Assembly: GCF_018882405.1 (NCBI RefSeq)
Contig: NZ_JACVOO010000003.1
Span: forward strand, 1 to 64,000
Direction of reading: 5' to 3'
DNA: 64,000 nucleotides
From: Polynucleobacter sp. 31A-FELB
GTDB lineage: Bacteria; Pseudomonadota; Gammaproteobacteria; Burkholderiales; Burkholderiaceae
A program made the translations under genes and the position numbers. A model generated the notes under the pieces. That model was given only the letters and a program-made list of their open reading frames with translations. It was not told the origin of the DNA and ran no database searches. The stretch's first letter is position 1. Every line of letters starts with the position of its first letter. Shown here in pieces: positions 1-64,000 of this stretch.

Positions 1-181
1 GGGTGTACTGTTGATAACCCCTCTTTTGCAGGGCAGATACTCCATGTAGTTTATGGGTCAAAACCCATTTGCGGACATCGGTGGTATTGATGCCGTAATG
101 ATTAGCTACCCTCAGGTAGCCTCCACCCCCTAGATAATCATTAACTACTTTTAGCTTGAACTGCGCACTGTGTTTGCTCAT
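1..181 (-). CDS. IS3-family transposase OrfA, N-terminal part
   Basis: Partial gene: it starts with ATG at 181 (minus) and runs off the left edge after about 60 codons without a stop. The start reads MSKHSAQFKLKVV, followed by a helix-turn-helix region with VANHYGINTTDVRKW. This is the DNA-binding N-terminus of IS3/IS150-type OrfA proteins (HTH_29/InsJ-like), which recognise the inverted repeats; the catalytic DDE part is in OrfB, which is not in the window. The upstream repeat at 202-234 supports the reading. Whether the element is intact cannot be seen here. Confidence 0.7.
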   Translation of the reverse strand, partial: MSKHSAQFKLKVVNDYLGGGGYLRVANHYGINTTDVRKWVLTHKLHGVSALQKRGYQQYT

Positions 182-234
182 GAAGCTGACCCCTTTTGGT
201 TGGATTGGGTGTCCAACTTTTGTGGGTCAGTTCA
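1..234 (-). mobile_element. IS3-family insertion sequence, one end, continues off left edge
   Basis: The stretch holds the start of an IS3-type orfA on the minus strand, preceded by what looks like the element's terminal inverted repeat at about 202-234. Read on the minus strand the tip begins TGAACTGACCCACAAAAGT, with the 5'-TG expected of IS3/IS150-group ends. The rest of the element and its other end lie outside the window, so completeness and target duplication cannot be judged. It sits just downstream of ychF, in what is probably that gene's terminator region. Confidence 0.7.
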
Positions 235-266
235 TAGTAAGGGCTTTTTTATTTAGTGGGGCTGGT

Positions 267-1361
267 TTAGACGTTAAATAGGAAGTTTAAGACGTCACCG
301 TCTTTAACAACATACTCTTTGCCTTCCGCGCGCATTTTCCCAGCCTCTTTGGCGCCAGACTCACCCTTAAATTGAATGAAGTCTTCAAAAGCAATGGTTT
401 GCGCGCGAATAAAGCCACGCTCAAAGTCAGTATGGATCACTCCTGCAGCCTGCGGAGCAGTATCGCCTTGATGAATTGTCCAGGCACGAACCTCTTTAAC
501 GCCAGCCGTAAAGTAGGTCTGCAAGCCCAATAACTTATAGCCCGCACGAATCACACGGTCTAATCCAGACTCTTCCATGCCGAGATCTGCCAAGAACTCA
601 ATCTTGTCAGCATCATCTAAATCAGCGATTTCTGCCTCGATTGCTGCGCAAACAGCAACCACTGGAGCACCCTCTTTAGCTGCGTGCTGAATCACTGCCT
701 CTAAATGCGGATTATTGTCGAAGCCATCTTCCTTGACGTTGGCGATATACATCGCTGGCTTTGCTGTGATTAGACACAAAGGCTTCAAAAGTAGATTTTC
801 TTCGTCAGTCAGTTTCAGGCTACGTACTGGCTGAGCTTGATCCAAATGGGCTTGCACCTTAGTTAACACAGCCACCAAAGCAGCTGCCTCTTTGTCGTTT
901 CCTGACTTAGCGGCCTTACTAGAACGCTGCAGAGTTTTTTCCACGGTAGTTAAATCAGATAAGGCTAGCTCAGTGTCGATCACAGCGATATCGGAGATCG
1001 GGTCGATCTTGCCCGCTACGTGAATCACGTTCGCATCCTCAAAACAGCGCACCACATGAGTAATAGCGTCAGTTTCGCGAATATTCGCTAAAAATTGATT
1101 TCCTAGACCCTCACCTTTGGAGGCTCCAGCCACCAAACCTGCAATATCGACAAATTCGACTGCTGCGGGCAGGATGCGCTCAGGCTTCACGATCTCAGCC
1201 AAAGCGGCAAGACGGGGGTCAGGAACCTCGACCACACCCACATTAGGCTCGATCGTGCAGAAAGGATAGTTTTCCGCCGCGATTCCAGCCTTGGTAAGCG
1301 CGTTAAAGAGGGTAGATTTGCCGACGTTAGGCAGGCCGACGATGCCACATTTCAAAGACAT
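267..1361 (-). CDS. ychF: Redox/ribosome-associated ATPase YchF (OLA1 family)
   Basis: Obg-family P-loop nucleotidase of 364 residues, the usual YchF length. The N-terminal G domain shows the P-loop GLPNVGKST and the G3 motif DIAGL. In the G4 position the family has NxxE instead of NKxD, and NVKE is seen here, which fits the known preference for ATP over GTP. The C-terminus is a TGS domain, ending [12 protein letters not shown]. It is known to bind ribosomes and to modulate stress responses. I chose ATG at 1361 (MSLKCGIVG); an upstream in-frame start would add 11 residues that do not fit the family. It is divergent from the hydroxylase gene with only 39 bases between start codons, no Shine-Dalgarno, and a TACAAT 6 bases upstream. 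Confidence 0.95.
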
Positions 1362-1367
1362 AGCCGT

Positions 1368-1373
1368 ATTGTA
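1368..1373 (-). promoter_or_regulatory. Candidate -10 box for ychF (short-leader or leaderless)
   Basis: On the minus strand TACAAT lies six bases before the ychF ATG. Transcription from it would begin at or very near the start codon, and no Shine-Dalgarno is present. No good -35 is visible at 16-18 bases, so this is a suggestion only. Confidence 0.35.
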
Positions 1374-1400
1374 AAGGGCTAGTTTCGATATCATCGAGAT

Positions 1401-2675
1401 ATGTCAGAAGTTCTCCAAAATAACTCGGCAAAATTGCCCAAAAATACCCCTCAAATGCGGACAATCGACGTCGCTGTAGTGGGCGGAGGTATAGCGGGTA
1501 AGGCCTGCGCCTTAGGTCTGGCTCAGCTTGGTCTGCAAACCATTCAAATCGCCCCCGACTTAGGGCAAGCTGTTCCTGCTCCCCATGGGGGGCAATGGGG
1601 GCAACGCATTTACGCTTTCTCTCCCAGCACCCAAAAACTGTTAACCCATCTTCAGATTTGGGATGCCGTTGATCACAGTCGAATGCAGCCTGTTAGAGAT
1701 ATGCGAATTTTTGGCGATCGTGGAGAAAAACATGATCAGCTGCACCTATCTGCTTTTGAGGCGGGCACACCCCAGTTGGCCTGGATTGGCGAATCGAATG
1801 TAATCGAACACACCCTAGATCAAGCCTCACGCTTCCAAAATAAGCTAGAGCGCATTAATGACGCAGTAGAAAATATTCAAGTGGATTTGGATGGAGTAAC
1901 CCTCCATCTCACGAATGGATCCACCATACGCGCTCAACTCGTTATTGCTGCTGACGGAGCTAATTCACCCATACGTGCTGAGCTGGGTATTTCTACAAAA
2001 GAAGAAAGTTATTCACAAAGTGCTGTAGTAGCCAATTGGATTTGCAGTAGCGCGCATTTGGAAACCGCTTACCAATGGTTTTTGCCGGGTGGAGATATCG
2101 TAGCGATGTTGCCATTACCAAATAAACAGGCCTCTATGGTGTGGTCAACTTCGCCAGAAAATGCTGCCGAACTTTTAAAACTAGATCAAGCAGCATGGAC
2201 TGAAAAGTTTTCCTCAATTGCTAATGGGGAAATAGTGAAGCAACTTGGATCATTCAAACTCAATTCAATACCAGCCGCGTTTCCTCTCAGAAGAATTCGG
2301 GCGAATCGGTTTATCGGGCCCGATGAGAACCCCAAAGTTGTGCTGATTGGGGATGCCGCACATGTCATGCATCCTTTGGCAGGGCAAGGCTTGAACTTGG
2401 GACTCAGGGATGTAGCAACCCTGCTGCATATTTTGAGCAAGCGAGAATCTTTCCGCCTACCAAACGACAAAGTATTGTTGCGTCGTTATGAACGTCAGCG
2501 TCAAGGCGATACCAGCGCGCTGCTCTGGGTGACAGACAAGCTCAAGAAGTTATTCTCAGCCAGTAGTGGCACAGAGAAGCAATTGCGCAATTGGGGTTTA
2601 GGCCTCGTCAATCGTAGTCACTTTATTAAACGGCGTCTCATTGAGCGCGCCCTTGGAGATGCTGATTTTGAATAA
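1401..2675 (+). CDS. FAD-dependent ubiquinone-biosynthesis hydroxylase (UbiH/UbiF/COQ6 family)
   Basis: Flavoprotein monooxygenase of about 424 residues. The N-terminal FAD-binding Rossmann motif is [20 protein letters not shown] second FAD/ribose motif, [18 protein letters not shown], lies near residue 310 and is diagnostic for the UbiH/VisC/COQ6 family, which hydroxylates the aromatic ring of ubiquinone precursors at the inner membrane. Which ring position it acts on cannot be decided from sequence. ATG at 1401 gives about 23 residues before the Rossmann strand; an internal ATG at 1458 would give a tighter family-like start. It leads a plus-strand run with dsbC, whose start overlaps its end. 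Confidence 0.85.
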
Positions 2676-3384
2676 ATTATTTTCTATTATTGCTTTAGCT
2701 TGCTCTCTCACCCTGCTAGTGGGAACAGTCAATGCACAATCGGAACAACAGGTCCGAACTGAATTACAAAAGAAGATTGGCGCCAATGCCAAAATTAAAA
2801 GTGTTTCCCCGTCACCTATTCCCGGCATATACGAGGTGTTGGTAGGCAATGATGTGTTTTACACCGATGCGAGCAGCAAATATTTAATCCAGGGTGAAAT
2901 CATTGAGATCGCCACAGGAAAAAATATTACTGAACAAAAACAAGCGGACCTGAATCGCATTAAATGGTCCGAGCTCACTCCAGCAAATGCCTTAAAAGCA
3001 GTGCGCGGCAATGGAAGTCGACAGCTGGCAATTTTCTCTGACCCTAATTGTGGTTACTGCAAGCGCTTGGAAAAATCCTTACAGCAATTAGATAACGTTA
3101 CTGTCTATACCTACTTAATTCCGATTTTGTCGCCAGACTCCGCGCAGAAGTCTAAACAAATTTGGTGCTCTGCCGATCCACAGAAGGCTTACATTGATTG
3201 GATGATCAATGGAATTGCACCGAGTGGCAAAAGCGACTGCACCACTCCTTTAGACAAGAATATGGCCTTTGCCAAAACCTATGGCATTACTGGCACCCCA
3301 ACTATTTTCTTTACTGATGGCAGCCGCTTTCCGGGTGCCGTTCAAATCACCGACATTGAAAAGAAATTTAACAGTCTGAAGTAA
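2668..3384 (+). CDS. dsbC: Periplasmic thiol:disulfide isomerase DsbC
   Basis: Periplasmic disulfide isomerase that repairs wrongly paired cysteines. A signal peptide ([19 protein letters not shown], cleavage after VNA) is followed by the DsbC dimerisation domain. The thioredoxin-fold domain carries the catalytic CGYC in SDPNCGYCKRLE and the cis-proline loop TGTPT near the end. I prefer TTG at 2668: GGAG at 2655-2658 is nine bases upstream and the resulting N-terminus is a clean signal peptide. The ATG at 2659 touches that GGAG, and a TTG at 2641 would add nine atypical residues. The start overlaps the end of the upstream hydroxylase gene by 8 bases, suggesting translational coupling. DsbD, which keeps DsbC reduced, is at 56218-57891. 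Confidence 0.9.
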   Translation: MNKLFSIIALACSLTLLVGTVNAQSEQQVRTELQKKIGANAKIKSVSPSPIPGIYEVLVGNDVFYTDASSKYLIQGEIIEIATGKNITEQKQADLNRIKWSELTPANALKAVRGNGSRQLAIFSDPNCGYCKRLEKSLQQLDNVTVYTYLIPILSPDSAQKSKQIWCSADPQKAYIDWMINGIAPSGKSDCTTPLDKNMAFAKTYGITGTPTIFFTDGSRFPGAVQITDIEKKFNSLK

Positions 3385-3396
3385 TGGGTCAAGCTT

Positions 3397-5181
3397 ATGA
3401 ACGAGTTAAATACTTCTGATCTACCTGCAATCCAATACACCATTTGGGCCGCAGATCTTCATGGTCATCGCCTTCATGTGAAGTTGCGTATTGAGAACCC
3501 ATTGCCGAATGGGCAGATTCTGCAAATGCCCGCATGGATTCCGGGTAGCTATTTGATAAGAGACTTCAGCAAGCAAATCGAAACCATTGAAGCCTTTGCA
3601 GTCAATAACCTGCATGAGGCACTCGTCCTAGAGCGAATCGATAACGATCAGTGGCGCTTGCCCAAGGTGGCTGGTGCAGTAGAAATTCTCACCACGGTAT
3701 ACGCATTTGATACTTCGGTGCGCGCCGCCTATCTAGATACCGAGCGTGCGTTTATCAATCCAAGTAGCTTATGTTTGGCAGTCAAAGGTCAAGAGTCTTT
3801 GCCATGCGCCTTAGTATTAATTCCACCTAAAGATACTTGCGCGAATTCTTGGACTGTTCAGACAGGCCTGCAAGCAGCCAAGGTAGATAGTCAAGGTTAC
3901 GGCTTTTATCTCGCCAAAAATTATGATGACTTGCTAGATCACCCGATTGCGATGGGAGAATTTCAAATTGCCCATTGGAAATCCAATGGCGTATCGCACA
4001 GCATGGCGATTCAGGGCTGCATTCATGAAATTGATCTAGAGCGTTTAGCAACCGATCTTCAGGCCATCTGCAATTGCACAATTAATCTCTTTGAGCCCAA
4101 GACAAAGAAGGCGCCTTTCCATAATTATTTATTTTTGGTCAATGCAGTTCTTTCTGGATATGGCGGACTTGAACATCGCAATAGCACTGCACTTCTATGC
4201 CGTCGTGATCAGATTCCCCAAGTCAATGCCCCATTGGATGAAGCATCCTACCGCGAGTTTTTAGGTCTTTGTAGTCATGAGTATTTTCATGCTTGGTTAG
4301 TTAAGCGAATTCAGCCCAAAGCATTTCAACCTTATCAACTCGATCGCAGAAACCATACCCGCTTACTGTGGCTATTTGAAGGCTTTACGAGCTACTACGA
4401 TGATCTGCAATTATTCCGCAGTAAAAGCATTGATCTCAAAACCTATCTCAAGCTAGTCGCCAATAACTGGAATAGCATTTTGCGTGGGCCAGGCAGACTC
4501 AAGCAAAGCCTGGCCGATAGCTCTTTTGATGCCTGGACTAAGTATTACCAAGCGGATGAGAATACTCCGAATGCCGTGGTGAGTTATTACGGTAAGGGTG
4601 CATTGCTTGCCTTGGGTTTGGATCTCAAGATTCGCGCATTCAGTAACAACCGTCAATCCTTGGATGATTTGATGCGCCTCATCTGGCAAACGCATGGAGT
4701 CACGCTTGATGGAATTGCTGAAGATGGTCTTGATGACTTAATGCAAACACTTATGGGCACAGGATTTAATAAAACTTGGAATGAATTTAAGTCTCGCTAT
4801 ATTTTTGGTGTTGAAGATATTCCTATTCAGAAGTGGATTAATTCGAAGATCATTTCAGTTAAACAAAAAACTCACTCGAAGCTTGAGCAAATTAAGTTGC
4901 AATTAGGATTGCGTACTAGCGATGCGAATGGCTGGCTAAAGGTGACGCACGTACTGGATGGCGGAGCTGCGCAATTAGCAGGTCTGGCAACTGGAGATAT
5001 TTTGGCCAGTATTAACGGTGAACGGATTACTGCTGCTCGATGGGACAAGGTCTTATCTAGCTTGATATCAGGACAAGTCATTCAGATTTGTTTTTATCGA
5101 GATGATCTGGAGCACGAGTGCATGACCATTCTTGAGGATGATCAGATACCAAGCCAGTACACCCTCATTCCAGCTGAGTGA
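3397..5181 (+). CDS. M61-family metallopeptidase with C-terminal PDZ domain
   Basis: Protein of 594 residues resembling the M61 glycyl-aminopeptidase family. The zinc-binding HExxH is present as HEYFH in LCSHEYFHAWLVKRI near residue 296, with the downstream glutamate in LWLFEGFTSYYDD. The N-terminal beta-rich part holds WIPGSYLIRDF, typical of the family. The C-terminal 100 residues form a PDZ domain with GGAAQLAGLATGDILASING. No signal peptide is visible, so it is probably cytoplasmic. Physiological substrate unknown. Its stop codon overlaps the ATG of ung (TGATG), so the two are likely co-translated. Confidence 0.88.
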   Translation: MNELNTSDLPAIQYTIWAADLHGHRLHVKLRIENPLPNGQILQMPAWIPGSYLIRDFSKQIETIEAFAVNNLHEALVLERIDNDQWRLPKVAGAVEILTTVYAFDTSVRAAYLDTERAFINPSSLCLAVKGQESLPCALVLIPPKDTCANSWTVQTGLQAAKVDSQGYGFYLAKNYDDLLDHPIAMGEFQIAHWKSNGVSHSMAIQGCIHEIDLERLATDLQAICNCTINLFEPKTKKAPFHNYLFLVNAVLSGYGGLEHRNSTALLCRRDQIPQVNAPLDEASYREFLGLCSHEYFHAWLVKRIQPKAFQPYQLDRRNHTRLLWLFEGFTSYYDDLQLFRSKSIDLKTYLKLVANNWNSILRGPGRLKQSLADSSFDAWTKYYQADENTPNAVVSYYGKGALLALGLDLKIRAFSNNRQSLDDLMRLIWQTHGVTLDGIAEDGLDDLMQTLMGTGFNKTWNEFKSRYIFGVEDIPIQKWINSKIISVKQKTHSKLEQIKLQLGLRTSDANGWLKVTHVLDGGAAQLAGLATGDILASINGERITAARWDKVLSSLISGQVIQICFYRDDLEHECMTILEDDQIPSQYTLIPAE

Positions 5182-5957
5182 TGCATTCGTTTTCTGCTGC
5201 TGATATTCCTGAGGACTGGCGCGCCCTACTCGGCGATTATTTTGAATCCCCTGAGTGGCAACAACTACAGACCAATCTCAGGGCGGAGTTGAATAAGGAC
5301 ACAGCAAGGATTTGCCCTGAACCCCAGAATTTCTTCAAAGCGCTGACATTAACCCCGCTTAACAAGGTCAAGGTCGTCATTTTGGGACAGGATCCCTACC
5401 ACTCTCCTGGGCTGGCTCAAGGCTTAGCTTTTTCCATCCCGAGCGATATTCCGACTAATTCTCGGCAATTTCCCAGCTCCTTACGCAATATCAGTAAAGC
5501 CCTAGCGCTGGAAGGGTTTGGCGCCCTTCCTAACGGTGATCTTCATACCTGGGCTCAGCAAGGCGTGCTGTTGCTCAATACCGCCCTCAGCGTCAAATTG
5601 GGAGAGGCTGGCAGCCATACAAACCTAGGTTGGAAATCCCTGATCGATAGACTGATTAGCGCCTTAGCTCTGCAAAAGCCCCATTTAGTCTGGATGCTAT
5701 GGGGTGGTCATGCCCAGTCCAAGTTACCCCTGATTGAGGTAGCGCCAGATCAATTAATTCTGCAATCCTCCCACCCCTCTGGGCTTGGGGTCTACAAAAC
5801 AGATCGGCCATTTCTGGAACCTGGGGGGATGGCAAGTTGCGGGCATTTCACTAAGGCTAATGAATGGCTGGTGGAGCACCATGAAACACCTATTCGCTGG
5901 GCGATCCCAAGCGGACAAAACACCAGCGCCACCCCTCAGGCCAATTTATTTAACTAG
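5181..5957 (+). CDS. ung: Uracil-DNA glycosylase, family 1
   Basis: Removes uracil from DNA by base flipping, the first step of base-excision repair. The catalytic water-activating loop is GQDPYHSPGLAQGLAFS with Asp near residue 71. The minor-groove loop begins HPSGLGVYK near residue 196. Relative to the usual family pattern (HPSPLS followed quickly by GFFGCxHF), this loop is longer and reads TDRPFLEPGGMASCGHF. Length is 258 residues from ATG at 5181, which overlaps the M61 stop; the GTG at 5178 would add one residue. The stop shares CTAG with the convergent gene on the other strand. Confidence 0.93.
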   Translation: MHSFSAADIPEDWRALLGDYFESPEWQQLQTNLRAELNKDTARICPEPQNFFKALTLTPLNKVKVVILGQDPYHSPGLAQGLAFSIPSDIPTNSRQFPSSLRNISKALALEGFGALPNGDLHTWAQQGVLLLNTALSVKLGEAGSHTNLGWKSLIDRLISALALQKPHLVWMLWGGHAQSKLPLIEVAPDQLILQSSHPSGLGVYKTDRPFLEPGGMASCGHFTKANEWLVEHHETPIRWAIPSGQNTSATPQANLFN

Positions 5958-6253
5958 TTATTTGCTGCCGCATAGAGGCAGCCTACAAGGCAAGAGGCCA
6001 CTATGGCGCTTAGCCACTCAAGCATCTGTCCAGACTGAAATAAACCCGCAAATTGCCCTATATAAGAGCTAGCTAGGGCAGCTATGGAGCCTATCAAGGC
6101 AGCCATGAGGAATTTCTTGGCCTTGGGCCTAGCTTTACGCTCTCCTGGGTAAAAAGCTAAGGCGAATACGCCAGTTAAACCACCAATCACCAGAAAAGCT
6201 AAAAACCCCATTGCTACCCCCATTATTGCTGCCATCAAATCTATAATCACCAT
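5954..6253 (-). CDS. Small hydrophobic membrane protein, family not recognised
   Basis: About 99 residues with roughly three hydrophobic segments: near the N-terminus ([19 protein letters not shown]), around residues 48-65 ([19 protein letters not shown]) and at the C-terminus ([15 protein letters not shown]). A short basic loop ([10 protein letters not shown]) separates the first two, so the protein probably sits in the inner membrane. I do not recognise the family. The start is uncertain: ATG at 6253 lies one base from the hemA ATG on the other strand, ATG at 6235 is possible, and an upstream start at 6280 would overlap hemA. Its stop shares the palindrome CTAG with the ung stop. It may be linked to hemA only by position. 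Confidence 0.6.
6242..6247 (+). promoter_or_regulatory. Perfect -10 hexamer just upstream of hemA
   Basis: TATAAT ends seven bases before the hemA ATG at 6255. With the usual 6-8 base distance from -10 to transcription start, the mRNA would start at or next to the ATG. No Shine-Dalgarno is present. A convincing -35 at 16-18 bases is not visible, which weakens the call. Confidence 0.4.
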
Positions 6254-6254
6254 T

Positions 6255-7571
6255 ATGAAGTTGTTGACACTCGGCATCAATCATCACACAGCGCCGGTCG
6301 CCATTCGGGAAAAGGTTGCCTTTGACCCTGAATTTCTTCAAGAAGCGTTGCACGATCTTCGCCAGCATTTGGTTGGCGCGAATCAGGCCGGGCTGCCTGA
6401 AGCCACAATTTTATCTACCTGCAATCGCACAGAGGTGTATTGCGCCGCTAATGATGCAGATGCGGCTAGTCTTTTGCATGAAGCCACTTTTGATTGGTTG
6501 GCAAAAACTCAACAAGTTGCTCCCAGCAGTTTGGAGCCGCATATTTATTCACTACCGCAATCGGATGCGGTACGTCATGCTTTTAGGGTAGCCTGTGGAT
6601 TAGATTCGATGGTGATTGGTGAAACCCAAATTTTGGGTCAGATGAAAGATGCTGTACGCACCGCAAATGATGCAGGTGTCCTTGGGACCTATCTCAACCA
6701 GCTCTTTCAGAAAACCTTTGCTGTTGCAAAAGAAGTTCGCGGCTCCACAGAAATTGGCGCCCATTCGATTTCAATGGCGGCCGCTTCAGTTCGCTTGGCG
6801 GAACGTATTTTTGAAAGTATTGCCGAACAACGTGTTCTGTTTATCGGCGCTGGCGACATGATCACTTTGTGCGCAACCCATTTTGTTGCACGCAAACCTA
6901 AGTCTGTTGCCATTGCTAATCGCACTATTGAACGTGGACAAGAATTAGCAGACTCGATATCGATTCAAGACGTTGAAGCAGAGTCATTTAAATTATCCGA
7001 ACTTCCCTCACGTCTTCATGAATTTGATATCATCGTTTCAAGCACCGCATCCTCACTGCCGATCATCGGCCTAGGTATGGTGGAGAGCGCGCTGAAACAA
7101 CGTCGTCATAAACCCATGGTGATGATTGATTTAGCGGTACCTCGTGACTTTGAACCAGAGATTGCTCGCTTAAATGATATCTATCTTTATACAGTCGATG
7201 ATTTAGGCGTGATGATTCAAACAGGCGCTTCTTTACGTCAAGCCGCCGTGAGCCAAGCTGAAGCAATCATTGAAGATCGCGTTGGTAATTTCATGCACTG
7301 GATGCAGGGCCGGAAAACTGTTCCACTCATTCAAGATATCCAACAACAAGGTGAACATCTAAGACAGTTAGAGCTCGATCGCGCCATGAAACGATTGATG
7401 CGTGGCGATGATCCTCAAGAGGTTCTCAATGCCATGGCCCAGGGCTTAACCAACAAGTTCTTACATGGCTCATTGCATGCTTTACAACACTCGAATGGCG
7501 CTGAGCGTGACGCCCTGATTAAGTTGCTTCCTAAATTATTCGCCTCGCACTCCAAGCCAGAAGACCATTAG
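6255..7571 (+). CDS. hemA: Glutamyl-tRNA reductase
   Basis: NADPH-dependent enzyme that turns glutamyl-tRNA(Glu) into glutamate-1-semialdehyde, the first committed step of tetrapyrrole synthesis in bacteria without ALA synthase. The N-terminus [12 protein letters not shown] is the family signature. The catalytic cysteine is in [12 protein letters not shown] near residue 50. The NADPH-binding domain shows VLFIGAGDM. Length 438 residues is normal. It starts a tight operon: the prfA start codon follows the hemA stop directly, a pairing also known in enterobacteria (hemA-prfA-prmC). No Shine-Dalgarno is seen before the ATG. Confidence 0.95.
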
Positions 7572-8651
7572 ATGAAGCCCAGCATGCGGGCTAAGCTAGA
7601 CCACCTAGACACGCGCTTAGCCGAACTTAACTCCCTATTAACCACCGAAGAGTCCACCAAAGACATGGACAACTACCGGAAGCTTACACGTGAGCATTCG
7701 GATATTGCGATGGTAGTAGAGCAATTTGGCCTATACAAACAAGCCGAGGCCGATGCACAGGCCGCCGAAGAGATGCGTAAAGATCCTGAGATGAAGGACT
7801 TTGCTGATGAAGAACAAAAGCAAGCTCAAGCCACCATGGAAGAGCTTGAAGGCGTCCTACAAAAACTCTTGCTCCCCAAAGATGTTAACGATGAACGCAA
7901 TGTCTTCTTGGAAATTCGTGCGGGTACTGGCGGTGATGAGAGTGCGTTATTTGCAGGTGACTTACTTCGCATGTATACGCGCTTTGCTGAGCGCCAAGGC
8001 TGGAAAGTAGAAGTGGTGAATGCTGCTGAGTCTGATCTTGGTGGATATAAAGAAGTTGTCCTACGCCTAGTCGGTCAATCCGTTTACTCGCGCCTCAAGT
8101 TTGAATCCGGTGGACACCGCGTACAACGTGTACCTCAAACGGAAACTCAGGGTCGTATTCATACTTCGGCTTGCACGGTAGCAGTTATGCCAGAGGCAGA
8201 TGAACTAGAGGCAGTCAAAATTAATCCCGCTGAACTTCGCATTGATACTTTTAGAGCTTCAGGCGCCGGTGGTCAGCATATTAATAAAACAGATTCTGCA
8301 GTACGTATCACGCACTTACCGACTGGCACCGTAGTAGAGTGCCAAGACGATCGCAGTCAGCATCGCAATCGTGAGCAAGCAATGAAGGTGCTGGTCTCAC
8401 GCATCATGGATGCACGCGAACGTGAAAAGCATCAGCTCGAAGCCCAAACAAGAAAGTCTCTCATTGGCTCCGGCGATCGCAGCGATCGCATTCGGACCTA
8501 CAACTTTCCACAGGGTCGCATTACTGATCACCGCATTAATCTCACGCTCTACAAAATCGATGCCATGATGGATGGTGATCTCGACGACCTCTGCAATGCC
8601 CTGGCATCCGAGCATCAAGCAGAACTGCTTGCAGCTCTTGGTGACAATTAA
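7572..8651 (+). CDS. prfA: Peptide chain release factor 1
   Basis: Recognises UAA and UAG in the ribosomal A site and triggers peptide release. The peptidyl-transferase motif GGQ is at residues 233-235 (SGAGGQHIN); its glutamine is the target of PrmC, encoded next door. The stop-codon recognition tripeptide, PAT in E. coli RF1, reads PQT at residues 188-190 (nt 8133-8141, codon CAA for Gln). Length 359 is normal. Start at 7572 abuts the hemA stop; an ATG at 7584 (MRAKLDHLD) is an alternative. Confidence 0.95.
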
Positions 8652-8662
8652 TCTCAATCAGG

Positions 8663-9520
8663 ATGAGTGTCAGCCAGTCTTTACGTGAATTAATTAGCAA
8701 CTGCACATTGCCAGCCAGTGAGGCGCGCATACTGCTGGCCCATTTACTAGAGATGCACTACCAACTCCCACGCTCCGCCCTCCTATCCCGCGACGATATG
8801 AGGCTGAATGAGCAAGCTTTTGAGGAGTGGGAAAATCTCGTCTCCAGAAGAGTAAATGGTGAGCCTATCGCCTACATATTGGGCAAGAAGGGCTTTCACA
8901 ATATTGAATTACTTGTTAGCCCTGGAGTACTTATTCCCCGCCCAGAAACGGAGCTCCTAGTAGAGATTGCTCTTGCCGAAATTACCAAACTCAACAGAGC
9001 TGCCAAGGTATTGGATTTGGGTACCGGCTCTGGTGCCATCGCCCTATCCATCGCAAGCTCCACAACCCTGGCTTCACTGATTGCAACGGATCAATCCCCT
9101 GAAGCTCTGGACATTGCAAAACAGAATGCCCAATCTCTTGCTCTAAGCGCCCAAATCCAATTTGAGCAAGGTAGCTGGTATGAGGCTATTAGCCAACAAG
9201 ATCAGTTTGATGTCATTGTCAGCAATCCACCTTATATCGCCAGTCAGGACCCTCACCTCGGGCAAGGGGACTTGAGGTTTGAGCCCGAATCCGCTCTAAC
9301 CGACTACGGTAGCGGTCTTAGCTGCCTTCAAGCAATCATTTCAAAGGCGGGTAACTTCCTGAAGTCTGGGGGCTTAATTGCTGTCGAGCATGGCTATGAT
9401 CAATCCGAAGCAGTGGTGGTGCTCATGAAAGATGCGGGCCTAATAGACGTGCAAGTTCATCATGATTTGGCTGGCCACTGTCGCGCAGCATCTGGCAGAA
9501 AAAGCCTTAAAAACCCCTGA
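8663..9520 (+). CDS. prmC: Release-factor glutamine N5-methyltransferase
   Basis: S-adenosylmethionine-dependent enzyme that methylates the GGQ glutamine of RF1 and RF2, raising release efficiency. The SAM motif is VLDLGTGSGAIALSIA and the substrate-binding NPPY motif is VSNPPYIASQDPHL, both in the right order. The N-terminal helical domain holds SEARILLAHLL and IPRPETELLVE. Length 285 is normal. It lies 11 bases after prfA, third gene of hemA-prfA-prmC, with a weak AGG upstream of the ATG. Confidence 0.94.
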   Translation: MSVSQSLRELISNCTLPASEARILLAHLLEMHYQLPRSALLSRDDMRLNEQAFEEWENLVSRRVNGEPIAYILGKKGFHNIELLVSPGVLIPRPETELLVEIALAEITKLNRAAKVLDLGTGSGAIALSIASSTTLASLIATDQSPEALDIAKQNAQSLALSAQIQFEQGSWYEAISQQDQFDVIVSNPPYIASQDPHLGQGDLRFEPESALTDYGSGLSCLQAIISKAGNFLKSGGLIAVEHGYDQSEAVVVLMKDAGLIDVQVHHDLAGHCRAASGRKSLKNP

Positions 9521-9615
9521 GGGGAATTAACCCTTTTCTCCGGATAGCCTTAAAATTACTCTCATTGTTAGTTGCAGTTCAAGATGACCTTACAGAATCA
9601 ATTTAGGAAAAAATT

Positions 9616-9924
9616 ATGAATACCCAAGCAAGAATTCAAGAAATCGTTAGCAGTCATCCTGTTGTATTGTTTATGAAGGGTAATGCTCAGTTTCCTCAGT
9701 GTGGCTTTTCCGGAAATGCAGTCAATATTTTGCGCACCTGCGGCGTAGATAAACTTCATACCGTTAACGTATTAGAAGATGCAGAAATTCGTCAAGGCAT
9801 TAAAGAATTTGCTAATTGGCCAACTATTCCTCAGCTTTATATCAATGGTGAATTTATTGGCGGCTCTGACATCATGACTGAAATGTTTCAAAGTGGTGAA
9901 TTACAAAAATTAGTTCAAGCCTAA
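9616..9924 (+). CDS. grxD: Monothiol glutaredoxin (Grx4 family)
   Basis: CGFS-type glutaredoxin of 102 residues that carries or delivers [2Fe-2S] clusters with glutathione and BolA-family partners. The active site is [11 protein letters not shown] with a single cysteine, and the glutathione-binding [17 protein letters not shown] follows. A purine-rich stretch (TTTAGGAAAAAATT) precedes the ATG. It is 95 bases after prmC, so it may have its own promoter. A BolA partner of the IbaG type is encoded at 32771-33019. Confidence 0.94.
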
Positions 9925-9952
9925 GATTTCACTGATCTAATAGGCTGAATTT

Positions 9953-11227
9953 GTGACTTTTGATTTAAGCTCTCTGCTTCTGTTTGGTTTGCCATTGGGT
10001 TTATGTGCAGGCCTTTTAGTATATGCAGTCAATTTGCGCTCCGCACTCAGTCGCGCTGAGCAACAGAATCAAACTGATGCTGCATTAGCTACCAGTCTTC
10101 GCGCAGAGCGTGATCAGGCACTTCAGAATGCTATTCGCCTTGAGGCCGCACTAGATTCTGAACGTAAGCAGGGCTTAGGAAGAATTGAGTCTCTCAATGA
10201 AGCTAAAGAAGCATTGACTAGCCAATTCAAAAATCTAGCCAACGAAATTCTAGAAGATAAATCTAAGCGCTTTACCGAACAGAATGTTGCTAATCTAGAC
10301 GCCTTACTCAAGCCACTGCAAACTAAGCTTTCAGAATTTAAAGAGCAGGTAAATACTTCTTATGGCAATGAAGCACGCGAGCGCTTTGCACTTAAAAGCG
10401 AGATCGAGCGTCTCGCCAATCTCAACCTGCGCATGTCTGATGAAACACGCTCTCTAACTCAAGCACTCAAAGGTGACTCCAAGGTACAAGGCAATTGGGG
10501 CGAGTTAGTTCTAGAGTCTATTCTCGAATCTTCAGGACTACGAAAAGGTGAAGAGTATTTGGTTCAAGATAGCCACACCCAAACTGATGGCTCACGTTTG
10601 CAACCAGATGTAGTCGTGAAGCTACCAGAAGGTAGAAGTCTCGTTGTTGATAGCAAGGTTTCCATTACTGCGTATTCACGCCATGCCGAAGCAACTGATC
10701 CAACAGTCTCAGAGCAAGAGTTAGCAGCCCATATTCAATCTCTTCGACAACATATCCAAGGCCTATCGAGTAAAAACTATAGCTCTTTATATGGCATCGG
10801 TTCTGTAGATTTTGTGTTGATGTTTGTTCCAATTGAACCCGCCTTCCTATTGGCGCTGAAAACTGCACCAAACCTCTATCAAGAAGCCTTAGCTAAAAAT
10901 ATTGTGCTGGTGTGCCCAAGTACCTTAATGGCTACACTGCGCACTGTTGCTCACTTATGGCGTCAAGATCACCAAAACCGTAACGCCCTAGAAATTGCAA
11001 AGCAATGCGGCACCCTCTACGATAAATTCGTCGGTTTTGTGGATGACCTTGAAAAATTAGGTCAACGTTTAGATCAAGCTCAAACGAGTTATCACGATGC
11101 TTTCAATAAACTCAAATCTGGCAAAGGCAATCTCATTCGCACTGCCGAGAAGGTGCGTGAGCTTGGCGTTAAGCCCAGCAAAAATCTATCTGCACCGCTG
11201 ATTGAATCGTCTACAGATACTGAATAA
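9953..11227 (+). CDS. rmuC: DNA recombination protein RmuC
   Basis: RmuC-family protein of 424 residues with an N-terminal membrane anchor (LLLFGLPLGLCAGLLVYAV). A long coiled coil follows (about residues 30-140) and then the RmuC nuclease-like domain with KVQGNWGELVLESIL and VVDSKVSITAY, whose D-x-K resembles a PD-(D/E)XK core. In E. coli it limits inversions at short inverted repeats. The start is GTG at 9953; no good ATG is nearby. It is 28 bases after grxD in the same direction. Confidence 0.9.
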   Translation: MTFDLSSLLLFGLPLGLCAGLLVYAVNLRSALSRAEQQNQTDAALATSLRAERDQALQNAIRLEAALDSERKQGLGRIESLNEAKEALTSQFKNLANEILEDKSKRFTEQNVANLDALLKPLQTKLSEFKEQVNTSYGNEARERFALKSEIERLANLNLRMSDETRSLTQALKGDSKVQGNWGELVLESILESSGLRKGEEYLVQDSHTQTDGSRLQPDVVVKLPEGRSLVVDSKVSITAYSRHAEATDPTVSEQELAAHIQSLRQHIQGLSSKNYSSLYGIGSVDFVLMFVPIEPAFLLALKTAPNLYQEALAKNIVLVCPSTLMATLRTVAHLWRQDHQNRNALEIAKQCGTLYDKFVGFVDDLEKLGQRLDQAQTSYHDAFNKLKSGKGNLIRTAEKVRELGVKPSKNLSAPLIESSTDTE

Positions 11228-11245
11228 AAATTGACTGATCTCAGC

Positions 11246-12553
11246 ATGTCAGATGCAAAAGTTTCATCGCATTCCTATAAAAAAGTAGCTATTGCAGCCT
11301 GCTTTGGCACCTTTCTAGAGTGGTATGACTTTCTGACCTTCGCCACTCTGGCGGTAGTTTTTGGCCCCCTTTTCTTTCCATCGAGCGATCCCAGTACCGG
11401 CCTCTTGGCCAGCCTTGCAACCTTCGGTGTTGGCATGGTGGTCAGGCCTATTGGAGCGGCTATTTTCGGCAGCATCGGCGATCGCATTGGCCGACGCCCT
11501 GTCTTCATGATCACTATTACCCTGATGGGGATTGCCACAGTCTGCGTTGGATTTTTGCCAACCTATGCACAGATCGGAATCTGGGCACCCATCCTACTGG
11601 TGACCTTAAGACTTCTACAAGGTCTATCTGCTGGTGGTGAAATTGGCGGCAGCGCTGTCTACCTAACAGAGCATGCTGGTGACTCTAATCGAGGCTTTAA
11701 AACGAGCTTCCTGCAATTAATGGGGCCACTGGGCATCCTAGTTTCTACGTTACAAATTGCATTGCTTCAAAGCTATTTAACTCAAGAAGAATTTCTATCA
11801 TGGGGTTGGCGAGTGCCATTTTGGGTTTCACTTATCCTACTATTGCTCGCATTTAAAGCTCGTATGGCTTTAGAGGAAACGCCAATCTATTTACAGCTAA
11901 GCCAAAAAGAGGCTCAATCCAAAAGTCCCTTGCGAGACAACCTCAAAGATGCTGAAACGAGGAAAAGAATGTTCCTGCTTTTTTTCTGTGTCTCAGCTGG
12001 TGGCGCAGTTCTTTTCTTCTGCGTTCAAGTTTATACAGGAATCTTTCTAAAGACTTCAGTTAAATTACCCCCTCAGTTAGTAGATCAGCTAAGTGTGTAT
12101 GCAACGCTTGCACTATTACCCTTCACGATATTTGCAGGGTGGCTATCTGACAAGATTGGTAGAAAGCCTGTGATTGTCAGTGGACTGATCTTGGGGGCCA
12201 TACTGATTCTGCCAGTATTTAACTTACTACAACATTTAAGCGTTAACTCACCACTCACAATTGCTGGGGTATTAATTGGACTATCTGCCATTCTGGCGCT
12301 TGTCGTTGGCCCACAAACCGCACTACTTGCAGAACTCTTTCCAGCAAAATCTAGAAATAGCGCAGCTACACTTCCGCACAACTTAGCAGCAGGCTGGATT
12401 GGCGGCCTTCTACCATTAATTATTACTTGGTTAAATCAAGAATGGGGCAGCAATCTTGCGGGCCTTTGGTACCCAACTATTTTTTTAGCTAGTGGCGCCG
12501 TGGTGGCAGCGCTCTATTTGCCGGAAACTAGAAAAACGAATCTGCTTAATTAA
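11246..12553 (+). CDS. MFS transporter, metabolite:H+ symporter (MHS) type
   Basis: Twelve-helix major facilitator protein of about 435 residues. The loop 2-3 signature is GDRIGRRPVFM and its second-half copy is LSDKIGRKPVIVSG. The N-terminal ACFGTFLEWYDF is typical of the MHS subgroup (ProP, KgtP, ShiA, citrate symporters), which take up organic acids or osmolytes with protons. The actual substrate cannot be told from sequence. I favour ATG at 11246 (MSDAKVSS); a TTG at 11231, three bases after the rmuC stop, is possible. Neither has a strong Shine-Dalgarno. A hairpin terminator follows at 12592-12621. Confidence 0.85.
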   Translation: MSDAKVSSHSYKKVAIAACFGTFLEWYDFLTFATLAVVFGPLFFPSSDPSTGLLASLATFGVGMVVRPIGAAIFGSIGDRIGRRPVFMITITLMGIATVCVGFLPTYAQIGIWAPILLVTLRLLQGLSAGGEIGGSAVYLTEHAGDSNRGFKTSFLQLMGPLGILVSTLQIALLQSYLTQEEFLSWGWRVPFWVSLILLLLAFKARMALEETPIYLQLSQKEAQSKSPLRDNLKDAETRKRMFLLFFCVSAGGAVLFFCVQVYTGIFLKTSVKLPPQLVDQLSVYATLALLPFTIFAGWLSDKIGRKPVIVSGLILGAILILPVFNLLQHLSVNSPLTIAGVLIGLSAILALVVGPQTALLAELFPAKSRNSAATLPHNLAAGWIGGLLPLIITWLNQEWGSNLAGLWYPTIFLASGAVVAALYLPETRKTNLLN

Positions 12554-12591
12554 AGCGAGTCAGCGGCAAAAAATATAAGCCAGGAAATGAA

Positions 12592-12621
12592 AAAACCTAA
12601 ACTCGTGAGAATTTAGGTTTT
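12592..12621. terminator. Bidirectional hairpin between MFS gene and tRNA-Thr
   Basis: Ten-base perfect stem (AAAACCTAAA at 12592-12601, TTTAGGTTTT at 12612-12621) with a 10-base loop. The arms end in T-runs on both strands, so it can end the plus-strand MFS transcript and the minus-strand tRNA/sspAB transcript. The stem is A/T-rich and therefore weak. Confidence 0.6.
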
Positions 12622-12628
12622 AAATTTT

Positions 12629-12704
12629 TGGTGCCCCTTGTCCGACTCGAACAGACCACCTACTGATTACAAATCAGTTGCTCTACCAGATGAGCTAAAG
12701 GGGC
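12629..12704 (-). tRNA. tRNA-Thr (anticodon TGT)
   Basis: 76 bases including an encoded 3' CCA. Read on the minus strand, the acceptor arms are GCCCCTT and AAGGGGC. The D stem is GCTC/GAGC. The anticodon stem-loop is ACTGA-TTTGTAA-TCAGT, giving anticodon TGT (Thr, ACA codons). The T arm is GTCTG-TTCGAGT-CGGAC. All four stems pair. It lies 18 bases downstream of sspB. Confidence 0.97.
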
Positions 12705-12722
12705 AACGGATAATATTTTAAC

Positions 12723-13130
12723 CTATTTCACAATCGTCAAGGAAGGTCTGCCAGCTTTTGGCTTTTCGGCAGCTTCAGGACTCGCCTGCTTCGGGGTAAT
12801 AGTCTGGCTAGCATCAAAAGGAAAGGACATTCCCTGACCATTTTCTCGGGCATAGATAGCTAATACATGGCTTACTGGAACCATAATTTTTCTTGGAATT
12901 CCGCCAAACCTTGCCTGAAAACTAATCCAGTCATTATCTAGGTTCAATTGATGGCAGGCCTCTAGAGAGAGGTTTAAAACGATTTCATCTTTCTTCACAA
13001 ACTCCATAGGCACTTCAACACTAGAGTCCACAAAGACCGCCATGAAGGGCGTAAAACCAAAATCCGTGCACCACTGATGTAGAGCACGGATTAGGTAGGG
13101 TTTATTACTTGGGATATCAGACATGCTCAT
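12723..13130 (-). CDS. sspB: ClpXP specificity-enhancing factor SspB
   Basis: Adaptor that binds ssrA-tagged proteins and tethers them to ClpX for degradation. The N-terminal domain begins KPYLIRALHQWCTDFGFTP and contains EIVLNLSLEAC and WISFQARFGG, all family hallmarks. A flexible linker follows, and the C-terminal tail GRPSLTIVK is the conserved ClpX-docking peptide. Length 135 residues. It is 25 bases downstream of sspA in the same direction. Confidence 0.94.
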   Translation of the reverse strand: MSMSDIPSNKPYLIRALHQWCTDFGFTPFMAVFVDSSVEVPMEFVKKDEIVLNLSLEACHQLNLDNDWISFQARFGGIPRKIMVPVSHVLAIYARENGQGMSFPFDASQTITPKQASPEAAEKPKAGRPSLTIVK

Positions 13131-13155
13131 CTTGCCAGCATGGAAAATGAGCCGC

Positions 13156-13767
13156 TTAGCGACGCATTACCTTTTCTGAAGGAGTTAAAGCCTCAATATA
13201 TGCAGGCCTACTGAAAATACGCTCAGCGTATTTCAATAAGGCAGCAGCATTACGGGAGAGATCAATGCCGTAATGCTCTAAACGCCACAATAAAGGTGCG
13301 ATAGCAACGTCAAGCATTGAAAACTCTTCGCCCAGCATGTACTTATTCTTAACAAAAATAGGGGCTAGCTGAGTTAAGCGGTCACGAATAGCTAAACGCG
13401 CTTTTTCATGAGACTTCTCTGCTGCTTTACCTTTTTCATTTTCCAAGGCTGCAACGTGCACAAATAACTCTTTTTCAAAGTTAAAGAGGAAGAGGCGTGC
13501 ACGTGCGCGAGCAACAGGATCGGGCGGCATCAATTGTGGATGAGGAAAACGCTCGTCAATATATTCATTGATGATGTTTGACTCATACAAAATCAAATCA
13601 CGCTCAACCAAGATGGGAACTTGGCCATAAGGATTCATAACCGAGATGTCTTCTGGCTTGTTAAACAAGTCCACATCGCGGATCTCAAAGTCCATGCCTT
13701 TTTCGAAAAGCACCAAACGGCAGCGTTGCGAGAATGGGCAGTTTGTGCCCGAGTACAACACCATCAT
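13156..13767 (-). CDS. sspA: Stringent starvation protein A (GST fold)
   Basis: RNA-polymerase-associated protein with a glutathione-S-transferase fold, 203 residues. The N-terminal thioredoxin-like half holds MVLYSGTNCPFSQRCRLVL and YGQVPILVERDLILYES. The helical half holds FSMLDVAIAPLLWRLEHYGI. In E. coli it supports stationary-phase survival and acid resistance. It precedes sspB and follows the cytochrome bc1 genes, the usual betaproteobacterial order. A purine-rich AGGAAATAAATCT precedes the ATG. Confidence 0.93.
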   Translation of the reverse strand: MMVLYSGTNCPFSQRCRLVLFEKGMDFEIRDVDLFNKPEDISVMNPYGQVPILVERDLILYESNIINEYIDERFPHPQLMPPDPVARARARLFLFNFEKELFVHVAALENEKGKAAEKSHEKARLAIRDRLTQLAPIFVKNKYMLGEEFSMLDVAIAPLLWRLEHYGIDLSRNAAALLKYAERIFSRPAYIEALTPSEKVMRR

Positions 13768-13846
13768 AGATTTATTTCCTTAAATATCTACTTCAATACA
13801 ACAAACGCACTAACCACTGCGACTTTAAATCTCTAACAACTTTGGC

Positions 13847-14620
13847 TTAATGAATATCTTTCCAGTAAGCCTTATTCAAACGCCACGCTAATAGCGTGAA
13901 GATTGCGAGGAAGATGAGCACTACAACACCGAGACGCTTACGCTCAAGCTGAACTGGCTCAGCCATCCAAGACATAAATGCAACTAAGTCAGCGATATTG
14001 TCGTCATACTCTTGCGGCTTCATCGTTCCAGGCGTTAATTGTTCGAAACCTACGAATACTTTTTCTGTGCGACTTTCGTCGTGCGGATCTTTGCGCTCTT
14101 CAAACTTCGCAGCGCGCTCACCCTGCAACTGCCAGAGAACGTGTGGCATACCGACGTTTGGATACACCAAGTTATTCCAACCGGTTTGAGTTGTGTCATC
14201 TTTGTAGAAAGTGCGGAAATAGGTGTAGAGCCAATCAGTACCACGTGCACGTGCCTCTACAGATAAGTCAGGAGGAGTCTTACCAAAGAATGCTTTACCT
14301 TCTTTTGGCGTCATGGAGATCGTCATCAGATCGCCAACTTTTGCGTCGGTCAAAATCAAGTTATCTTTGATTTGCTGATCCGTCAAACCGATATCGCGCA
14401 TACGGTTGTAACGCATGCTTGAAGCTGCATGGCAGTTCAAGCAATAGTTAACAAATAACTTGGCACCGTTCTGCAATGAAGCATTATTGCTCACACGGTT
14501 TGGCGCCGCATCCAATGGGAAGCCGCCTTCATTAGCATTAGCGCTGACGCTAAGCCCAAGGGCAGCAACTAAAACAGTTGCTTGGCAGACGCCCATCAAA
14601 GTTTGCAAAATTCGTTTCAT
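13847..14620 (-). CDS. petC: Ubiquinol-cytochrome c reductase, cytochrome c1 subunit
   Basis: Cytochrome c1 of the bc1 complex, passing electrons from the Rieske centre to soluble cytochrome c. An N-terminal signal sequence ends at VSANANE. The single heme-binding CLNCH sits in NYCLNCHAASSMRYNR, and the likely axial methionine is in the later PNVGMPHVL region. A C-terminal membrane anchor (LGVVVLIFLAIFTLLAW) ends in a short cytoplasmic tail. Length 257. AGGA lies six bases before the ATG. Last gene of petABC. Confidence 0.95.
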   Translation of the reverse strand: MKRILQTLMGVCQATVLVAALGLSVSANANEGGFPLDAAPNRVSNNASLQNGAKLFVNYCLNCHAASSMRYNRMRDIGLTDQQIKDNLILTDAKVGDLMTISMTPKEGKAFFGKTPPDLSVEARARGTDWLYTYFRTFYKDDTTQTGWNNLVYPNVGMPHVLWQLQGERAAKFEERKDPHDESRTEKVFVGFEQLTPGTMKPQEYDDNIADLVAFMSWMAEPVQLERKRLGVVVLIFLAIFTLLAWRLNKAYWKDIH

Positions 14621-14649
14621 ACTAGTTCCTAATTTCTCGGGTGTCTGAA

Positions 14650-16050
14650 TTAATGGGACTTAAAAGTAACGCGCTTTGGAACAGGCTTGAACGTACCAAG
14701 CTTGCTCCAGAACGGCATTGCCAAGAAGAAGCCCAGATAATAAATAGTGCAAATCTGAGAAATCTTTTCAAATACTGGTGATGGTGGCTCGATACCTAAG
14801 TAACCCAAGACCACAAAGCTCACTACAAACACGCCATAAATATATTTATGGAACTGTGGACGATAGCGAATGGACTTCACTGGTGAATGATCCAACCAAG
14901 GCAAGAAAAACATGATCACAACTGAACCACCCATGATCACAACACCCCAGAACTTCGCATCAAATGCATAGAAGCCAGCAGCCAAAACCAGGGCAATAGC
15001 AGCGCATGCGCCTTTAACTTTGACGTCTTTTGATTTGAGAGCAAACATTCCCAAAATCACTGCCAAGAAAATCCACAACGGCAACAAGAAGTTTGAAGTA
15101 GTTGCACGCAACATAGAGTAGAACGGTGTGAAATACCAAACCGGCGCAATATGTGTTGGAGTCACAAATGGATTTGCAGGGATGAAGTTATTGGCTTCCA
15201 AGAAGTAACCGCCCATCTCAGGTGCGAAGAACACAATACATGCGAACACCATCAAGAACACGCCCAAACCAAATACATCATGAACGGTGTAGTAAGGGTG
15301 GAAAGGAATGCCGTCTAATGGAATGCCTTTTTCATCAACTGTTTCTTTGATTTCAACGCCATCCGGATTGTTCGAGCCAACTTCATGTAAGGCAATGATG
15401 TGAGCAGCAACCAAACCAATCAATACCAATGGGATTGCGATGACGTGGAATGCAAAGAAACGGTTCAATGTGGCATCGCCAACTACGTAGTCGCCACGCA
15501 ACCACAATGAGAGGTCTGGACCAATCAAAGGAATTGCAGAGAACAAGTTCACGATTACTTGAGCGCCCCAGTAGGACATTTGACCCCATGGGAGCAAGTA
15601 GCCAAAGAAGGCCTCACCCATTAAGCACAAGAAAATTGCGCAACCAAAAACCCAAATCAACTCACGTGGCTTGCGATATGAGCCATAGATCAAACCACGG
15701 AACATATGCAGGTAGACCACTACGAAGAACATAGAGGCGCCAGTTGAGTGGAGATAACGAATCAACCAGCCCCATGGCACTTCGCGCATGATGTACTCAA
15801 CAGACTCAAATGCCTTGGCGGCATCAGGCTTATAGTTCATCACCAAGAAAATACCGGTAATGATCTGCAATGCGAGCACAACAATGGCCAAAGAACCAAA
15901 GAAATACCAAAAATTGAGGTTTTTAGGGGCGTAATACTCGGTTAAATGGGCTTTAATCGAGGATGTAAGCGGAAAACGGGAATCAACCCAAGCTAGCACC
16001 TTCTGGGCTACAGGAGCGTCTGCCGAGACTTCTTTTTCGTGAAATGCCAT
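14650..16050 (-). CDS. petB: Ubiquinol-cytochrome c reductase, cytochrome b subunit
   Basis: Integral membrane di-heme subunit with the quinol-oxidising and quinone-reducing sites, 466 residues. LIRYLHSTGASMFFVVVYLHMFRGL contains one histidine of each heme pair and FFAFHVIAIPLVLIGLVAAHIIALH the second set. The Qo-site residues are near LLPWGQMSYWGAQV and the PEW-like region reads APVWYFTPFYSMLRA. GGAGAG precedes the ATG. It lies between petA and petC. The C-terminal extension of several membrane segments is usual for proteobacterial cytochrome b. Confidence 0.95.
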   Translation of the reverse strand: MAFHEKEVSADAPVAQKVLAWVDSRFPLTSSIKAHLTEYYAPKNLNFWYFFGSLAIVVLALQIITGIFLVMNYKPDAAKAFESVEYIMREVPWGWLIRYLHSTGASMFFVVVYLHMFRGLIYGSYRKPRELIWVFGCAIFLCLMGEAFFGYLLPWGQMSYWGAQVIVNLFSAIPLIGPDLSLWLRGDYVVGDATLNRFFAFHVIAIPLVLIGLVAAHIIALHEVGSNNPDGVEIKETVDEKGIPLDGIPFHPYYTVHDVFGLGVFLMVFACIVFFAPEMGGYFLEANNFIPANPFVTPTHIAPVWYFTPFYSMLRATTSNFLLPLWIFLAVILGMFALKSKDVKVKGACAAIALVLAAGFYAFDAKFWGVVIMGGSVVIMFFLPWLDHSPVKSIRYRPQFHKYIYGVFVVSFVVLGYLGIEPPSPVFEKISQICTIYYLGFFLAMPFWSKLGTFKPVPKRVTFKSH

Positions 16051-16060
16051 TTATCTCTCC

Positions 16061-16663
16061 TTAGGCCTTCTTATCTTCACCAACCAGAATCTTGGTATCG
16101 CTCAAATACATATGCGGCGGTACTTCCATGTTGTCTGGTGCTGGTTTGTTCTTAAATACACGGCCTGCCATATCAAAGGTAGATCCGTGACATGGGCAAA
16201 GGAAGCCACCTGGCCAAGTATTTGGTAAAGAAGGTTGAGGGCCTGCCTCAAACTTAGCTGTAGGGGAGCAACCTAGATGAGTGCAAATACCCACAACAAC
16301 AAGGTATTCGGGCTTAATAGAGCGCCATTGATTCTGCGCATATGGAGGAGTAAATTGGGCTGGATCCCTTAAAGAATCAGGGTCTGCAAGCTCAGAGTCG
16401 ATTTTTGAAAGCTCAGCAACTTGCTCAGGCGTGCGACGTACCACCCAAACAGGCTTACCACGCCACTCAACCATGCGCATCTCATCTGGCTGCATGCCAG
16501 CGATATCGATCTCAACAGCGGCTCCAGCGGCCTTAGCGCGCTCGGAAGGCTCAAAACTGTCCACAAAAGGGTAAAGGGCTGCGGCCGCACCTACGCCACC
16601 AACCGCCGAAGTTGCGATCAACCAGTTACGACGATCTTTATCCATACAGGGCTTGTCACTCAT
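16061..16663 (-). CDS. petA: Ubiquinol-cytochrome c reductase, Rieske iron-sulfur subunit
   Basis: Rieske protein of 200 residues. The two [2Fe-2S]-binding boxes are CTHLGCSP and CPCHGSTFD, each supplying one cysteine and one histidine ligand plus the disulfide pair. The N-terminus has a twin-arginine-like DKDRRNWLIATSAVGGVGA followed by a hydrophobic anchor, so it is probably exported by the Tat system encoded at 22491-24070. First gene of petABC; divergent from mscL across 137 bases that must hold both promoters. Confidence 0.95.
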   Translation of the reverse strand: MSDKPCMDKDRRNWLIATSAVGGVGAAAALYPFVDSFEPSERAKAAGAAVEIDIAGMQPDEMRMVEWRGKPVWVVRRTPEQVAELSKIDSELADPDSLRDPAQFTPPYAQNQWRSIKPEYLVVVGICTHLGCSPTAKFEAGPQPSLPNTWPGGFLCPCHGSTFDMAGRVFKNKPAPDNMEVPPHMYLSDTKILVGEDKKA

Positions 16664-16800
16664 TTACAGAATTCCTCGATAGAGCATTTATAGATGGAAA
16701 TTGCTTAAAGGTAAGATTTTAAAGTAAAAAGTGGGGTATGCAAGCAAGTTATGGGGTTAATCTTGAGTTAATCTCAATCTAAACGCAAAGGAAGGCATTT

Positions 16801-17223
16801 ATGGCGGTTTTAAAGGAATTTCGGGACTTCGCTGTCAAGGGCAATGTAATTGACTTGGCGGTTGGCGTAATTATTGGTGGCGCTTTCGGGAAAATTGTCG
16901 ATTCCCTAGTAAATGACATCGTGATGCCTGTGATTTCGACGCTTCTAGGGGGGCATATTGATTTCACAAACTTATTTTTAGTACTTGGCAATGTTCCTGA
17001 AGGGGTACCCAGAACTTTTGATGCTTTAAAAAAGGCCGGAGTACCTATTTTTGCCTACGGCAACTTCATTACCATTTCCATTAACTTCATCCTACTAGCC
17101 TTTGTCATATTCCAAATGGTAAAGGTGGTGAACCGAGTGCGCGAAATGGATGCACCTCAGGCAACGCCAGAACCCGAAGACACAATTCTGCTGCGCGAGA
17201 TTAGGGATAGCCTCAAAAAATAA
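16801..17223 (+). CDS. mscL: Large-conductance mechanosensitive channel
   Basis: Inner-membrane channel that opens under high membrane tension to release solutes during osmotic downshock. The N-terminus [21 protein letters not shown] and the first helix [19 protein letters not shown] are the most conserved parts of the family. The second helix is [19 protein letters not shown], and the C-terminal helical bundle follows. Length 140. AAAGGAAGG seven to ten bases upstream is a good Shine-Dalgarno. A strong hairpin terminator follows. Confidence 0.96.
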
Positions 17224-17268
17224 GGTCGACCAACTTGTAGGTGGTGCCAGCTTTTGAGTCCGCGATGA

Positions 17269-17293
17269 AAAATAGGCAGTGAGTGCCTATTTT
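17269..17293. terminator. Rho-independent terminator after mscL
   Basis: Ten-base perfect stem AAAATAGGCA (17269-17278) / TGCCTATTTT (17284-17293) with a 5-base loop. T-rich arms on both strands make it potentially bidirectional. On the minus strand it overlaps the stop region of the small ORF at 17287-17421. Confidence 0.75.
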
Positions 17294-17421
17294 CTTGAGA
17301 GTACCTCCAGCCAGCCAAAGTCATCAATAAGCATTCTTTGGCTCTCGATGAGCGCTGTTCGGGGCCCCAAAGAATTCATCTTTGTAAAGTCCTCAATGCT
17401 GCTATGAACTATAAAGATCAT
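17287..17421 (-). CDS. Possible small protein of 44 residues, unknown
   Basis: An open frame from ATG at 17421 to TAG at 17287. It begins MIFIVHSSIEDFT and ends DDFGWLEVLSRK. A good Shine-Dalgarno-like AGGTGGG lies about eight bases upstream of the ATG. The product is soluble-looking and mixed in charge, with no signal peptide or membrane segment. It ends inside the mscL terminator hairpin, which could end its transcript too. I do not recognise a family, and no conservation can be tested here; it may be chance or a remnant. Confidence 0.35.
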   Translation of the reverse strand: MIFIVHSSIEDFTKMNSLGPRTALIESQRMLIDDFGWLEVLSRK

Positions 17422-17446
17422 GCAATGACCCACCTAAAATACAGCC

Positions 17447-19447
17447 ATGAATGAAGCACAAGCCAACAAAATGCTCGATGAGGCCCTAGGATTCCTGAGA
17501 GCTCAGCAGATAACTCCTGGAATTCAGAAATTAATTGAACTGCTGAAGCTTGAAGTTAACAATCCAAAAGCAATTCACTTGATTAGGTTGACATGCGATA
17601 GCCTGCCTGACAAAAATCAAGCTATCCATCTTCTTCAATACTGCTCTGAGCAAGGCATCCATTCACCCATTCTGCAATACGATTTGGGATCCTTATATTT
17701 AAGTATTGGGCAGTACCCACTCGCTGCGAATGCTTTTGAGGGATCGCTACAACAAAGCCCCCATTGCTTTGAGGCTTTGCACGACCTAGGGGCAACGTTT
17801 GCACTGATGGGTAATATCGGCAAGGCTAAAGAACAATTTCTCAAGGCTGCAAAGGTAAACGATCAGTCCGCGGACTTGTTTTACAACTTGGGCAGACTCT
17901 GCGATGAGCAGTATGCATTTGAGCAGGCCATCACCTTTTACCAAAAAGCCGTGAATCTTGATCCAGCTTTCACTATGGCCTGGATCAACTTAGCCATTGA
18001 TTTAGCGGTGTTTAAAAAATATGACGATGCGCTGGACTGTTTTGAAGTGGCCTACAAACAGGATCCGAATATTGATTTTTTATATGGGGACTGTCGATTT
18101 ATCAAAATGCGCATGTGCAATTGGGAGAATGCGCAAGAAACATTGCAAATGTTACAAGAGGGTATTGAAAGGGGGCAAAAAATCATAGCGCCCTTTCCGC
18201 TGATGGCGCTATTGGACTTTCCAGCCTTGATTCAAAAGGCGGCAGCAATATATGCCAAAGCTAGATACCCCCAGAATAACTCCCTAGAGCCAATACCTTA
18301 TTACTCTAATAAAAAAATTCGAATTGCCTATTTTTCGCCTGACTTTCATGAGCACCCAGTTTCGTTTTTAACCGCAGAATTATTTGAACTACATGATCGC
18401 GATCGATTTGAAATTTACGCATTCTCATTTGGGAAAAAAACCAAAGACGCTATGCGCAAAAGGCTAGAGGCCGCGTTTGATAATTTTGTCGATGTTGCAG
18501 ACAAAACCTCTTATGAGATTTGCCTCATGGCAAGAGAGGCTCAGATTGATATAGCGGTAGACCTCTGTGGTTACACCGAAAATGCACGATCTGAAATCTT
18601 TTCTTTAAGGGCTGCCCCGATTCAAATTAGCTATATTGGCTTTTTAGGGACAATGGGATCTGAGTGGATGGACTACTTAATTGCTGATGAAGTCATCATT
18701 CCCAAAAACCTTAGAAAGTTTTATTCTGAAAAAATAATATATTTACCTAGCTATCAGTCCAACGATTCACAGCGTAGCTCAGGAGAAAAAAGCTTTAGAA
18801 AATCAGATCTCGGCATTTCTGAAAATCAGTTTGTGTTTTGCAATCTAAACAATGTTTATAAGATTACGGAGTCTATATTTCATAGCTGGCTGAATATCCT
18901 GCGTAAAGTAGAAAACTCTGTTCTTCTACTGTATTCAGAAAATCCATGGGCAACTGAAAATCTTCAAACCCTGGCTGTTGAATACGGCATCGATTCCGCC
19001 AGGCTAATTTTTACAAGCCATCTTCCTAGATCAGACTATTTGGCGCAATACGCAATTGCCGACTTGTTTTTAGATACCTACCCCTATAACGCAGGAACCA
19101 CTGCAAGTGATTCTCTCTGGATGGGTGTTCCGGTAATCACGCTTCAGGGAGAGTCGTTTTCCAGTCGAGTAGCATCTAGCCTACTGATCAACCTTAAACT
19201 CGCAGAACTCATTCATCACTCCATTGAAGACTATGAGGCCCAAGCAATTGAATTAGCAAACAATCAAACCAAACTCAATGGGCTCAAGAATAAGTTAGCT
19301 GCTAACCGCTTAACAGAACCGCTATTTAATACAAAGCTATTCGTAAAACATTTGGAGCAAGCATTCAGTACCGCTCATCAGCGATATGAAGCAAAGCTAC
19401 CCACAGATGACATTGCTAGCACTGATTATCAGCATAAGCAAACTTAA
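17447..19447 (+). CDS. TPR-repeat protein with SPINDLY/O-GlcNAc-transferase-type catalytic domain
   Basis: 666 residues. The N-terminal 220 or so carry tetratricopeptide repeats, for example ALHDLGATFALMGNIGKAKE and DLFYNLGRLCDEQYAFEQAI. The rest matches the GT41 (SPINDLY/OGT) glycosyltransferase domain: RIAYFSPDFHEHPVSF, PIQISYIGFLGTMGSEWMDY, a lysine in CNLNNVYKITESIF, and DTYPYNAGTTASDSLWMG. Such bacterial enzymes transfer sugars to proteins, or are thought to; the target is unknown. No membrane segment is seen. Its base composition looks slightly more A/T-rich than neighbouring core genes, so past transfer is possible. A shared terminator follows. Confidence 0.85.
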   Translation: MNEAQANKMLDEALGFLRAQQITPGIQKLIELLKLEVNNPKAIHLIRLTCDSLPDKNQAIHLLQYCSEQGIHSPILQYDLGSLYLSIGQYPLAANAFEGSLQQSPHCFEALHDLGATFALMGNIGKAKEQFLKAAKVNDQSADLFYNLGRLCDEQYAFEQAITFYQKAVNLDPAFTMAWINLAIDLAVFKKYDDALDCFEVAYKQDPNIDFLYGDCRFIKMRMCNWENAQETLQMLQEGIERGQKIIAPFPLMALLDFPALIQKAAAIYAKARYPQNNSLEPIPYYSNKKIRIAYFSPDFHEHPVSFLTAELFELHDRDRFEIYAFSFGKKTKDAMRKRLEAAFDNFVDVADKTSYEICLMAREAQIDIAVDLCGYTENARSEIFSLRAAPIQISYIGFLGTMGSEWMDYLIADEVIIPKNLRKFYSEKIIYLPSYQSNDSQRSSGEKSFRKSDLGISENQFVFCNLNNVYKITESIFHSWLNILRKVENSVLLLYSENPWATENLQTLAVEYGIDSARLIFTSHLPRSDYLAQYAIADLFLDTYPYNAGTTASDSLWMGVPVITLQGESFSSRVASSLLINLKLAELIHHSIEDYEAQAIELANNQTKLNGLKNKLAANRLTEPLFNTKLFVKHLEQAFSTAHQRYEAKLPTDDIASTDYQHKQT

Positions 19448-19469
19448 AGACCCGATCCTGCAAAGAAAA

Positions 19470-19495
19470 AACCCACTGTGTTGCCACAGTGGGTT
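19470..19495. terminator. Strong bidirectional terminator between glycosyltransferase and porin genes
   Basis: Eleven-base perfect stem AACCCACTGTG (19470-19480) / CACAGTGGGTT (19485-19495) with a four-base loop TTGC. On the minus strand the stem is followed by a T-run, so it should end the porin transcript. It also suits the converging plus-strand gene. Confidence 0.85.
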
Positions 19496-19541
19496 AATTT
19501 AATACCAAACTAATTCTCCACTAGCTTACGCTAGCATTAAA

Positions 19542-20825
19542 TTAGAAAGTGTGACGTACGCCAATAGCGTAGTTGCTAATGTTTGATGATGATGGGTTAG
19601 GATTTGGATTAGCAGTAGTTGGGAATGAAGTGTTTGAAGTTCCAGCCATACCGTAGATCGCGTACAAGTTTGTACGCTTGCTCAACCAGTAGTTAGAACC
19701 CAACTGCCATGCTGTCAAGTTTGCTGTGTTAGCACCAAAGCCTGTGTAACGTCCCAAACCACCAGATGCCCATACTTCAACCGCTGGAGTGATGTAGCTA
19801 CGAACACCAATCTGCTGAGCTGTACGCTTGAGGTAGTAACCGTCGTTCAACTGTGAAGTCACTTTACGGTTGATGTACTGAGCATAAGCCTTCAAAATAC
19901 CGAAGTCATAAGTAGCAGCTGCATACCACTGGTTGTCTTTAACGTTGACACCAGGAGTGGAAGCACCACCTACATAGCCTACTGTTGGCGCGCCAGCAGT
20001 TCCAGGAACAGCGATACCAGTAGCGTTAGTAATTGTTACACCATCTTGCTTAGATGAAAGCGCTTGGTAGTTAGCTGTTACATACAGTTTATTCCATGTG
20101 TAGTTCGCGCCTAAGCCCCAACCATTTTGGTTGTTTAAACCACCAGTTACTGTAGTTGTACCTGCAGGGCCTGTACCATCGAACTCAGTTGTATTTTTGT
20201 TGTTCATTACTGCCATAGCATTCACTTTGAAACCAGCAAAACTATCGCTGTTCAATTGAAGTTGGTTATTCGTACGAACTGTGTAAGCGGCGCCTATTGA
20301 ATTGCTTTGGCTACCATTTGAACCAGTAGCAGCTGGGTAAATCAAATTACCAGCGATGTTGTTGGTATTGCCAGGGTCAGTTGCAGCAACTTGCTGTTGA
20401 ACGATTGTGTACTGAGTACCAATAGAACCAGAACCGATACCATTCTTCTTCAAACCAACAAATGTTTGACGGTTTTGTGTTGTACCTGAGTTGACAGCCT
20501 GTTGGCCATCAGGAGTTAAGCCAAGCTCAACAGTAAAGAATGCAGACAAACCGCCGCCTAAATCTTCATTACCCTTGAAGCCAATACGTGAAGTAGATTC
20601 AGCGGATGATGAGAATGAGTTGAGGTTGCCTTTTTGCACGGCACCTGCAGGAGTTCCTGCAACACGTGATGCTTGAGGATTCAATGTGTTTGGAACATTG
20701 GCAAGACGATCGTTACCACCAACATAACCAACATCTAAAAGACCATAAACAGTCACGCTGGACTGAGCTTGAGCTGCACCAGCAAATGCTGTTACTGCAG
20801 CGATTGCGAATAGCGATTTTTTCAT
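19542..20825 (-). CDS. General trimeric porin (Gram-negative OmpC-like, betaproteobacterial type)
   Basis: Outer-membrane beta-barrel of 427 residues. A classic signal peptide MKKSLFAIAAVTAFAGAAQA is followed by QSSVTVYGLLDVGY, the usual first strand in Burkholderiales porins. The sequence is rich in alternating aromatic strands and Asn/Gly/Thr loops, and ends with the C-terminal phenylalanine (GVRHTF) needed for BAM-dependent insertion. GGAG precedes the ATG by nine bases. It is monocistronic, with its own terminator and a possible promoter at 20918-20944. Solute specificity unknown. Confidence 0.93.
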   Translation of the reverse strand: MKKSLFAIAAVTAFAGAAQAQSSVTVYGLLDVGYVGGNDRLANVPNTLNPQASRVAGTPAGAVQKGNLNSFSSSAESTSRIGFKGNEDLGGGLSAFFTVELGLTPDGQQAVNSGTTQNRQTFVGLKKNGIGSGSIGTQYTIVQQQVAATDPGNTNNIAGNLIYPAATGSNGSQSNSIGAAYTVRTNNQLQLNSDSFAGFKVNAMAVMNNKNTTEFDGTGPAGTTTVTGGLNNQNGWGLGANYTWNKLYVTANYQALSSKQDGVTITNATGIAVPGTAGAPTVGYVGGASTPGVNVKDNQWYAAATYDFGILKAYAQYINRKVTSQLNDGYYLKRTAQQIGVRSYITPAVEVWASGGLGRYTGFGANTANLTAWQLGSNYWLSKRTNLYAIYGMAGTSNTSFPTTANPNPNPSSSNISNYAIGVRHTF

Positions 20826-20917
20826 TCTTTAAATCTCCATAAATTGAAAGTAATGCCCAAATAAAACTGGGACCTACGAATTTTGCTTGTTTTGCCCCGC
20901 TAGGCTGGGGGTAAGGG

Positions 20918-20944
20918 TATTTAGGAGCTCTTTTTGCTTGTCAA
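20918..20944 (-). promoter_or_regulatory. Candidate promoter of the porin gene
   Basis: On the minus strand a perfect -35 TTGACA (20939-20944) is followed after 15 bases by TAAATA (20918-20923) as a possible -10. The spacer is shorter than the usual 17, so the -10 assignment is tentative. It would give a 5' leader of roughly 90 bases. Confidence 0.4.
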
Positions 20945-21033
20945 AAGGCTGTTTTTTGGCTTTCTTCGTTGTATCAGGGCAACAAGCGCTTTGATTTCTG
21001 TCTTTTTAGGGGCTTGAGTGCCAAAATTGTCAC

Positions 21034-22506
21034 ATGGCAAGCCGTGAATTCTTAAAAATCCTTCAATTAGCCCGTATGGGTGATGTTTCAGCACAACAAA
21101 ATTTAGCCTCAGCCTACCTAACCGGTGCATTTAATACTCCAATACAGCCGTCTAACGCATTGATTTGGCTGGAGAAATCGTATTTATCCCTTAAAAATCA
21201 GTTGCTTGGAGTTGCAAGCTCAAGTGGTGCGGAAATTACCCATCCTGAGACACCTCCCCCAGAAATTTTGGAGATGTATGAAAAGGTTTCAGCCATCCCA
21301 CTGGGCGCAACCTTTAATTCCCCAGCCTTCCATTTTGGGTGGAAATTGTTTTGGGATCTGGCGCATGCAAACATGCCTGCAAGTTCAGCTGCGCAATGGC
21401 AGCTCGCAGAATTATTACTAGATCCAAGTAAAAAAAATCTACAGGGAGAGCTTAATCATTGGCTCTTGAGACAGGAGAGCGGCGTTGATTTTTTACTCCT
21501 TCAAAAAAAAGCCAAGGAATTTCTGCTTCAACTGGCTGATGCAGAAACACCCTTTACCAATTCCGCAAAAGACCTACTCATTAAATTACAACCAAAAGAC
21601 GAAGCGCTATCTTCACTTTGGAATGCTTGGCTCACTGAAAAAAATGAAGATGCACTGTCGCAAGCTGCCGAGTTAGGTCTAACTGTTGCCAAATTAACCC
21701 TTGGCCTGAAACTGGCTCAGTTTGACGAGGTAGCCAGCCATGAGAATCCTGCTAGAGCTGTCATTGGAAAATCCAATGCATCTCTTAAGAAGGCTGCCTA
21801 CTGGTTAGAGCTTGCGGCAAAAGATGGTGATTCAGATGCTTGGTTTGCCCTTGGCGAAATTTATCGCCGCCCTCAGTTTTCTGGGTATAACGCAAATGAA
21901 AGTGATCACTGCTTTAATCGGGCAGCAGATTTAGGTCATGCTCAAGCCCAATATAGGCGAGGTGCTAACTCATGGCGCAAACGAGAGAAGGTTGAAGAAA
22001 AAGTTCGCGGACTTCAAGCTTCCTATTGGGTTTGGCAAGCCCACCAACAAGGTGTACCCGAAGCAAAAGAATTACTTTCAAAAATCTTAGAGAATGCTTC
22101 CAGCCCAAAAGATAATGATTGGTTTACATTAGCCTCTTACGCTGAAAAAGCGTTAAATCATCACGCTGAATACAAATTAGACGAAGAGTGGATTTTGTTA
22201 TGCCATCGGCTCATCATTGCCAATCAATTTAATCTCAGTAAGGCAGAGCTACTACTGTGCGAAATTGGTCAGCTTCAACATGAACACTGTGTTGTAGTTG
22301 ATATTCGTCATGAGCTACCAAAAATACTGCCTAGACTAATTCAAATAGATACCACGCAGCAGCGTCGCTCCCTACTTGCAGCGGGTAAAGTTTTTGCTAG
22401 CAGTGAATCGGGTGTAGAGGGAAATCTTAGACAAAGACGCTATCGATTCGATAGAGTAACGGAATGGCTTACTGCCACCTTCTCCCAGGATCAAGCAGTT
22501 GCTTGA
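21034..22506 (+). CDS. Sel1/TPR-like repeat protein of unknown function
   Basis: 490 residues, helical throughout. Sel1-like repeat units are visible, such as GDVSAQQNLASAYLTGAF near the N-terminus, AAYWLELAAKDGDSDAWFALG and CFNRAADLGHAQAQYRRGA in the middle, and ASYWVWQAHQQGVPEAKELL after it. Sel1 repeats mediate protein-protein contacts. No signal peptide or membrane segment is visible, so it is probably cytoplasmic. It is divergent from the porin gene across 208 bases and its 3' end overlaps the end of tatC by 16 bases. I cannot assign a process. Confidence 0.75.
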   Translation: MASREFLKILQLARMGDVSAQQNLASAYLTGAFNTPIQPSNALIWLEKSYLSLKNQLLGVASSSGAEITHPETPPPEILEMYEKVSAIPLGATFNSPAFHFGWKLFWDLAHANMPASSAAQWQLAELLLDPSKKNLQGELNHWLLRQESGVDFLLLQKKAKEFLLQLADAETPFTNSAKDLLIKLQPKDEALSSLWNAWLTEKNEDALSQAAELGLTVAKLTLGLKLAQFDEVASHENPARAVIGKSNASLKKAAYWLELAAKDGDSDAWFALGEIYRRPQFSGYNANESDHCFNRAADLGHAQAQYRRGANSWRKREKVEEKVRGLQASYWVWQAHQQGVPEAKELLSKILENASSPKDNDWFTLASYAEKALNHHAEYKLDEEWILLCHRLIIANQFNLSKAELLLCEIGQLQHEHCVVVDIRHELPKILPRLIQIDTTQQRRSLLAAGKVFASSESGVEGNLRQRRYRFDRVTEWLTATFSQDQAVA

Positions 22507-23303
22507 GTATCAGGGGCCTTGGAGTCGCCATCCTTAGCAGCATCAACATCCTCATCCGATGGCTTAGGCACGTAAAAGCGCGCTATCAAAAGTCCTAACT
22601 CATAGAGCAAGCTCATTGGCACAGCCAAAAGCAATTGAGATAACACATCAGGTGGCGTAACGATTGCTGAAATTACAAAAGCGCCAACAATTACATAGGG
22701 ACGAATTTCCCTTAACTTGGCTAAGGGAACCATACCCATGCGAACCAAGACGACCACGACCACCGGAACTTCAAAGGTAATGCCAAAAGCCAAGAATGTG
22801 GTCATCGCAAAACTTAGGTAGTTATCAATGTCGGTAGACATCTCCGCACCCAACGGCGCGTTGTAACTTGCCATGAATTGAAATACTGTTGGAAACACCA
22901 AGAAGTAAGCAAAGGCCATGCCAAAAATGAATAAGCTATAGCTACTGATAACCAAAGGCACTATTAACTTACGCTCATGCTGATAGAGACCCGGAGCAAT
23001 AAATGCCCACAACTGATACATCACTACAGGCAAGGCAATTAAGAACGCCACCAGCATGGTGACTTTCATGGGCACAAAGAATGAACCTGTCACGTCAGTG
23101 ACGATCATCTTCCCGCCTGCCGGCAAAGCCTTAAGAAGTGGTTGCGCAAACAAATGAAAAATATCCGGCGCCCAATAGACTAGACAAAAAAATACAACAA
23201 TGATGGCTAATGCTGCTTTAATAATGCGATCGCGCAACTCAAATAAATGAGACAAGAAAGATTCTTGTAAACCTGAATCTTCAGTTGAATTATTTTGAGT
23301 CAT
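22491..23303 (-). CDS. tatC: Sec-independent protein translocase TatC
   Basis: Six-helix inner-membrane receptor that recognises twin-arginine signal peptides. The N-terminus SFLSHLFELRDRIIKA and the first periplasmic loop are typical, as are FAYFLVFPTVFQFMAS and the FGITFEVPVVVVVLV segment with its conserved glutamate. Length 270. Last gene of tatABC, 28 bases after tatB. Its end overlaps the convergent Sel1-repeat gene by 16 bases. Confidence 0.96.
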   Translation of the reverse strand: MTQNNSTEDSGLQESFLSHLFELRDRIIKAALAIIVVFFCLVYWAPDIFHLFAQPLLKALPAGGKMIVTDVTGSFFVPMKVTMLVAFLIALPVVMYQLWAFIAPGLYQHERKLIVPLVISSYSLFIFGMAFAYFLVFPTVFQFMASYNAPLGAEMSTDIDNYLSFAMTTFLAFGITFEVPVVVVVLVRMGMVPLAKLREIRPYVIVGAFVISAIVTPPDVLSQLLLAVPMSLLYELGLLIARFYVPKPSDEDVDAAKDGDSKAPDTQATA

Positions 23304-23331
23304 TATTAAAGGTTTTTACTTTTCTTTTGGC

Positions 23332-23808
23332 TTATTTGCCAGCGGTGTGATGAAAGCGCTTCATGCGTGCAGCGCCAGACTGAACTCTTGTACGCATACC
23401 AGTGGAATGCTTAAACCAGACCGGCCTAGCTGCGCGCCTCACACCCCAGCTCTTGCGACCCTGACGCATAGACTTACGAAATACTTCTTTTTCATCAAGA
23501 GGGGCTCTCGTGAAATTATTCTCAAAGATGTCGGCTTGATCGCTAAGATTTGCGTTTGCTTCGTTAACAGTAGATTGAATACTGTTTTCCACCTCTTTAA
23601 AAACCGAAGCACTTTCTTCGCGAAGTTTCTTGAATTCTTCTACTTCCATCTGACGACTAACTTCAGACTTCACATCCGCCATATAGCGCTGCGCACGTCC
23701 GAATAAATTACCCGCCATGCGAGCAACCTTTGGAAGGCGCTCGGGACCAACCACCACCAATGCAACTACTGCAATGAGTGCAAGCTTTGAAACTCCGAGA
23801 TCAATCAT
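23332..23808 (-). CDS. tatB: Sec-independent protein translocase TatB
   Basis: 158 residues: one N-terminal helix (MIDLGVSKLALIAVVALVVV), the conserved hinge GPERLPKVAR, then an amphipathic helix and a long charged region. With TatC it forms the substrate-binding complex. The basic C-terminal tail ending MKRFHHTAGK is longer than in E. coli-type family cores, but I recall similar tails in other Burkholderiales. It lies between tatA and tatC with about 28-base gaps. Confidence 0.93.
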   Translation of the reverse strand: MIDLGVSKLALIAVVALVVVGPERLPKVARMAGNLFGRAQRYMADVKSEVSRQMEVEEFKKLREESASVFKEVENSIQSTVNEANANLSDQADIFENNFTRAPLDEKEVFRKSMRQGRKSWGVRRAARPVWFKHSTGMRTRVQSGAARMKRFHHTAGK

Positions 23809-23836
23809 TGCAGCTGCGCATTATTTCCATCAATAA

Positions 23837-24070
23837 TTATTTATTGATGTCTTTTGCTTGAACATCGACAGTTTTTTCTGTTGATACAGCAGTGCTCTGA
23901 ATTTGATCAGCAGTTTTATCTTGTGATTCCTCAGGTGTCTTCATGCCATCTTTGAAGCCCTTAACAGCGCCACCTAAATCAGTACCGATATTGCGTAATT
24001 TTTTGGTACCAAATACCAACATCACGATTACCAAAACTATCAACCAATGCCAAATGCTAAATGAACCCAT
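23837..24070 (-). CDS. tatA: Sec-independent protein translocase TatA
   Basis: 77 residues: single transmembrane helix [17 protein letters not shown], hinge [10 protein letters not shown], amphipathic helix [16 protein letters not shown] and an acidic/polar tail. TatA polymerises at TatBC to form the transport site. It follows hinT by 16 bases; hisE-hinT-tatABC is a run in one direction. Confidence 0.95.
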
Positions 24071-24086
24071 TTTTAATCTCCTTGGA

Positions 24087-24443
24087 CTATTTTTTCCAGG
24101 GGCGCGGACCGCCCATCACATGCAAATGCAAGTGATAAACCTCTTGCCCACCATCTGCACCATTATTCACAACCAATCTAAAGCCACCATCTTTTCCAGG
24201 ACGGCAACCCTGCTCTTTGGCGAGACGCGGTGCTAATTCCATCATTCTACCTAGCAATGGAGCATCCACCACTTCTGCAGACTCCAGCATGGGGATGTGT
24301 TTTTTAGGAATCATTAAAAAATGGATGGGCGCGGCTGGATTGATATCCTTAAAAGCGTAAATCTCCTCATCCTCATACACCTTGTGGGAGGGGATTTCGC
24401 CTTTAGAAATCTTACAAAACAAGCAATTCGGATCGTGGCTCAC
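24087..24443 (-). CDS. hinT: HIT-family purine nucleoside phosphoramidase
   Basis: 118 residues of the histidine-triad family. The zinc/N-terminal segment is [20 protein letters not shown] and the catalytic triad is [12 protein letters not shown]. Such proteins hydrolyse adenosine 5'-phosphoramidates; their physiological role is unsettled. It sits between hisE and tatA in the same direction, as is common in betaproteobacteria. Confidence 0.92.
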
Positions 24444-24487
24444 GCTTTCGCCTCTACTTTTGATGAATTAATCGAGTTTTTATCTAT

Positions 24488-24889
24488 TTACTCTTGGCCA
24501 GCAGCTTTTCTAGCCGCCTTCTCTTCAATGCCAGAGGTCCCTAAACGGCGATTGAGCTCAGCCACCACATCCTCCGGGCGCAAACCAAACTGTGACAGGG
24601 CAATCAGGCAATGAAACCAAAGGTCGGCCATCTCACCTACCAAGAGCTTTTGCTGCTCTGGGGCTAGATTGGCGTTACGCGCATCCTTGGCTGCCATGAC
24701 GGCTTCGGTAGCCTCTTCGCCAATCTTCTTGAGGATCCCGTCATCCCCTTTGGAGAAAAGCAAAGCGGTATAAGAAGTCTTTGGATCTGCTTGGCCAGCC
24801 TTAAAAGCATCACGTCGCTGATCCACTACATCGGCCAAATGAGCCAAGGCAGAGTCTAAATTAGAAGGGTTTTGTACTGAACTAGTCAT
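24488..24889 (-). CDS. hisE: Phosphoribosyl-ATP pyrophosphatase
   Basis: Second step of histidine synthesis: hydrolyses phosphoribosyl-ATP to phosphoribosyl-AMP. 133 residues with the MazG-like metal-binding motif [16 protein letters not shown] followed by GEMADLWFH. Separate from hisI here, as in other betaproteobacteria. The tail [14 protein letters not shown] is somewhat longer than the core family. Confidence 0.93.
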
Positions 24890-24933
24890 AAGGCGATTTT
24901 ATGTCTTTTATTGCCAGAAAGACTAAGAGAGTC

Positions 24934-25344
24934 CTATTTGTGACCCTGGGACTCATCTACCCAAGTAGATTTACCAGAATCCCAGCGCATAAAGAAGCAA
25001 CTGTGTTCGCCGGTATGACAAGCAATGCCATCTTTTTGCTCAACCATGAGCAAAATCGTATCCCCATCACAGTCAAGGCGAATTTCTTTTACCTTTTGGG
25101 TGTGGCCAGATTCTTCACCCTTGTGCCACAGCTTTTGTCTTGAGCGAGTCCAATACACCGCCTCGCCTAAACGCAGAGTAGCCAACAAAGCATCGCGATT
25201 CATCCAGGCCATCATCAAAATATCTTTACTACCCTCTTCCTGAGCAATCACTGGAACCAAGCCTTGCTCATTCCAAGTAACGGCATCAAGCCATGCTCCA
25301 GCCTCTAAAGAGTCAATTGGGGTGAAGGTATTTTTCATGGTCAT
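24934..25344 (-). CDS. hisI: Phosphoribosyl-AMP cyclohydrolase
   Basis: Opens the adenine ring of phosphoribosyl-AMP (third histidine step). 136 residues with [33 protein letters not shown], the metal-binding [13 protein letters not shown] and the zinc cysteines in [12 protein letters not shown]. The start may be ATG at 25344 or two codons later; neither has a clear Shine-Dalgarno. It lies between hisF and hisE. Confidence 0.94.
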
Positions 25345-25378
25345 CTTCGTATGATTCTCTTATTAGTTCCATGTTCGC

Positions 25379-26137
25379 TCAAATACGAACAGGGATACCT
25401 TGGCTCGCCATATATTGTTTTGCTTGGCCAACAGTGTATTCACCATAATGAAAAATGCTGGCTGCAAGAACTGCATCAGCATGACCTTTGGTAATACCAT
25501 CAACTAAGTGCTGCAAATTACCCACTCCACCAGAAGCAATCACTGGCACACTCACCGCATCACTCACAGCAGCAGTTAATTCAAGATCAAAACCATCTTT
25601 ACTGCCATCGCGATTCATACTCGTGAGCAGAATTTCTCCAGCGCCACGCTTAGCTACTTCAGAAGCCCATGCCACTACATCCATGCCAGTCGCAGTCCGT
25701 CCGCCATGCGTAAATACTTCCCAGTTGCCGGCTTCAGTTTTTTTAGCATCAATGGCAACCACGATGCACTGCGAGCCGTAATACGCCGCCGCATCAGAAA
25801 CTAAATCTGGATTTGCTACAGCAGAGGAGTTCATACTGACCTTATCGGCACCAGCATTGAGTAAGCGACGCACATCCGCTACCGCACGAACACCACCACC
25901 AACAGTTAAAGGAATAAATACTTGGGAGGCAACATCTTCAATGATGTGCAGTATGAGATCGCGCCCATCAGATGTGGCTGTAATGTCTAAGAAGGTGAGT
26001 TCATCAGCGCCTTGAGTATCGTAGCGCTTTGCAATCTCCACAGGATCACCCGCATCACGCAGACCAACAAAGTTCACGCCTTTGACAACGCGCCCTGCCG
26101 TAACATCCAAGCAGGGAATGATTCTCTTAGTTAGCAC
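25379..26137 (-). CDS. hisF: Imidazole glycerol phosphate synthase, cyclase subunit
   Basis: TIM-barrel partner of HisH; uses the ammonia made by HisH to form imidazole glycerol phosphate and AICAR. 252 residues. The two catalytic aspartates lie in [15 protein letters not shown] (near residue 11) and [12 protein letters not shown] (near residue 130). Phosphate-binding glycines are in [15 protein letters not shown] and [14 protein letters not shown]. It is 11 bases after hisA. Confidence 0.96.
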
Positions 26138-26148
26138 TGATGGTCACT

Positions 26149-26910
26149 CTAAAAAGTTTTCTTGGCGAACTTCAGAGTTAACTCATCGGCATATTTTTGT
26201 GCCGCTGTTAAATCTAAATCACCGGCATAAATTGAGCGGCCCGCAATTACGCCCATAACACCTTCAGCTTCAGCCTCACACAAGGCTTCAATATCTTGAT
26301 TATTAGATAACCCGCCGCTTGCAATCACTGGAATCCGAATAGCTTGCGCCAATTTAACTGTGGCATCCATATTAATACCCTTCATCATGCCATCGCGACC
26401 AATGTCGGTATAGATGATTGCTTCAACGCCGTAATCTTCAAACTTTTTAGCAAGATCAATCACTTCATGGCCAGTAATCTTACTCCAGCCATCCGTTGCC
26501 ACTTTGCCATCGCGCGCATCTAAGCCCACCATGATGTGGCCAGGAAAAGCGGTACAAGCGTCTTGCACAAAGCCGGGACTTTTCACAGCAGCAGTACCAA
26601 TAATCACCGTACTAATACCGTCATCCAATAAACGTTCAATCGTTTCGAGATCGCGGATGCCTCCACCCAATTGAACTGGAATCTCATCGCCCACTGCTTT
26701 CAAAATAGATTTGATTGCAGATTCATTTTTAAGTTTTCCGGCAAATGCCCCATTCAAATCTACGAGATGTAAACGACGCGCGCCCTTGCTAATCCAATGT
26801 GCAGCCATTGCCCCTGGATCTTCAGAAAAAACAGTGGCTTTATCCATGTCACCTTGTTCGAGTCGAACACAGTGACCATCTTTTAAGTCAATCGCGGGAA
26901 TCAGCAGCAT
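26149..26910 (-). CDS. hisA: ProFAR isomerase (HisA)
   Basis: TIM-barrel isomerase for the Amadori rearrangement of ProFAR to PRFAR. 253 residues with [19 protein letters not shown], carrying the first catalytic aspartate, and [16 protein letters not shown], carrying the second. [16 protein letters not shown] and [14 protein letters not shown] are the phosphate sites. It lies between hisH and hisF. Confidence 0.96.
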
Positions 26911-26930
26911 AGCGGTAGGTTAGAAAAGTA

Positions 26931-27593
26931 TTAAGGTTGCCAAGAAACAAAATTTTTGTAGAGCTTTAATCCGTATTCTGCACTTTTTTCGGGATGAAAT
27001 TGCGTTGCAAAAATATTATCCCTTGCAACCGCAGAAGTAAACCAATCGCCATATTCAGTTGAGCCTGCAATATCTTCTTTGCGCTGCGGCACAACATAGT
27101 AGCTGTGTACAAAATAAAAACTGGTCAAATCTGGAATGCCATCCCATATTGGGTGCTGGCGATCCTGACGCACTTGATTCCAACCCATATGGGGCACTTT
27201 GTACGCAGAGCCATCTGGCTGTAATTTGCCGGCCAATTCAAAACGCCGAACTTCACCCGGAATTAATCCCAAGCAAGGTGTCCAGGCGGTATTAGCGCTT
27301 GTTCTTACTTCTGCACTTTGATCAAACAACATTTGCTCACCCACGCAAACACCTAAAAGGGGTTTATTTTTGGCGGCATCTATCAGCGCCTCCAATAAAC
27401 CAGACTCTTCGAGATGCTTCATGCAATCGGGCATGGCGCCTTGACCTGGAAGCACTACGCGCTCTGCGGAAATGATTTCTTCAGGAGTATGCGCAATCAC
27501 TACATTGGCATCGGGAGCCACGTGATGAAAGGCTTGATATACAGAACGGAGATTGCCCATTCCGTAATCAACGATCGCAATGGTTTGCGCCAA
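26931..27593 (-). CDS. hisH: Imidazole glycerol phosphate synthase, glutaminase subunit
   Basis: Class I glutamine amidotransferase feeding ammonia to HisF. 220 residues. It begins [17 protein letters not shown]; the nucleophile cysteine is in [14 protein letters not shown], and the histidine and glutamate of the triad are in [14 protein letters not shown]. The residues after the nucleophile read VGEQ where LGMQ is commoner. 62 bases separate it from hisB upstream. Confidence 0.95.
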
Positions 27594-27655
27594 TTGTTAG
27601 CCTATGTTCTGTAGTTTGTTGACAGTCTTCTACTCAACACTAGAAATTTTCTAGA

Positions 27656-28243
27656 TTAGAGGCTGCCCTTAGTGGAAGGAACAACACCGGAAGCGCGTGG
27701 ATCCAACTCTAAAGCCATGCGCAATGCACGGCCAAAGGCCTTGAACACAGTTTCAATCTGGTGATGAGCGTTAATGCCACGTAAGTTATCGATGTGCAAA
27801 GTCACTCCGGCGTGGTTTACAAAACCACGGAAGAACTCGATGCTGAGATCCACGTCAAAGTCACCCACGCGTGCACGGGTAAATGGAACGTTGAACTCCA
27901 AGCCTGGGCGACCAGAAAAATCGATCACTACACGGGAAAGGGTCTCATCCAAAGGCACATAAGAATGGCCATAGCGAGTAATCCCCGCTTTATCGCCAAC
28001 TGCCTTTGCAAATGCTTGACCCAGGGTAATGCCCACATCCTCAACGGTATGGTGGTCATCAATATGGGTGTCGCCTTTAGCAATCACTTTGAGATCGATC
28101 ATGCCGTGACGGGCAATTTGATCCAACATATGGTCTAGAAAGGGTACGCCAGAGGCTAGCTCAGCTTTACCTGTGCCATCTAAATTGATGGCAATTTGAA
28201 TTTTGGTTTCCGAAGTGTTTCGGGTAACGTCGGCTTGCCGCAT
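27656..28243 (-). CDS. hisB: Imidazoleglycerol-phosphate dehydratase
   Basis: Monofunctional dehydratase of 195 residues, without the N-terminal phosphatase domain of the E. coli enzyme. The manganese-binding motifs are [13 protein letters not shown] with [10 protein letters not shown], and [11 protein letters not shown] with [14 protein letters not shown]. It starts the minus-strand hisBHAFIE run. Because the preceding gene hisC is on the opposite strand, hisB must have its own promoter within 28244-28369; no clear Shine-Dalgarno is seen. Confidence 0.96.
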
Positions 28244-28369
28244 GCTTCAGTGCGCCGCGAGGCGAAGTGTTGATTGAAGCCTCATAATATCATTCCTAAT
28301 ACAGATATAAATGCCGATTTTGATTGCTAGCGTTTATTCACTTTTGCTGATTTTTGACTAGAGTCCCTC
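28244..28369. promoter_or_regulatory. Divergent hisB / hisC intergenic region
   Basis: The 126 bases between the divergent starts of hisB (minus) and hisC (plus) must hold promoters for both. TATTAT on the minus strand and several A/T-rich stretches are present, but I cannot fix -35/-10 pairs with confidence. No histidine-rich leader peptide or attenuator is visible. Confidence 0.5.
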
Positions 28370-29443
28370 ATGAGCCGCTTTTGGAGCCCCGTTGTTCAGA
28401 CCCTCACCCCTTACGTCCCTGGGGAGCAACCGCAAATGGAGCGGCTGGTAAAGCTTAATACGAATGAAAGTCCCTACGGCCCTTCTCCTAAGGCCCTATC
28501 CGCCATAAATCAGCAAAACACGGATGATTTAAGGCTTTATCCAGATCCTGAAGGAGTAGCCCTTAAGAAGGCAATTGCCGATTTATACGGCTTAGACCCA
28601 AAACAAGTCTTTTTGGGTAATGGCTCCGACGAAGTCCTGGCCCACGTATTTTTAGGCCTACTCAAGCAAGCTAAGGCCATCCAGCTCCCAGACATCACCT
28701 ATAGCTTCTATCCGGTCTACTGCAAATTGTTTGGAATTGACTATCAAACAGTGCCCTTAGGCCCTGATTTTGAAATTCAGACAGAGAATTTCAAGGCCCC
28801 GAATGGCGGGATTATTTTTCCCAACCCAAATGCCCCAACTGGTCGCGCCATTCCACGCTCAGATATCGAAGCCCTGCTCAGCAGAAATACAGATTCAGTA
28901 GTGGTCATTGACGAAGCCTATGTAGATTACGGAACTGAGTCCTGCATCCCCCTTCTTCGCGGCAGTGCTTGCCCAGAAAACCTCTTAGTCGTTCACACCC
29001 TATCCAAGTCACGCGCCCTAGCGGGATTACGCGTTGGATTTGCAGTGGGGCACCCAGCTCTCATTGAAGGTCTGGAGCGAGTCAAGAACAGCTTTAACTC
29101 CTATCCGCTAGGCCGCTTAGCTCAAGCTGGAGCGATTGCAGCAATACAAGATCAAGCGCATTTGGAATCCACAAGCAAAAAAGTGATTCAAACTCGCGAA
29201 CGCCTAGTTGCTGAATTAGCCTCATTGGGTTTTGATACGCTGCCTTCAACAGCCAACTTTATTTTTACGCGCCATCCTAAACATGCTGGAGCAAAGCTGT
29301 ATCAAGCTTTACGCGATCGTGGAATTATTGTGCGTCACTTTAAGTCGCCACGCATTGAAGAATTTCTGCGTATCACCATCGGTACAGATGAACAAACCAA
29401 TGAATTGATTGCAGCTCTGAAAGAAATTCTGGCTAGCGCCTAA
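28370..29443 (+). CDS. hisC: Histidinol-phosphate aminotransferase
   Basis: PLP-dependent class I/II aminotransferase of 357 residues, converting imidazole acetol phosphate to histidinol phosphate with glutamate. It shows [29 protein letters not shown], the PLP aspartate in [11 protein letters not shown] and the PLP lysine in [20 protein letters not shown]. It is the only histidine gene here on the plus strand, lying head-to-head with hisB and tail-to-tail with hisD (38 bases apart). A change of strand at its normal operon position suggests a local inversion. Only a weak GAG lies before the ATG. Confidence 0.95.
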
Positions 29444-29481
29444 ACCTTACTGAAGTTATTTTTTGTAAACCGAGATTCGGA

Positions 29482-30804
29482 TTATTTTTTAAGGCGCATC
29501 TCAGCCGCACGAGCGTGAGCCGTTAGGCCTTCACCATGTGCGAGAGTGCTAGCTACAGCACCTAGCGTTTGAGCGCCTGCTTCACTCACTTCAATCATGC
29601 TCGAACGCTTGATAAAGTCATAAACACCCAATGGCGAAGAGAAGCGTGCAGTGCGTGCTGTTGGTAAAACGTGGTTTGGACCTGCACAATAATCACCAAG
29701 AGATTCACTAGTGTAGTTACCCATAAAGATAGCGCCAGCATGACGAATTAACTCAGCCCACTTGCGTGGCTCAGTTGCACAAATTTCTAAATGCTCAGCA
29801 GCAATCGCATTAGCAATCTCACAAGCCTCACCCATATCGTTAACCTGAATTAATAAAGCGCGATTAGAGAGTGATGCTTCAATCACTTTTTTTCTTGGCA
29901 TCTCAGGCAATAGCTTGTTAATGCTTGATTGCACTTGCTCAATAAACTTCTCATCTGGACAAAGCAGAATAGATTGCGCTAACTCATCGTGTTCCGCCTG
30001 AGAAAACAAATCCATCGCAATCCAATCTGGGTTGCTAGAACCATCGCAAAGAACCAAAATTTCTGATGGGCCAGCGATCATGTCAATACCAACAGTACCA
30101 AAGACTCTTCGCTTGGCGGCTGCTACATAGGCATTACCAGGACCAACAATCTTATCTACCGGCGGAATAGTCTGCGTGCCATAAGCTAAAGCACCAACGG
30201 CTTGCGCACCACCAATCGTAAAGACGCGATCAACGCCAGATAAATAGGCGGCAGCCAAGACCAAAGGATTACGAGCGCCATCGGGAGTGGGCACCACCAT
30301 GACGACATCTTTGACGCCAGCCACTTTTGCGGGAATCGCATTCATCAATACAGAAGATGGATATGCTGCTTTACCGCCTGGAACATAAATACCCACGCGG
30401 TCTAAGGCTGTGACTTTTTGACCCAAGCGTGTGCCATCAGCCTCTTCATACTCCCAAGAGTGACAACCCGCTTCGATCTTTTGCTTCTCGTGATACGCAC
30501 GCACTCTTTGCGCGGCAATATCCAAAGCATTTTTTTGTTCGGCTGATAAGCCTTCGTAGGCTTTTTTTAATTCTTCCTGAGAAATCTGCAGCTCAGCAAC
30601 ACTAGCCACATTTAAACGATCAAACTGCTTTGTGAAATCTAGTACTGCAGTATCACCATGCGCTTTTACTTGCGCCAAAATTTTGACTACTGCGGCATCA
30701 ATCGCCTCGTCATCTGCCATTGGCAAAGAAAGGCTAGAGAGCAGAGTTTCTTTAAACCCTGCATCTTTGCTATTAAGGCGTTTGACGTTGACTTGCGCTG
30801 ACAT
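29482..30804 (-). CDS. hisD: Histidinol dehydrogenase
   Basis: Zinc enzyme for the last two oxidations, histidinol to histidine, using NAD. 440 residues. It shows [19 protein letters not shown], the NAD-binding [57 protein letters not shown] with metal ligands, and the C-terminal [11 protein letters not shown]. It is 11 bases after hisG and ends facing hisC. Confidence 0.96.
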
Positions 30805-30815
30805 GTGAATTTTCT

Positions 30816-31442
30816 TTACTTCAACAATTCAAAGAATGGCTGGAGCTGAGCGCGCTTCCGTTTATACGAAGCTTGATTAACCACCAAGCGCGCACTGATG
30901 TCGGCGATAGGCTCAACTTCAACTAGGCCATTCGCACGCAAAGTGTTGCCTGTAGAAACTAAATCCACAATCGCATCCGCCAAACCAACCAAGGGAGCCA
31001 ACTCCATCGAGCCATATAAATGAATCGTATCGATGTGCACGCCTTTATTAGCAAAGTGTTCACGTGCGCAATTGACATACTTAGTGGCAACTTTTAAACG
31101 AGAGCCTTGCTTTACAGCGGCTGCGTAATCAAAACCTTCTTTGACAGCCACTGACATACGGCATTTAGCGATGTTCAGATCAAATGGAACATATAGGCCA
31201 TCGGTACCGTTTTCCATCAACACATCCAGGCCGGCCACTCCAAAATCGGCACCACCAAACTGAACGTATGTTGGTACATCAGATGCGCGCACAATAATCA
31301 GACGCACATCTGGGTTGGATGTCTCAATAATGAGTTTGCGTGACTTTTCTGGGTCCTCAAGCGGACGAATACCGATCTTAGATAAGATCTCAGCGGTTTC
31401 TTCGAAGATGCGCCCCTTCGAGAGGGCTAAAGTTAACTTCAT
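30816..31442 (-). CDS. hisG: ATP phosphoribosyltransferase, short (HisG-S) form
   Basis: First histidine enzyme: condenses ATP with PRPP. 208 residues, the short form lacking the C-terminal regulatory domain. It begins [14 protein letters not shown], and the PRPP-binding loop is [19 protein letters not shown]. Short HisG is known to need HisZ for activity and feedback control; no hisZ is in this window, so it is presumably elsewhere. It follows murA by 20 bases in the same direction. Confidence 0.96.
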
Positions 31443-31462
31443 GGACTAATTATCCATCAGGC

Positions 31463-32737
31463 TTACTTGATTCGCTGAATGTTGGCACCTAAGAGGGTCA
31501 ACTTTTGCTCCATGCGGTCATATCCACGATCTAGGTGATAAATTCGGTCTACCTGGGTTTCGCCTTGGGCAGCCAAACCAGCAATTACCAAGCTAGCAGA
31601 TGCGCGTAAATCGGTAGCCATCACGATAGCGCCAGATAGCTTCTCAACACCCTGGGCAATAGCAGTATTACCCTCAATTGCGATATCAGCCCCAAGACGA
31701 TTCATCTCCTGAACGTGCATAAAGCGGTTTTCAAAGATGGTTTCTGTAATCGTGGCGTTTCCCTGGGCAATCGCGTTAACTGCCATCAGTTGGGCCTGCA
31801 TATCCGTTGGGAAGGCTGGATATTCAGAAGTGCGGAAACTAACCGCCTTAGGACGACCATTCATAGAAGCTTTAATCCAGTCAGGCCCCACTTCCATTTC
31901 TAAGCCAGCTTCTTTGAGTTTGACGATCACGGCATCCAATGTATCTGGGCGACAGTGCTTCACCAGCACCTCCCCACCAGCAGCAGCGACTGCACACAAG
32001 AATGTGCCTGCCTCAATACGGTCTGCAATGACGGCATGTTCTGCGCTGTGGAGCTTTTCAACACCTTCAATAACCAAGCGATCAGTACCAATACCAGTAA
32101 TCTTCGCGCCCATTTTGACGAGCAACTCAGCCAAGTCCCCTACTTCAGGCTCGCGCGCTGCATTCTCTAAAATCGTTGTACCTGATGCCAAAGTAGCGGC
32201 CATCAATAAATTCTCTGTACCAGTTACGGTGATCATGTCAGTCAAGATGGAAGCGCCTTGCAGACGACCCGTAGCGGATTTTGTTTCTGCCTGAATGTAG
32301 CCACTCTTAATCTTGATCGTTGCACCCATGGCCTTTAGACCTTTGATGTGCTGGTCCACTGGGCGTGCACCAATAGCGCAGCCACCTGGTAGAGAAACCT
32401 TGGCGCTATGCATTCTGGCGAGCAAGGGGCCCAAAACCAGAATAGAGGCACGCATGGTTTTCACCATCTCGTAGGTTGCTTCAGAGCTCTTAATATTGGC
32501 CGCATTGAGCACAACATGATTGCGATCATTTGCATCTGGAAACGTAACAGTCACTCCAATTTCTTGGAGGAGCTTGAGCATGGTCCGTACATCTTGCAAA
32601 TCTGGAACATTACGTAAAGTAATTGGTTGATCTGTTAGCAAGCAAGCGCACAAAATTGGTAGCGCTGCATTCTTAGCTCCAGCAATCACCACTTCGCCCT
32701 TAAGCGGAGTGCCGCCAACCATTCGTAATTTATCCAT
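31463..32737 (-). CDS. murA: UDP-N-acetylglucosamine 1-carboxyvinyltransferase
   Basis: First committed step of peptidoglycan synthesis: transfers enolpyruvate from PEP to UDP-GlcNAc. 424 residues. The catalytic cysteine loop is [18 protein letters not shown], with the fosfomycin-sensitive Cys. [13 protein letters not shown] lies near the N-terminus and [16 protein letters not shown] in the second half. It lies between ibaG and hisG, an order shared with other betaproteobacteria, and links the Mla genes to the histidine genes. Confidence 0.97.
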
Positions 32738-32770
32738 GAATCTATTCCAGTAAAAAGCTAATGCCGTATT

Positions 32771-33019
32771 TTATGTTGGGGTATTTTGTGCGAATTCTTC
32801 AGGAGTAAACGCTTTGATTGATAAAGCATGAACTTCCGCTTTCATGCGATCGCCCATTGCACCATATACCAACTGATGACGCTGGATCAAACGCTTGCCT
32901 TCAAACTCCGGACTCACAATCGTTGCAAAGAAGTGCTGCCCATCACCTTCAACTTTCACATGAGTACATGCGAGGCCTTGCTGAATATAGCCTTCAATTT
33001 GTTCTGGGGTTGGCAACAT
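32771..33019 (-). CDS. ibaG: BolA-family protein IbaG/YrbA
   Basis: 82 residues of the BolA fold. Conserved parts are HVKVEGDGQHFFATIVSPEF and KRLIQRHQLVYGAMGDRM, where the histidine is the likely Fe-S ligand shared with a monothiol glutaredoxin. I chose ATG at 33019, six bases after AGGAG; GTG at 33022 would add one residue but sits too close. mlaB-ibaG-murA is a known neighbourhood, here with an ABC exporter pair inserted between mlaB and ibaG. Confidence 0.92.
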   Translation of the reverse strand: MLPTPEQIEGYIQQGLACTHVKVEGDGQHFFATIVSPEFEGKRLIQRHQLVYGAMGDRMKAEVHALSIKAFTPEEFAQNTPT

Positions 33020-33087
33020 CACAATCTCCTGATTTCTAATTTCTTAACGATTCTCTAATACGAATTTTGAGGCAAGTTCAATGGCAC

Positions 33088-33876
33088 TTAGCTCCTGAGC
33101 TTGTAGCCTTTTTGCAGTAAACGCAAAGCGATAGCAGAGACCACAACAAAGAAACAAGCCACAATTACCAAACTATCCCAAGGGGAAATATCTGACACTC
33201 CAAAGAAGCCATAACGGAAACCATCAATCATGTAGAAGAATGGATTGAAGTGAGATACCACCTGCCATGCTGCAGGCAGAGAGTGAATGGAATAAAAAAC
33301 ACCTGACAACATAGTCGCTGGCATGATGATGAAATTCTGGAAGGCTGCTAATTGATCGTATTTATCAGCCCATATACCAGCAATTAAACCCATGCTTCCT
33401 AAAATTGCAGCACCCAAAAGAGCGAATGTCATGATCCATAAAGGGTATTCAAAGGATGGCATAGCGAACCATGCAGTAATGATCAATACACCAGAGCCTA
33501 CGACGATTCCACGGAACACAGCAGCCAAGACATAGGCAGCGTAAAACTCTAAATGACTAAAAGGGGCTAGCAGGACAAAAACGAGATTACCAGTCACCTT
33601 CGACTGAATGAGTGATGAGGAAGTATTTGCAAAAGCGTTTTGCAACACACTCATCATGACTAAGCCAGGAATCAAGAAAGCCGTGTAATTGAGACGACCA
33701 TACACTTCCTTGCCCTCAAGCACGTGACCGAAAATCATTAAATACAAAACAGCGGTAAGCACTGGTGCAGCGACCGTCTGGAAAGCTACTTTATAAAAGC
33801 GCTTAATTTCTTTTCGCAATAGGGTTGGAAAGCCGCTGCCATAAGAGATTGGCAGCTTATTCAAAGCGGGCTTCAT
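33088..33876 (-). CDS. ABC-2 type transporter permease
   Basis: About 262 residues with six membrane segments (for example VAAPVLTAVLYLMIFGHVL and LVIVACFFVVVSAIAL). The ABC-2 signature region includes LSGVFYSIHSLPAAWQ. It begins MKPALNKLPISYG at ATG 33876, which overlaps the stop of the ATPase gene by four bases; an upstream in-frame extension within the ATPase gene is not real. It resembles E. coli YadH, a permease of unknown substrate. Likely pairs with the upstream ATPase. Confidence 0.88.
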   Translation of the reverse strand: MKPALNKLPISYGSGFPTLLRKEIKRFYKVAFQTVAAPVLTAVLYLMIFGHVLEGKEVYGRLNYTAFLIPGLVMMSVLQNAFANTSSSLIQSKVTGNLVFVLLAPFSHLEFYAAYVLAAVFRGIVVGSGVLIITAWFAMPSFEYPLWIMTFALLGAAILGSMGLIAGIWADKYDQLAAFQNFIIMPATMLSGVFYSIHSLPAAWQVVSHFNPFFYMIDGFRYGFFGVSDISPWDSLVIVACFFVVVSAIALRLLQKGYKLRS

Positions 33877-34625
33877 CGAGCACCCCCGGACATGATGTTG
33901 ACAAACACATCCTCGAGATCTGTCTTGCCTTCTCCATCTTTTTTCACTGAGCCATATTGACTCAGTAAATTTGCGGTTGTGTCCAAAGCAACAATCTTTC
34001 CTTGCTTGAGCATGGCAATACGCTGACACAGGGCCTCAGCTTCTTCAAGGTAATGGGTTGTTAGGACAATGGTGTGCCCATCTTGATTTAGGCGACTGAT
34101 AAATTGCCACAGAGATTGGCGCAATTCCACATCAACACCAGCTGTAGGCTCATCCAAAATAATGACTGGTGGCCTATGAACCAATGCCTGAGCAACCAAC
34201 ACTCGACGCTTCATGCCGCCAGAGAGAGAGCGCATATTGCTATCAGCCTTACCAGTGAGATCCAAGTTCGCCATGATCTCGTCGATCCACGCATCATTAT
34301 GACGAATGCCAAAATAACCAGACTGAAATTGCAGCGTCTCTCTTACAGTAAAGAAGGGATCAAATACCAACTCCTGCGGAACCACTCCGAGCATCCGGCG
34401 AGCCTCACGAAACTGGCTTTGCACATCGGCACCCATGATTGCAGCGTGCCCACTATCTGCAGTAACCAAGCCAGCCAGAATAGATATGAGCGTAGTCTTA
34501 CCGGCGCCGTTGGGGCCAAGTAAGCCAAAGAACTCGCCTTGCTCAATTGATAAAGAGACATCATCTAGCGCCTGAAGCGCGCCATAATTTTTTGATACAT
34601 TTTTAATCGATATTGCAGCGTGCAT
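33873..34625 (-). CDS. ABC transporter ATP-binding protein (ABC-2 exporter type)
   Basis: 250 residues with Walker A GLLGPNGAGKTTLIS, signature LSGGMKRRVLVAQAL, Walker B PVIILDEPTAGVD and the H-loop IVLTTHYLEEAE. This is the YadG-like ATPase partner of the ABC-2 permease that overlaps its stop. It starts one base after the mlaB stop, so it is likely transcribed with the Mla genes. The substrate is unknown; its place suggests an envelope role. Confidence 0.9.
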   Translation of the reverse strand: MHAAISIKNVSKNYGALQALDDVSLSIEQGEFFGLLGPNGAGKTTLISILAGLVTADSGHAAIMGADVQSQFREARRMLGVVPQELVFDPFFTVRETLQFQSGYFGIRHNDAWIDEIMANLDLTGKADSNMRSLSGGMKRRVLVAQALVHRPPVIILDEPTAGVDVELRQSLWQFISRLNQDGHTIVLTTHYLEEAEALCQRIAMLKQGKIVALDTTANLLSQYGSVKKDGEGKTDLEDVFVNIMSGGAR

Positions 34626-34626
34626 G

Positions 34627-34887
34627 CTATGACAAACCTAGCAACTCAGCAACACCATATACGCCAGCCAATACCGTTAATTTTTCAGGGGCATTTTGCA
34701 CAGAAATCTGCTGACCATCAGCTTGTAATTTTTTCTGCCATGCCAATAAAACAGTTAACACCGTGGAATCAAAATCTTTGAGATTGACGCAGTCAACCGT
34801 TCTGAGTGCAGCTAAATTCAGTAAGCCATCTTTTTCTAACTGCAACACATTATCTTGTGTCACTGAAGCGGGCAATAAAAATGGCAT
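34627..34887 (-). CDS. mlaB: STAS-domain protein MlaB
   Basis: 86 residues with a single STAS domain. It has LAALRTVDCVNLKDFDSTVLTVLLAW, where the segment around Asp-Ser-Thr is the usual STAS loop. MlaB binds the MlaF ATPase and stabilises the MlaFEDB lipid transporter. It lies between mlaC and the ABC exporter pair. Confidence 0.85.
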   Translation of the reverse strand: MPFLLPASVTQDNVLQLEKDGLLNLAALRTVDCVNLKDFDSTVLTVLLAWQKKLQADGQQISVQNAPEKLTVLAGVYGVAELLGLS

Positions 34888-34920
34888 TTGCTATTTATCT
34901 TTACTAAATCTACGTGATCT

Positions 34921-35568
34921 TTAGTTTGCTGGCTTTGCAGCAGCAAGCTGTTTGTTGCGATCTTGCAAGAACTTCACTAAACCATCAACACCATTCTGGC
35001 TAATTTGATTCGCAAACTGATTGCGATAGGCCTCGACCAACCAAACGCCCATGATGTTCATGTCATAGACTTTCCAGCCGTTAGCAGTTTTCTCTAAGCG
35101 ATAGTCAAGCGGAATAGGATCGCCACGGCCAATCACTACAGTCTTTACAACCACTTCTTTATCGTCTGGAGCAGCACGCAAAGGCTTGTATTGAATAGTT
35201 TGATCGCGCAGTTGGCTTAAAGCGCCTGAGTAAGTGCGAATTAATAAATTTTTAAACTCGCTAACCAATTGGGCCTGCTGTTCTGGGGTCGCTTTTTTCC
35301 AATTTGGCCCCATCGCCATTTCAGTAGTACGACGCATGTCGGTATAGGGAACAATTTTCTTATCCACCAAATCCACAATGCGTGGAATATTCCCTTTTTG
35401 AATTTCGGGATCAGACTTCACGGAAGCCATCACATCAGAAACCACAGCCTTAATCAAGCCATCTGGCGTGGACTGATCAACTGCTTGAGCAAAAGCACTG
35501 CCTGCAAACAAAAACAAGCTTGATAGCAATGCTGCGCAGTATTTTTGAATAGTGTTATGGCTTTTCAT
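34921..35568 (-). CDS. mlaC: Periplasmic phospholipid-binding protein MlaC
   Basis: About 215 residues. The signal peptide ends at GSAFAQA, and the MlaC/Ttg2D fold follows, with YTDMRRTTEMAMGPNWKKA and EFKNLLIRTYSGAL. It shuttles phospholipids between the MlaA-porin complex and MlaFEDB. I chose ATG at 35568 because GAGGA lies five bases upstream; a start at 35592 would add eight residues before the signal peptide. Confidence 0.93.
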   Translation of the reverse strand: MKSHNTIQKYCAALLSSLFLFAGSAFAQAVDQSTPDGLIKAVVSDVMASVKSDPEIQKGNIPRIVDLVDKKIVPYTDMRRTTEMAMGPNWKKATPEQQAQLVSEFKNLLIRTYSGALSQLRDQTIQYKPLRAAPDDKEVVVKTVVIGRGDPIPLDYRLEKTANGWKVYDMNIMGVWLVEAYRNQFANQISQNGVDGLVKFLQDRNKQLAAAKPAN

Positions 35569-35641
35569 GTGTCCTCGATTATGACTGGTCATTAGAGCTC
35601 ATTTTAGCTCTTTAAGGAAACTAGGCTAGGCTTGAGGGCCT

Positions 35642-36388
35642 TTATTCATAGGGATTTTGATAAGGAGGCATTAATACCTCCTCGTCTTCACGCCCTTCAT
35701 TAATCTGATACTCACGTCGCTGAATATAGGCATCTCGCATAAAGCTATATTTATCGATTGCAGCTCCATCCAATAGATCGCCTGCTTCGTAATAAGTATT
35801 ACGAGCATTGACTACCCGCAAGCCAGTAATGCTATTTCGCAGACCAATATCTTTGACATAGCCAAATAGGTAGTCAGACTCCAAATCAGCTGCAGTACCA
35901 AAGGTATCGCGCACACTACTTGGTCCAAAGAATGGCAAAACGACATAGGGGCCAGACGGAATACCCCAAACACCAAAGGTTTGACCCCAGTCTTCTTTAT
36001 GCTTTGGTAGCCCGCCAGGTGTAGCCATATCAATCAAACCACCCAAACCAAAAGTGGTATTGACTACCACCCGCATCAAATCGCTAAAAGCATCGCCTGG
36101 TTTGCCCTGCAAAAGATTCTGTAATGCAGTGTAGATGTCGCTGTAGTTACTAAAGAAGTTATAAATGCCGTCACGTACAAATTCTGGCAATACAAAGCGG
36201 TAGCCAGCAACCACCGGCTTTAGCACGTAGGCATCTAAACCTTCATTGAACTCAAAAACAGAGCGGTTGAACGGCTCCCAAGGATCATGTGGGGAAGGCT
36301 CTACTCCCGCAGGAATAGAGGCGCAACCTACCATGCCAGCCACCAAGCCAAGCAGCACAAGACGTTTGAGTTTGATAAGCCATTGCAT
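35642..36388 (-). CDS. mlaA: Outer-membrane lipoprotein MlaA (VacJ)
   Basis: 248 residues with a lipobox at LVAGMVGCASIP. Conserved stretches are DPWEPFNRSVFEFNEGLD, GDAFSDLMRVVVNTTFGLGG and KEDWGQTFGVWGIPSGPYVV. MlaA removes mislocalised phospholipids from the outer leaflet together with a porin. It overlaps the mlaD stop by one base. In betaproteobacteria mlaA sits inside the operon, unlike in E. coli. Confidence 0.95.
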   Translation of the reverse strand: MQWLIKLKRLVLLGLVAGMVGCASIPAGVEPSPHDPWEPFNRSVFEFNEGLDAYVLKPVVAGYRFVLPEFVRDGIYNFFSNYSDIYTALQNLLQGKPGDAFSDLMRVVVNTTFGLGGLIDMATPGGLPKHKEDWGQTFGVWGIPSGPYVVLPFFGPSSVRDTFGTAADLESDYLFGYVKDIGLRNSITGLRVVNARNTYYEAGDLLDGAAIDKYSFMRDAYIQRREYQINEGREDEEVLMPPYQNPYE

Positions 36389-36870
36389 TACTTTTCAGCG
36401 CCCTTATCTTTACCGCTATCGGCCGCCTTGTTGTACAAGAACTGGCTAATGAGGTTTTCCAAAACCACTGCAGACTGAGTCTGAGTAATCTTATCTCCAG
36501 CAGTCAACATATCATCGGAGCCACCGGCCTCAAGTCCAATGTATTGCTCGCCCAATAAACCAGAAGTCAAAATCTTTGCGGAAGAATCCTTAGGGAACTT
36601 ATAAGTATCTTCAATCGTCATAGTGACGGTTGCCTGATAAGTCTTGTCATCAAAAGAAATATTGGCAATACGGCCAACAACTACCCCGGCACTTTTTACT
36701 GGTGCACGTGGCTTTAATCCACCGATATTGTCAAAGCGTGCAGAAATTTTGTAAGTAGGTGCAAAGGAAACGGCATTCATATTGCCGACCTTCAATGCTA
36801 GAAACAAAGCAGCCAATAAGCCAATGGCTACAAAGATCCCGACCCAAACATCAATTGCACTTTTTCTCAT
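36388..36870 (-). CDS. mlaD: MCE-domain protein MlaD
   Basis: 160 residues: an N-terminal membrane anchor (VWVGIFVAIGLLAALFLAL), then one MCE domain with YKISARFDNIGGLKPRAPV and GVVVGRIANISFD, and SGLLGEQYIGLEAGG. MlaD forms the hexameric ring that carries lipid between MlaC and MlaFE. Fourth-from-last gene of the operon order mlaF-E-D-A-C-B. Confidence 0.95.
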   Translation of the reverse strand: MRKSAIDVWVGIFVAIGLLAALFLALKVGNMNAVSFAPTYKISARFDNIGGLKPRAPVKSAGVVVGRIANISFDDKTYQATVTMTIEDTYKFPKDSSAKILTSGLLGEQYIGLEAGGSDDMLTAGDKITQTQSAVVLENLISQFLYNKAADSGKDKGAEK

Positions 36871-36891
36871 AAGAGTCCCAGTTTATTCTTT

Positions 36892-37689
36892 CTAATTCGA
36901 GAACATCATCGCGGTCAGCAAGAAGTCCAATGCTAAAACCGATAAGGAGGAAATCACCACTGTTCTGGTGGTGGCTTGCGATACGCCCTCAGGCGTAGGT
37001 TTTGCCTCATAGCCTTGATACAGGGCTATAAAGGTCACCGCTACACCAAACACCAGACTTTTAATCAGCCCATTGCCAATATCAGAGAAGAGATCTACCC
37101 CGCCCTGCATCTGAGACCAGAAGGCGCCTGAATCGACCCCAATTAAAGGAACCCCAACAAAGTAGCCGCCCATCACACCAACAGCCGTAAAGATCGTTGC
37201 CAAAATCGGCATCGCAATAATGCCAGCCCATAAGCGCGGAGCAATCACCCGACTCAATGGATCTACCGCCATCATTTCCATAGCACTGAGCTGCTCACCG
37301 GCTTTCATCAACCCAATCTCTGCAGTAAGGGATGTACCAGCGCGACCAGCAAATAGGAGAGCAGTAATTACTGGGCCTAATTCACGAGTGAGCGATAGCG
37401 CAACCAATAAACCTAGAGCCTGTTCAGAGCCATAACGGTTAAGTGTGTAATAACCCTGCAAGCCCAAAACAAATCCTACAAATAAACCAGATACCGCAAT
37501 GATCACAAATGAGTGATTTCCGACAAATAGAATCTGATCAGAAACTAAGCGAGGTCTTTTTAATAAAAATCCCGAGCGCCAAATCACTGCAGCAAACATG
37601 CGTGCAGCCAGCCCAAGACTCGTTAAGTTGCGACGAACAAAAAAACCGAGGTCGCCGAAAAGATCTAAGGCCTTATTAAGCACACTCAT
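36892..37689 (-). CDS. mlaE: Phospholipid ABC transporter permease MlaE
   Basis: 265 residues, about five to six membrane segments. The family signature ELGPVITALLFAGRAGTSLTAEIGLMKAGEQ is split here by the conserved coupling region, followed by SAMEMMAVDPLSRVIAPRLW. Its start overlaps the mlaF stop by four bases (ATGA). It forms the membrane part of MlaFEDB. Confidence 0.95.
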   Translation of the reverse strand: MSVLNKALDLFGDLGFFVRRNLTSLGLAARMFAAVIWRSGFLLKRPRLVSDQILFVGNHSFVIIAVSGLFVGFVLGLQGYYTLNRYGSEQALGLLVALSLTRELGPVITALLFAGRAGTSLTAEIGLMKAGEQLSAMEMMAVDPLSRVIAPRLWAGIIAMPILATIFTAVGVMGGYFVGVPLIGVDSGAFWSQMQGGVDLFSDIGNGLIKSLVFGVAVTFIALYQGYEAKPTPEGVSQATTRTVVISSLSVLALDFLLTAMMFSN

Positions 37690-38552
37690 TTCACGCTCAC
37701 CCCAAAATCTTCTGCAAGGCTTTGTCCTGGGTAATGAAACGGCACAGGGCCATCCGGTGAAGCATCCAGGAATTGACGCACAAAAGGATCGCTTGATCGG
37801 CTCAACTCTTCTGGCGTACCTTCTGCACCAATGCGACCATTAGCAATGAAATAAACGTAATCGGCAATTTCAAATGTCTCTTCAACATCATGCGTAACCA
37901 ATAAGCTCGTTGCACCCAAGGCTTGATTCAGATCGCGAATCAACCGTGCAGTAATTCCCAATGAAATCGGATCCAAGCCAGCAAACGGCTCGTCGTACAT
38001 GATCAACGGTGGATCAAGCGCAATCGCTCTTGCTAGAGCAACACGGCGTGCCATACCACCAGAAATCTGTGAAGGCATCAAATCGCGTGCGCCACGCAAG
38101 CCAACCGCATTGAGTTTCATGAGTACCAAAGAGCGCAATAGCTCTTCACTTAAATTGGTGTGCTCACGCAAAGGAAAGGCGACATTTTCAAAAACACTCA
38201 GGTCGGTAAAGAGTGCACCAAACTGAAACAGCATTCCCATGCGGCGACGGGCTGCCATCAATTCAGTGCCATTCATTTTGCCAATATCATGACCTTCGAA
38301 TAAAACTTGACCAGATTGAGCGGTGAACTGGCCACCAATCAGTCTCAGAATAGTTGTCTTGCCGCAACCGGAGCCGCCCATCACCGCAACGACTTGGCCA
38401 CGACGGAACTCCATATTGAGACCAGATAGAATTTGCCGCTCCCCAGGGGCGTATGAAAAGTTGACGTCCTTAATTTGAACTACAACTTCGCCATGGCCAC
38501 CGCTAGAGGTTTTTTGCTTCACTTCCACCGAGTTTGAGTGGCTACTGTTCAT
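37686..38552 (-). CDS. mlaF: Phospholipid ABC transporter ATP-binding protein MlaF
   Basis: 288 residues with Walker A VMGGSGCGKTTILR, signature QISGGMARRVALARA, Walker B PPLIMYDEPFAGLD and H-loop LLVTHDVEETFEIA. It energises lipid movement by MlaE and is regulated by MlaB. First gene of the operon, 10 bases after gltD in the same direction, so read-through from gltBD is possible. Confidence 0.96.
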   Translation of the reverse strand: MNSSHSNSVEVKQKTSSGGHGEVVVQIKDVNFSYAPGERQILSGLNMEFRRGQVVAVMGGSGCGKTTILRLIGGQFTAQSGQVLFEGHDIGKMNGTELMAARRRMGMLFQFGALFTDLSVFENVAFPLREHTNLSEELLRSLVLMKLNAVGLRGARDLMPSQISGGMARRVALARAIALDPPLIMYDEPFAGLDPISLGITARLIRDLNQALGATSLLVTHDVEETFEIADYVYFIANGRIGAEGTPEELSRSSDPFVRQFLDASPDGPVPFHYPGQSLAEDFGVSVK

Positions 38553-38562
38553 ATCCTCGATA

Positions 38563-40026
38563 TTATCGCGGCAGAACAGAAGACCCCATTAAATACTCAT
38601 CAACTGCCTGAGCGGCTTGACGACCTTCACGAATCGCCCAAACCACCAAAGATTGTCCACGGCGCATATCGCCGGCAGCAAATACCTTTGGAACGTTAGT
38701 TTGATAGGCATTTTGGCCGTCAACTGTGGCTTTTGCATTGCCGCGAGCGTCTTTTTCAACACCAAAGGCATTGAGAACCTGAGCTGCAGGCGATACAAAT
38801 CCCATGGCCAAGAACACTAAATCTGCCTTAATCTCGAATTCAGAATTTGGCATTTCTGACATCTTGCCGTCTTTCCACTCCAAACGCACACAGATTAATT
38901 TCTCTAATTTGCCGTCTTTACCTTCAAAACGCTTTGTAGCAACAGACCAATCACGCTCACAACCCTCTTCGTGCGAAGAGGATGTACGCAACTTAGTTGG
39001 CCAGTAAGGCCATACCAAAGGTTTGTTTTCCGTTTCTGGTGGCTGCGGCAACAATTCAAACTGAGTAATCTTGGCAGCGCCATGACGATTGGATGTTCCT
39101 ACGCAATCAGATCCAGTATCACCACCGCCAATTACTACTACATGCTTACCAGCTGCAGAAATTTCGTTTTTGAAATCGCCAGCGTTTTCCTTATTCTGTG
39201 GGATCAAGAATTCCAAGGCATAGTGAACGCCCTTCAACTCGCGACCTGGGACTGGCAAGTCACGTGGCTGCTCAGATCCACCGCTAATCACAACAGCGTC
39301 AAAATCTTTCATCAACTGATCAGGTGAAACGGTTTTTGTGGAATAGTTTTTTACTTCAGCACCAATCGCTTCTTTACCCACAAATACGCCAGTCTCAAAC
39401 TTCACGCCTTCAGCCTGCATCTGCTCAACACGACGATCGATCAACCATTTTTCCATCTTGAAATCAGGAATGCCGTAGCGCAATAATCCGCCGACACGAT
39501 CATTCTTTTCAAATACTGTAACGTCATGACCCACGCGCGCCAATTGCTGTGCAGTCGCCATACCTGCAGGGCCGCCGCCAACAACGGCAACTTTCTTGCC
39601 GGTCTTGGTTTTGGATGGCTGCGGCTTGACCCAGCCATTCTCCCAACCTTTATCAATAATGGCGTGCTCGATTGACTTAATGCCAACGGCGTCACTATTA
39701 ATTCCTAGGGTGCATGCAGCTTCGCAAGGTGCTGGGCAGATACGGCCAGTGAACTCAGGGAAGTTATTTGTGGATTGCAAAACATCTAACGCATTCTTCC
39801 AATCACTATGAAATACCAAGTCATTGAAATCAGGAATGATGTTATTAACAGGGCAACCGTTATTGCAAAACGGAATACCACAATCCATACAGCGCGCGCC
39901 CTGTATTTTGGCCTCTTCATCCGTTAATGCCGCAACGAACTCTTTGTAGTGATGGAGGCGTTTAACGGGAGCTTCGTAGGTTTCATCTACGCGCTCAAAC
40001 TCCATAAATCCAGTGACCTTACCCAT
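38563..40026 (-). CDS. gltD: Glutamate synthase (NADPH), small subunit
   Basis: 487 residues. It supplies electrons from NADPH to the large subunit. The N-terminal cysteines [18 protein letters not shown] and [12 protein letters not shown] bind the two [4Fe-4S] clusters. The FAD motif is [18 protein letters not shown], the NADPH motif is [18 protein letters not shown], and [18 protein letters not shown] lies at the C-terminus. It follows gltB by 38 bases. Confidence 0.96.
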
Positions 40027-40064
40027 ATCGAATCCTTAGTATCTTTTCTTAATAACTATATTGA

Positions 40065-43000
40065 TTAAGCTGCAACAGTTTTGTTTTGCGCCTTTTCCCA
40101 CAGCTCACCCAGAGCACGTTTGTACTCAGTAGGCAGCACTTTCACAAAACGACCGCGGGCATTTTCCCAATCAGCCAAGAGTGCTTTTGCACGCTCTGAA
40201 CCGGTGTGGCGGAAATGACGCTCGATCAAGTCCTTCAGAATTTGCTCATCAGTCATACGCTCGCCACCATCCTTCACATCAACAGGGGCATGCCACTGTG
40301 ACTGAGGCATCTTGGCAATCTGTTCGGCGGATGGCAATACTTTTTCCAAAGTCGCCATGCTGGTATTGCAACGCTTCTCAAAGAGGCCATCTTCGTCATA
40401 AACATAAGCAATACCGCCGCTCATACCTGCTGCAAAGTTACGGCCAGTTGCACCCAACACAACCACAGTACCGCCAGTCATGTATTCACAACCGTGATCG
40501 CCGGTGCCTTCAACTACTGTTGTGGCGCCAGAGTTACGCACTGCAAAACGCTCGCCAGCAACGCCGTTGAAGAATGCTTCGCCGCCGATTGCCCCGTAGA
40601 GAACAGTATTACCAACAATGATGTTCTTGGCTGTATCGCCACGGAACTCATGTGGAGCACGCACTATCACACGTCCACCAGATAAGCCTTTTCCAACATA
40701 GTCGTTACCGTCGCCAACCAAGTCCAAGGTAATACCGCGCGCCAAGAAGGCTGCGAAACTTTGACCAGCAGTGCCATTCAATTGAATATGAATGGTGTCA
40801 TCAGGCAAACCAGCATGGCCATAACGCTGAGCGATTTCTCCGGAAAGCATTGCGCCAACCGTACGGTTCACGTTCTTCACTGGAACAATGAAAGAGACCT
40901 TCTCGCCACGTTGTAACGCTGGCTCACTCTTCTCAATCAAAATGTTATCGAGCGCACTACTTAAGCCATGCTCTTGAGTGAGGATCTGGTAACGCGGAAC
41001 ATCTTTGGCTACGTTAGGTTCAGCAAAAATCTTACTGAAATCCAAGCCATGCACTTTCCAGTTCTCAATACCTTTGCGGGTATCCAAGAAGTCAACACGA
41101 CCGATCAAATCATCAAACTTACGAATACCGAGCTGAGCCATGATCTCGCTTACTTCTTCCGCAATAAAGAAGAAGAAGTTCACAACGTGCTCTGGCTTAC
41201 CAGAGAACTTTTTACGCAATTCTGGATCTTGTGTTGCAACACCAACTGGGCAGGTATTCAAATGACACTTACGCATCATGATGCAACCCTCAACCACCAA
41301 TGGAGCTGTTGCAAAACCAAACTCATCCGCGCCCAACAAGGCGCCGATCACGACGTCACGACCAGTTTTCATTTGACCGTCGGCTTGCACACGAATACGG
41401 CTACGCAAACCATTGAGCACTAATGTTTGTTGAGTTTCAGCCAAGCCCAATTCCCATGGGGAGCCAGCATGCTTAATAGAAGACAGTGGTGATGCGCCTG
41501 TACCGCCGTCATGTCCAGCGATCACAACGTGATCCGCTTTCGCTTTGGCAACACCGGCAGCAATCGTACCAACACCCACTTCAGACACTAATTTCACAGA
41601 TACATCAGCAGCTGGATTCACGTTCTTCAGATCGTGAATCAACTGGGCAATATCTTCAATAGAGTAAATATCGTGGTGTGGTGGAGGAGAAATCAAACCA
41701 ACACCTGGCACAGAGAAACGTAGCTTACCGATGTAATCGGACACTTTGCCACCTGGCAATTGACCGCCTTCACCAGGCTTAGCACCTTGAGCCATCTTGA
41801 TCTGAATCTGATCAGCAGAGCGCAGGTATTCAGTAGTGACACCAAAACGACCTGAAGCAACCTGCTTAATTCTGGAGCGCAATGAATCGCCATCGAGCAA
41901 AGGAATGTTTGCTTCAACAACATCATCACCCAAAATGCTCGCTAGCGTTTCGCCCTTCTTAATAGGAATGCCTTTGAGCTCATTTACATAACGATTTGGA
42001 TCTTCACCACCCTCACCGGTATTGGACTTACCGCCAATACGGTTCATAGCAATTGCCAAAGTAGCATGCGCTTCAGTAGAGATCGAACCTAAAGACATCG
42101 CGCCTGTTGCAAAACGTTTGACGATTTCTTTTGCAGATTCAACTTCATCCAAAGGAATTGCTTTAGCTGGATCAATCTTGAACTCAAACAAGCCGCGCAA
42201 TGTCATCTGACGCTTAGTTTGGTCATTAATGATGTTGGCGTACTCTTTGTAGGTTTGATAACCCTTGTCGATACCAATACGAGTGGAGTGCTGCAACTTC
42301 GCAATCGTATCTGGAGTCCACATATGGTTCTCACCACGAATACGGAAGGCATACTCACCACCAGCTTCGAGCATATTAGTTAGCACTGGGTCATTACCAA
42401 ATGCAGACTGATGCATACGCAACGCTTCTTCAGCGACTTCGAATACACCAATACCACCCACATTCGATGGAGTGCCTTTGAAGTAATGATCAATAACGTC
42501 TTTATTTAAACCAATCGCTTCAAAAATCTGTGAGCCGGTGTAAGACATGTAAGTAGAGATACCCATTTTGGACATCACTTTTTGCAAGCCCTTACCAACC
42601 GCTTTGACAAAATTCTTTACAGCTTTTTCTGCTGACAAATCGCCAGACAAACCTTTAGCCATTTCAGCCAAAGTTTCCATTGCTAAGTACGGATGAACTG
42701 CTTCAGCGCCATAGCCAGCCAAGAGTGCGAAGTGATGTGTCTCACGCGCGCTACCAGTTTCAACAACGAGGCCAACGCTAGTACGTAAACCTTTTTCCAC
42801 CAAGTGCTGATGAATCGCTGAAGTTGCCAACAACGCAGGGATTGCCACGTGCTGCTCATCAACCTGACGATCGCTCACAATCAAGATGTTGTAACCAGAG
42901 CGAACCGCATCAGCTGCTTCGGCACACAAAGATGCTAAGCGAGCTTCGATACCTGCTTTGCCCCAAGATGCTGGATAGCAAATATCCAACTCATATGAGC

Positions 43001-44810
43001 GGAACTTGCCGTTGGTGTAATGGCCGATATGACGAATTTTGGTCATGTCGTCAAAATCTAAAATCGGCTGACTTACTTCCAGGCGCATTGGTGGGTTGAT
43101 ATTGTTGGTATCCAACAAATTCGGCTTAGGTCCGATGAAAGACACTAAAGACATCACCATGTTTTCGCGGATGGAGTCAATCGGAGGATTGGTCACCTGC
43201 GCAAACAATTGCTTGAAGTAGTTATAGAGTGGCTTGTTCTTATTAGAGAGTACGGCCAATGGGCTATCGTTACCCATTGATCCAATTGCCTCTTCGCCAT
43301 TCATGGCCATTGGCGCCATGAGGTACTTAATATCTTCTTGGGTGTAACCAAAAGCCTGCTGGCGATCCAATAATTTAGCTGCTGGACGAATCGTGGTTTT
43401 TTCATCCACTAAGTCATCTTTGCTTGCATCAACTTCGTCGAGCTTAACGCGCACTGCATCAATCCAGCTCTTATATGGCTTCGCTTTGGAGACAGCATCC
43501 TTTAATTCAACATCATCAATAATGCGACCCTGCTCCATATCAATCATGAACATCTTGCCTGGTTGCAAGCGCCATTTTTGAACAATCTTGCTCTCTGGAA
43601 TCGGCAATACACCAGCTTCTGAACCCATAATGACCAAGTCATCATCAGTCACGTAGTAGCGCGCTGGACGCAAACCATTACGGTCAAGAGTGGCACCAAT
43701 CTGGCGGCCGTCTGTAAACGCCATCGCAGCTGGGCCATCCCATGGCTCCATCATTGCTGCATGGTATTCGTAGAATGCACGGCGGTTTTCATCCATCAAT
43801 GCATGTTGTTCCCATGCCTCTGGAATCATCATCATCATGGCTTGTGCCAGCGGATAACCTGACATCACCAATAACTCTAAGCAGTTATCAAAACAAGCTG
43901 TGTCAGATTGCCCTGGATAAATTAGTGGCCATAATTTTTTAAGATCGTCGCCCAAAACTGGAGAGCTGATAGCGCCTTCGCGTGCATTTACCCAGTTGAC
44001 GTTACCTTTAACTGTGTTGATCTCACCATTGTGCGCAATCATGCGGTATGGGTGGGCCAATTCCCATGCTGGGAAAGTATTTGTTGAGAAGCGTTGATGC
44101 ACCAATGCCAATGCAGATACAGTGCGTGGATCTTGCAAATCTTTGTAGTACGCGCCCACTTGGTTGGCTAACAGCAAACCCTTGTAAACAATGGTGCGAG
44201 CAGACATTGATGCAACAAAATATTCTTTGCCATGCTTCAAATGTAAATCTTGAATTGCATGACTTGCAGTTTTACGAATCACATATAACTTACGCTCAAG
44301 AGCATCGGTCGTCATGATGTCACGGCCACGTCCAATAAAAATTTGACGGATAAATGGCTCTGTCATTTGTACAGTTGGAGACATTGGCAACTTCACATCA
44401 ATAGGTACATCTCTCCATCCCAATACAACCTGACCTTCTAGACGAACAGTACGCTCCAATTCTTGTTCGCAAGCTAAACGGGATGCATGCTCCTTAGGCA
44501 AGAAAATCATGCCGACGCCGTACTCACCGAATGGTGGCAACTCGATACCTTGCTTAGCCATTTCTTCGCGATACAAAGTATCTGGAACTTGAATCAAAAT
44601 TCCAGCGCCGTCACCCATCAATGGGTCAGCACCAACAGCACCCCGGTGGTCTAAGTTCTCAAGAATTTTCAATCCTTGAGCAACAATCTCATGTGACTTC
44701 TTGCCCTTGATGTGAGCGACGAATCCGACGCCGCAAGCATCATGCTCATTTTGTGGATCGTAGAGACCCTGTGCGATTGGACGAAGATCTGTATTCATTT
44801 GTGTAGTCAT
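40065..44810 (-). CDS. gltB: Glutamate synthase, large subunit
   Basis: 1581 residues. Converts glutamine and 2-oxoglutarate to two glutamates. The class II amidotransferase nucleophile is Cys26 in [13 protein letters not shown], exposed by removal of a 25-residue propeptide. The [3Fe-4S] cysteines are in [19 protein letters not shown]. The FMN/synthase domain contains [18 protein letters not shown], and the C-terminal GXGXG-rich beta-helix includes [17 protein letters not shown] chose ATG at 44810 (MTTQMNTDL); a longer frame from 44909 crosses the promoter. CGGAA lies upstream as a weak Shine-Dalgarno. Confidence 0.96.
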
Positions 44811-44855
44811 GGTATTTCCGTGTGCCCTTGGGGCCTGATTACTTTTGGAGGATCC

Positions 44856-44884
44856 AATATAGGTGAATACCCATGCTGATGCAA
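44856..44884 (-). promoter_or_regulatory. Sigma-70-type promoter of gltBD
   Basis: On the minus strand TTGCAT (44879-44884) and TATATT (44856-44861) are separated by exactly 17 bases, giving a leader of roughly 40 bases before the gltB ATG. This is the best-looking promoter in the window. It ends only 12 bases from the REP-like repeat. Confidence 0.65.
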
Positions 44885-44896
44885 TAGAAATAAAAT

Positions 44897-44957
44897 GAGT
44901 CTGTCCCATTTAAATTGGGTCAGCACCAAGATGAATTGCTATAAAAGGGACAGAGTC
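44897..44957. repeat. REP-like imperfect inverted repeat beside the RAYT gene
   Basis: GAGTCTGTCCC (44897-44907) and GGGACAGAGTC (44947-44957) are inverted copies with one mismatch. Between them lies a near-palindrome CCCATTTAAATTGGG (44905-44919). GTCTGTCCC/GGGACAGA-type sequences are, as I recall, common around RAYT-type transposases. It lies between the RAYT stop and the gltB promoter. Confidence 0.55.
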
Positions 44958-45004
44958 GTTACTTCATGGCAAAAGAGCAACTTACCAAATCCTCAGAATA
45001 TGAT

Positions 45005-45709
45005 CTAAGTTACTGAATTAATTGATATTATTTTCTTAGGGCGGCCACGATGGCGAATCAATGTCTGCTCGGGATTATCTTTAAATAGTTTTTTAGCGTA
45101 AATATCGCTCACCCAAGGCTTAGATCTGACTAATGCCTCAGTAATTTGACGATCTTCCCAATGGGGAGCGCCCTCCTTCACAAATCCCGCCCAAGTCATT
45201 TGCCTCTCAAAAGGGGTATTACCCAATTTCCAAAAGTGCTGGTGATCAACTAACCAAGGCTCTGCATTGCCGCCAATATGGGATGCAAAACTGGTCCACG
45301 TTGAATCTTGGGGGCTAGATTCAAAACCAGCTCTCACGGGGTTTAACTCAATATAGCGTTGGCAGCGCAAAAAATAGTCTGGGTCTATTAGCGAGGAGCG
45401 ATACCGTCCCTCCCAAATAGTTCCCGAACGGTTGTGTTGTTGATTGAAATACTGGGCATAACGCCTACCTAGAGATTGCATCGTCTTAGAAAGCGAATCT
45501 GCGTTTTGGGGAGTGATCAGTAGATGAACATGATTAGGCATCAATGCAAAAGCGTGGACTGCACTCCCAAATTGCTTTGCAGCTTCTCGCAGCCAATCTA
45601 GATAAATACGGCGGTCCGCATCATTAAAGAAAAGCACTTCACGATTATTGCCACGAACCATGACATGCATTGCTTGGCCAGGAATAATGGTGCGCGCTTG
45701 CCTTGCCAT
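45005..45709 (-). CDS. REP-associated tyrosine transposase (RAYT, Y1/IS200-like)
   Basis: 234 residues. The HUH motif is ALMPNHVHLLITP and the likely catalytic tyrosine is in CQRYIELNPVRAG. The N-terminus MARQARTIIPGQAMHVMVRGNN is typical of the Y1_Tnp RAYT subgroup, a domesticated single-strand nuclease thought to act on REP palindromes rather than to move itself. It is 12 bases downstream of mrcA in the same direction. The basic C-terminus (RHRGRPKKI) may bind DNA. No full IS200 ends are seen. Confidence 0.88.
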   Translation of the reverse strand: MARQARTIIPGQAMHVMVRGNNREVLFFNDADRRIYLDWLREAAKQFGSAVHAFALMPNHVHLLITPQNADSLSKTMQSLGRRYAQYFNQQHNRSGTIWEGRYRSSLIDPDYFLRCQRYIELNPVRAGFESSPQDSTWTSFASHIGGNAEPWLVDHQHFWKLGNTPFERQMTWAGFVKEGAPHWEDRQITEALVRSKPWVSDIYAKKLFKDNPEQTLIRHRGRPKKIISINSVT

Positions 45710-45721
45710 TGCTAAAACGAA

Positions 45722-48058
45722 CTACTGCAGTTCGCGCACACCGCCGTTATTGGAAAATTCTGGGATAAACCAATCGCCATCAACTTGAGTTACACCCGCA
45801 GGCACTTCACGACCTTGTTGTGGCTCATCTTTCAGAGCGGTACTCATATAAGAAATCCACATGGGCAAAGCAAGACCGCCGCCAGTCTCACGATCACCTA
45901 AGCTTGTCGGTTTATCAAATCCAATCCAGGCAATAGCCACTACCTTTGGGTTGTATCCCGCGAACCAAGCATCATGAGAATCATTGGTTGTACCTGTTTT
46001 GCCCGCGATATCACTGCGACCCAATTTCGCTCTCGCACTTCCAGCGGTTCCAGTCTTTGTCACTTCTTGCAACATGCTGTCCATTACAAAAGCCGTTCTT
46101 GCATCCAGCACGCGAGGTGCGTCTTCTCGGGCATGGGTAGGCTTAGCTTCAAATAAAACCGTTCCTTTTGAATCCGTCATTTTATTAATTAAGAATGGAT
46201 CTACGCGGTAGCCGCCGTTAGCAAACACGCTGTAAGCGGATGCCATTTGCAGGGGCGTTACAGAGCCAGCACCCAAAGCCATAGTTAAGTAAGGCGGATG
46301 CTTCTCCTTTTCAAAACCAAAACGCTGAATATATTCTTGTGCGTAGGATGGGCCAATTGCGCGAATGAGTCGCACAGATACCAAGTTCTTCGATTTAGCT
46401 AAAGCAGTACGCAAGCGCATCATGCCTTCATACTTGCCATCATAGTTCTTTGGCTCCCAAGCTTGGCTACCGGTTTCCATGCTTCCAATAGACAGCGGTG
46501 CATCGTTCACCATCGTGCTTGGAGAAAAACCTTTTTCAATTCCAGCCGCATAAATAAATGGCTTAAATGAAGATCCTGGCTGGCGCTGAGCCTGAGTAAC
46601 GTGATTAAATTGATTGCGACGGAAATCAAAACCACCTACCAAGGAAAGTATCGCACCCGTCTCGGCATTCATAGAGACAAAGGCTGCTTCAACCTGGGGT
46701 AATTGCGCTAACTTCCAAACGCCACCATCCGAAAGCAATCTAATGATGGCTCCAGGACGCAAACGTTTTTTGGGTTGAGTGCTATCCGTTAAAGAGGCGG
46801 CAGCAAGTTTCATACCCTCACCTTTCAGCGTGATCGTATCCCCCGTTGAAATCATCACTTGCATTTCTTTTGGCTTGACATCGAGCACAACACCGGACTG
46901 CAAATCATCTAACTGAGGGTATGCCAACAAGGCCTCATCAATTGCGCGCTGACGCTTGACTTGATCTTCTGGCAAATCAATAAATCCTTCTGGACCACGA
47001 TAAGCGTGACGCAAGTCATATTCAAAAATACCGCGACGTACTGCCTTATATGCCGCATCTTGATCCGCCTTCAGGATCGTGGTGTAGACATCGATACCCT
47101 GGGAATAAATTGCTTCGCCGTATTGCGTAAACAGTAATTGACGCACCATCTCCGAAGCAAAATCAGCGCGGGTACTAAATTCATTTCCAAGACCACGGAT
47201 GTGCAACTCTTCCGCCATAGCAACTTGATACTGCTCGGGAGTGATATACGACAAATCGCGCATCCGCTGCAAAATGTATTCCTGACGAATCTTGGCACGA
47301 CGGAAGTTGCTTACCGGGTTATATGCAGATGGCGCTTTTGGCAAACCAGCCAACATCGCTGACTCCGCAATAGTGATGTCTTTTAATTCTTTACCGAAAT
47401 AGATTTGGGCTGCACTAGAAAATCCATAAGCCCTTTGTCCCAAAAAGATCTGATTCATATAAATCTCAAGAATCTTGTCTTTACTTAATTGAGACTCAAT
47501 TTCCCAAGATAGGAGAACTTCGTAAATCTTGCGACTAAAGGTCTTTTCATTACTCAGGAAGAAGTTTCGGGCCACCTGCATCGTGATGGTTGAGGCCCCC
47601 TGAGAGAGGTTGCCACGTAAATTGGTGAGGGCCGCTCTAAGAATGCCTACGTAGTCCACCCCGCCATGAGAGTAAAAACGATCGTCCTCAATGGCTAAGA
47701 CGGCATTACGCATACTCATGGGGATTTCATTCAAAGGAATCACCTTACGGCGCTCCTCCCCAAACTCACCGATCAGGACCTTATCGGCCGTATAGATGCG
47801 TAATGGTGTTTTGGGGTTGTAATCGACCAGCGCCGAGATCTTCGGCAAATTCGGCTTTGCTATTAAGAAGGCATATCCCAGTAACAATGTAATTACCACC
47901 GCAAAGACCATGCTAATAATCAGCAGCGCCTTAATCAGGGGATTACTTCCTGATTTTCTGGATGAGACATGCTCCGCTCTAGGCTGACCGGGACGTCTAT
48001 CAGGCTGTCGGTTAAACCGCCGATTTAAGGGCGGCTTGTCTTTTGGGGGTAGAGCCAT
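45722..48058 (-). CDS. mrcA: Penicillin-binding protein 1A (class A)
   Basis: Bifunctional peptidoglycan synthase of 778 residues. A basic N-terminus and anchor (LLIISMVFAVVITLLLGYAF) precede the GT51 glycosyltransferase domain with AIEDDRFYSHGGVD and QGASTITMQVARNFFLS. The transpeptidase domain has the serine box PGSSFKPFIYAAG, the SxN motif in SKNLVSVRL and the KTG box GKTGTTNDSHD. No Shine-Dalgarno precedes the ATG; TATAAT ends eight bases upstream. It is divergent from the pilus-like genes, as pbp1A is in many betaproteobacteria. Confidence 0.95.
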   Translation of the reverse strand: MALPPKDKPPLNRRFNRQPDRRPGQPRAEHVSSRKSGSNPLIKALLIISMVFAVVITLLLGYAFLIAKPNLPKISALVDYNPKTPLRIYTADKVLIGEFGEERRKVIPLNEIPMSMRNAVLAIEDDRFYSHGGVDYVGILRAALTNLRGNLSQGASTITMQVARNFFLSNEKTFSRKIYEVLLSWEIESQLSKDKILEIYMNQIFLGQRAYGFSSAAQIYFGKELKDITIAESAMLAGLPKAPSAYNPVSNFRRAKIRQEYILQRMRDLSYITPEQYQVAMAEELHIRGLGNEFSTRADFASEMVRQLLFTQYGEAIYSQGIDVYTTILKADQDAAYKAVRRGIFEYDLRHAYRGPEGFIDLPEDQVKRQRAIDEALLAYPQLDDLQSGVVLDVKPKEMQVMISTGDTITLKGEGMKLAAASLTDSTQPKKRLRPGAIIRLLSDGGVWKLAQLPQVEAAFVSMNAETGAILSLVGGFDFRRNQFNHVTQAQRQPGSSFKPFIYAAGIEKGFSPSTMVNDAPLSIGSMETGSQAWEPKNYDGKYEGMMRLRTALAKSKNLVSVRLIRAIGPSYAQEYIQRFGFEKEKHPPYLTMALGAGSVTPLQMASAYSVFANGGYRVDPFLINKMTDSKGTVLFEAKPTHAREDAPRVLDARTAFVMDSMLQEVTKTGTAGSARAKLGRSDIAGKTGTTNDSHDAWFAGYNPKVVAIAWIGFDKPTSLGDRETGGGLALPMWISYMSTALKDEPQQGREVPAGVTQVDGDWFIPEFSNNGGVRELQ

Positions 48059-48066
48059 AGATTCAA

Positions 48067-48072
48067 ATTATA
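48067..48072 (-). promoter_or_regulatory. -10 hexamer close to mrcA start
   Basis: TATAAT on the minus strand, eight bases before the mrcA ATG at 48058. Transcription would start at or a base or two before the ATG. No clear -35 is seen at 17 bases. Confidence 0.35.
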
Positions 48073-48198
48073 GGGTGCTTATACATTTTTCCCGAAAGCT
48101 CCAAAACCCTTGTTTGAAAGATTTTGGCTTGGATTTTTCTGACGCTCAATTCCGCTTTCCCTGATCGTTTTTACTATCCGCAGGGCAAACAATATGGC

Positions 48199-48879
48199 AT
48201 GCCTCCACGCCACATTTCCCCCCAGTCTTTTGATGACATTCTGAGTGAATTGGGGGATGACCCCGCCATTCCAGATCCCCACGGAATTCGAAAATCGTCC
48301 TCCCCTCCCAGGGAAGATTTCGCGGCCAAAACAAAGACTCCAAAGCCGTCTTTTCTGACTAAATCCTTTGAGTTAAATAGGCCTCATTTCAGCTCGATTT
48401 GGATCCTTGGCGCCCTCTTATTAATCTGCGGGGGCGGCCTCTTTTTCTATTTTGACGCCAATAAATCTGGTGCTGAAGGTGAAATAAGTAGCCTACAGAA
48501 TCAACTATTCGCCCTCAAGAAAGACTTTGAGTTATCTCAAAGAGAATGGGCATCTGAGAGAGATTATCTATATGATGCAATAGATCAAATGGAAGTGAGT
48601 ATTCACTCAATAGTGATAAAACCAGCAATACAGGCACCTCAAAGCAAGCCAGCAGCCATCCCACATGAGACTGATCTTCGTCGTTGGAGGTATTTGGGCA
48701 TTACCCGTATGGGGGCAGTGGAGCACGCTTTTTTTCATACCGGCAAGTCCACAAGGATGGTGGTCAAACAGGATCTGGTATTAGGCGAGTGGCGCCTAAC
48801 TCAAGCTGAAAAAGAGCTGGCTATCTTGACCCACTCCAAAGGTAAATCCATCACTTTTAAGTCAACCCAATCAGAGTAA
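48199..48879 (+). CDS. Bitopic membrane protein at pilus-secretin locus, PilP-like tail
   Basis: 226 residues from ATG at 48199 (MPPRHISPQSFDD), eight bases after AGGG. A proline-rich cytoplasmic part (1-60) is followed by a membrane helix (IWILGALLLICGGGLFFYF, residues 67-85), a probable coiled coil (about 93-130), then a linker and a small C-terminal domain, RWRYLGITRMGAVEHAFFH to the end. In most betaproteobacteria pilMNOP occupy this spot between pbp1A and pilQ. The layout (helix, coiled coil, beta-type tail) recalls PilN/O fused to PilP, but this is inference; I do not recognise the family. Confidence 0.6.
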   Translation: MPPRHISPQSFDDILSELGDDPAIPDPHGIRKSSSPPREDFAAKTKTPKPSFLTKSFELNRPHFSSIWILGALLLICGGGLFFYFDANKSGAEGEISSLQNQLFALKKDFELSQREWASERDYLYDAIDQMEVSIHSIVIKPAIQAPQSKPAAIPHETDLRRWRYLGITRMGAVEHAFFHTGKSTRMVVKQDLVLGEWRLTQAEKELAILTHSKGKSITFKSTQSE

Positions 48880-48884
48880 CTTTA

Positions 48885-49997
48885 TTGAATATCTTACAAA
48901 AATCCCGTGCCGCCCGGCTAGCCTTAGTAGTGGTTTTTTTGATCAACCCAGCCTTGGGAAATGTTCCAGAAGGAAGCGCTTCGGCCACCCTCAAAGATAA
49001 TCGTATTAGCCTGCAATTTAGCCAAATTGAAATGACTGAACTTTTGCAGGTTTTGGCAAAAATGGGGAATACCAACTTCCTCCTCAGCGAATCTATTCAG
49101 GGCAAGATCTCGGTCGATCTCAAGGACACCCCTTGGCAAACTGCCCTCCATTCCATTCTTGCCAGTCGGGGATTAAGGCTTGTCCGAAATGGCGATATTT
49201 ACTGGATTGGCCCTCATGCAGAAATTCAGAGTTTTCAAAAGTTTCGACGGGAGGATGCCGCCCTACCTTTTGGGGGCGATCACATTAATAGCCCTCGCCA
49301 GATCCTTATTGAGGCTCGCATCGTCGAGGCGGATCAGCGCTTTGCCCGCGAACTAGGAATGAAGTTGGGATACCAGGCCAATGGCATTGGCAATCGCCCA
49401 GATCAAAACGCCAGCGCCAATCTTGATCTGGGAGGGACTGGCTTAGCTGGCTTTAACCCAGCCACCTTGGCTGCAACCCTGGTTTCCAAGAATGCTGCCA
49501 GACTACTACAAATAGAGCTTTCAGCCCTCGAATCTGATGGTCAGGGCAAGATTCTCTCCAACCCCCGGATCATGACTGGCGATCAAGTTAAAGCCACAAT
49601 TGAGCAGGGAACTGAGCTGCCATATCAAGTGAGCTCTCAAAGCGGGAGCAAATTACAGTTCCGTAAAGCCAATTTACGCCTAGAGGTCTTGCCAAAGATT
49701 CATCCTGACGGGAAGATCTCAATGTTGGTAGGGATCAATAAAGACACTATTGGCATGAAAACCGAACAGGGCTATGCCATTGACACCAAAAATCTCAGCT
49801 CCGAGGTAACCGTTGAAAATGGGGGCACAGCCATCATTGGAGGTATTTTTCAAACCACCGAACGCGATGATGAAATCAAGGTTCCACTTCTCGGTGATAT
49901 TCCCTTGATTGGCCATTTATTTCGACACAAATCCAAATTAGCAGATAAAACTGAGCTATTAGTCTTCTTAACCCCCACCGTGCTGGACAAACACTAA
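48885..49997 (+). CDS. Short secretin of the PilQ/HofQ family
   Basis: 370 residues, about half a full PilQ and close to E. coli HofQ. A signal peptide ends near NPALGNVPEG. An STN/N1 domain (LQFSQIEMTELLQVLAKMG) precedes RQILIEARIVEADQRFAREL, and the secretin domain holds GKILSNPRIMTGDQVKATIE and GGTAIIGGIFQTTERDDE. It ends PLLGDIPLIGHLF-KLADKTELLVFLTPTVL. There are no AMIN domains. The start is TTG at 48885, six bases after the previous gene. It forms the outer-membrane channel for type IV pili or DNA uptake; aroK follows. Confidence 0.85.
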   Translation: MNILQKSRAARLALVVVFLINPALGNVPEGSASATLKDNRISLQFSQIEMTELLQVLAKMGNTNFLLSESIQGKISVDLKDTPWQTALHSILASRGLRLVRNGDIYWIGPHAEIQSFQKFRREDAALPFGGDHINSPRQILIEARIVEADQRFARELGMKLGYQANGIGNRPDQNASANLDLGGTGLAGFNPATLAATLVSKNAARLLQIELSALESDGQGKILSNPRIMTGDQVKATIEQGTELPYQVSSQSGSKLQFRKANLRLEVLPKIHPDGKISMLVGINKDTIGMKTEQGYAIDTKNLSSEVTVENGGTAIIGGIFQTTERDDEIKVPLLGDIPLIGHLFRHKSKLADKTELLVFLTPTVLDKH

Positions 49998-50009
49998 TAA
50001 AATCGGAGG

Positions 50010-50534
50010 GTGAACTCTTCATCCAACAATATCTTTCTGATTGGCCTTATGGGCGCCGGGAAGTCGACCGTCGGCAAATTGCTGGCCAAGAAATTGGGTC
50101 GTCGATTTTTGGATGCCGACCATGTGATTGAAGATCGTTGCGGAGTCAAGATTCCCGTCATCTTTGAAATGGAAGGTGAGGATGGATTTCGCAAACGTGA
50201 GGCTCAAGCCATCAAGGATATTACCGCTGAACATGATGTCATTTTGGCAACTGGTGGTGGCGCCGTACTCCTGCCCGAGAATCGTCAGCTCCTCAGCGAA
50301 AGAGGGACAGTAATTTATCTGCACGCCAATCCGATGGAGCTATGGCATCGCACTAAAGGTGGTGAAGGTAGGCCGCTACTTAAAAATGGTGATGCAAAAA
50401 AGATTTTAGAAAACCTATACGCCATTCGTGATCCCCTGTATCGCGAAATCGCTGACTATGTAATTGAGACTGGAAAGCCCAGCGTCAATCAACTAGTCAA
50501 TACCCTCATCATGCAACTCGAACTCTCCGCATAA
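50010..50534 (+). CDS. aroK: Shikimate kinase
   Basis: 174 residues. Phosphorylates shikimate with ATP in the aromatic pathway. Walker A is [12 protein letters not shown], the shikimate-binding DADHVIEDR follows, and [14 protein letters not shown] is the second substrate motif. The start GTG at 50010 directly abuts GGAGG (50005-50009), an unusually close spacing; no later start keeps the P-loop, so coupling with the secretin stop 13 bases upstream is likely. First of the aroK-aroB pair. Confidence 0.95.
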
Positions 50535-50542
50535 ATTTATCC

Positions 50543-51625
50543 ATGAAAACATTAGAAGTTGATCTAGGCAATCGTAGCTACCCCATTCATATCGGTACGG
50601 ATTTAATAGATCAGCCAGAATTATTTAGCGCTTGCGAAAAAGCGACCTCAATTTATATCGTTACCAATACGACAGTTGCACCTTTATATGCAGAGCGTCT
50701 CACCAAGACTTTAGAGAAGCTCGGTAAGCCCGTCAGAACGATTGTGCTGCCTGATGGGGAGTCTTATAAGGACTGGAAAAATCTTCAATTGATTTTTGAT
50801 GACCTTCTTAAATTTGGTGCTGATCGCCAAACTATGTTGGTGGCTTTAGGTGGTGGTGTTATTGGTGACATGACCGGGTTTGCTGCTGCCAGCTTTATGC
50901 GCGGCATCCGCTTCATTCAAGTGCCAACAACCTTGCTGGCCCAGGTGGACTCTTCTGTCGGTGGCAAGACAGGTATTAACCACCCACTCGGAAAAAATAT
51001 GATTGGGGCGTTTCATCAGCCAGCAGCAGTGATTGCCGACCTCAATACCTTGAAGACATTGCCTGCCCGCGAGCTTTCTGCAGGTCTAGCTGAAGTGATC
51101 AAACATGGCGCAATTGCAGATGCTGAATTCTTAAGCTGGATAGAAGCAAATGCAAAAGCTTTGCTAGCGTGCGATACCGCAGCAATGGCGCATGCAGTAT
51201 TACGCTCTTGCGAAATTAAATCAGCTGTTGTTTCAGCAGACGAAAGAGAAGGCGGCATCCGTGCCACTCTCAATTTTGGACATACCTTCGGTCACGCAAT
51301 CGAGGCCGGCATGGGTTACGGTGAGTGGTTACATGGTGAAGCTGTTGGCTGCGGCATGGTCATGGGTGCAGACCTCTCACGACGTCTGAACTTCATCACT
51401 CAAGATGAAGTTAATCGCTTAACTCAAATTATTGAGTCTATGAATCTGCCGATTGTTCCACCCAAGTTTGGCGCCCAGCGTTATATGGAATTAATGCAAG
51501 TAGATAAAAAGACTGAGGGCGGTCAAATTCGTTACGTCGTTTTAGAAAAGATTGGCAAAGCGCAAATTAAGAGTGTTCCCGATGCTCAGGTCATCGAGAC
51601 CCTAACAGCGACTGGGGCAGTTTAA
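50543..51625 (+). CDS. aroB: 3-dehydroquinate synthase
   Basis: 360 residues. Closes DAHP to 3-dehydroquinate with catalytic NAD and zinc. The NAD-binding segment is [19 protein letters not shown] and the following [19 protein letters not shown] is the family signature. Zinc ligands lie in [10 protein letters not shown] and in [13 protein letters not shown]. It is 8 bases after aroK and tail-to-tail with cyaY (14 bases apart). Confidence 0.96.
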
Positions 51626-51639
51626 TTATCTAGCTTGCT

Positions 51640-52023
51640 TTATTTTTGAATCAGACTGATAGCAATCGCCTGCCCAGCCTGAGCGCTAGCAAATTCAGAT
51701 AAATCAGCGAGAAGCTCGCGCCCTGTTTTGGTATCTAACCATAGGGGCGTAGCTAAAGTTCCAGCCCAGCGATAGTGATAACCGCCAGATTTAGCCGCTA
51801 CCCAGATTTCATGTAAAGGTGGCTGTGTATTAACCACAATGACGCTGCGATCCCTAAATCGAATATTAATCACGTTTCCGCCCTGGCGCTCTACATCGAG
51901 GTCTAAATCCAGTGCATCGTCTGCAGCCTCTAGGGCCACTTCTATTGACTGTAATAAATTGCTGCCCAACTGATGGAATTGCTTATCGTCAATGGTTTCC
52001 ACAGTCAAATTGCCTGGCTTCAT
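51640..52023 (-). CDS. cyaY: Frataxin-like iron-sulfur assembly protein CyaY
   Basis: About 127 residues. The acidic first helix (QSIEVALEAADDALDLDLD) and the strands GGNVINIRF, VVNTQPPLHEIWVAAKSGGYHYR give the frataxin fold. It regulates IscS-driven cluster assembly. I favour ATG at 52023, seven bases after AGGA; ATG at 52068 would give 142 residues and abut the divergent lptM start. Divergent cyaY/lptM is a known arrangement. Confidence 0.9.
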   Translation of the reverse strand: MKPGNLTVETIDDKQFHQLGSNLLQSIEVALEAADDALDLDLDVERQGGNVINIRFRDRSVIVVNTQPPLHEIWVAAKSGGYHYRWAGTLATPLWLDTKTGRELLADLSEFASAQAGQAIAISLIQK

Positions 52024-52070
52024 ATTAGAGTCCTGCATGCTATATTCAATCATTCGTTTTAGAGACATTC

Positions 52071-52259
52071 ATGATAGCGATTCTTAAAAGAACTCTTGGC
52101 ATTAGCCTTCTAATATCCCTTGTTGGGTGTGGGGTAAGAGGGCCCTTATATTTGCCAAATGTGCCACCGGCGCCTAGCCCTCCCTCTGAGCCAGAACCCA
52201 AAGGCAAGCTCTATCCACCCCAAAGCCCTGCTGCAACTAACCCATCATCGGCCAAGTAA
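52071..52259 (+). CDS. lptM: Small outer-membrane lipoprotein LptM (YifL)
   Basis: 62 residues. The lipobox LISLVGCGVRGPLYLP is typical of the family (acylated cysteine followed by G-x-x-G-P-L-Y). A proline-rich tail follows. LptM helps mature the LptD-LptE complex that inserts lipopolysaccharide. The TAA stop overlaps the lysA ATG by one base; divergent from cyaY. Confidence 0.9.
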   Translation: MIAILKRTLGISLLISLVGCGVRGPLYLPNVPPAPSPPSEPEPKGKLYPPQSPAATNPSSAK

Positions 52260-53557
52260 TGACAAGTAAAGCAATTCCACTCCCTGACCTAGCTGGATTT
52301 ACAGAACGCAATGGCAATTGGTATGCAGAAGAAATTCCTTTGTCAGATTTGGCAAAAGAGTTTGGCACGCCTTTGTATGTCTATAGCAAAAAAGCGTTAA
52401 CCGAGGCATATCAAGCCTATGACAAAGCTTGTGTAGATTCTTCTGGCAAAAGACGTGCTCGCGTTCATTACGCCATGAAGGCCAATAGCAATTTAGCTGT
52501 GATTGATTGCTTCAAAAAATTAGGCTCTGGCTTTGACTTAGTTAGCGGCGGTGAATTAGCTCGCGCACTGGCAGTTGGTGCAGATCCAAAGAGTTTGGTA
52601 TTTGCAGGTGTTGGCAAATCCGCCCATGAAATCGCTCAAGCATTGCAAGCAGGTGTTAAATGCATCAATGTGGAATCGATTGCTGAGCTACATCAAATTA
52701 ATCGCGTTGCTACAAAACTCAATTGCCGCGCCCCGATTTCTTTGCGCGTGAATCCCGATGTGGATGCACAAACTCATCCATATATCTCTACTGGATTAAA
52801 AGGAAATAAATTCGGCATTGCTTATCACGAGGTTCTAAAAACCTATCGTGAAGCTGCATTGCTTTCGCAAATTGATGTAGTTGGTATTGATTGTCATATT
52901 GGCTCACAAATCACCACAACCGCACCCTACCTTGATGCGCTTGATAAGGTACTCGAGCTAGTTGCTCAATTGAAAAAAGAAGGTATTGAGATTCATCATC
53001 TCGATTTAGGTGGAGGCCTTGGCATTTCATACGGCGATGACAACCCGCCTGACATTACTGAGTTCACCAACACCCTACTCAACCGTGTTGCTGAGCGCGG
53101 CTTTGCTCACCTCGATATCGTCTTAGAGCCCGGCAGATCCTTGGTAGGCAATGCTGGCGTGCTGCTGACTCAAGTGGAATACCTCAAGCCCGGTGCTGAG
53201 AAAAACTTTTGTATTGTGGATGCAGCAATGACTGAGTTGATGCGTCCAGCCCTATACGAGGCTTATCACGGAATCGTTCCAGTCCAAACCAAACAAGTTG
53301 CAAGCTCTACTTATGACATCGTTGGGCCTGTATGCGAATCTGGTGACTGGCTCGGAAGAGATCGCAAGCTTGCAGTTGAAGAGGGTGATCTGCTGGCTAT
53401 CTTATCTGCTGGTGCTTATGGTTTTGTAATGGCATCCAATTACAACACCCGGCCAAAACCTGCTGAGATCATGGTTGATGGCAAGAATGCATATGTCATT
53501 CGTGCACGTGAAAATGTTGCCGATCTCTTTGCTAGTGAAACTACCCTGCCAAACTAA
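52259..53557 (+). CDS. lysA: Diaminopimelate decarboxylase
   Basis: 432 residues. PLP-dependent last step of lysine synthesis. The PLP lysine is in VHYAMKANSNLAV, the glycine-rich phosphate loop is HLDLGGGLGISYG, and the substrate cysteine is in GPVCESGDWLGRDR. IDCHIGSQI and EPGRSLVGNAG are also typical. It overlaps lptM and is followed by a strong terminator. Confidence 0.96.
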   Translation: MTSKAIPLPDLAGFTERNGNWYAEEIPLSDLAKEFGTPLYVYSKKALTEAYQAYDKACVDSSGKRRARVHYAMKANSNLAVIDCFKKLGSGFDLVSGGELARALAVGADPKSLVFAGVGKSAHEIAQALQAGVKCINVESIAELHQINRVATKLNCRAPISLRVNPDVDAQTHPYISTGLKGNKFGIAYHEVLKTYREAALLSQIDVVGIDCHIGSQITTTAPYLDALDKVLELVAQLKKEGIEIHHLDLGGGLGISYGDDNPPDITEFTNTLLNRVAERGFAHLDIVLEPGRSLVGNAGVLLTQVEYLKPGAEKNFCIVDAAMTELMRPALYEAYHGIVPVQTKQVASSTYDIVGPVCESGDWLGRDRKLAVEEGDLLAILSAGAYGFVMASNYNTRPKPAEIMVDGKNAYVIRARENVADLFASETTLPN

Positions 53558-53597
53558 ATTTAATTAATAACGCCTTTAGGTAAATTTCTAGGTAATA

Positions 53598-53626
53598 AAA
53601 AACCCCGCTACTTCAGCGGGGTTTTT
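53598..53626. terminator. Strong bidirectional terminator between lysA and cytochrome c4
   Basis: Twelve-base perfect stem AAAAACCCCGCT (53598-53609) / AGCGGGGTTTTT (53615-53626), loop ACTTC. T-runs on both strands make it a terminator for both converging genes. Confidence 0.92.
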
Positions 53627-53647
53627 GTTTTGTACTGAACGTAACTA

Positions 53648-54382
53648 TTAATGCAAGCCAGCCATGTAATCAGCAACAGCTTTCATTTCTTGATCAGAAA
53701 GCTTAGTTGCGATCGTTGTCATCTGAGTGCTATTTTTACGAGTGCCTTCGCGGAACGCTAGCAACTGCGCAGTGTTGTACTCAGCCCACTGACCACCCAT
53801 GCGTGGGTACTGTGATGGGATGCCGGCACCAGTTGGGCTATGACATGCTGCACATGCTGGAACGCCCTTAGCAGCGATACCGCCACGATAAATACTTTGA
53901 CCTAATTCAATCGTGTCTTTGTTCTGAGCAACACCCTGTGAAACTGGCTGACTAGCCAAGTAAGCAGAAATATTATTCATATCTTGCTCAGTCAGGGTAG
54001 CAGCCATTCCCATCATGACCGGGTTAGCACGAGTGCCATCCTTGAAGTTCTTTAATTGCTTGGCTGTGTATGCTGCATGCTGAGCAGACAACTTAGGCCA
54101 AGTAGCGGTTGCACTTTGACCTTTAGGGCCATGACAAGTCAAGCAGGCAGTAACGCCACGACTAGCATCGCCATTAGAGTAAAGCGCTTCACCAACAGCA
54201 GGGTCGACCTTAGGCTTGCCAGGAACAGCTGGCTTAGCAGCGGCTTCCGCCATCGGGGCAGCAGCAGGCGCAGGATCTGCGGCGCTAACCACACCAGAGA
54301 AGCTGGTCATAGCCAGTAATAAGCCAGTGGCCAGGCTAGCGCTTACGCTAGTTAATTTGGAGATTTGAGAGGTTTGACGCAT
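53648..54382 (-). CDS. Di-heme cytochrome c4
   Basis: 244 residues. A signal sequence ends near SGVVSAADPAP. An alanine/proline-rich linker leads to two cytochrome c domains, with heme sites CLTCHGPKG and CAACHSPTG. Likely axial methionines are in NPVMMGMAA and KNSTQMTTIA. It carries electrons in the periplasm from the bc1 complex to terminal oxidases. Divergent from engB across 114 bases. Confidence 0.93.
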   Translation of the reverse strand: MRQTSQISKLTSVSASLATGLLLAMTSFSGVVSAADPAPAAAPMAEAAAKPAVPGKPKVDPAVGEALYSNGDASRGVTACLTCHGPKGQSATATWPKLSAQHAAYTAKQLKNFKDGTRANPVMMGMAATLTEQDMNNISAYLASQPVSQGVAQNKDTIELGQSIYRGGIAAKGVPACAACHSPTGAGIPSQYPRMGGQWAEYNTAQLLAFREGTRKNSTQMTTIATKLSDQEMKAVADYMAGLH

Positions 54383-54496
54383 TATGTTTACCTTGGCAAA
54401 AATTCCTAAAAGTGTTTGGGCCCTACTTTTACAACCTTTTACCCAACACCATGAGATATTTCATGATTTTGCGTGATTTTACAATAGCTTCTGGAC

Positions 54497-56165
<1,669 letters not shown>

Positions 56166-56179
56166 CTTTTGATGGTGAG

Positions 56180-56208
56180 GACTGAATAAGTAAAAAACTT
56201 ATTCAGTC
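56180..56208. terminator. Hairpin between convergent hemB and dsbD
   Basis: Twelve-base perfect stem GACTGAATAAGT (56180-56191) / ACTTATTCAGTC (56197-56208) with an AAAAA loop. No long T-run follows on either strand, so termination may be incomplete. Confidence 0.6.
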
Positions 56209-56217
56209 TCGAGTAAT

Positions 56218-57891
56218 TTAATTTGCTAGTACTTTTTTCAAGCGCTCGGCAAAACGCTGTGGCGGCATATAGCCAATTACCCGTTGATCTTTTAACTCTT
56301 CAGAATTGAGATCAAAGATCAAAATTCCGGGTGGGCCAAATAATCCAAAGCGCTTCAATAAAGCCTGATTGTCGGGGCTATTCTTTGTAACGTCAGCTTG
56401 CAGCAAAACAAACTTCTGCAGCTCTTGATTCACTTCAGGATTTGCGAAAGTATTGACTTCCATCTCCTTACAAGAAATGCACCAGTCTGCATAAAAATCT
56501 AAGAGCACCAATTTCTTTTGTTCTTTTGCTTGAGCTAAGAATTGCTCTAACTGCGCACTAGATTCAATTACAGCAAAACTCGCATTTCCAATCTGATGTT
56601 GGCGCTGGCCATTGGCAGCGGTAGTAGTCACGCCGCTGCTGCCATTCTGTAAAAGCGGTGAAGCAATCCATGCCGCAGTAGCAACCAATAAAACACCCAA
56701 TGTTCTTTGCAACCAAACCATCCAAATGCCAGTTGATGGAATTAATATGCGCGCTTCTATAGCAATAAAGAGAAGTGGCAAACCCATACCCAAAGCCATC
56801 ACAAAGAGGAGGCCTGCCCCCAAACTCATTGAGCCTGTTTGGGCAATAAAAGCGAGTACCCCAGCTAAAGGGGCGGTAATACAAGGGCTGGCAACTAATG
56901 TAGAAATTCCGCCCAAAGCAAAGGCACCTGCAAAACTGCCTCCTTTATGACGCCCCGCCAATTGATCCACCTTTTGCTGCCAAGATTGGGGCATTCTGAG
57001 CTCATATAGACCAAAAAGACTGCCTGATAAGGCCAGTAGAAGCAATGCAAACCCAATCAGCGCTATAGGGCTCTGTAGAGCTCTTTGGACGCTTCCACCT
57101 AAGGCAGCCATCAAGACTCCAGCCAAAGCATATACGCAGGCCATACCGAGCACATAGGCCACCGCCAATAAGCTGGCGCGGCCCTTACTGATGGATTGTT
57201 TACCCTGCGTTCCAAATACCACGCTCGAGAGAATCGGTAGCATCGGAAGTACACAGGGAGTGAAAGCTAATGCCAGACCCAGAATGAAGAAAGCCAAGAA
57301 AAGATATCCTGTTGGGGTGCTTTCTAAAAAGCGACTAATGGCATTAACGTCATCACGCTCACGCCATACATCTATTAGGCTCAATTCTTTTTTGGGGGTA
57401 TTACCCGCTTCAACGCCTTCCAATAATTCTGGTATCGGCCCGGCCTTTACCCCAGGGCCCGCAAGTAGGAACTTGAGAGTCATTGGCGGATAACAAATTC
57501 CTGCTTCAGCGCAACCTTGTAACTCCAATTCTAGATATAAAGGCTTTCCCACTTCCGCTTTTTTATCTAGCGTAAGTAGAAATGCCTGCTTATAAACCTG
57601 CATTTTCTTTTGAAAAGTTTCGTCATACTTTTCAATTCCGGCAGGCAGCGATGCCTTTACAAGCGCTAATTTATTGGGCTCGGAGCCCATCTTGAAATGC
57701 AGGGATTCTTGATAGATGTAATAACCCTTAGCTGGAAAAATTTCCAGCTCAATGTCATTCGTATTTACCACCCACGTTGCTTCAGCCTGAAATGCTTTCT
57801 CAGGCGGTAGGAATTCTGGGGCTGCAATAGCATTACCAACAAAGAATAGGATTGCAGCCAGAACTGGGATGAATTTATTAATCAATCTCAT
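56218..57891 (-). CDS. dsbD: Thiol:disulfide interchange protein DsbD
   Basis: About 557 residues. Passes electrons from cytoplasmic thioredoxin across the membrane to DsbC. A signal peptide ends near FFVGNAIAAP. The N-terminal domain has the cysteine pair in GCAEAGICYPP. The membrane domain has eight segments with cysteines in FTPCVLPMLPI and SPCITAPLAG. The C-terminal thioredoxin domain carries DWCISCKEME. I chose ATG at 57891; 5 bases separate it from the cutA stop, so they are probably co-transcribed. Confidence 0.94.
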   Translation of the reverse strand: MRLINKFIPVLAAILFFVGNAIAAPEFLPPEKAFQAEATWVVNTNDIELEIFPAKGYYIYQESLHFKMGSEPNKLALVKASLPAGIEKYDETFQKKMQVYKQAFLLTLDKKAEVGKPLYLELELQGCAEAGICYPPMTLKFLLAGPGVKAGPIPELLEGVEAGNTPKKELSLIDVWRERDDVNAISRFLESTPTGYLFLAFFILGLALAFTPCVLPMLPILSSVVFGTQGKQSISKGRASLLAVAYVLGMACVYALAGVLMAALGGSVQRALQSPIALIGFALLLLALSGSLFGLYELRMPQSWQQKVDQLAGRHKGGSFAGAFALGGISTLVASPCITAPLAGVLAFIAQTGSMSLGAGLLFVMALGMGLPLLFIAIEARILIPSTGIWMVWLQRTLGVLLVATAAWIASPLLQNGSSGVTTTAANGQRQHQIGNASFAVIESSAQLEQFLAQAKEQKKLVLLDFYADWCISCKEMEVNTFANPEVNQELQKFVLLQADVTKNSPDNQALLKRFGLFGPPGILIFDLNSEELKDQRVIGYMPPQRFAERLKKVLAN

Positions 57892-57896
57892 GGGAC

Positions 57897-58229
57897 TTAC
57901 TTTACCTCGGCCTGAACCCACTTGCCATACGGCGCTTCATATTTTTCAGGGGCATAGGCAATCACCTCCGGCAAATCATAAGGGTGATGACTTTTGATGA
58001 AATTAGAAATATCTACCCATTTATCTGCAACCGTCTTTGCTGACAATAGAACTTCACTTGCTTCGCAAATCTTGCCTTCCCAGCGATAGATGGAATACAC
58101 ACCCTCCTGAATTTGTACACAAGCAGCTAGCCGACTTTCAATCAATTGATGCGCCATTTTCTTTGCATCTTCAAATGATGCAAAGCTGGTGACAACAATC
58201 AGCAATTCGGTAGATTTTTCTAGGGCCAT
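57897..58229 (-). CDS. cutA: Divalent-cation tolerance protein CutA
   Basis: 110 residues, trimeric ferredoxin-like fold. It shows VTSFASFEDAKKMAHQLIE, RLAACVQIQEGVYSIYRWEG and YDLPEVIAYAPEKYEAPYGKWV. Its cellular role is unclear despite the name. It lies between rplQ and dsbD, as in related species. Confidence 0.93.
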   Translation of the reverse strand: MALEKSTELLIVVTSFASFEDAKKMAHQLIESRLAACVQIQEGVYSIYRWEGKICEASEVLLSAKTVADKWVDISNFIKSHHPYDLPEVIAYAPEKYEAPYGKWVQAEVK

Positions 58230-58255
58230 CCTGTATTTATAACCGTATAAATGAA

Positions 58256-58281
58256 AAAAGCCAGACCGAAGCCTGGCTTTT
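58256..58281 (-). terminator. Terminator of the rpsM-rplQ (alpha) operon
   Basis: Stem AAAAGCCAG (58256-58264) / CTGGCTTTT (58273-58281) with an 8-base loop. On the minus strand the stem runs into six T residues, a good rho-independent signal between rplQ and cutA. Confidence 0.85.
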
Positions 58282-58297
58282 AATCTTACTAAAGGGC

Positions 58298-58690
58298 TTA
58301 AGCCTCTTCAGCTACTGCTGTTTCTTCAACTTCTGGACGATCTACCAACTCAACCAAAGCCATAGGTGCATTGTCACCATGACGGAAGCCAAACTTCAAA
58401 ATACGAAGGTAGCCGCCTGGACGAGTTGCGTAACGTGGGCCGAGCTCTGTGAAGAGTTTGGTCACGATATCGCGATCGCGTGTGCGATTGAATGCTAAGC
58501 GACGGTTTGCTAAGTTATCTTTTTTACCCAAGGTAATCAAAGGCTCAACAACCATGCGCAATTCTTTTGCTTTTGGCAAAGTGGTTTTAATCACTTCGTG
58601 CTCCAAAAGAGAATTGGACATGTTGCGCAGCATCGCTAAGCGATGTGATGATGTTCTGTTTAATTTGCGTAAGCCGTTTCCGTGACGCAT
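58298..58690 (-). CDS. rplQ: Ribosomal protein L17
   Basis: 130 residues. Starts [17 protein letters not shown], the family signature, with [24 protein letters not shown] following. It binds 23S rRNA near the exit tunnel. Last gene of the operon. The acidic C-terminus ([10 protein letters not shown]) is a usual variable tail. Confidence 0.97.
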
Positions 58691-58706
58691 GATGCTTCCT
58701 TTCTAA

Positions 58707-59687
58707 TTATTTCTCGAGGTTAGCTGGAGGCCAGCTTTCGAGTTTCATGCCAAGACTTAAGCCACGAGCCGCCAATACATCTTTGATTTCATTCAAAGAC
58801 TTACGACCTAAATTAGGCGTCTTCAACAATTCATTCTCTGTACGTTGAATCAAGTCACCGATGTAGTAAATATTCTCAGCCTTCAAGCAGTTTGCAGAGC
58901 GCACTGTGAGTTCGAGATCATCAACCGGACGCATCAACATTGGATCAACCATTGATGAGCGACTTGGTGCGAGATCACCAGAAACTTCGCTGCTTTCGAG
59001 GGCTGCGAATACAACTAACTGATCAACCAAAATGGTAGCGGCTTGACGAATCGCCTCTTCAGGAGACAACACACCATTTGTTTCGATTGTCATTACGAGA
59101 CGATCAAGGTCGGTACGTTGCTCAACACGAGCAGACTCAACAGCATAGCTAACACGGCTTACTGGGCTAAATGAGGCATCCAATACGATACGACCAATGA
59201 TCTTGGTAGCTTCGTCATGGTATTGACGCATATTGCCTGGTACATAGCCACGGCCTTTTTCAACCTTGATCTGCATATCCAACTTGCCACCAGCTGACAA
59301 GTGAGCGATAACGTGATCAGGATTAATGATTTCTACATCATGTGGCAAGTCGATATCTTTTGCAGTAACAACGCCTGGGCCTTCCTTACGCAAATTGATA
59401 GTAACTTCATCACGTGACTGCAACTTAAATACGATCCCTTTGAGGTTCAACAAAAGGTTTACTACATCCTCTTGAACGCCATCTAATGTGGAATATTCAT
59501 GAACAACACCAGCAATTGCTACTTCAGTTGGTGCATAACCAACCATCGAGGACAACAAAACACGACGTAATGCATTGCCAAGTGTGTGGCCATAGCCACG
59601 CTCGAACGGCTCCATCACAACCTTAGCTTGGTTGGCAGTAAGCGCTTCAACAGAAATAATTTTTGGCTTGAGCAAATTTGTTTGCAT
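58707..59687 (-). CDS. rpoA: RNA polymerase alpha subunit
   Basis: 326 residues. The N-terminal domain ([22 protein letters not shown]) dimerises and nucleates core assembly. The C-terminal domain ([23 protein letters not shown] and [19 protein letters not shown]) binds UP elements and activators. It lies 16 bases upstream of rplQ. Confidence 0.98.
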
Positions 59688-59709
59688 ATTTTTCCTTGAG
59701 AGTGCCTAA

Positions 59710-60333
59710 TTAGCGTGAATACAATTCAACGATCAAACTTTCATTAATTTCACCGCTAATATCTTCACGGTCAGGCACTTGCTTAAACGTTCCCTCGAGC
59801 TTGGCTGCGTCAACTGAAACCCAAGTAACAGCTGCCATTTGCCCAACCAAATTGAGTGATTCTGTAATACGCGCTTGCTTCTTCGCTTTTTCACGAATCG
59901 CCACTACATCACCAGGCTTAACCTGAATTGATGGAATGTTTACAGGGCTGCCATTGAGCAAAATTGCGCAATGAGAAACCAATTGACGCGCTTCAGCACG
60001 AGTAGAACCAAAGCCCATGCGATAAACCACGTTGTCTAAACGTGACTCAAGCAACTGGAGCAATGTTTCACCAGTGTTGCCCTTACGACGCTCAGCTTCT
60101 GCGAAGTAACGACGGAATTGACGCTCTAATACGCCATAGATACGCTTAACCTTTTGCTTTTCACGCAATTGATTACCGTAATCAGATGTTCTTGAGCCAG
60201 ATGTACGGCCATGTTGACCAGGCTTAGTATCTAACTTGCACTTGTCTGACAGGGCGCGACGTGCGCTCTTTAAAAATAAGTCGGTACCTTCCCGACGTGC
60301 TAATTTGGCCTTAGGCCCTAAGTAACGTGCCAC
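59710..60333 (-). CDS. rpsD: Ribosomal protein S4
   Basis: 207 residues. [16 protein letters not shown] start, [23 protein letters not shown] and the S4 RNA-binding domain [24 protein letters not shown]. It nucleates 30S assembly and, in E. coli, represses its own operon. A 118-base gap with a hairpin separates it from rpsK. Confidence 0.98.
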
Positions 60334-60375
60334 GATGCTTTCCTTTCTTTGCCGCAGTCTTACGACCGGCGGTGA

Positions 60376-60399
60376 GTTCGCCTTTTAAATCAGGCGAAC
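60376..60399. other. Inverted repeat in the rpsK-rpsD gap
   Basis: Seven-base arms GTTCGCC (60376-60382) and GGCGAAC (60393-60399), loop of 10, inside an unusually long 118-base spacer of an otherwise tightly packed operon. It could be an RNA structure controlling rpsD or a processing site; it lacks the T-run of a terminator on the minus strand. Confidence 0.4.
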
Positions 60400-60451
60400 A
60401 GTGGGCTTTAATAAAAAACTACTAAAACTGTTGTACTGCCAACTTCCAAGC

Positions 60452-60859
60452 TTAGATACGACGACGCTTAGGAGGACGGCAACCATTATGTGGAACTGGA
60501 GTTACGTCTTGAATCTCAGTGATCTTGATGCCCAATGAGTTCAATGCACGAACTGCTGATTCACGACCTGGGCCTGGGCCCTTGATCTGAACTTCCAAAT
60601 TCTTGATACCGCATTCAATGGCTGTCTTACCAGCAACTTCAGCAGCTACCTGAGCAGCAAAAGGTGTTGATTTACGTGAGCCCTTGAAGCCCTGGCCACC
60701 AGATGTTGCCCATGAAAGCGCATTACCTTGGCGATCAGTGATCGTAATAATGGTGTTATTAAAAGAAGCATGAACGTGTGCAATACCGTCAGCAACGTTC
60801 TTTTTAACCTTCTTGCGTGCGCGCTGTGAAGCTGCAGAAGCGGATTGTTGTTTTGCCAT
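60452..60859 (-). CDS. rpsK: Ribosomal protein S11
   Basis: 135 residues, ending [18 protein letters not shown], the invariant C-terminus. [21 protein letters not shown] and [14 protein letters not shown] are family hallmarks. It forms part of the 30S platform with S6/S18. It follows rpsM by 18 bases. Confidence 0.98.
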
Positions 60860-60877
60860 GTCAATAAACTTTCTTGA

Positions 60878-61243
60878 TTATTTCTTGAGTTGCACGCCAG
60901 ACTTACGTGGGCCCTTGCGGGTACGCGCGTTAGTCTTAGTACGTTGACCACGTACAGGCAAGCCCTTACGATGACGAACGCCACGATAGCAGCCTAAGTC
61001 CATCAAACGCTTGATGCTCATCGTTACTTCACGACGAAGGTCACCTTCAGTGATGAACTTACCTACTTCATCACGCAACTTTTCCAAGTCACCGTCAGTA
61101 AGATCTTTAACTTTTTTGTCGATAGCAACACCTGTGGTTTCACAAATTTTGCGAGCACGTGTTGTGCCGATGCCAAAAATTGCTGTTAAACCGATAACAG
61201 TATGTTGATGATTTGGGATATTTACCCCAGCGATACGTGCCAT
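60878..61243 (-). CDS. rpsM: Ribosomal protein S13
   Basis: 121 residues. [20 protein letters not shown] start; the body includes [12 protein letters not shown] and the C-terminal [20 protein letters not shown], which contacts P-site tRNA. It follows rpmJ by 24 bases. Confidence 0.98.
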
Positions 61244-61267
61244 GAGATTTCCTCTTAATTAACCAGA

Positions 61268-61384
61268 TCAGCCTTGACGCTGCTTATGACGTGCGTCTGA
61301 AGAACAGATCACACGCACAACGCGTTTGCGCTTAATGATCTTGCAATTTCTGCAAATACACTTAACGGATGCCAAAACTTTCAT
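61268..61384 (-). CDS. rpmJ: Ribosomal protein L36
   Basis: 38 residues, [16 protein letters not shown] at the start and [11 protein letters not shown] at the end. Zinc-ribbon ligands Cys11, Cys14, Cys27 and His33 are in place, so this is the zinc-containing (C+) form. It sits between infA and rpsM, its usual place. Confidence 0.95.
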
Positions 61385-61419
61385 AACTCACCTCTAAAAA
61401 AATATGTACTACTTAATCT

Positions 61420-61638
61420 TTACTTCGCTCGGAAAATGATTCTTGCGCGCGTCAGGTCGTAAGGAGTCATCTCCACCGTCACCTTATCTCCTGGCAAAAT
61501 GCGGATGTAATGCATCCTCATCTTTCCAGAAATGTGCCCTAGAACCACATGTCCGTTCTCTAGCTTCACGCGAAACATTGCGTTCGGCAAATTCTCAATA
61601 ATTTCTCCCGCCATCTGAATTACATCGTCTTTAGACAT
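61420..61638 (-). CDS. infA: Translation initiation factor IF-1
   Basis: 72 residues, S1/OB fold: [20 protein letters not shown], then [20 protein letters not shown] and RIIFRAK at the end. It binds the 30S A site during initiation. It follows secY by four bases; secY-infA-rpmJ is the betaproteobacterial order. Confidence 0.97.
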
Positions 61639-61642
61639 TCAG

Positions 61643-62980
61643 TTAAGCGCCCATCTTAAAGTTAGCTTTTTTCATCAAAGAACCATATTGTTGTTGCATT
61701 ACGAATGACTGAACTTGAGCCATGAAATCCATTGCAACAACGACAATAATCAACAATGAAGTACCGCCAAAATAGAATGGCACGTTGTACTTCAACACTA
61801 AGAATTCTGGCAACAAGCAAACCAAAACCATATAAATTGCACCAGCCAATGTCAAACGAACCAAGATCTTGTCGATATAACGACCAGTCTGATCACCAGG
61901 ACGAATACCTGGGACAAAGGCACCGCTCTTCTTCAAGTTATCTGCTGTTTCACGGCTGTTGAAAACCAAAGCTGTGTAGAAGAAACAGAAGAAAATAATC
62001 GCAGCTGCATACAAAATTGTGTAGACAGGTTGGCCTGGAGCTAATGTTGCTGCCAAGTCTTTAATAATTTTGCTGAACATATTGGTTGGCTCACCTGATG
62101 TAAACCAGCCAGCAATCGTTGCAGGGAACAAAATGATAGATGAAGCAAAAATTGGAGGGATAACACCAGCCATGTTCAACTTCAATGGGAAGTATGAAGA
62201 CTGGCCGCCGTATACCTTGTTGCCAACTTGACGCTTAGCGTAGTTCACCAAAATACGGCGCTGACCACGCTCTACAAATACAACAAAATAAGTTACCGCA
62301 ATACAAATCACTACGATGAGTAATGCGGATAGGATATTCATGGAACCGGTGCGCACTAATTCAAGCAAGCTACCGATTGCAGTTGGCAAGCCAGAAACAA
62401 TGCCGCCGAAAATAATAATAGAGATACCGTTGCCAAGACCGCGCTCAGTGATCTGCTCTCCGAGCCACATCAGGAACATCGTGCCAGTAACTAAAGTAAC
62501 TACAGTATTGAGTTCAAACATCAAACCAGGATTAATAACCAAACCTGGTTGAGCTTGCAACGCAACTGAGATGCCCAATGCCTGGAATGTCGCCAAGAAC
62601 ACGGTGCCATAACGAGTGTATTGAGTAATCTTGCGCTGTCCTGCTTGGCCTTCTTTTTTCAAAGACTCCAAAGAAGGAACAACAATCGTCATTAGCTGCA
62701 TGATGATCGACGCAGAGATGTACGGCATGATTCCTAAAGCAAAAACTGTAAAGCGTGATAAAGCACCACCTGAGAACAGGTTGAACATACCCAAGATGCC
62801 ATCTTTTTGACCGGAGAACAATTGAGCCAATTGGTCAGGATCAATACCTGGAACAGGAATATGTGCGCCCAAACGGAACACGAGCAATGCCAAAACCAGG
62901 AATATCAAGCGTTGGCGTAATTCGCCAAACTTGTTTCCTGATTGAGCAATATTTGCTGTGTTGGTAGGAGCGAGTGCCAT
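61643..62980 (-). CDS. secY: Protein translocase subunit SecY
   Basis: 445 residues with ten membrane segments. [18 protein letters not shown] follows the first segment; [37 protein letters not shown] and [17 protein letters not shown] are conserved cytoplasmic loops. It forms the channel for secreted and inner-membrane proteins. It lies 17 bases after rplO. Confidence 0.98.
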
Positions 62981-62997
62981 CGTTTACTAAAAACTAA

Positions 62998-63438
62998 TTA
63001 AACCAAGTCAACCAATTTGCCGCCAGCTGCTTCAATAGCCGCTTTCGCACCTGCAGTTGCTGTAATACCTTTGAGGGTTACAGCAATTGACAGTTCACCA
63101 GTCTTAATTACTTTGACTGCATTGATTTGCTCACCAGCAAAACCATGAGCTCTCAAAACCAACAAGTCCACTTCTGGCAAGTTGATTTTTGCTAAGTCAT
63201 TCAAAGTGATTTGACCAACGTGACGACGTGTCAAAGACACGAAACCGCGTTTTGGCAAACGACGATACATAGGCATCTGACCGCCCTCGAATCCAACCTT
63301 GTGGAATCCGCCGGAACGTGATTTTTGACCTTTGTGACCGCGGCCTGCAGTTTTACCAAGACCTGAACCGATGCCGCGACCTACGCGACGACGATTTTTC
63401 TTGGATCCCTCTGCGGGTTTGAGTGTATTGAGTTGCAT
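62998..63438 (-). CDS. rplO: Ribosomal protein L15
   Basis: 146 residues. [20 protein letters not shown] start; the glycine-rich [20 protein letters not shown] and [17 protein letters not shown] are hallmarks. It binds 23S rRNA late in 50S assembly. Confidence 0.98.
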
Positions 63439-63465
63439 ATTCTTCGCCTATTTACTTGCTAGTTA

Positions 63466-63654
63466 TTAGCCAATGACTTTAACTAGATAAGAAACTTTAT
63501 TAATCATTCCGCGAACTGCTGGAGTGTCTTCCAATTCTGAAACAGAATTGATACGTCCGAGGCCTAAACCACGAACAGTTGCACGGTGGCTTTCGCGTGT
63601 GCCGATCAAGCTGCGTACTAATTGCAGTTTGACTTTGGAGTTAGATGTTGTCAT
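63466..63654 (-). CDS. rpmD: Ribosomal protein L30
   Basis: 62 residues, [20 protein letters not shown] with [20 protein letters not shown] following, both typical of bacterial L30. It lies between rpsE and rplO. Confidence 0.96.
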
Positions 63655-63678
63655 TTATAGATTCCTAATCTTTTGGTC

Positions 63679-64000
63679 TTAGCCGAGAATCTCTTCAACT
63701 GACTTACCGCGCTTAGCAGCAATTTCAGAAGGAGTGCTCATCTTGCTCAAGCCATCAATCGTTGCACGAACCATGTTGTAAGGGTTTGTTGAGCCAAGTG
63801 ACTTAGCAACAACGTTAGTTACACCCATTACATCGAAGATTGCGCGCATTGGGCCACCAGCGATAACGCCAGTACCGTCTTTGGCTGGAGAAATCATCAC
63901 GCGTGACGCGCCATGCTTACCAATCACAGTGTGTTGCAAAGTACCTTTACGTAAGGAAACTTTGATCATCTTGCGACGTGCTTCGTCCATTGCCTTTTGA
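63679..64000 (-). CDS. rpsE: Ribosomal protein S5, C-terminal part
   Basis: The last 107 or so residues; the gene runs off the right edge, so its start and double-stranded RNA-binding N-terminus are missing. [39 protein letters not shown] and [20 protein letters not shown] identify S5. No in-window ATG should be taken as the start, because the frame stays open to the edge. Confidence 0.96.

Follow-up and report, generated by a model that had tools for sequence, protein, structure and literature searches.

A bitopic protein with a predicted PilP/GspC-type HR domain and a shortened PilQ-type secretin at the probable pilMNOPQ locus of Polynucleobacter

The question raised by this locus is what has become of the pilus machinery at a place which most betaproteobacteria had been predicted to fill with pilMNOPQ, and which machine is served by the two genes found there in Polynucleobacter sp. 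31A-FELB. The window analysed was a stretch of 64,000 nucleotides from this strain, whose assembly comprises 2.24 Mb in 48 contigs. A 226-residue bitopic protein and a 370-residue secretin had been described between pbp1A and aroK; both reading frames were present and the flanks were kept. The features of the locus, by position in the window, are as follows.

45722..48058, minus strand: pbp1A (mrcA), conserved left flank, named by reading and used as blastp probe
48199..48879, plus strand: gene 1, 226-residue bitopic protein with a cytosolic tail, one membrane helix, a coiled coil and an HR domain
48199..48294, plus strand: conserved cytosolic peptide, residues 1–32 of gene 1 (majority-residue frequency; dN/dS)
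48388..48456, plus strand: predicted membrane helix, residues 64–86 of gene 1, first part of helix 64–140 (model; hydropathy peak)
48457..48618, plus strand: predicted periplasmic coiled coil, residues 87–140 of gene 1 (one long helix in the model)
48664..48876, plus strand: PilP/GspC-type HR beta domain, residues 156–226 of gene 1 (predicted fold; profile comparison)
48885..49997, plus strand: gene 2, 370-residue PilQ-type secretin
48996..49241, plus strand: N0 domain, secretin residues 38–119 (Pfam STN over cut-off; type_II_gspD_N0 below cut-off; alignment with PilQ N0; model)
49242..49292, plus strand: 17-residue linker, secretin residues 120–136, at the place of N1 in other PilQ proteins
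49293..49994, plus strand: secretin core, residues 137–370 (Pfam Secretin 214–367; best stretch of TIGR02515 137–367)
50010..50534, plus strand: aroK, conserved right flank, named by reading and used as blastp probe

Gene 1 starts with an ATG at 48199 and its stop codon ends at 48879; gene 2 begins five bases past this end with a TTG at 48885, and its stop codon ends at 49997. The aroB gene starts at 50543 on the plus strand after aroK and was likewise named by reading and used as a blastp probe. No gsp genes were found beside the locus by reading of its flanks. The presence of gene 1 and gene 2 as a pair between pbp1A and aroK, with no AMIN in the secretin, was confirmed as a real observation.

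A set of 61 genomes, 37 of the genus and 24 of an outgroup, was used for comparison. The pair was found at the pbp1A–aroK place in all 37 Polynucleobacter genomes, two of these copies being broken and a third divided by contig ends. Pieces of pbp1A and of aroK or aroB were on the same stretch as the locus in 36 of the 37; in the other genome (G022), gene 1 and pbp1A were on one contig and the secretin and aroK/aroB on another. The secretin was found in 37/37 genus genomes, as an open frame of 363–412 residues in 34 of them. Gene 1 was recognised by its own sequence, at an E-value of 0.01 or better, in 29 of the 37 genus genomes and in 30 of the 61 overall, the sole match among the 24 outgroup genomes being a weak one (G041, E 0.008). 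The eight genus genomes with no such match (G003, G005, G006, G009, G025, G027, G029 and G032) had a frame of the gene 1 layout immediately before the secretin: it opens with MFKR, MLKR or the like, continues through a single hydrophobic helix and a coil, and ends in an HR-like part. Five of these eight frames, which were outside the training alignment, matched the HR profile with E-values of 6.9e-7 to 4e-16 (one-protein search size). Since the 29 genomes with own-sequence matches are joined by eight in which a frame of this layout holds the corresponding place, gene 1 is not a chance frame. In addition, when genome contigs were scanned with gene 1, 75 loci came up, from named Polynucleobacter strains and bins and from metagenome bins carrying the label Burkholderiaceae or betaproteobacteria.

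In the outgroup, 17 loci were read in as many of the 24 genomes, picked because PilQ and PilP matches placed them. Pieces of mrcA, pilN, pilO and pilP together with a secretin frame of 688–867 residues were present in one stretch in 17/17, with aroB or aroK next in 16, in line with the gene order predicted for most betaproteobacteria. A frame with a PilM-like pattern, which is loose and no test of identity, was found ahead of pilN in 13 of the 17. Because pilN-O-P-Q stands at this place in all 17 of these loci, the Polynucleobacter pair occupies the place of pilMNOPQ, and gene 1 and gene 2 are most likely the remodelled pilMNOPQ locus of the genus.

The product of gene 2 scored 306.7 bits against the NCBIfam PilQ model TIGR02515 (cut-off 284.35) and was over the Pfam cut-offs of Secretin and STN, whereas its score as GspD was 171.5 bits. 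The NCBIfam HofQ cut-offs were not reached (205.3 of 554 and 169 of 598 bits), and Pfam gave no AMIN match. When gene 2 was aligned with N. meningitidis PilQ (4av2), residues 22–119 corresponded to 302–402 and residue 135 to 486, 16 residues in gene 2 standing where 4av2 has 84. Outgroup PilQ proteins, all 17 of which were measured, had 56–71 extra residues (median 62) between N0 and the core and 243–368 extra residues ahead of N0. Within the genus, the N0-to-core spacing differed from that of gene 2 by −6 to +1 residues in 34 of the 37 genomes, G017, G022 and G023 being unmeasurable, and the difference was 0 in 68 of the 75 named loci, the other seven being broken or cut by contig ends. The predicted model of the secretin was confident in N0 alone, the core being poor as a monomer (mean pLDDT 49.9); the absence of N1 is read from sequence spacing and not from this model. 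From this spacing and the N-terminal length relative to outgroup PilQ, gene 2 is judged to be without the N1 domain (about 62 residues) and the AMIN region, N0 and the core remaining. Most likely it is a PilQ of which the signal peptide, N0 and the secretin core are left. A HofQ-sized secretin lacking AMIN had been proposed; the lack of AMIN stood, and the protein is more reduced than had been stated, N1 being lost too. Horizontal gain of a HofQ-type secretin was considered and set aside, the same flanks and the PilQ score favouring descent in place. According to a 2014 review (PMC4471445), N0 and N1 occur in all secretins.

The AF2 model of gene 1, obtained from 55 sequences, consisted of a short helix (residues 8–18), a long helix (64–140) and a beta domain (164–222). 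Block means of pLDDT were 90–91 for residues 161–220; model quality was poor in the tail and in the linker that precedes the long helix, and the pTM was 0.34. Model and hydropathy agreed with the bitopic protein of helix, coiled coil and small tail that had been expected. By inspection, gene 1 had no lipoprotein signal peptide: it starts MPPRHIS, and its first long hydrophobic stretch is near residue 64. A Foldseek search with the model had no match that reached E 0.001; the top four rows were the GspC HR domain (3oss, E 4.2e-3), 3jc8_Pa (PilP by chain name) and two PilP structures. In VIA-align 2, rows 1–8 were all PilP or GspC-type HR domains with Z from 9.4 to 7.1, five of the eight above 8 (a Z under 8 may reflect a common arrangement alone). 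For the predicted model, the values were Z 9.4 and rmsd 3.5 over 69 aligned residues with PilP 2y4y_B, and Z 9.0 and rmsd 2.4 over 67 with PilP 2y4x_A; the GspC HR domain had Z 8.6, and the rmsd of the top eight rows was 2.4–3.5 save for 2ivw (8.7). The first clearly unrelated beta protein was beta-lactoglobulin at Z 5.7, and coiled coils reached up to 6.8. A family absent from the rows listed in these fold searches may still be a match.

Sequence profiles pointed in the same direction once they were diverse enough. With profile A8 (17 diverse gene 1 members), PilP proteins were the two best of 177,635 PDB sequences, with E-values of 5.4e-4 (2ivw) and 1.2e-3. The HR part of A8 matched outgroup PilP in hhalign with a probability of 78.9, against 0.1–0.2 for PilN and PilO, and up to 2.1 and 7.6 for eight column shuffles and 60 local shuffles, respectively; the score was 30.4 as compared with 11.5 ± 2.6 for the 60 local shuffles, the best of which gave 18.7. 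Profile A3 (55 close relatives) found no PilP in the PDB, mostly long helices, and nothing over the HR domain when compared with outgroup PilP; the relation emerged when divergent genus members were added, with probabilities of 24.7 for A2, 32.8 for A8 and 78.9 for the HR part alone. The weak PDB matches of the gene 1 profile were largely long helices and coiled coils. Against Pfam and NCBIfam, no family was over its cut-off for gene 1, the matches far below it being DUF7813 (E 0.18) and PRK10920 (E 0.031). Neither a PilP nor a GspC family was over cut-off for gene 1 or the seven genus relatives scanned, and the Pfam scan of these seven and L037 gave weak matches at most. T2SSC did not match gene 1 itself; in one of the seven (G032), it matched at E 0.015 with 15.6 bits (cut-off 27), over a span that included helix, linker and HR domain. 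Gene 1 resembles GspC in being bitopic with a periplasmic HR domain, as judged by predicted topology and the fold match to 3oss. By predicted fold and profile comparison, the C-terminal domain of gene 1 is a PilP/GspC HR domain, related in sequence to PilP, which answers the question of whether the fold might be foreign to PilN, PilO and PilP. As for the proposal that the inner-membrane part had shrunk to one protein, the PilP-type HR domain agrees with it, and the layout proved to be that of GspC or plasmid-type PilP rather than that of PilN/PilO.

The helix-coil half was also compared with PilO. The hhalign probability was 70.8 with a score of 32.2, six block shuffles giving 0.1–2.8, and PilN did no better than PilO. 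When columns were shuffled within windows of 10, the shuffles scored 22.9 ± 4.3, one of 60 being above the PilO score; within windows of seven, they scored 22.8 ± 3.8, none of 60 being above and the best reaching 32.0. Such scores do not tell derivation of this half from PilO, as in a PilO–PilP fusion, from a generic helix and coil, which can score in this range. A PilO–PilP fusion is mentioned for P. putida in a passage of PMC3169554.

The genome of 31A-FELB was searched for the rest of a pilus. A pilB-pilC-pilD-coaE-zapD run was located at L038 8846–12885 (CoaE and ZapD by Pfam), and the T2SSE, T2SSF, Peptidase_A24 and Pilin models were all over the Pfam cut-off for PilB, PilC, PilD and the major pilin, respectively. 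PilB has 356 residues and aligns to positions 177–461 of the 564-position PilB model; lacking the N-terminal part, it scored 377.7 bits, short of the 675.65 that NCBIfam requires for PilB. PilC has 357 residues, and PilD is trimmed to 166, the peptidase domain being its sole match. A PilB-type frame of 358–403 residues was present in 34 of the 37 genus genomes, the exceptions being 815 residues in G011, 339 at a contig end in G025 and a broken frame in G017; among the outgroup matches listed at E below 1e-100, in which PilB is mixed with GspE-type ATPases, all frames had 486 residues or more. A PilA-type pilin (PF00114) was present, as was a four-gene minor-pilin-like cluster with one prepilin signature over the cut-off and one below. 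ComEA and ComEC have 131 and 829 residues, respectively, in this genome, and matches of ComEA size were found in 37/37 genus genomes, 32 over the cut-off and five just below. No PilT was over the cut-off in 31A-FELB, its four T2SSE matches scoring 158.5, 96.5, 95.6 and 44.8 bits against a PilT/PilU cut-off of 319.1. These four T2SSE ATPases are PilB and three on contig C46, which sit with VirB11 and type IVB pilus genes in a stretch that looks like a conjugative element; the one other secretin of the genome lies in a putative conjugative element that has type IVB pilus genes of its own. In G010, G011 and G016, the single T2SSE match at E 0.001 was of PilB type (26 of 30 candidates scored in G010 and 26 of 29 in G011).

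A full pilMNOPQ elsewhere in the genome of 31A-FELB was looked for, and at E 0.001 the PilN, PilO and PilP models gave no match there. In the genus, PilO was found in 0/37 genomes, as compared with 19/24 in the outgroup, and PilP over the cut-off in 0/37 as compared with 18/24, with one sub-threshold PilP match in G036 far from the gene 1 locus. PilN-type matches were obtained in four of the 37 genus genomes (G002, G012, G023 and G036) and in 20 of the 24 outgroup genomes; those of the genus were frames of 557–580 residues in another cluster, beside another motor ATPase. The single PilM_2 match in 31A-FELB was MreB (PF06723, 489.7 bits). No PilM, PilN or PilO candidate was seen by eye in the pilBCD, pilin and minor-pilin stretches. 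It seems unlikely, then, that PilM, PilN and PilO are encoded elsewhere after divergence past recognition, the machine being scattered and not reduced: such divergence has a parallel in gene 1, which is undetected by Pfam and NCBIfam and, except in its tail and HR domain, little conserved, yet the PilN and PilO models empty in 31A-FELB found 20 and 19 of the 24 outgroup genomes, the PilM model led to MreB alone, and the pilus gene stretches were without a candidate.

The gene set also bears on what passes through the channel. A small type II secretion-like pseudopilus for export, with gene 1 as a true GspC analogue and no part in DNA uptake, would suit the bitopic helix-coil-HR layout, the place of the GspC HR domain among the nearest folds and the weak, sub-cut-off T2SSC match of one relative over the whole helix-coil-HR span. 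We consider this reading distinctly improbable in view of the far better score of the secretin as PilQ than as GspD, the pilin matches to PF00114, the presence of ComEA and ComEC, and flanks that by reading hold no gsp genes. DNA uptake is favoured over export by ComEA, ComEC and the PilA-type pilin, as far as gene content can tell. A minimal channel for DNA uptake or export with a reduced alignment complex, as put forward in the original prediction, is supported to this extent, with uptake as the favoured function.

Conservation was highest at the N-terminus of gene 1. The mean majority-residue frequency over 55 sequences was 0.92 for residues 1–32, as compared with 0.33 for residues 33–62, 0.39 for the membrane helix, 0.53 for the coil, 0.44 for residues 141–155 and 0.66 for the HR domain. 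Pairwise dN/dS against four relatives (G008, G012, G018 and G031) was 0.23–0.29 for gene 1 as a whole, 0–0.033 for the tail, 0.07–0.16 for the HR domain and 0.035–0.055 for the secretin, whose mean column identity was 78% (28 sequences). In the nine divergent rows of profile A8, much of the tail was not conserved; what was left was a start such as MFKR and, a few positions after it in seven rows, F-D or Y-D. That this cytosolic peptide is so tightly conserved within the main clade points to a docking site, perhaps for PilB or PilC.

Broken copies were observed in four cases: gene 1, secretin and pilB were all in pieces in G017, a 1.55-Mb genome; the secretin of G023 was broken into two frames; P. 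necessarius PPGSP2 (L113) had a stop within gene 1 and an open secretin frame; and in P. aenigmaticus (L177) both genes were broken, with seven stops in translation and no secretin frame found. That the locus in general is a decaying remnant en route to loss, no longer working, is in spite of these copies highly improbable, given the purifying selection on both genes, the nearly invariant tail, the secretin column identity and the open secretin frames in 34 of the 37 genus genomes.

Taken together, the locus probably belongs to a pared-down type IV pilus for DNA uptake, in which one GspC-like protein would tie the secretin to the inner membrane; its function we infer from the genes. Gene 1 would consist of a PilP-type HR domain, a coiled coil and membrane helix that carry it in the fashion of GspC, and a short conserved tail on the cytosolic side. 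The role of tie is assigned to gene 1 because the N-domain kept in gene 2, N0, is the target of HR domains and gene 1 keeps the binder. PilP binds PilQ via N0 and not N1 (PMC3441751), and the HR domain of GspC binds secretin N0, the domain of GspD that contacts it in crystal structures (PMC3169554). By analogy with these two pairs, the HR domain of gene 1 may bind N0 of gene 2. The coiled coil would oligomerise and fill the space usually taken by N1 and PilN/PilO, and the tail would dock on PilB or PilC. The trimmed PilB might then drive a pilus through the secretin and so bring in DNA, which ComEA and ComEC would carry over the inner membrane; with no PilT, retraction would be due to PilB itself or to other means. 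Competence pseudopili without PilT still pull DNA, according to a passage of PMC4471445. The stronger form of this proposal, that one bitopic HR protein replaces the whole of PilM-N-O-P, with its tail on the motor or platform, its coil across the periplasm and its HR domain on the N0 ring of a two-domain secretin without N1, in a working pilus without PilMNO and without PilT, is put forward tentatively, as plausible and somewhat short of probable. If it is true, Polynucleobacter would offer a naturally minimal type IV filament in a diderm. Since gene 1 escapes family models, highly divergent PilM, PilN or PilO proteins may possibly be present elsewhere.

In the open literature, searched with subscription journals largely outside, no work on pili, transformation, competence or secretins of Polynucleobacter covering the gene 1–gene 2 system was found, nor any experiment on transformation or pili in the genus, and a type IV pilus with this reduction of alignment complex and secretin is rated as new for the literature searched, its parts belonging to a known machine. 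The 2014 review (PMC4471445) debates PilMNOP as a driver of filament assembly versus a mere link of the two membranes. The genus, with its many cultured strains, amounts to a natural deletion experiment on the role of PilMNOP and the need for N1, since it keeps genes for a pilus, a secretin and a connector of PilP type, with no recognisable member of the PilO or PilP families, no N1 and, in 31A-FELB, no PilM or PilN. The N1-type domain of HofQ reportedly binds DNA, and the absence of N1 would therefore matter for models of DNA uptake.

Among known systems, PilP of type IVa pili (PF04351; 2IVW, 2LC4, 2Y4Y) shares with gene 1 the HR beta domain, the place before the secretin and a detectable sequence relation. 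It differs in its lipobox (Cys18 is invariant across 17 outgroup PilP proteins), whereas gene 1 has no lipobox and has instead a membrane helix and coiled coil as anchor and a cytosolic tail, and no PilN/PilO partners were found for it. GspC of type II secretion (PF11356; HR structure 3OSS) shares the bitopic layout and the HR domain; in contrast to it, gene 1 is below the family cut-off, lies by reading outside a gsp operon and has an extra conserved tail of 32 residues. The type IVB or plasmid PilP (TIGR03021), of which 31A-FELB has one copy at L039 12239–13024, is by eye similar in its helix, linker, C-terminal beta-rich domain and nearby secretin gene, but belongs to another family and stands beside a PilO of PF06864 and a 576-residue secretin. 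Gene 2 shares N0 and the secretin core with PilQ (TIGR02515) and HofQ, and with PilQ also the cut-off passed and the ancestral locus; it differs from both in having neither AMIN nor N1, and it is below the HofQ cut-offs. The ComG pseudopilus of Gram-positive bacteria shares the short motor ATPase and the lack of PilT, and to our knowledge is without PilMNO; the Polynucleobacter system differs in its outer membrane and secretin, and the ComGA and ComGB models match its PilB and PilC below the cut-off. We know of no example in which alignment complex and secretin are reduced as far as in Polynucleobacter.

In the genome under study, pilB and the prepilin peptidase gene encode proteins that were matched by their models in shortened form:

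8846-11480 of L038 (stretch carrying pilB-pilC-pilD): pilB to prepilin peptidase gene, model matches to shortened proteins

The match of PilB to the PilB model was without the first 176 model positions, and in the prepilin peptidase (166 aa) the peptidase domain was the sole part matched. From these two shortened proteins, the pilus machine looks trimmed as a whole. A CorC-like gene lies before pilB in this genome. In G011, another Polynucleobacter genome, a PilB-type match (G011:C6:3460-4398) was found inside an 815-aa open frame, where the PilB-type part is perhaps joined to an upstream CorC-like gene.

In the 1.55-Mb genome G017 (L235, G017:C1:20000-28000), the gene of the 226-aa bitopic protein, the secretin gene and pilB are all broken and a ComEA-size frame is still open, which suggests that the pathway has been lost in one reduced lineage.

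An insertion element gene was observed in the window directly 3' of pbp1A:

45005-45709, minus strand (shared with pbp1A): IS200-like Y1 transposase gene (PF01797, E 2.3e-16)

A type IVB pilus set is present elsewhere in the same genome:

C46, 86000-122000 (L039 and L040): putative conjugative element with a type IVB pilus set

This region looks like a conjugative element, with a VirB11 match above cut-off and further VirB-like genes recognised by eye. The embedded set comprises a 576-aa PilN-type secretin scoring under the TIGR02520 cut-off, PilP (TIGR03021) and PilO (PF06864), together with a 545-aa ATPase. PilN-type matches, in frames of 557-580 aa, were obtained in four genus genomes (G002, G012, G023 and G036); another motor ATPase is near each frame, accompanied in all but G012 by an additional secretin, and these regions are a second pilus-like cluster.
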